NCBI GenBank assembly: GCA_030616165.1
Contig: JAUWXV010000038.1
Coordinates: 1-21,456 of the forward strand
Length of the DNA: 21,456 bases
Direction: 5' to 3'
DNA from: a bacterium
GTDB taxonomy: Bacteria > SM23-31 > JAUVVT01
Under the pieces are notes generated by a model. It worked only from the letters and a program-made list of their open reading frames with translations, did not search any database and had not been told where the DNA came from. Below, piece by piece: positions 1-21,456 of this stretch. Each line of letters begins with the position of its first letter. Position 1 is the first letter of the stretch. Both the position numbers and the translations under genes were made by a program.

Positions 1-100
1 GAAGCTTGTGTTCCTATGGGAAGAATCTTTTCATAACGTCCACTGTTCAATTAATTGTTTAATTGATTATTATTCCTAATAAATACATTTTTATTAATTA

Positions 101-481
101 TTATGATTTATATGCTTTGTTATATCTCCAGCGAAGGGCAAACCAGATGATCGCCGAGCACAGAAAAATGAACAATCCGACAAGAATGGTTGACAAAGAT
201 ACTGCATACCCTTCTGCTACTATTGCCGGCGAAATATCATTTGCTCTCTTTATTGACTCCATAGCATTATAGAATCCTAAATAATGAGCAAAATAACCTA
301 ATATTAAACTAATTACGCCCCAGAAAATAATAGCATTGATGCCGCTTTCCAGTTTTACCTTGTTTAAATCCTTTTTACCATATAGTTCAATTATACGTCT
401 GATTGATAAAACAATAATTATAATTGCCAGAATTAATAAAAGCATCATAAATGGCCCGCCTTCCATGATAAAATTAAGCAT
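101..481 (-). CDS. Small MotA/TolQ/ExbB-like membrane protein
   Basis: Encodes 126 residues with three predicted membrane helices: about 8-27, 47-70 and 92-115. The N-terminus (MEGGPFMMLLLILAI) resembles the start of TolQ/ExbB/MotA proton-channel proteins, which commonly read GG-x-F/L followed by a long hydrophobic helix. It is much shorter than ExbB or TolQ (about 220-240 residues). The protein aligns by eye with the C-terminal half of its upstream neighbour at 554-1333: both have IVLSI, then LY-x-KKD, then a helix with I-x-F-x-G-x-x-SL, then an LY-x-A stretch. They therefore look like paralogues. The start is fixed by a strong AGGAGG site at 488-493. It lies 72 bases downstream of the HAAS protein and is probably co-transcribed from the PadR promoter. 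No ExbD/TolR partner is visible, though one could lie beyond the left edge. Family assignment is fairly likely; proton-channel activity is not established. Confidence 0.7.
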   Translation of the reverse strand: MLNFIMEGGPFMMLLLILAIIIIVLSIRRIIELYGKKDLNKVKLESGINAIIFWGVISLILGYFAHYLGFYNAMESIKRANDISPAIVAEGYAVSLSTILVGLFIFLCSAIIWFALRWRYNKAYKS

Positions 482-553
482 TTTTAACCTCCTGTTATAT
501 TAAAGTTTATAGACCGTCTTGTTTTACTAGACTAAAAAATTTTCATTTTTATA

Positions 554-1333
554 CTATTCTTCCAATAAAACCTCTGCTTCCAATTGCTCGATTTTGATAA
601 CATTATTAACTAAGATAAACCATACTAATGCAGCGAAAATTGCCACAAACATGCTGGTCATTATCATGGACGAACTTTTTATCATCCAGTCCGCTATATA
701 TCTTGATGTTTCATCAAAACCTGTAGAAGTATGTACTACAAAAATAAGCTTAGCCTCCAATAACGCCCCGAAACCTCCGGCTGAATATAGTTCTATATAA
801 TAACCGATGGTTCCCGTTAACAGACTTGCACCGCCAAAAAACAAAATTGAGCCCAATCCTGTGCGCAGGTTTTTAATATTATGATCTTTTTTAATGTAAA
901 GGTTATAAAATTTCACAATTGATAGAACAATAACAATACAGCCTATTCCGAGAATCGGCCAGATGAAACTGCTGGACTGCAGGAAAAATTGAGTTGATAG
1001 GATTTGTCTACCGGAAAGCACTCCGACAAATAAAATAGTAAGAATCAGAAAAATACGTTCCCAGCGGGTTTGAGCCTGTTCAGAAATTCTGTTCATCAAC
1101 TTTCCGTAAACCGATTGATGAACCCGGATTAGTTCAGATAAGGTATCATCAGTCAAGTCCAGCTTTTCTTCTGCTTTTTGCATCGCTTCGTGTTCATTCA
1201 GACCTTTGTTTTTATAAAACTCGTATATGTCTTCCAGGTCTCCTGCCACTTCAAGCAAAATTTGTGATTTTAACGGTTGAGGCAAGCTGAGCCTCTCGTT
1301 AATTCTTTTTAAAAATAATGTAAACTTATTCAT
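554..1333 (-). CDS. HAAS-domain membrane protein with ExbB-like C-terminal helices
   Basis: Encodes 259 residues. Residues 1-75 form a soluble helical region (LERLSLPQ-like start, a DLEDIYEFYKNKG segment, then HEAMQKAEEKL) typical of HAAS/permease-prefix domains, the usual signalling partner of PadR repressors. Four hydrophobic segments follow, near residues 88-108, 116-140, 153-178 and 215-240. The last three resemble the whole of the small protein at 101-481. I chose the ATG at 1333 rather than the one at 1348 because it overlaps the PadR stop codon by 8 bases (ATGAATAA), a translational-coupling arrangement typical of PadR-HAAS pairs; a weak GGGAAG lies just upstream. The family knowledge is that PadR-controlled HAAS proteins are membrane effectors or permease subunits. 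The fusion to an ExbB-like membrane domain is what I infer from helix pattern and shared motifs. Confidence 0.72.
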   Translation of the reverse strand: MNKFTLFLKRINERLSLPQPLKSQILLEVAGDLEDIYEFYKNKGLNEHEAMQKAEEKLDLTDDTLSELIRVHQSVYGKLMNRISEQAQTRWERIFLILTILFVGVLSGRQILSTQFFLQSSSFIWPILGIGCIVIVLSIVKFYNLYIKKDHNIKNLRTGLGSILFFGGASLLTGTIGYYIELYSAGGFGALLEAKLIFVVHTSTGFDETSRYIADWMIKSSSMIMTSMFVAIFAALVWFILVNNVIKIEQLEAEVLLEE

Positions 1334-1676
1334 ATTTTTTCTTCCCAATTATATTTAAAAAATTCGAGAAAAAATTCTGCCATCCCGACTGCTGTCCGGC
1401 AAAATACTCTTCTCCGTTTTTTGTAATGGAATAATATTTTCTCTTTCGCTTAGTGCCCTCATCTTTCCAGAATCCTTTGATCAAGCCGTCTTTTTCAAGT
1501 TTGTGAAGTATAGGATATAATGTACCATGATTAAATTTAAATACTCCCCCGCTCTGTTCTTCAATTTCGAGTGCTATTTGATAGCCGTGACTATCCTTTT
1601 CGGAAAGAATTGCGAGGATCAACGCCTCATTACAATTCTTTGCTAAATTTGAAATTTCAATAATAGGTTTTTTCAT
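1326..1676 (-). CDS. PadR family transcriptional repressor
   Basis: Encodes 116 residues, a normal length for a short PadR protein. The winged-helix domain is clear: residues 18-42 contain LILAILSEKDSHGYQIALEI, residues 46-66 contain the recognition helix and wing entry (FNHGTLYPILHKLEKDGLI), and residues 67-88 form the basic wing (WKDEGTKRKRKYYSIT). PadR proteins usually repress their own operon and the membrane protein behind them, often responding to membrane-active or phenolic compounds. This gene is first in a three-gene minus-strand operon, overlaps the next gene by 8 bases, and is preceded by a promoter containing two inverted repeats, consistent with autoregulation. The start ATG at 1676 has a weak AGAAGG site upstream. 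The ligand cannot be told from sequence. Confidence 0.93.
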   Translation of the reverse strand: MKKPIIEISNLAKNCNEALILAILSEKDSHGYQIALEIEEQSGGVFKFNHGTLYPILHKLEKDGLIKGFWKDEGTKRKRKYYSITKNGEEYFAGQQSGWQNFFSNFLNIIGKKKYE

Positions 1677-1696
1677 ATTCTGCCTTCTCTAATGTT

Positions 1697-1740
1697 ATTT
1701 AGATTTTCTAAATATAGAGTATCTATATATCGATAGTCAA
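1697..1740 (-). promoter_or_regulatory. PadR operon promoter with two palindromes
   Basis: On the minus strand TTGACT (1740-1735) and TATATT (1716-1711) are separated by 18 bases, a good sigma-70 promoter. An imperfect 16-base palindrome, TATC-n-ATATAT-n-GATA (1720-1735), fills the spacer. A perfect inverted repeat with 7-base arms, ATTTAGA-ttt-TCTAAAT (1697-1713), overlaps the -10 box and the expected start of transcription. Either could be the PadR operator; a repressor bound there would block polymerase. The operator role is inferred from position and symmetry. Confidence 0.6.
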
Positions 1741-1957
1741 TATATATAATGTTTTTTGAAATGTCAAGTATTATTTTATCTTTTATGAAAATAATTTTCT
1801 TAGAGGTATCTAGGAAAAACTATATGTAGTTGTTATTATAGCATTTATTCAAATAAACAGAATTTTATTTGTTTTATTAAATTAGAAAGGAAAAATTTTG
1901 CAAGAATTTAACTGTTTAAGAATATATATAAATAGAGAGATATTTATCAACTAATAA

Positions 1958-2416
1958 TCAAGAATAATTTGTCACCTCAAAAAATTTCTTTTTCTGTTGG
2001 TAAGAAGACTTAATTTGAGTCAATGGTCTTAATAGTCGTTCGGTAACCGTATTGTTCTCAGAAGGTTTTTTCAAAGAGGAAAGATAATCAATAATCGAAG
2101 AATCAAGCTTTAACAGATTTAGATAATGTGTTACTCGTACTCTGGAAATTTGCAAATGATCAGCAAGTTGAGTCTGAGTTTCAAAACCATTTTTTAAAAG
2201 TAGGTCTTTATATTCGAGAGCTTTTAAAATAGGATTTTCCCAGGAATGAATTCTACGATATCTGTTAACCAGGGACTTTTTCAAAACATTACCATTCTTT
2301 ATTGGTATTGGAGAAGATTCCGGAATAATAGAGATTCCTGTTCCCTTGTAATATAAGTAAATATTGAACTTAAAACTAACAGAGGTGGTGCGTTCAGATG
2401 TGGGAACGGGGAGCAA
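1958..2416 (-). CDS. ParB/recombinase-type helix-turn-helix protein, possibly a remnant
   Basis: Encodes up to 152 residues from a TTG; no ATG or clear ribosome site supports this start, and an in-frame stop lies nine bases upstream. The core, about residues 65-108, contains PILKALEYKDLL, then TQTQLADHLQISRVRVTHYL and NLLKLDSSIIDYL. This is the helix-turn-helix of ParB-like proteins and of the C-terminal domain of some serine-recombinase-associated proteins. The following TERLLRPLTQI resembles the conserved ER-x-LRPL segment that follows this helix-turn-helix in related proteins. The first 60 residues show no recognisable domain, and there is no recombinase catalytic domain. I therefore read it as a stand-alone DNA-binding protein or a decayed 3' part of a longer mobile-element gene. 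Base composition is as AT-rich as the spacers around it. Confidence 0.5.
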   Translation of the reverse strand: MLPVPTSERTTSVSFKFNIYLYYKGTGISIIPESSPIPIKNGNVLKKSLVNRYRRIHSWENPILKALEYKDLLLKNGFETQTQLADHLQISRVRVTHYLNLLKLDSSIIDYLSSLKKPSENNTVTERLLRPLTQIKSSYQQKKKFFEVTNYS

Positions 2417-2732
2417 AGGTAATTACTTAATTTAATAGTAATTGCCTATTTTTATTTATATTTAACTCTTGCCTCTATTTTCCTTAAATTGTCTCTTTTT
2501 GCCCTATTTTTTCCCAATTTCTAAAAATTTTGGCACAAATTTGGCGCAAATTATTAAAAAATATTTTTTAATTTTTTGCATTTAAATTTAAGGAATTATT
2601 TAAAATAATAAATACAATTTTATTGACTTCTATAAATTAATATTGTAATTTTTTTATTATTTGACATTCATTTGTTAGTGGATGATGAATGAATAATTGT
2701 TAGGTTAGTTATTAGTTAAGCGTCATAGAAAC
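2417..2732. other. AT-rich spacer with tandem 11-base repeat
   Basis: This spacer separates the leftward helix-turn-helix gene from the rightward DUF2971 gene. It holds a tandem pair of 11-base units, TTTGGCACAAA and TTTGGCGCAAA (2529-2550), each itself a near palindrome; a plus-strand promoter (2623-2651); and an inverted repeat ATTCATT / AATGAAT (2666-2672 and 2688-2694). No coding potential or RNA gene is seen. Confidence 0.5.
2623..2651 (+). promoter_or_regulatory. Candidate promoter for the DUF2971 gene
   Basis: TTGACT (2623-2628) and TAATTT (2646-2651) are separated by 17 bases. It faces the DUF2971 gene and would give a leader of about 75 bases. The inverted repeat at 2666-2694 lies just downstream, where an operator could sit. 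Such hexamers are easy to find in AT-rich DNA, so support is moderate. Confidence 0.4.
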
Positions 2733-3596
2733 ATGAAAATTTATAAATACAAAGATTTGAGTGATTTAAACAAGGAAAAAGAATCTCATTTTTATCAAAT
2801 AGTTTTAAATAACACTATTTGGTGTGCTAAACCTGATTCTTTAAATGACAAAGATGAATTCAGATCTAAGTTCGACTGTAATCAATCTTCATCTACAGGG
2901 AGACTTTTATCGCAATTGATTATGGAAACTAAATATACAAATACAAATTATCCTCCTCCACATTTATCTACTATTTCATTATTAAATAATAAAAAATTAA
3001 AGGAAATTGTAGATCCAATAATTAAAGGTGAAATTGAAAAAATGAGAAATACTATAGGAATTGCATGTTTTTCAGAATTAAAGAATGATGACAATTTATG
3101 GAATATTTATGGTGGAAGGGGTAATGGAGTATGCATTGAAATTGATATTCCAGATGAGTTTATTAATAAATTATATTATCGGGTTAACTATGTAACAGAA
3201 AAGATTTTTCATATAGACTCTTTTCTTGAATCCGCATTAGATAAAAGCCGCGCTTTTGATAATTATAGAAATTTTTTATTAACGAAAACTGAGACATGGT
3301 CAAAAGAAAAAGAAATAAGATTTATTGGAAATCGCCAAGAAGTAAAAATGAAAATAGATAATGGTTGTTATATTAGCGAAATAATATTTGGCAAGCATGT
3401 TCCACCAGATACACTTTCCCAAATAGAGTCTAATATTATTAACCATTTTAATGTTAATAATATTAAAATTACAAAACTATCATGTGAAAGGATTAGCAAG
3501 CCTACCTCTGGCTTGATTATCTTATATTCTTGTGTTATTATAACATCTCTCTTTATAATTATACTTATCTTTATTATTGGAAGAATGTCAGATTAA
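2733..3596 (+). CDS. DUF2971 protein with C-terminal membrane anchor
   Basis: Encodes 287 residues. The N-terminus has the DUF2971 opening (KIYKYKDLS, then IWCAKPDSLNDKDEFR near residues 29-44). The middle has the family hallmark IGIACFSE followed by LWNIYGGRGNGVCIEID near residues 108-140. Residues about 188-200 read TWSKEKEIRFIGN, the conserved W-x-x-E-x-E-x-R element. Residues about 261-281 form one strongly hydrophobic segment (LIILYSCVIITSLFIIILIF), so the soluble domain is likely tethered to the membrane. DUF2971 has no settled function; members occur among accessory and defence-associated genes. This is the only convincing plus-strand gene in the window, is very AT-rich, and lacks a good ribosome site, all consistent with recent acquisition. 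It appears to be a single-gene unit. Confidence 0.8.
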   Translation: MKIYKYKDLSDLNKEKESHFYQIVLNNTIWCAKPDSLNDKDEFRSKFDCNQSSSTGRLLSQLIMETKYTNTNYPPPHLSTISLLNNKKLKEIVDPIIKGEIEKMRNTIGIACFSELKNDDNLWNIYGGRGNGVCIEIDIPDEFINKLYYRVNYVTEKIFHIDSFLESALDKSRAFDNYRNFLLTKTETWSKEKEIRFIGNRQEVKMKIDNGCYISEIIFGKHVPPDTLSQIESNIINHFNVNNIKITKLSCERISKPTSGLIILYSCVIITSLFIIILIFIIGRMSD

Positions 3597-3812
3597 GTTT
3601 TAACTATCTCATTTAATTATTTTTTTGTATTCAAATGCTCCTTCATAAATTATCCAATTTCCTAACCGCACTTTTAATCCCCACAAAAGAGTATATTTTA
3701 AATTTCAATTAATTAGCGATTTGAGTAGCGTATAAATTTGCATGAAAATAATTTTATAACTGGAATATATTTTCTTATTAATCTTTATTTTTTTATTAGC
3801 CGGGCGGTTGTA

Positions 3813-4511
3813 TTATATGTATTCTCTTTTTTGCTGCATGTGGCTCATCCAAGATGTGATTAAAATTGCAACGTTGTTCATTGCCACTTCCAAATTCGTT
3901 TCAAAATCGGATGGCGCATTGTGATTGGCTATGTCAGTCACTCCACGAATCTCGAGAAACAGAACGTTGCTAAATGTGCAAGCCATAGCTCCGCCTGCGC
4001 CTTCCCAAGCGACAACAAGGGCGCCTGTTGATTGATGGAGAGTTCTTCTTCTTTCATTGTCTATCACATCTTCGTCCCCACTTGCCACTGTTCCGAAATG
4101 AACTTTGAACGAGTAGGGCAACAACGATACTTTCCTGAGGCCTGCTATTGCGGTTTGTGCGCCATCGAAACTTGGGATGGGGCGTTTGTTAAACTTGTTG
4201 TTATAGTCGTGTTCCACAGTTTTTGTTGCAACAACAATATCTCCGATGGATAAATCATCTATTATTCCGCCAGCCGCACCAGCGCAAGTGACCAAATCCC
4301 AGTCTGTGTAAGTATCCAACAAGTGCTGAGTTTGAACAGCGAACTGGGTCTTGCCGGTTCCACCACGTGCCAGCGTGATACCCAGACCAGGAAGCCGTAT
4401 GACTGGAAGCCTGCCAGCCACAGAATTTTCAGTTTGATACCCGTGCCTGGTGCAACTTTGCAAAAAGAAGTTGAACTCCTCCTGCATCGGCGTAATGATG
4501 AGTATTTTCAT
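3813..4511 (-). CDS. 5'-methylthioadenosine/S-adenosylhomocysteine nucleosidase-like protein
   Basis: Encodes 232 residues, the usual size of MTA/SAH nucleosidases of the PNP/UDP phosphorylase superfamily. These enzymes cleave adenine from methylthioadenosine, S-adenosylhomocysteine or 5'-deoxyadenosine. Matching features are the N-terminal ITPMQEE with the glutamate pair at 11-12 (the family catalytic acid), the GAAGGI glycine turn near 78-83, the SGDED segment near 144-148, the ribose-binding glutamate in AWEGAGG at 170, and the catalytic aspartate in RGVTD at 193. The usual ME pair before the ribose glutamate is WE here, and the adenine-binding phenylalanine region is divergent, so substrate preference is uncertain. 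It lies 101 bases downstream of the alcohol dehydrogenase, possibly in the same transcript, with a hairpin-rich leader. GC content is clearly higher than in the DUF2971 gene. Confidence 0.82.
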   Translation of the reverse strand: MKILIITPMQEEFNFFLQSCTRHGYQTENSVAGRLPVIRLPGLGITLARGGTGKTQFAVQTQHLLDTYTDWDLVTCAGAAGGIIDDLSIGDIVVATKTVEHDYNNKFNKRPIPSFDGAQTAIAGLRKVSLLPYSFKVHFGTVASGDEDVIDNERRRTLHQSTGALVVAWEGAGGAMACTFSNVLFLEIRGVTDIANHNAPSDFETNLEVAMNNVAILITSWMSHMQQKREYI

Positions 4512-4541
4512 AGTCTTTTTCCTACCTCAATTTAAGTCTTA

Positions 4542-4581
4542 ACGCGGACATCCCCGCCTTTAGGCGATATAGGAAGCGCGT
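4542..4581 (-). other. Stacked hairpin in leader of nucleosidase gene
   Basis: Three nested complementary segments can pair: ACGCG (4542-4546) with CGCGT (4577-4581); TCCC (4551-4554) with part of AGGAA (4571-4575); and CGCC (4555-4558) with GGCG (4563-4566) around a four-base loop. It lies between the dehydrogenase stop and the nucleosidase start. It could be an attenuator, a processing site or a small mobile repeat. No T-tract follows, so it is not a simple terminator. Confidence 0.35.
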
Positions 4582-4612
4582 CTTTATCGGTTGCTTGCTA
4601 CTTTCATTTTGT

Positions 4613-5641
4613 TCAATCAATTCGCAAAACCTTTGCTCCGCGGATTTTTCTTGTCTTGAGTTCGAATAATGCTTCGTTCGCCTCTTTTAGCGTAAATTCC
4701 TGGACTTCAGGTTTGATGGGGATTTCTGCTGCCAACTGCAAGAATTCGCTGACATCACGCCTGCTTACATTGGCTACACTCTTGATTTCCTTTTCCAGCC
4801 ACAAATGCGTGGGATAATCCAATTGTGTGAGATATTCCTTGTCCACATCTTCCTTGCGAATAGCATTAATTACCAATCTTCCGCCCGGCGCCAAATTCCG
4901 CAAAGCCTCAACTACCGGTTTCCATACCGGTGTGGTGTCAATGATACAATGCAGTTTTTCCGGGGATTCCTCCTCTGTGTCACCTGTCCAGACGGCTCCA
5001 AGTTCCTCCGCGAAGGTTCTTTCCTCTATACTTCTGGCAAATACGAAAACTCTGGCGTTCGGATATTGGTGTTTCGCCATCTTCAGTACAAGATGAGCCG
5101 AAGCCCCGAACCCGGTAAGTCCCAAATTCTGTCGGTCTTTGAGTCTTGTTAACCTCAGTGAGCGGTATCCGATGGCGCCGGCACATAAAAGGGGTGCTGC
5201 TTCCAAATCCGGAAAGGTGCCGGGGATTGGGTATGCAAAGTCTTCCAAAACGGTCATGTATTGTGCATATCCGCCATTCATGTCCCTGCCCGTTGCCTTG
5301 AAATCATGACAAAGGTTCTCATTACCGTCCCGGCAAAACCTGCATTTCCCACAAGCCGAATAAATCCAGCCAATTCCCACTCTGTCCCCAATCTCAATAG
5401 TGCCTGCTTTGCTGCCGGTTTCTTCGACTCTTCCGACTACCTGGTGACCCAGAACAATGGGGAGACGCGGCGGAGGCGTTCTTCCCTCAATCTCATCCAA
5501 TTCAGTATGGCATACACCGCAGGCTGACACTTTTACCAAAACCTCTTTTTCTCCAGGAACAGGGTCAGGTAGATTTGTCAGTACAAGCGGAGTCCTGTTT
5601 TCTTCGAGACTGCAGAGTTTATTCAACACCATTGCTTTCAT
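4613..5641 (-). CDS. Zinc-dependent alcohol dehydrogenase
   Basis: Encodes 342 residues, a full-length medium-chain dehydrogenase that oxidises alcohols or reduces aldehydes with NAD(P). Catalytic zinc ligands are visible as C41 (ACGVCHTEL), H66 (GHQVVG, where most relatives have GHE) and C153 (LLCAGAIGYRSL). The structural zinc site is intact: C97, C100, C103 and C111 in SACGKCRFCRDGNENLC. The Rossmann fold starts at LGLTGFGASAHLVLKMA, with the GFGASAH turn typical of the bacterial AdhA-like subgroup. An AAGGAG ribosome site lies eight bases upstream of the ATG. A 14-base inverted repeat at 5742-5755 lies about 100 bases upstream and may be an operator. The natural substrate cannot be deduced; the neighbouring nucleosidase gives no clear hint. 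Confidence 0.92.
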   Translation of the reverse strand: MKAMVLNKLCSLEENRTPLVLTNLPDPVPGEKEVLVKVSACGVCHTELDEIEGRTPPPRLPIVLGHQVVGRVEETGSKAGTIEIGDRVGIGWIYSACGKCRFCRDGNENLCHDFKATGRDMNGGYAQYMTVLEDFAYPIPGTFPDLEAAPLLCAGAIGYRSLRLTRLKDRQNLGLTGFGASAHLVLKMAKHQYPNARVFVFARSIEERTFAEELGAVWTGDTEEESPEKLHCIIDTTPVWKPVVEALRNLAPGGRLVINAIRKEDVDKEYLTQLDYPTHLWLEKEIKSVANVSRRDVSEFLQLAAEIPIKPEVQEFTLKEANEALFELKTRKIRGAKVLRID

Positions 5642-5741
5642 TGGGTTTGCTCCTTTATATGTCCAGACCTTTAAACCAAGTCTTTTGTTAACAGATTTTC
5701 TGCCATTGCAACCACATATTTTTCAACCTACTTAATATATT

Positions 5742-5755
5742 CACTAAATATAGTG
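5742..5755. promoter_or_regulatory. Inverted repeat upstream of the dehydrogenase
   Basis: CACTA-aata-TAGTG is a perfect palindrome with 5-base arms, in the spacer ahead of the dehydrogenase gene, followed closely by a second palindrome, GATTAATC (5757-5764). The position suits a transcription factor site, but the regulator is unknown. Confidence 0.3.
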
Positions 5756-5820
5756 CGATTAATCAAATAACAATTAAATAGAATCTTTCCCTCAGGAGAT
5801 ATCAAAATTCAGAAACATTT

Positions 5821-6669
5821 TCATCTTTTTGATAATTCTTCTTGTAACAGAAGAATAATTTCAGGTTGCAGAAATAATTTTTCTATTTTTACAGAAATAT
5901 CAGTTGGCAATTCAGGAAGTTCATATCTGGATATAATTTTTTGAGCCAGTTCGGTCTTCTCCAAAGCGAAATCTATATCATTTAAAGTACGTGCCTCCTT
6001 AAAAATCGACAATATCCTATCTTTTTCATTTTCTTCATCAATAATAAATCCCTTTGGTAAATGTTTCCTAATCACTTCAATGCCTTGCTGAACAAATGTT
6101 TCTTTCTTCTTTTCAAAAAGAGGTTCACGCATATTTCTGGTTCTGTTGAGCAATCTTTCAACACCTTTTGAATCCTTCACCTGTCCAATTCTACCAGCCT
6201 CCTCAGGTGGGATGAGACATGACACATATTGTTCTAAACTGTAGAGCTGGTGACCATATAATTTATTTTTTATAGAAACAGCGAGGTCAGTAATACTCTT
6301 ATCGCAATTGTCTTTCAGTTCTTTTATTAATTTATTACTTTTACGGACTTTTGTCTTTAAATCAGATGAAACTACTTTACCTTGGAGCAGATTCTCTCTT
6401 AAATCCTGTAAAACTGAAACAAATTCCGTTTCCTTTTCATGCCTCCTCATATAGTATTCTTCTCTTATTTCTGCTGCCTCTTTTGCTTTTTGGATAACGA
6501 ACTCTACCTGTTCATTATTTAGTTCAAGCCCATTTATTAGGTTAAGAAGTTGAATTTCTTTTTTTACCTTAGAAAAATGAACACCTTCAATGTCTGACCT
6601 GCCGAGGGCTCTTTGTGAAAAAGTGCAGTTTATCAATAGAATAACTATAATGAGAAATTTCACTTTCAT
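5821..6669 (-). CDS. Secreted helical protein of unknown function
   Basis: Encodes 282 residues. Residues 1-24 form a signal peptide (a basic KVK, then FLIIVILLINCTF, then ALG as a plausible signal peptidase I site). The cysteine at 15 follows asparagine, so a lipoprotein site is unlikely. The rest is rich in charged residues and predicted to be mostly helix, with an N-terminal part (NGLELNNEQVEFVIQKAKEA, then a run of E, K and R) that recalls Spy/CpxP-like or LTXXQ periplasmic helical proteins. I do not recognise a specific family. The ribosome site AAGGAGGT sits three bases before the ATG, which fixes the start. It lies downstream of the attC-like inverted repeat at 6726-6848 on the same strand. 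Confidence 0.7.
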   Translation of the reverse strand: MKVKFLIIVILLINCTFSQRALGRSDIEGVHFSKVKKEIQLLNLINGLELNNEQVEFVIQKAKEAAEIREEYYMRRHEKETEFVSVLQDLRENLLQGKVVSSDLKTKVRKSNKLIKELKDNCDKSITDLAVSIKNKLYGHQLYSLEQYVSCLIPPEEAGRIGQVKDSKGVERLLNRTRNMREPLFEKKKETFVQQGIEVIRKHLPKGFIIDEENEKDRILSIFKEARTLNDIDFALEKTELAQKIISRYELPELPTDISVKIEKLFLQPEIILLLQEELSKR

Positions 6670-6725
6670 GTTACCTCCTTATGATTGATTATCGATATTA
6701 AGGCACATACTTCAGGGACATAATA

Positions 6726-6848
6726 GCCTTGCGACTCAGCTGCCAAAACCGCTCGCACTGAAACTGAAACCTCAATTGACCCAAAATTTACCCTCAAAAA
6801 CTGAAAGAAAGCACAGCGGTTTTGGTCAGCTGCAGCCAGTAGTTAGGC
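6726..6848 (-). repeat. Imperfect inverted repeat, attC-like
   Basis: Two arms, about 6726-6753 and 6815-6848, share an exact 11-base core, CCAAAACCGCT (6743-6753) and AGCGGTTTTGG (6815-6825). CAGCTG follows on both sides, offset by one unpaired base, and the outer part is weaker. On the minus strand the element begins GCCTAAC (6848-6842), an exact match to the RYYYAAC box that opens an integron attC site. The other end, GCAAGGC, is a poor match to GTTRRRY. It follows the SnoaL-like gene on the same strand, the place a cassette recombination site would occupy. The hairpin is certain; the attC reading is inference. Confidence 0.5.
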
Positions 6849-6900
6849 CGGTAAATCTCAGATCCTTCAACCTGATTAGTTGACAATGGGTAAAAGATTA

Positions 6901-7887
6901 CTACCTGCCCTGCTCAGGCGGGGGAATAATGCCGACCTGTTGCATTACGCCCAAGCCATCTTTACTCCACCACCTTTCCACGACCTTGCCGTCTGCGAAA
7001 CGAGTGATATCTACCCCGTGAGCAGTTATTTGCTTTCCGGAGGCTGGGTTTATAAAGTCTGGAAAACGAGCTGTCCATAGGCATGCGACCTTATCCCCTT
7101 CAGCGATCAAGGCGTCAATCGTGAGCTTCGCAGGCAAGGAGTTAATGTTGAAAGCGACCCATTCTTTAGAGCTATCGAAATCGGTAACGTCGGGATAGAC
7201 AGGATCGTGGTTGACGAAGTTGGGGTGGATAATCTCGTCTACTTCGTCCAGGTTCCCCTGCTCGAACAGGGCAGCCTCCCGCATGTAAAGGGATTTGTTT
7301 GCCTCGGGGTCACCGGGGGCGCCGGTTACTGAAGATGCCTTACCCCACAGGAAATCCTCACCGTCGCGATCCATGGAGGGAGGCCCCCCGGACATCGGTG
7401 GGATAAAGCCGAGCTGCTGTCGGAGACCTAATTGGTCTGACATGCTCCATTCTTCCACGATTTTGCCGTCCTCGATGCGAGACCAGAGGATCCCTGTTAT
7501 CGTCACCTGACTACCGGTAGGTGGGATACCCTTCCACTTATCCTGGTTTGTGCCCCGAAACGTCCAGCGGCTTGCGACCATGTCTCCTTCGGCAATCATG
7601 TCCTCCATGGTGAAACGGACATCAGGGAACGCAGCCCGGAGGTCGGTGGCACCGTATTTGATGGTCTTCGTGCCGTACCTGTCGGAAGCACCCCACTGGT
7701 GGTGGGGATGGAGAACGTAGTCGGTAGCGTAAATCTCATCCGCTACGTCCAGGTTCCCCCGGTTAAAGATCTCCTCTAAGGCACGGGCGACGAGAGCCTT
7801 GTTCTCTGCAGTGATGTCAACTTTCTTAGCACAAGCGCTTATCATAAAAAAGGATACTCCTATGAATAATAGAAATAAGTTCTTCAT
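6901..7887 (-). CDS. Lipoprotein with two SnoaL-like (ester cyclase) domains
   Basis: Encodes 328 residues. The signal sequence ends in a lipobox, ISAC, with the lipidated cysteine at 19, so the mature protein should be anchored to a membrane. Two SnoaL-like domains of the NTF2-like fold follow, near residues 28-165 and 198-325. Each contains a similar order of motifs: a FNRGNLD or FEQGNLD element, DVADEIY or EVDEIIHPNFV, an IAEGDxVA strand (MIAEGDMVASRW, LIAEGDKVACLW), a DGKIVEEW or DGKVVERW strand, and a C-terminal GLRQQLGFIPP or GVMQQVGIIPP tail. The gene looks like an internal duplication. SnoaL-like proteins range from polyketide cyclases to small-molecule hydrolases and binding proteins, so the reaction is unknown. 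The AAGGAGGT site before the ATG is strong. GC content is high compared with the flanking spacers. Confidence 0.88.
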   Translation of the reverse strand: MKNLFLLFIGVSFFMISACAKKVDITAENKALVARALEEIFNRGNLDVADEIYATDYVLHPHHQWGASDRYGTKTIKYGATDLRAAFPDVRFTMEDMIAEGDMVASRWTFRGTNQDKWKGIPPTGSQVTITGILWSRIEDGKIVEEWSMSDQLGLRQQLGFIPPMSGGPPSMDRDGEDFLWGKASSVTGAPGDPEANKSLYMREAALFEQGNLDEVDEIIHPNFVNHDPVYPDVTDFDSSKEWVAFNINSLPAKLTIDALIAEGDKVACLWTARFPDFINPASGKQITAHGVDITRFADGKVVERWWSKDGLGVMQQVGIIPPPEQGR

Positions 7888-7985
7888 AGTAACCTCCTTA
7901 AATGATTATAGTTGTGATTTGATACCCTCCACTGACTTTTTACAGGTTATTGAGGTCTTAATATAGTTGAAAAATAAAAATTGCA

Positions 7986-8124
7986 TAACGAACATTGCTC
8001 GCCTGCCATCGGACGAAACGCACTATACATGCGGAACTAAAAAAACTAACCAAAATCTCTGAACGTCCCTGAACATGCGACAACGAGCCCGTCAGTTTCA
8101 GCAATTTGTCAGGCGACGTTCGGT
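7986..8124 (-). repeat. Second imperfect inverted repeat, attC-like
   Basis: Left arm CGAAC (7989-7993) plus TCGCCTG (7999-8005) pairs with CAGGCGA (8110-8116) plus GTTCG (8118-8122), leaving bulges of unequal length. On the minus strand the element begins ACCGAAC just after the DUF3795 stop codon and ends in CGTTATGC before the SnoaL-like gene. CGTTATGC resembles the right end of chromosomal-integron attC sites, and ACCGAAC differs from RYYYAAC at one place. Length, asymmetry and position downstream of a small accessory gene suit an eroded attC; direct proof is lacking. Confidence 0.45.
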
Positions 8125-8135
8125 ACATATCATAT

Positions 8136-8477
8136 TTAAAGACTTTTTTTTATTTCTTCAAGGGTTGGTTTTGCCTCAGGTGCCATTCCAAATATCTTAT
8201 CGAGTTTCTCACAAGGATACTCGTCACAATAAGCACAGTTTTTGATATTTTTCTCAAATCCACAACGTCTTACATCACAGGCACTGCAGAAATTGATTAG
8301 TCTTCCCCCTACAACGATACATCCATCGCAGTTAATGTCTTCAGGTTGAAGTTTTAGTTCCTCAGTGGTCCAGGATTCAGCAATCTTTTTCTTCTGCTCG
8401 TCATCATTTTCCTTTGTTGCAATAAATGCTGGACAACCAGTACAAGTAATCCCACAAACAGCAATCATTTTTTGCAT
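8136..8477 (-). CDS. DUF3795 cysteine-rich protein
   Basis: Encodes 113 residues with 11 cysteines (8, 12, 15, 50, 53, 64, 67, 72, 81, 84, 89). The pattern CGITCTGCPAF, then INCDGC, then FCSACDVRRC and CAYCDEYPCEKL, is characteristic of DUF3795. Members are thought to bind zinc or another metal; no reaction is known. I used the ATG at 8477, preceded by GAGGG; the next ATG at 8468 would also leave all motifs intact. It lies 110 bases after the aldolase/dehydrogenase gene on the same strand, with a RYYYAAC-like box (8573-8567) in between. DUF3795 genes are common in accessory regions, which agrees with the attC-like repeat directly downstream. Confidence 0.88.
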   Translation of the reverse strand: MQKMIAVCGITCTGCPAFIATKENDDEQKKKIAESWTTEELKLQPEDINCDGCIVVGGRLINFCSACDVRRCGFEKNIKNCAYCDEYPCEKLDKIFGMAPEAKPTLEEIKKSL

Positions 8478-8587
8478 GGTTTCTACCCTCTTTTCTTAAT
8501 GATAAAAATAAGTATCGAGAATGAAAAAATGGACATAAAGAACCTCAGCCCTTTTGTCAGTGACTTGTTAAATATGTTTCACACTGT

Positions 8588-10696
8588 TCATCTTGGAGTT
8601 GCATCTGGAAGACCGCCGTCAACCGGGATGGTTGCGCCTGTTGTCGGTGTCTGACGAGTTGCAAAGTATAATACTGCCTTCGCAACGTGTGTTGCAGTTA
8701 TCTTCGCCTTGAGCAGATTCCGTTTTTTATAATATTCCTCAAGACCTTTCTCATCAAGTCCTCTTGCACGCATACGGTCCGGCCCGATTTCTGCCCATAG
8801 TCCTGATTTACGCCTGCCATGGGCAAACACTCCATCAGGAGCCACTATATTGACGCGAACACCGATCTCTGCGAATTCCAGGCTGGCAATCCGAGCCAGC
8901 TGGTGTGCTGCTGCCTTAGTAGCACTGTATGCTCCGAATTTTGCACCTGGTGCAAAAACATTCTTAGTCGATATCAGGATAATATCCCCTCCTGTTCCCT
9001 GAACCTTAAAATGCCGTGAAGCCTCGGAAAGGATGTGAAGAGTTCCTTCAACGTTTACCCGTTCAAGTTTCCGAAAATCATCGGAGTCCATATCTTCAAG
9101 TGATGAGACGTGCGCAATGCCGGCATTCACCACCACCAAGTCAACACCACCCCAAGTTTGAATAACCTGTTCAAAACCTTTGGCAACTGATTCAGGTTCA
9201 GTTACATCAAGGGGAACAGCGACGATTCGTCCACCATACGCTGGTTTCAACTCATTTACAAACGAGTTCAGGTTATCACCCGGCAAATCTGTAGCAGCCA
9301 CGTGACATCCATTTTCAAGTAGTTCCTGACAAATCCCGGAACCGATTGCCCCTGCCGCACCGGTGATCAGTGCTATTGAGCGCTGTAAAGGAAGTTCATC
9401 TTCCCGGTCAAGTTTTGCATGTTGAAGGCTGAAATACTCCATATCGAAGAGATGTTCTTCACTTAATCCTTCATACCTTCCTATTGCAGCGACCTTTGTC
9501 TTAACCGCCAAAGTCTGGGTAGTGATATCCCTTACTATTGCGGATTCCACAACATCTTTACCGGTGCATATTGCTCCTAACCCCGGCATGAGGATAACTC
9601 GCGGCATGGAGTCAAAACGTTTGAGTCCGGTCTTCATTTTTTGGGAATGCCGTTCGAAATAGGCATCATACTGCTTTGCATATTCATTGATTGCAGTAGA
9701 TATTTGCTCCCTCATTTTATTGTCACCATCATACTGCGGGTCGTCGAGCCAGAGGGGAAGCGATTTGGTTCTGATTAGATGATCAGAGGTCAAAGGCGGT
9801 GTCAATGCAGTTTCCTTTCCCCTGTCTGAATCGACAAGGTTGAGCACTTCACTTGTTATCAGTGATTGAAGGATAAACCGTTGATATGGCCAGTCGGCAT
9901 TTTTTGTGGGGATAGCCAGCAGCCCCCTGAGGACCGGCACGACCTTCAGATATCTTTCCCTTGCTGTTGTGAGAGATGTGGTAATCCTTGCTTTCAGCGG
10001 GTTCTTCGTTTTCTTTGTTAGATATTCTTCGGCTCTTGTCACGAGTTCAATGGTCTTCTCATAGGATTGGCGGGCAGTTTCGCCCCAGGTGAGTAATCCA
10101 TGTTTCATCAATACCATGCCGTTACTTGTGGGGGATGCTTCAAATGCTTCAGCGGAGACTTTAGCCAGCCCAAATCCAGGCTTGACATATTTTAGGATGA
10201 TTACATCACTTCCCAGTGCATCCCGGACGATTTTCTCTCCATCAGTTTGATTGGTTAATGCTAATATGGCGTCAGCATGAGTGTGGTCAATATATTTTTG
10301 TGGTATAAAGGCGTGCAACAGTGTTTCTATTGATGGAGTCGCCGCCTGGGAGTTGAACTGATGCGTTCGAAGTTCGTTAACCATTGTCTCCTCAGGAAGT
10401 TCCGGCAGGGTTCGTAACTGCTGGAGGTATTCAAGGTCCAGTCCCGAATGTCCTTCGGGATCAATGTTTGTTAGGTTGTGTCCAGATGCCTTGACGAATA
10501 TTGCGGGGATGCTTTTACCAAGGACGTTGGTGAATTTTCCCTTGACCGATGTGTTTCCTCCTCCGTGAAGGACGAGTTCCTTTTCCGCTCCGAGCAGCCT
10601 GCTCGTGTAGGTCCTGAGAGCCAGGTCATCTCCCCATTGTTTTCCATATTTTTCAATGAATTCAGATGCCTTTGCTTCCGACCACCTGTTTTCCAT
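8588..10696 (-). CDS. Bifunctional class II aldolase / short-chain dehydrogenase (RhaD-RhaE type)
   Basis: Encodes 702 residues. The N-terminal class II aldolase domain, about 20-290, shows HGGGNTS (44-50), VKASGHNL (68-75), the zinc histidines in DHTHAD (H138, H140) and KHG (H199), and an acidic residue in PSIET. The C-terminal short-chain dehydrogenase, about 438-702, shows the nucleotide-binding TGAAGAIG (445-452), VVNAGIA, the serine of LISTKN, YSATK (Y590, K594) and a C-terminal PVDGG. Relatives cleave rhamnulose 1-phosphate or a similar ketose phosphate to dihydroxyacetone phosphate and lactaldehyde, then oxidise or reduce the aldehyde. It starts eight bases after the epimerase gene with AGGA upstream of the ATG, and is the last gene of the tight LsrF-Rpe-aldolase run. 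The fusion is complete; the exact sugar is unknown. Confidence 0.93.
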   Translation of the reverse strand: MENRWSEAKASEFIEKYGKQWGDDLALRTYTSRLLGAEKELVLHGGGNTSVKGKFTNVLGKSIPAIFVKASGHNLTNIDPEGHSGLDLEYLQQLRTLPELPEETMVNELRTHQFNSQAATPSIETLLHAFIPQKYIDHTHADAILALTNQTDGEKIVRDALGSDVIILKYVKPGFGLAKVSAEAFEASPTSNGMVLMKHGLLTWGETARQSYEKTIELVTRAEEYLTKKTKNPLKARITTSLTTARERYLKVVPVLRGLLAIPTKNADWPYQRFILQSLITSEVLNLVDSDRGKETALTPPLTSDHLIRTKSLPLWLDDPQYDGDNKMREQISTAINEYAKQYDAYFERHSQKMKTGLKRFDSMPRVILMPGLGAICTGKDVVESAIVRDITTQTLAVKTKVAAIGRYEGLSEEHLFDMEYFSLQHAKLDREDELPLQRSIALITGAAGAIGSGICQELLENGCHVAATDLPGDNLNSFVNELKPAYGGRIVAVPLDVTEPESVAKGFEQVIQTWGGVDLVVVNAGIAHVSSLEDMDSDDFRKLERVNVEGTLHILSEASRHFKVQGTGGDIILISTKNVFAPGAKFGAYSATKAAAHQLARIASLEFAEIGVRVNIVAPDGVFAHGRRKSGLWAEIGPDRMRARGLDEKGLEEYYKKRNLLKAKITATHVAKAVLYFATRQTPTTGATIPVDGGLPDATPR

Positions 10697-10704
10697 AGGA
10701 TTTC

Positions 10705-11427
10705 CTAATTTGTTTGCGATTTTATCGCTCTCAACATAAATCGAGCGTTTTCCGCCGGAGCCTTTCCGTCGAATATGGCACTTCCGCTCACCAGTATATG
10801 AGCACCCAATTTTGCGATTTCAGCGATATTGTTACGTTTGACACCACCATCAATACAGAGCAAGATTTCTTCTTTTGCAGCGGATACCATTTCCTTTACT
10901 TTTGTAAATTTGTCTCCGATGGAATCAAAGAAGGGAAGTCCTCTCACTTCAGGATTTACAGCAAGGACTACAATCATCTCAACGTCATCAAGCAAGGGTT
11001 CAAGGAGTTCAACCGGCGTACCGGGATTGATAGCGATGCCTCGGACAATTCCCCTGTCCGGGTCGTTCCTGTTTTCCATCATCCCGAGTTCCCGGAGAAC
11101 CGGGTGGACGTCCTCGCATGATTCCAAATGGACAGTGATTATATCGGCGCCGGCATTAACATAATCTTCTAATTTTGCCTGCGGGTTCTGAATCAACAGG
11201 TGGACATCCTTCAGCAGATGGGTTTTCACTCCCTTTATAAACGGCGGACCCACCGTCATCATTGGAACGAAACACCCGTCCATAACATCAAAATGGAGCA
11301 CTTTTATACCCGTTCCTTCGAGCAAAGACAGTTCAGAGCCGAGATTCATAAGGCCTGCCGTGAGGATTCCGACACTGATAGTCGGCGAATATTCGTGCAG
11401 AAGATTAAATGTTTTATTTGCTGACAT
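10705..11427 (-). CDS. Ribulose-phosphate 3-epimerase family protein (LsrE-like)
   Basis: Encodes 240 residues with the Rpe (beta/alpha)8 barrel motifs. The metal and catalytic residues are present: H45 and D47 in LHFDVMDG, H76 in DVHLLI, and D193 in CIDGGV, plus the phosphate-binding VSGSAIF near the C-terminus. The opening differs from housekeeping Rpe: the usual PSIL-x-A-D-F is ISVGILTAG here, and the enzyme is somewhat longer than the usual 220 or so residues. In Salmonella the lsr operon carries an Rpe paralogue, lsrE, beside lsrF. Here the gene starts 12 bases after an LsrF-like gene, so LsrE-like is a reasonable description. It likely interconverts epimers of a ketose phosphate; the substrate is not known. 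No ribosome site is seen, so translation may be coupled to the upstream gene. Confidence 0.85.
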   Translation of the reverse strand: MSANKTFNLLHEYSPTISVGILTAGLMNLGSELSLLEGTGIKVLHFDVMDGCFVPMMTVGPPFIKGVKTHLLKDVHLLIQNPQAKLEDYVNAGADIITVHLESCEDVHPVLRELGMMENRNDPDRGIVRGIAINPGTPVELLEPLLDDVEMIVVLAVNPEVRGLPFFDSIGDKFTKVKEMVSAAKEEILLCIDGGVKRNNIAEIAKLGAHILVSGSAIFDGKAPAENARFMLRAIKSQTN

Positions 11428-11439
11428 AGGCAGTTTGTT

Positions 11440-12324
11440 CTATTTTTTTTCTTTCTTCAAAGTAAGATATAAATCATGCGCTTCTTCAGGAGCCATGTTC
11501 TCGTGAACGACCTTCCGCAGTGCCTGGATTATTGCACTTGGGGCTTCTGATTGAAATACATTTCGTCCCATATCAACCCCCGCAGCACCCTGCTGAACTG
11601 CATCGTAAGCCATCCTGAGGGCATCAAGTTCCTGAAGCTTCTTTCCACCAGCGATAACGATGGGGACGGGACAGGATGCGGTAACTGTTTCGAATCCATC
11701 TGCAACATAATATGTCTTAACATACGAGGCTCCCAGTTCTGCACAGATTCTTGTTGCCAGACGCATATATTTGGCGTCCCGGACGAGCTCCTTCCCCACT
11801 GCCGTAACACCGAGGACAGGGATGCCGTACCGGTTACCCACGTCCACCAATCGTGTCATATTGTGTATGGACTTGGTCTCGTATTCGCCTCCAACAAACA
11901 CCTGAACAGCAAGGGCGGCGACGTTCAAACGGATGGCATCTTCAATATCAACGGCAATCTCTTCATTAGAGAGTTCTTTGAGAATACTTGGACCGCCGCT
12001 TGACCTCAGGACGACTCCTTTTGTGAATGTTGGGGGTATGATTGAGCGCAATATGCCGCGGGTGCACATGAGGGTGTCGGCGTAAGGGAGTAGCGGCACA
12101 ATGGTTACATCCATACGCTCCAGCCCTGTTGTTGGTCCAAGAAAATACCCATGGTCAACAGCAAGCATTACTGTCCGACCAGTATCAGGACAAAATATAT
12201 TCAACAGACGGTTTTTCATTCCCCAGTCCAGTGAGTTTGAGCCCCGCAGTATGAACGGCTCACTCTTCATGGGGATATCGAGGTAATAATTGTGCGTTTC
12301 TTTAATACTGTCTTTGTCTGCCAT
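11440..12324 (-). CDS. lsrF: LsrF-like 3-hydroxy-5-phosphonooxypentane-2,4-dione thiolase
   Basis: Encodes 294 residues, almost the length of E. coli LsrF, and matches it along the whole chain. Shared stretches include [45 protein letters not shown] and GVDMGRN-FQS. The Schiff-base lysine falls at K203 in VKTYYV, the same number as in E. coli LsrF. LsrF transfers an acetyl group from the phosphorylated AI-2 breakdown product to CoA, giving acetyl-CoA and dihydroxyacetone phosphate. The AAGGAG site seven bases before the ATG supports the start. The usual lsr partners (LsrK kinase, LsrG isomerase, LsrACDB transporter, LsrR) are absent from this window, so an AI-2 role is not shown; a related aldolase role in another sugar-phosphate route is possible. 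It lies 14 bases after the HEPN-like gene. Confidence 0.9.
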
Positions 12325-12338
12325 CGTTAGTCTCCTTT

Positions 12339-12773
12339 TTATAGAAGTTCTTTACGATTATTATTTAACCAACCAAAGAAATCTGGGGTATTGTAGCTAA
12401 TTGATTTATTTAGTCTTATGAGATTATCAATTGCCCTTAATATCATCGAAATAGCTTCTGTTTGCTCATCTAACTCAACCTTATCTTCGTCAGTTACACT
12501 TGCATGTTTCAGAGTATTCCTTGCAAAATTCAAGTATTTCGAAATTAATTCTTTATTACTGATGGTTAGATTATATTTTGTCTTGAGCAATTCGATTAAA
12601 GATTTGTGTGCTGGTTTCTTACCTAATCGTTCCACCAGTTTCCCCAAGATTTCCTCAGCGGCACCAGCTAATGTGATTGCACAAATGTAGTCATTGCGAT
12701 TGAGAAATAAGTCTATTGCAGTTTCAAGTTGTTTAACTGCAATATCCGTTTTGTAAGCTACTATTGTGGTCAT
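12339..12773 (-). CDS. HEPN-like small helical protein
   Basis: Encodes 144 residues, all predicted helical. Residues 32-52 ([20 protein letters not shown]) form an alanine-rich helix, and residues 81-96 contain the motif RNTLKH (R85-N86 to H90), fitting the R-polar-x4-6-H signature of HEPN nucleases and nucleotidyltransferase partners. An acidic helix ([20 protein letters not shown]) follows. HEPN proteins occur in toxin-antitoxin, CRISPR and other conflict systems, but many members of this short type have no known role. No MNT or antitoxin partner lies next to it. It is first behind the strong promoter at 12850-12878 and only 14 bases ahead of lsrF, so it appears to share the catabolic transcript. 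Ribosome site weak. Function is inference from the motif. Confidence 0.68.
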
Positions 12774-12806
12774 TTAAACACTTTACTTATAATTACCTTA
12801 ACAACT

Positions 12807-12818
12807 TGATAGTTATCA
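12807..12818. promoter_or_regulatory. Palindrome in the operon leader
   Basis: TGATA-gt-TATCA is a perfect inverted repeat in the leader about 25 bases downstream of the likely transcription start and 34 bases ahead of the HEPN-like gene. A repressor bound here would block the operon. No matching regulator gene lies in the window. Confidence 0.3.
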
Positions 12819-12849
12819 TGCAGAATTAAAACAGTGTTATCTTAATGTT

Positions 12850-12878
12850 ATTATACAATTTTAAGTTTTTAAAGTCAA
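12850..12878 (-). promoter_or_regulatory. Strong promoter of the HEPN-lsrF-epimerase-aldolase operon
   Basis: TTGACT (12878-12873) and a consensus TATAAT (12855-12850) are separated by exactly 17 bases. It faces the HEPN-like gene and is the best sigma-70 promoter seen in the window. With gaps of 14, 12 and 8 bases between the following genes, one transcript probably covers 12773 to 8588, and perhaps DUF3795 as well. Confidence 0.7.
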
Positions 12879-12948
12879 GTATATTATTTTAATTATTTAG
12901 CCAAAAAAAAGGACAGGAATATAAAAATTATTTTCATTATTACGATGA

Positions 12949-13200
12949 ATGATAAGCCGATTTTATTTTGTTCAGAGATATAAACACTACAGTCCACGCA
13001 CAGAAAAAAATTACATTCAATGGATAAAAGATTATATTATTTTAAATTTTATTATGTGTATATATATGTCAACAATGATGCTAAATGGTTTGATTTATAA
13101 AAGCTTGTGGCAATATATAATATGGAGGCAAAGCAAATATATATTTTGTTTTTTAATAAATTGGATAAATTCTTTGACTTATATTTCCACTGTCTATTAA
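12949..13200 (+). pseudogene. Tyrosine integrase N-terminal remnant
   Basis: Codons from 12973 to 13047 read QRYKHYSPRTEK then NYIQWIKDYIILN. This is the start of the SAM-like core-binding domain of integron-type or Xer-type tyrosine recombinases, where R-x-x-HYS-x-RTE-x-x-Y-x-x-W-x-x-x-x-I is conserved. After that the reading frame loses similarity, consistent with frameshift decay, and stops at 13200. A second frame around 13109-13180 has a weak integrase-like pattern that I would not rely on. No catalytic domain follows on this strand. It is not a working gene. Confidence 0.65.
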
Positions 13201-13277
13201 TCAGTAGGTTCGGGATTTCCTCCAGAGGCGGATCTTCTGTTGGCGTATAGTTAAATTACTAATAAAAAAATATATTA

Positions 13278-13309
13278 TAAAGCCCTACTTTAATCTAAAT
13301 AGGGCTTTA
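13278..13309. terminator. Bidirectional rho-independent terminator
   Basis: Perfect 10-base arms TAAAGCCCTA (13278-13287) and TAGGGCTTTA (13300-13309) enclose a 12-base loop. T-rich sequence follows on the plus strand and an A-rich run precedes the left arm, so it could act in both directions. It separates the two recombinase remnants. Confidence 0.7.
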
Positions 13310-13429
13310 ATTTTATTAGTTTTTGTTTACAAAAACCAGCAATCTCCAGACACTGATTAGGTTGAATAATATTTTTAAAGAAATTATTTATTCCTAATAT
13401 TTTAGATTCCTTATTGTTTTTTTAAGATA

Positions 13430-13627
13430 TTACGGAGTAAGATGATAATATATCATAGTCATTTGTATTGAAGAGTGACCGAGAAGTTTCTGAACATAAG
13501 GTAGAACCACACCAGATATAACAAGATTAGAAGCGAATGTATGGCAAAGTGTATGGATTGTTCTATTTGGGATTTCAATTATTTTTAATAAGTTTACCAA
13601 TTTATTTCGTATATGAAGCGTTCGGTT
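13430..13627 (-). pseudogene. Tyrosine recombinase C-terminal remnant, catalytic Arg lost
   Basis: The minus strand from 13627 to the TAA at 13430 reads as the C-terminal end of a phage/Xer-type integrase: IHTLCHTFASNLVISGV, then LPYVQKLLGHSSIQMTMIYY and HLTP. The family motif here is H-x-L-R-H-T, with arginine and histidines in the active site, then LGH and a tyrosine nucleophile. The arginine is cysteine (TGC), one base from CGC, so the enzyme would be inactive. An in-frame TGA at 13628-13630 removes the rest. It is on the strand opposite to the N-terminal remnant at 12949, so the two are not halves of one gene in their present arrangement. Confidence 0.8.
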
Positions 13628-13799
13628 TCATTAATTGGTTGAGAATACCCATCCATAACTTTTATATAGATTTTTTCATTCTATTATTGCTTACAAAGTT
13701 ACATCATTTAAAGGAATGTATTTTTGAATTCTTAGATTTCCAGAAATCTTTTAACCTTATGTTTAGTATTTTTTTTAAAATCGATATCTGTCTATTCCA

Positions 13800-13851
13800 A
13801 GTCACAGTATTAAACGATAAAGAAATAGGCAATACTTCTATCTCATTCAGG
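13800..13851 (-). pseudogene. Frameshifted remnant of a seventh lipoprotein repeat
   Basis: Just beyond the stop codon of the repeat lipoprotein the minus strand reads PE, then a four-base insertion, then IEVLPISLSFNTVT (13841-13800). This is the opening of another repeat unit (PEIEVLPASLSFGSVT in the intact copies). The DNA matches at the same spacing, about 310 bases from the next copy. After that similarity fades. The reading gene therefore once extended further, and a TAA plus an indel ended it. Confidence 0.75.
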
Positions 13852-16113
13852 TTATGGTGGAGGTATCCCAGTCCCTGATACACTCACAATCACCTGCGGC
13901 TCATCTGAATCATTACTGTTAATTACAATGTTACCACTGTAACTCCATTCCTCAGAGGGTGTAAATGTCACTGTCACAACCTGGCTGTCATTTGCCGAAA
14001 CCGTAAAAGCAGTAGATTTATCCACTGTAAAACCTTCAGGTGCAGTAATACTGCTCACATTCAATACAGCCGTACCAGTATTTCTGATGGTAAATGTCTT
14101 CTGGGAAGATGTATTCACTATCACACTACCAAACGATAACGAAGCAGGCAATACTTCTATCTCAGGTGCTAGTAGAAGTGACCCTATCCCGGATACATTC
14201 ACAGTCACCTGCGGCTCATCGGGGTCATCGCTGTTAATTGTAATGTTACCACTGTAACTTTTTACAGCAGTGGGTGAAAATGTCACTGTCACTATCCGGT
14301 TGCCATTTTCAGAAACCGTGAAACCAGTAGATGGATGCACCGTAAAACCATCAGGCGAAGTAATGCTGTTTACGTTCAATAAAGCCGTACCGATATTTCT
14401 GATAGTAAATGTCTTCTGGGAAGATGCAGACACTGTAACACTACCAAACGATAACGAAGCAGGCAGTACTTCTATCTCAGGTGCAGGTACCCCTGTCCCT
14501 GATACACTCACAATCACCCCCGGCTCATCTGAATCATCATTGTCAATTATAATGTTACCACTGTAACTTTTTGCAGTAGTAGGTGAAAATGTCACTGTCA
14601 CAATCTGGCTGTCATTTTCAAAAACCGTAAAACCAGTAGATTTATCCACTGTAAAACCTTCAGGTTCAGTAATTCCGCTTATATTCAATACAGCCGTACC
14701 GATATTTCTGATAGTAAATGTCTTCTGGGAAGATGCAGAAACTGTAACACTACCAAACAATAACGAAGCAGGCAGTACTTCTATCTCAGGTGCAGTTACT
14801 CCTGTCCCGGACACACTCACAATCACCTGCGGCTCATCGGGGTCATCACTGTTAATTGTGATGTCACCACTGTAACTTCTATCATCAACGGGTGAAAATG
14901 TTACTGTAACTATCTGGTCACTATTTTCCGGAACCGTAAAACCAGTAGATTTATCCACTGTAAAACCGTCAGGTGCAGTAATGCTGTTTACATTCAATAC
15001 AGCCGTACCGGTATTTTTGATAGTAAATATCTTCTGGGAAGATGCAGACAATGTCACACTACCAAACGATAACGAAGCAGGCAGTACTTCTATCTCAGGT
15101 GCAGGTACCCCTGTCCCGGATACACTCACAATCACCTGCGACTCATCGGGGTCATCACTGTTAATTGTAATGTTACCAATGTAACTTTTTACATCAGTGG
15201 GTGAAAATGTTACTGTCACTACCTGGCTGTCATTTTCCGAAACCGTAAAAGCAGTAGATTTATCCACCGTAAAACCATCAGGTGCAGTAATTCCGCTTAT
15301 ATTCAATAAATTCGTACCAGTATTTCTGATAGTAAATGTCTTCTGGGAAGATGCAGACACTGTCACACTACCAAACGATAACGAAGCAGGCAATACTTCT
15401 ATCTCTGGTGCTGGTGCAGGTGCCCCTGTCCCTGATACACTCACAATCACCTGCGGCTCATCTGAATCGTCACTGTTAATTGTAATGTTACCACTGTAAC
15501 TTTTTATATCAGTGGGTGAAAATGCTACTGTCACTACCTGGCTGTCATTTGTAGAAACCGTAAAATTAGTAGATTTATCCACCGTAAAACCATCAGGTGC
15601 AGTAATGCTGCTTATATTCAATACAGCCGTACCAGTATTTGTAATAGTAAATGTCTTCTGGGAATATTCAGAAACTGTCACAATATCAAACGATAACGAA
15701 GCAGGCAAAACTTCTATTTCTGGCTCTGGTAGTATCAGGACTACATTTATAGAAACCGTATTAGACCACTTACTATCTACATACTCTTGACTTTCGGAAA
15801 CTGCCATTGCACGGTAATAATAAGTTGTTGCTTCCTTGAGATTAGGATGAGAAATTGTGATTGAAGTTAATTGTGTATCCCAAAACTCAAATGGTTCAAA
15901 TGAAGTATTTTCGGACTCATGAACTGTAAAAAAACCTCTTCCCGTAACATCGTTCCACTTAATCGTATATTCCTGCCCGGTAAGAACATCATTACCAGGA
16001 TTTTCAACCAAAGGGGCTTTTAGGGGCGTAGGGGGACCTGGGGGACAACCTTCCCAAAAAATTGAACAACCTAATAAAACTATAAGAAAAATTGAATATG
16101 TAGTTCTTTTCAT
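13852..16113 (-). CDS. Lipoprotein with six ASH/choice-of-anchor D repeats
   Basis: Encodes 753 residues. A lipoprotein signal ends LLGC with cysteine 16 as the likely lipidated residue. Residues about 32-128 resemble a fibronectin type III-like module (YTIKWNDVTGRG, ATTYYYRAMAVSES, KWSNTVSI). From residue 131 six copies of a ~104-residue unit follow. Each opens PEIEVLPASLSFGSVTVS, continues SQKTFTIRNTGTAVLNI, then GFTVDKSTGFTV and VVTVTFSPT, and ends INSDDPDEPQVIVSVSGTG. This is the choice-of-anchor D / ASH-type immunoglobulin-like fold found in surface and secreted proteins. No export-sorting domain follows; the protein ends GTGIPPP just before a broken seventh unit, so the present C-terminus is probably a truncation. 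GGAGGT six bases before the ATG supports the start. Likely a surface or periplasmic scaffold or adhesion protein. Confidence 0.9.
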   Translation of the reverse strand: MKRTTYSIFLIVLLGCSIFWEGCPPGPPTPLKAPLVENPGNDVLTGQEYTIKWNDVTGRGFFTVHESENTSFEPFEFWDTQLTSITISHPNLKEATTYYYRAMAVSESQEYVDSKWSNTVSINVVLILPEPEIEVLPASLSFDIVTVSEYSQKTFTITNTGTAVLNISSITAPDGFTVDKSTNFTVSTNDSQVVTVAFSPTDIKSYSGNITINSDDSDEPQVIVSVSGTGAPAPAPEIEVLPASLSFGSVTVSASSQKTFTIRNTGTNLLNISGITAPDGFTVDKSTAFTVSENDSQVVTVTFSPTDVKSYIGNITINSDDPDESQVIVSVSGTGVPAPEIEVLPASLSFGSVTLSASSQKIFTIKNTGTAVLNVNSITAPDGFTVDKSTGFTVPENSDQIVTVTFSPVDDRSYSGDITINSDDPDEPQVIVSVSGTGVTAPEIEVLPASLLFGSVTVSASSQKTFTIRNIGTAVLNISGITEPEGFTVDKSTGFTVFENDSQIVTVTFSPTTAKSYSGNIIIDNDDSDEPGVIVSVSGTGVPAPEIEVLPASLSFGSVTVSASSQKTFTIRNIGTALLNVNSITSPDGFTVHPSTGFTVSENGNRIVTVTFSPTAVKSYSGNITINSDDPDEPQVTVNVSGIGSLLLAPEIEVLPASLSFGSVIVNTSSQKTFTIRNTGTAVLNVSSITAPEGFTVDKSTAFTVSANDSQVVTVTFTPSEEWSYSGNIVINSNDSDEPQVIVSVSGTGIPPP
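13855..15715 (-). repeat. Tandem ~310-base coding repeats
   Basis: Six direct repeats of about 309-318 bases make up most of the lipoprotein gene. A landmark such as CCAAACGATAACGAAGCAGG recurs near 14129, 14441, 14752 (one base changed), 15062 and 15371, with a degenerate copy near 15687 and another in the broken unit near 13811. The high DNA similarity between copies suggests recent duplication or gene conversion, and the array is likely prone to copy-number change. Confidence 0.85.
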
Positions 16114-16634
16114 AATAAAACCTCCATTTTATAAATAAATCCCGATAATCATTACTTTGATAAGGTTCAATACGAAGTAATTCCGCTTTATTAATAAGTC
16201 ATCTTTGACACAATTTTAATGTAATAGATAAAAAACCCATTTTAAAGATATATTTTTATAGAAGTTACAAATGAGAATAAAAGAGCGGGTGGCGTGGCGT
16301 GAATACGCGACATCAGGCTTGGGATGCTTGCATTCTACCTACCGATTTATACCCGTTTCTGACATCTATTTTTTTATTGAGTGTTAAAAAATACTCGATT
16401 TATATGTTTAGAAGATGTTGATTCTTTTATATAACTTTTATTTTTTTTTAATATAATAAAAATCTCCTATTTGTCAATAATTTTCTGAAAAATTATTTAC
16501 TTTATTATGTAAATAAATAAAATATAAATATTAAGAAATTAAAAAAAAATTTAAAAAGTCTTTTTCCCTTAAAGTTTTTCTTACTGATATTGTTATTCGA
16601 GGTTTCAACAGCCAAGTAAAATAGTTAAATAAGT
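16114..16634. other. Long AT-rich spacer with one GC-rich island
   Basis: This spacer lies between the molybdenum hydroxylase operon and the repeat lipoprotein. Most is A/T runs with no coding signal. It holds an inverted repeat ATTACTT / AAGTAAT (about 16151-16181) and a GC-rich island, about 16283-16365, with a small hairpin GCGT-gaat-ACGC and outer arms GCGGGT / ACCCGT that could pair. No gene, tRNA or terminator is recognised in it. Confidence 0.45.
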
Positions 16635-18782
16635 TTAGTTGTTCTTCATTGCTTCTTTAATTCGCTCCGGAGTCATGGGCAGTTGGAACAATCTGGCACC
16701 GGTTGCATCGTAAATTGCGTTGGCTATCAGCCCCCCCATGCACGTAATAGCAGGTTCTCCACAGCCCTGCGGTGCGAGTTCGGGATTATCAATCAATATA
16801 GTTTCTATCTTAGGCAGCCAGGAGAATCTTGATATTTCATAAGTGTCGAAGTTAAGGTCAAAAATTTCTCCGCCTTTAAAATGGATTTCTTCGGTCAGAG
16901 CATAACCTAATCCCATTGTGATACAGCCTTCTATCTGCATCCTCGCTCCTTCGGGATTAATCACTATACCCATATCCTGAGCACAAACTACACGTTTAAC
17001 CTGGACATTTCCATTTTTCTTATCGACCTCGACCTCGGCTGCGGCTGCCACATAGGTATTCAGATAATCAACACATACTATACCCCAGCCACGCCCACCA
17101 GGTGCTTTTTTTGGAGTCCAGCCGAATTTTTCTGCTGCAGCCCTGAGAACTCTTTTCATTCTCTCATTGGTCAAGTTCTTTAATCGGAATTCTAATGGGT
17201 CTATTCCTGCCTTAGATGCCATAATATCAATATGTGATTCTCTCGCAAAAGTATTGGTATTAACGGCTGGCGCTCTCCATGCTCCTGTGGGAAATGGATG
17301 GGAACCGGGACCCCCTCCCCACCCTCCAGTGACAACTGTTTGATGATGAGGCACATCATAAAATTGCTGGGAACCCCTTTCGCCTGCAAAATAAACGTTG
17401 TAATCCCATAAAGCGATTTTACCTGAGTTTGTGATACCCGATTTTATTTTAACCACTGCTGCCGGTCGAAATGTATCATAAAAGAATTCTTCTGCACGGC
17501 TCCATGCAACCTGGACAGGTTTTCCTGTTAGTTTTGCCAGCCGAGCTGCTTCCAAAGCCTGATTGCTACTATTTTTTCCACCAAATCCACCTCCCACAAA
17601 TGGTGTAATTACACGGACATTTTGAGATGGAAAGCCCAGAACTCGAGCTACTTGTTCTTTGACCCTGAAGGGACCTTGAGTAGATACCCAGACTGTTGCT
17701 TTATCATTTTCAATTTTAGCAACAGCCGTGTGGGTTTCAATGGGGGCATGAGCGACATAGCTGTTAAGGTACATTTCTTCGAAAACAGTCGAAGAGAGTT
17801 TTTCCCCATTCTGAAGATTTCCTCCACTGGCTACTATATCTCCCTCTCCGGCAGCGTTTATTAAATGTTTAAATATAGTTTTATCATCTACTTTTACTTC
17901 AGGCAAATCAAATTGGGCTTTAACTTGTATCAAAGCTTTTTCAGCCTCATCAGGATTTTTATGGAGAACCGCGATTAAATCTCCATCCCGAACTATTTGA
18001 ACGCCGTCTATTTTTTCGGCGGGAGATGTATCCACATTCTTCAATTTTGCGTCATGAGCGGGGGGTCTTAATATCCTTGCGTGCAGCATATCAGGTAAGC
18101 GGATGTCTCCTGCAAACTTAGCTTTTCCAGTAACCTTCTCTAAGGAGTCACTTCTTAAAACAGGTTTGCCAATTATAGTAAATTCCGATACAGCCTTTAA
18201 GGTAGCTTTTTCTTTCAAGTGCCTTTCGATTATTTTTCCTTTAGCCAGTTGTGCATAAGTAACTTGATTTTTATTTTGTGATTTATCAAAAATTATTCCC
18301 TCTTTTGTTATTAATCGGTCTTTCGATATTTTGAGATATTCAGCTGCTAACTCAATTAAAACAGCTCTGGCTTCAGCTGCAGCAGCTCTGAGGGCAGGTC
18401 CAAAGTATTTTATACTTCTGGAACCGAATGTTCCCCTATCATAGGGACAGATGTCTGTGTCACCCATGACCATATCGACAGAACTTAAAGAGACATCAAG
18501 TTCCTCAGCCAGCATCTGTGCCAGAGACGTTATGACTGCCTGCCCCATTTCGATTTTACCTGAAAAGCAGGTGACTATACCATCCACTCCAATTCTAAGA
18601 TAAGCATTAAAATCATCGGGATATTCACTGGTGCGCCTTTGTGCCTCCAATACCAAGGGATCTCCAAAGAGGAAAAGGATTGTGATTCCTCCGCCCAAGC
18701 GCTTTAGAAATTCTCGCCGGGTAGTTGGATTACGGTCTATTATATTACCCAATTCATGGTCAATATTTTTGTTTTCTTTCAT
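16635..18782 (-). CDS. Xanthine dehydrogenase-family molybdopterin subunit (IorB-like)
   Basis: Encodes 715 residues, full length for the IorB-type large subunit that binds the molybdenum cofactor and hydroxylates aldehydes or N-heterocycles. Residues 21-40 carry a twin-arginine signal, TRREFLKRLGGG, followed by a hydrophobic stretch, so the complex should be exported folded. Recognisable cofactor motifs are FVGGGFGGKN near the middle, GAWRAPAVNTNTFA, and QGCGEPA, where E676 is the catalytic glutamate position of the family. The gene overlaps the 2Fe-2S subunit by ATGA, a clear operon sign. No FAD subunit (CoxM type) or cytochrome subunit is next to it; isoquinoline 1-oxidoreductase-type enzymes pass electrons to a cytochrome, so that partner may lie elsewhere. 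The substrate cannot be told from sequence. Confidence 0.93.
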   Translation of the reverse strand: MKENKNIDHELGNIIDRNPTTRREFLKRLGGGITILFLFGDPLVLEAQRRTSEYPDDFNAYLRIGVDGIVTCFSGKIEMGQAVITSLAQMLAEELDVSLSSVDMVMGDTDICPYDRGTFGSRSIKYFGPALRAAAAEARAVLIELAAEYLKISKDRLITKEGIIFDKSQNKNQVTYAQLAKGKIIERHLKEKATLKAVSEFTIIGKPVLRSDSLEKVTGKAKFAGDIRLPDMLHARILRPPAHDAKLKNVDTSPAEKIDGVQIVRDGDLIAVLHKNPDEAEKALIQVKAQFDLPEVKVDDKTIFKHLINAAGEGDIVASGGNLQNGEKLSSTVFEEMYLNSYVAHAPIETHTAVAKIENDKATVWVSTQGPFRVKEQVARVLGFPSQNVRVITPFVGGGFGGKNSSNQALEAARLAKLTGKPVQVAWSRAEEFFYDTFRPAAVVKIKSGITNSGKIALWDYNVYFAGERGSQQFYDVPHHQTVVTGGWGGGPGSHPFPTGAWRAPAVNTNTFARESHIDIMASKAGIDPLEFRLKNLTNERMKRVLRAAAEKFGWTPKKAPGGRGWGIVCVDYLNTYVAAAAEVEVDKKNGNVQVKRVVCAQDMGIVINPEGARMQIEGCITMGLGYALTEEIHFKGGEIFDLNFDTYEISRFSWLPKIETILIDNPELAPQGCGEPAITCMGGLIANAIYDATGARLFQLPMTPERIKEAMKNN

Positions 18783-19261
18783 TTCACCCTCCCTCCTTTC
18801 ATTTCATTGGCTGCGTCCTGGATTGCCTGGACAATGCGGGTATGTGCTCCGCATCGGCATAGGTTATCATTCATACCCTGGATAATTTCCGATTGGGTAG
18901 GCTGAGGATTTTCATATAATAAACTACAGGCATTAAGAATCATACCCGGTGTACAAAATCCGCATTGAAGGGCATCGTGCTTTATAAATGCTTCCTGTAT
19001 CGGATGGAGTTTTCCGTTTTTGCTTAAACCTTCAATTGTAATAACCTCTTTTCCTTTAACATCTTTTACAGGAAACTGACATGAACGGACAGCCTTATTG
19101 TTCACAAGGACAGTGCAGGCACCACAAAAAGCCTCTCCACAACCATATTTGGTTCCTGTAAGACCCAAATCAGAGCGTAAAACCCATAAAAGCATTCGCT
19201 CACTATCTACTGTTAAGTGTATGGGTTTATCGTTGAGATTAAAAGAAATTGTTTCTTGCAT
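18779..19261 (-). CDS. (2Fe-2S)-binding subunit of molybdenum hydroxylase (IorA-like)
   Basis: Encodes 160 residues, as expected for CoxS/IorA small subunits. The plant-type ferredoxin cluster is C41, C46, C49 and C61 (GCGEAFCGACTVL, then SC). The second cluster is C100, C103, C135 and C137 (QCGFCTPGM and LCRC). Together they carry electrons from the molybdenum site. I chose the ATG at 19261 over the GTG at 19270 because AAAAGG lies eight bases upstream of it. It has no signal peptide and probably leaves the cell with the Tat-carrying large subunit. The two genes overlap by four bases and form a complete two-subunit enzyme. Confidence 0.94.
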   Translation of the reverse strand: MQETISFNLNDKPIHLTVDSERMLLWVLRSDLGLTGTKYGCGEAFCGACTVLVNNKAVRSCQFPVKDVKGKEVITIEGLSKNGKLHPIQEAFIKHDALQCGFCTPGMILNACSLLYENPQPTQSEIIQGMNDNLCRCGAHTRIVQAIQDAANEMKGGRVK

Positions 19262-19731
19262 ATTAATCACCTTTTAGGTTTTTAAAATACATTATTACTT
19301 TACTGAAGACTTTTTTAATAAAGAGATAATAATCAATAGAAGATAGAAATAGTATTGGAAAATTAAATAAGTGATAATAACCACACCTCACATTATTTAT
19401 CTGGGGTGTTGTTTTTATTTTTATCAGCGCATAGGAGATTTGAACTCCTGTTATCCCCCCCCGCTTCTGGCGGGGGAACTTCCCAACCCCCAAGACGAAT
19501 TCTCCCTCTTAATTTTCTTGGAAGTTTAATTAATTATATTATTAATATCAATAAAAAATAACTATATATTTTTGAGTACAATGCCAATATATTTTTATTA
19601 ATCCTTTTATGAATAATTTATTTTTGTCTTAAAAGGTATTCCTCAATCTCTATTTATGATTCCCCGCATAGACCCCGCAATACTTATAAATTTAATGTGT
19701 ATAAATTTCTCGTTAATTGAGTTTTTACAAT
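19262..19731. other. Spacer with tRNA-like 3' fragment and GC hairpin
   Basis: On the minus strand, 19486-19425 includes a GC hairpin (CCCCCGC-cagaa-GCGGGGG) followed by AGGAG-TTCAAAT-CTCCT, a textbook T-arm, and then ATGCGCTG, which resembles a 3' acceptor strand. No matching 5' acceptor strand or anticodon arm lies upstream, so this is a fragment, not a tRNA gene. The rest is AT-rich. A pair of CCCCGCA direct repeats occurs at about 19662-19679. A 76-codon open frame here (19263-19493) has no protein-like features. Confidence 0.45.
19383..19409. terminator. Hairpin with T-rich tail
   Basis: ACACCTCA (19383-19390) pairs with TGGGGTGT (19402-19409) through eight pairs, one a G-U. TGTTTTTATTTTTAT follows on the plus strand, which would suit termination in that direction. 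On the minus strand it sits downstream of the tRNA-like fragment and upstream of the molybdenum hydroxylase genes. Confidence 0.4.
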
Positions 19732-20886
19732 TCATTGTATTTCCAGATAATCTTTTTCTGGCAGTCCGGGAAAAGGTGCATGGGGTTCTGTTTGATACCA
19801 GAATGAAACCGAAGAAATATCGTCCTGCAATGGCAAATACCGTCGATCGTTACGCCAGCCCAGTGCCTGGATGGTTACCCTTAAATCTTTCTCAAAACGG
19901 ATTGGGTCCATTATGTGCCAGCGATACAAACCAAATCGCTGTTGAGAGCTGTAAAGACCATCAGGGCGTATTACCTGAGGCAATCCTGCATAGGGGGTGG
20001 TATATTCTTGATATCGACGTGTTTCTCTGTTTTCGAAATTATAAGAACCGCAGAAATAGTCCTCGGTGCCTGTGCCGCAAATAGTGGGGAACTTATTGTC
20101 TCCGTCAAGGAAAAATTTTATTTCACCTTCTCCCCACCATCCATTATTGTTCACGCCCCATGCAATGTATGTGCCCACATAATGTCCCCATCCTTTAACA
20201 CCATCCAGAAGAGTATGAACTGTTTTATAAGACAGCGGATTTGAACGTCGGAACTGTGCGTGGAAGTAAGCGGCGTCTTCTGTAACATCGGTGAGTGTAT
20301 AATCGACCTGGTAATATAACGTTATGCGGTTGTTATCCAGATTTTCCACTGTAATTTTGCAGGATTTTCTGAATGGCATCTCCCAATAGCAGTTAAGTGC
20401 GCTGCCTGGATTTACGCATACAGCCAGCGAAGAGACCTGTGCGTATATTCCCCAGCCACATGCAAAAAAATCACCCGCCGGAACTTCCACAGATGGTTCG
20501 GTTTCTCCATCCCAGTAAATACGCAGGATAGAAAAACGCCAGTGTCCCGTAATTGTCATCCAAATATGCTGGATTGCTCCTGGACCCTCAATTTCCGCCA
20601 GGGTAAAGGTCTGTTTTGGCTCAATCCTGATAGAAGGAGATACCTTCCATCCCTGTCCCAAGTCGCGGGCAGCATTGGCGCCTGTTCCTTCTGTTGCCAT
20701 ACCACCTCTGCCCTTCTCTCCCGTAAAATTTTCTGCACTAATAGAACGTGTTTTGGCATGTGACAGGCGAGACAAATTACCCAAGCTTATGTTCAGTCCG
20801 TTAAAGGTTGATTCCTGTGCTAAAAGATCAGAAGTCAGAAGGTTTACTAATGCAAAAATAGAGACAAATAATACTAATTTTTTCAT
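19732..20886 (-). CDS. Secreted GH172 (DUF2961) glycoside hydrolase
   Basis: Encodes 384 residues from the ATG at 20886, chosen because GGAGGT lies four bases upstream; two further ATGs upstream (to 20904) lack a good site. Residues 1-24 form a signal peptide ending LLAQ, so the enzyme acts outside the cytoplasm. DUF2961 hallmarks are GPGAIQHIWMT near 101, LRIYWDGETEPSVEVPAGDFF near 121, MPFRKSCKI near 170, WGEGEIKFFLDGD near 251 and GTGTEDYF near 271. Acidic residues in the last two are the likely catalytic pair of GH172. Known members are difructose-anhydride synthase/hydrolase and furanosidases acting on D-arabinofuranose or fructofuranose linkages. The family usually assembles as trimers. 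No transporter or sugar operon adjoins it, so the glycan is unknown. Confidence 0.93.
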   Translation of the reverse strand: MKKLVLFVSIFALVNLLTSDLLAQESTFNGLNISLGNLSRLSHAKTRSISAENFTGEKGRGGMATEGTGANAARDLGQGWKVSPSIRIEPKQTFTLAEIEGPGAIQHIWMTITGHWRFSILRIYWDGETEPSVEVPAGDFFACGWGIYAQVSSLAVCVNPGSALNCYWEMPFRKSCKITVENLDNNRITLYYQVDYTLTDVTEDAAYFHAQFRRSNPLSYKTVHTLLDGVKGWGHYVGTYIAWGVNNNGWWGEGEIKFFLDGDNKFPTICGTGTEDYFCGSYNFENRETRRYQEYTTPYAGLPQVIRPDGLYSSQQRFGLYRWHIMDPIRFEKDLRVTIQALGWRNDRRYLPLQDDISSVSFWYQTEPHAPFPGLPEKDYLEIQ

Positions 20887-21367
20887 GATGACCTCCATTT
20901 TCAATTGATAAGACGATTAGTTAATTATTTTTTTATTGTTCTTATTGTTTTTAGCTTTGTTACTAAGATTAATCAGGAGAACACCCTTAGAAATGTTTTA
21001 AACTCGGCTTTGATAAAATATATGCATATTTAAATGTGTATAAATTTCACAATAAAATCAACTAAAATTCGATAATAAGTGGTAAAATTTGAATACCCCC
21101 TAAAAATCTTGCATAAATTAATATAAGTTATTGATAATATAATATTTGTTAGGTAATTTAATTAAAAAAAGCGATTTATAGAGATAGTTGTTCTGTGGAA
21201 TAAATTAAATTCAATTTTAGTATAGAGAGATAAATTTTTAAATGATAATAGTTTGCTAATTTAAATGAATGGTGCCGACTGGATTTTAGAAGGATTGAGA
21301 TATGGGCTTTGGATTAGTCTTTTATTCTTCCAAAAACTGAGTGGGATATAAAGTCACAAACACTTCT
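20887..21367. other. AT-rich spacer upstream of the GH172 gene
   Basis: Nothing recognisable beyond the GH172 ribosome site at 20891-20896. The sequence is strongly AT-rich with no convincing consensus promoter, hairpin or open frame of protein-like character. Confidence 0.4.
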
Positions 21368-21456
21368 TTACTTTTTATATTTTAAAATATTATCTATTGT
21401 TTGATATTCTACTCCAAGTATTTTAAAAAGTTTTTTCTGCAAACTACTTGTAGGTG
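21368..21456 (-). CDS. C-terminal end of an unidentified gene (cut by window edge)
   Basis: The minus-strand frame is open from the right edge to a TAA at 21368-21370 and ends SSLQKKLFKILGVEYQTIDN then ILKYKK. The mix of charged and hydrophobic residues looks protein-like and helical, but 28 residues are too few to name a family. It may be the upstream neighbour of GH172, about 480 bases away. Confidence 0.35.
   Translation of the reverse strand, partial: PTSSLQKKLFKILGVEYQTIDNILKYKK

Follow-up and report, generated by a model that had tools for sequence, protein, structure and literature searches.

The minus-strand segment 8114-6718 of the window, the window being the whole 21,456-nt stretch of DNA that was analysed, is very probably a decayed two-cassette CALIN, in which a DUF3795 cassette and a SnoaL cassette were inserted by IntI-type recombination. 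A CALIN is a cluster of attC sites lacking an integron integrase, as delineated by IntegronFinder (PMC9024848; PMC8618304). The element itself is of an already known kind, and the lineage in which it is found here is poorly sampled. The window constitutes one contig (C260, GC content 39.1%) of a 3.74-Mb, 343-contig genome that is 90% complete, and the class to which the host belongs comprises six genomes in total. The contig could be misbinned; the listed contamination is 1.6%. Two attC sites, termed attC-1 and attC-2, are located 1.1 kb apart with no accompanying intI, as in a CALIN, for which the usual definition asks for two or more attCs separated by less than 4 kb and no intI; this assignment hinges on accepting attC-1, though this site is detected by no covariance model. 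A complete integron is recognised by an intI gene with an IntI-specific domain, and no such gene is present in the assembly.

Putative cassette genes

Both putative cassette genes are encoded on the minus strand. The first (8136-8477) specifies a 113-aa DUF3795 protein (Pfam PF12675, E=3.3e-18) and has its stop codon 21 nt ahead of attC-1, whilst the second (6901-7887) specifies a 328-aa lipoprotein-like protein with tandem SnoaL domains (Pfam SnoaL, E=1.2e-55) and is followed by attC-2. Each attC is found close behind a stop codon and in the orientation of the gene, which bears out the proposal of the first-pass annotation that these are same-direction cassette genes. Measured from R' to R', the SnoaL cassette spans 1,265 bp. 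Its gene is foreign-looking in composition when set against the window, with a GC content of 53.7% and a GC3 of 62.9%, the highest among 17 genes checked (GC3 of 18-48% in the others). No report of DUF3795 genes in cassettes was found in the literature consulted. Directly after attC-2 there is a 282-aa open reading frame (5821-6669, minus strand; GC3 26.9%) that has no Pfam match and no attC behind it. Elsewhere in the window, a 753-aa protein (13852-16113, minus strand) is built from repeats of some 100 residues each (EIEVLPASLSFGSVTV...) following a lipoprotein-like start.

The attC site following the SnoaL gene

For the construction of attC covariance models, IntI proteins from plasmid, phage and viral-contig records were aligned and 80 IntI-bearing loci from a wide range of phyla were collected. 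A script employing R boxes, pairing and stem recovered 86 attCs in canonical orientation from these loci. Model R1 was composed of 21 short attCs, R2 of the 96 matches of R1 in the IntI loci, and R3 of 150 matches, with relatives and this genome included and the window excluded; training attCs were taken from IntI-bearing or attC-rich loci. The structure of the model covaries, with 89% of cells paired compared with 65% when shuffled and two-sided changes in 18 of 22 pairs. Such models had been suggested at first pass as a check on the cassette reading, and with those built here the outcome is divided: attC-2 (6848-6718, minus strand) is the top match of the window in all three (R1, 12.2 bits, E=0.63; R2, 14.9 bits, E=0.12; R3, 19.7 bits, E=0.0082), whereas attC-1 is missed. 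At the scale of the whole genome, attC-2 alone has an E-value of 1.5.

The 131-nt attC-2 (6718-6848) is composed of an R'' box (GCCTAAC, 6848-6842), an L'' arm (6832-6815), an L' arm (6753-6737) and an R' box (ATTATGT, 6724-6718). The R'' box is a perfect match to RYYYAAC and is separated from L'' by the canonical spacing. The left half, GCCTAACTACTGGCTGCAGCTGACCA, scores 22.5 bits, a value reached by no match in 40 Mb of simulated sequence, and with a smaller training set its probability is 3.3e-8 per site. The two L arms form an exact 17-bp stem around a single bulged A at 6826, the extrahelical base typical of attCs, and an exact stem of at least 12 bp arose in only 4 of 20,000 shuffles. 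The GCCTAAC noted after the SnoaL gene is consequently a real attC R'' box. The R' side departs from this picture, as no GTTRRRY box pairs with R'': either ATTATGT, with three extra spacer bases, or GCAAGGC occupies its place. This mismatch is interpreted as decay, and attC-2 is classified as an attC remnant rather than an intact attC. The decayed R' box holds down the covariance-model score and also accounts for the right half of the site not being significant in a shuffle test. The fold z-score for 6720-6850 is -2.24; however, single-strand folding energy taken alone is weak evidence, too weak to decide such cases.

The attC site following the DUF3795 gene

The 132-nt attC-1 (7983-8114, minus strand) has its R'' box, GCCTGAC, at 8114-8108 and its R' box, GTTATGC, at 7989-7983. 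The two are canonically spaced, GCCTGAC carrying one mismatch, and the L stem between them is damaged, with 3 of 6 core pairs retained by inspection of the aligned arms. The site is classified as an attC remnant. The left half at 8114 (p=3.5e-6) is surpassed by only one other in the window. The best right half from 8114 ends at CGTTATGC, position 7983, again at the canonical distance (conditional on the left half, p=0.003), and this same ending, already remarked on at first pass, is the R' box of attC-1. The R'' box initially assigned to this middle spot, ACCGAAC at 8124-8118, has a left-half p of only 6.8e-3 and is replaced by GCCTGAC, 10 nt downstream; an attC is thus present where one had been placed, but with a different R'' box.

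The weakness of attC-1 invites an alternative in which only 6848-6718 is an attC, the spacer behind the DUF3795 gene resembling one by chance, and the SnoaL gene is a lone cassette at a secondary insertion site. No covariance model finds attC-1, the best model score across its stretch being 2.8 bits, its fold z-score of -0.24 (7983-8114) is no better than that of shuffles, and a left half of its quality, considered alone, is expected 0.15 times per window. This scenario is nevertheless judged quite improbable, given the significant and canonically spaced right half and the requirement of a SnoaL cassette for an upstream R' box, which GTTATGC provides. Further evidence against it comes from whole-length comparison with an undecayed attC of the same genome (contig C233, 6289-6422), which scored 45.7 bits with R2 before any sequence from this genome had entered a model. 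When this attC was aligned globally to every 132-nt stretch on both strands of the window (42,648 placements), attC-1 ranked first (8114, minus strand; 98.5) and attC-2 second (6848, minus strand; 97.0), the next scores being 74 for attC-2 read on the opposite strand and 71 for the best remaining separate location, and 1,000 shuffles per site reached a maximum of 70. Over 122 aligned columns, attC-1 is 68% and attC-2 69.7% identical to it. A length of 131-134 nt is common to the four long attCs of the genome, namely attC-1, attC-2, the C233 site and a site on contig C24 (C24:5127).

A second alternative is that both elements are unrelated inverted repeats, either transcription terminators or a MITE-like repeat, that mimic attCs. 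Their location just downstream of genes and their modest fold z-scores would suit this explanation, which is nonetheless extremely improbable: the stem is followed by no T-run, there is no Rfam match, BLASTN of both elements against their own genome returns only the self match, the R''/L'' sequence and the position of the bulged A agree with attC, and like elements with full attC scores, up to 66.6 bits, stand behind other genes of the genome. A further search of the genome yielded 42 weak BLASTN matches, mostly in an AT-rich tail. An exact pattern scan of viral contigs for the left arm of attC-2 found no copy.

The array had originally been drawn with three sites, and all three RYYYAAC-like boxes do exist in the sequence at the positions reported. 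The third, ATTTAAC (8567-8573, minus strand), behind the aldolase gene, is not supported as an attC. It is an R''-like box only, with neither stem nor right half, a left half not beyond chance (p=6.5e-4 per site) and a fold z-score of +0.25. The remains of a cassette array therefore comprise the SnoaL and DUF3795 sites, oriented as first described, without the aldolase site.

attC sites and integrases beyond the window

The expectation that the same elements would be found beside other genes of the assembly proved correct. With R3, nine further attCs were identified at E<0.01 on five other contigs, three each on C233 and C311 and one each on C204, C24 and C172, the best attC-model score in the genome being the 66.6 bits mentioned above. 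Some of these attCs follow defence-like genes: a SIR2-like gene on C311 (L181, 5213-7796), a TIR-domain gene on C204 (L180, 14330-15494) and, on C172 (L182, 4086-5005), a gene for a DEDDh exonuclease with a BRCT domain (PADLOC PDC-S48, E=1e-34). These three are possible defence cassettes.

An intact intI, by contrast, which had been named as something to look for, is absent from the assembly, where only XerC and XerD were encountered. Neither the 90%-complete assembly nor the class yielded a protein above the curated IntI cut-off (TIGR02249, 265 bits), and XerD and XerC are the best matches within this genome. Training IntIs score 420-509 bits, and the same search did recover IntI from two other genomes (448 and 472 bits). 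Amongst 60 genomes searched, 18 contain attCs at E<0.01 and only one of these 18 contains an IntI at E<1e-40, in keeping with published observations that CALINs are more widespread than intI (PMC8618304, PMC9668308). Six of the genomes (G005, G006, G032, G036, G050 and G052) harbour 4 to 20 attCs each at E<0.01 with no IntI at E<1e-40; in G032, contig C126 carries four attCs together with an IntI-like N-terminus near the contig end (L218:219-142). As attCs are distributed over at least five other contigs and in three of the five class mates, with no IntI found in the class, any continuing capture would need an IntI supplied in trans or another recombinase. That cassettes do keep entering this intI-less lineage, whether in trans through a transient or mobile IntI or through another recombinase, is a tentative proposal and an unlikely one.

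Tyrosine recombinase fragments

The integrase scrap reported at 12973-13047 does exist, as a 31-codon N-terminal fragment of a tyrosine recombinase (12958-13050, plus strand), RYKHYSPRTEKNYIQWIKDYI, which is IntI-like over about 24 residues. Its identity to IntI N-termini is approximately 40-67% over 21-35 residues, its PF13495 score of 24.5 bits falls below the cut-off of 27, and it has no second copy in the genome. The identity of this fragment is ambiguous. As it is IntI-like over so few residues and is located 4.8 kb away beyond metabolic genes, it offers no proof that an integron stood here. A second fragment, not mentioned at first pass, derives from the C-terminal part of a tyrosine recombinase (13436-13615, minus strand; PF00589, E=5e-11).

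These fragments raise the question of whether the array was once part of an integron with an intI in this window, since decayed to the remains at 12.96-13.62 kb. In favour of this, the N-terminal fragment attains 63-67% identity to IntI N-termini over 22-30 residues. Against it, that fragment is under the Pfam cut-off, the C-terminal fragment is on the other strand and has as its nearest relative a non-IntI recombinase fragment from contig C53 (49%, 2e-18), with every IntI ranking lower, and three metabolic genes and an unrelated open reading frame intervene between the fragments and the attCs. Such an origin is accordingly doubtful, and neither the length nor the arrangement of the fragments suits them to the role of the missing intI.

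Proposed origin and present state of the array

The substrates that IntI recombines are attC, as a folded bottom strand, and an attI or, in rare cases, another GTT site; in the light of this activity, the DUF3795 and SnoaL genes are interpreted as two tandem cassettes. In the preferred reading, that of a decayed CALIN, the two would have entered in tandem behind a sugar-metabolism operon. IntI, the presumed agent of both insertions, would have cleaved attC at the R box on its folded bottom strand and joined it to a receiving GTT site. The enzyme may have acted in trans, may since have been lost, or may be encoded outside the sequence captured by the 90%-complete assembly. The DUF3795 cassette has no recognisable left border, neither an attI nor an R' box upstream of 8477, and inspection by eye revealed no attI site; apart from the GTT core, attI sites are not known to share a general consensus. 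The six genomes of the class offered no relative with an empty site, and in none of them is a close copy of the adjacent aldolase gene retained.

Following insertion, both attC sites presumably decayed. The conserved GTT is gone from the R' box of attC-2, and part of the L stem is missing from attC-1; to judge from these sequences, efficient recombination at either site is now unlikely and the two-cassette array is probably frozen. Both cassette genes, DUF3795 and SnoaL, are probably retained for what they themselves do.

Relation to known systems

With this locus, the lineages known to carry integron cassettes come to include a sparsely sampled bacterial one, and the DUF3795 and SnoaL genes are marked as probably acquired. 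The locus also illustrates that partly decayed attCs, although below covariance-model thresholds, can be recognised through a relative in the same genome. In common with CALINs in general, the locus has two or more attCs within 4 kb of each other, which share the orientation of the short genes that precede them, with no intI nearby, and exhibit the R''/L''/L'/R' layout and extrahelical A. Unlike a typical CALIN, there are two sites only, both partly decayed and one under the detection limit of covariance models, and the host lineage is represented by six genomes. Sedentary chromosomal integrons possess long, VCR-like attCs of about 120-135 nt, which the attCs described here (131-134 nt) resemble in length; the present array differs from these integrons in having no integrase, no recognised attI and no long array. 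Archaeal and bacterial CALINs have been described from metagenome-assembled genomes (MAGs), where uncultured lineages with fragmented assemblies carry clusters of attCs that mostly lack an IntI (PMC9668308). The attCs reported here, judging by gene content, belong to a different, bacterial lineage, but they likewise form an attC cluster without IntI in a fragmented MAG of an uncultured lineage.
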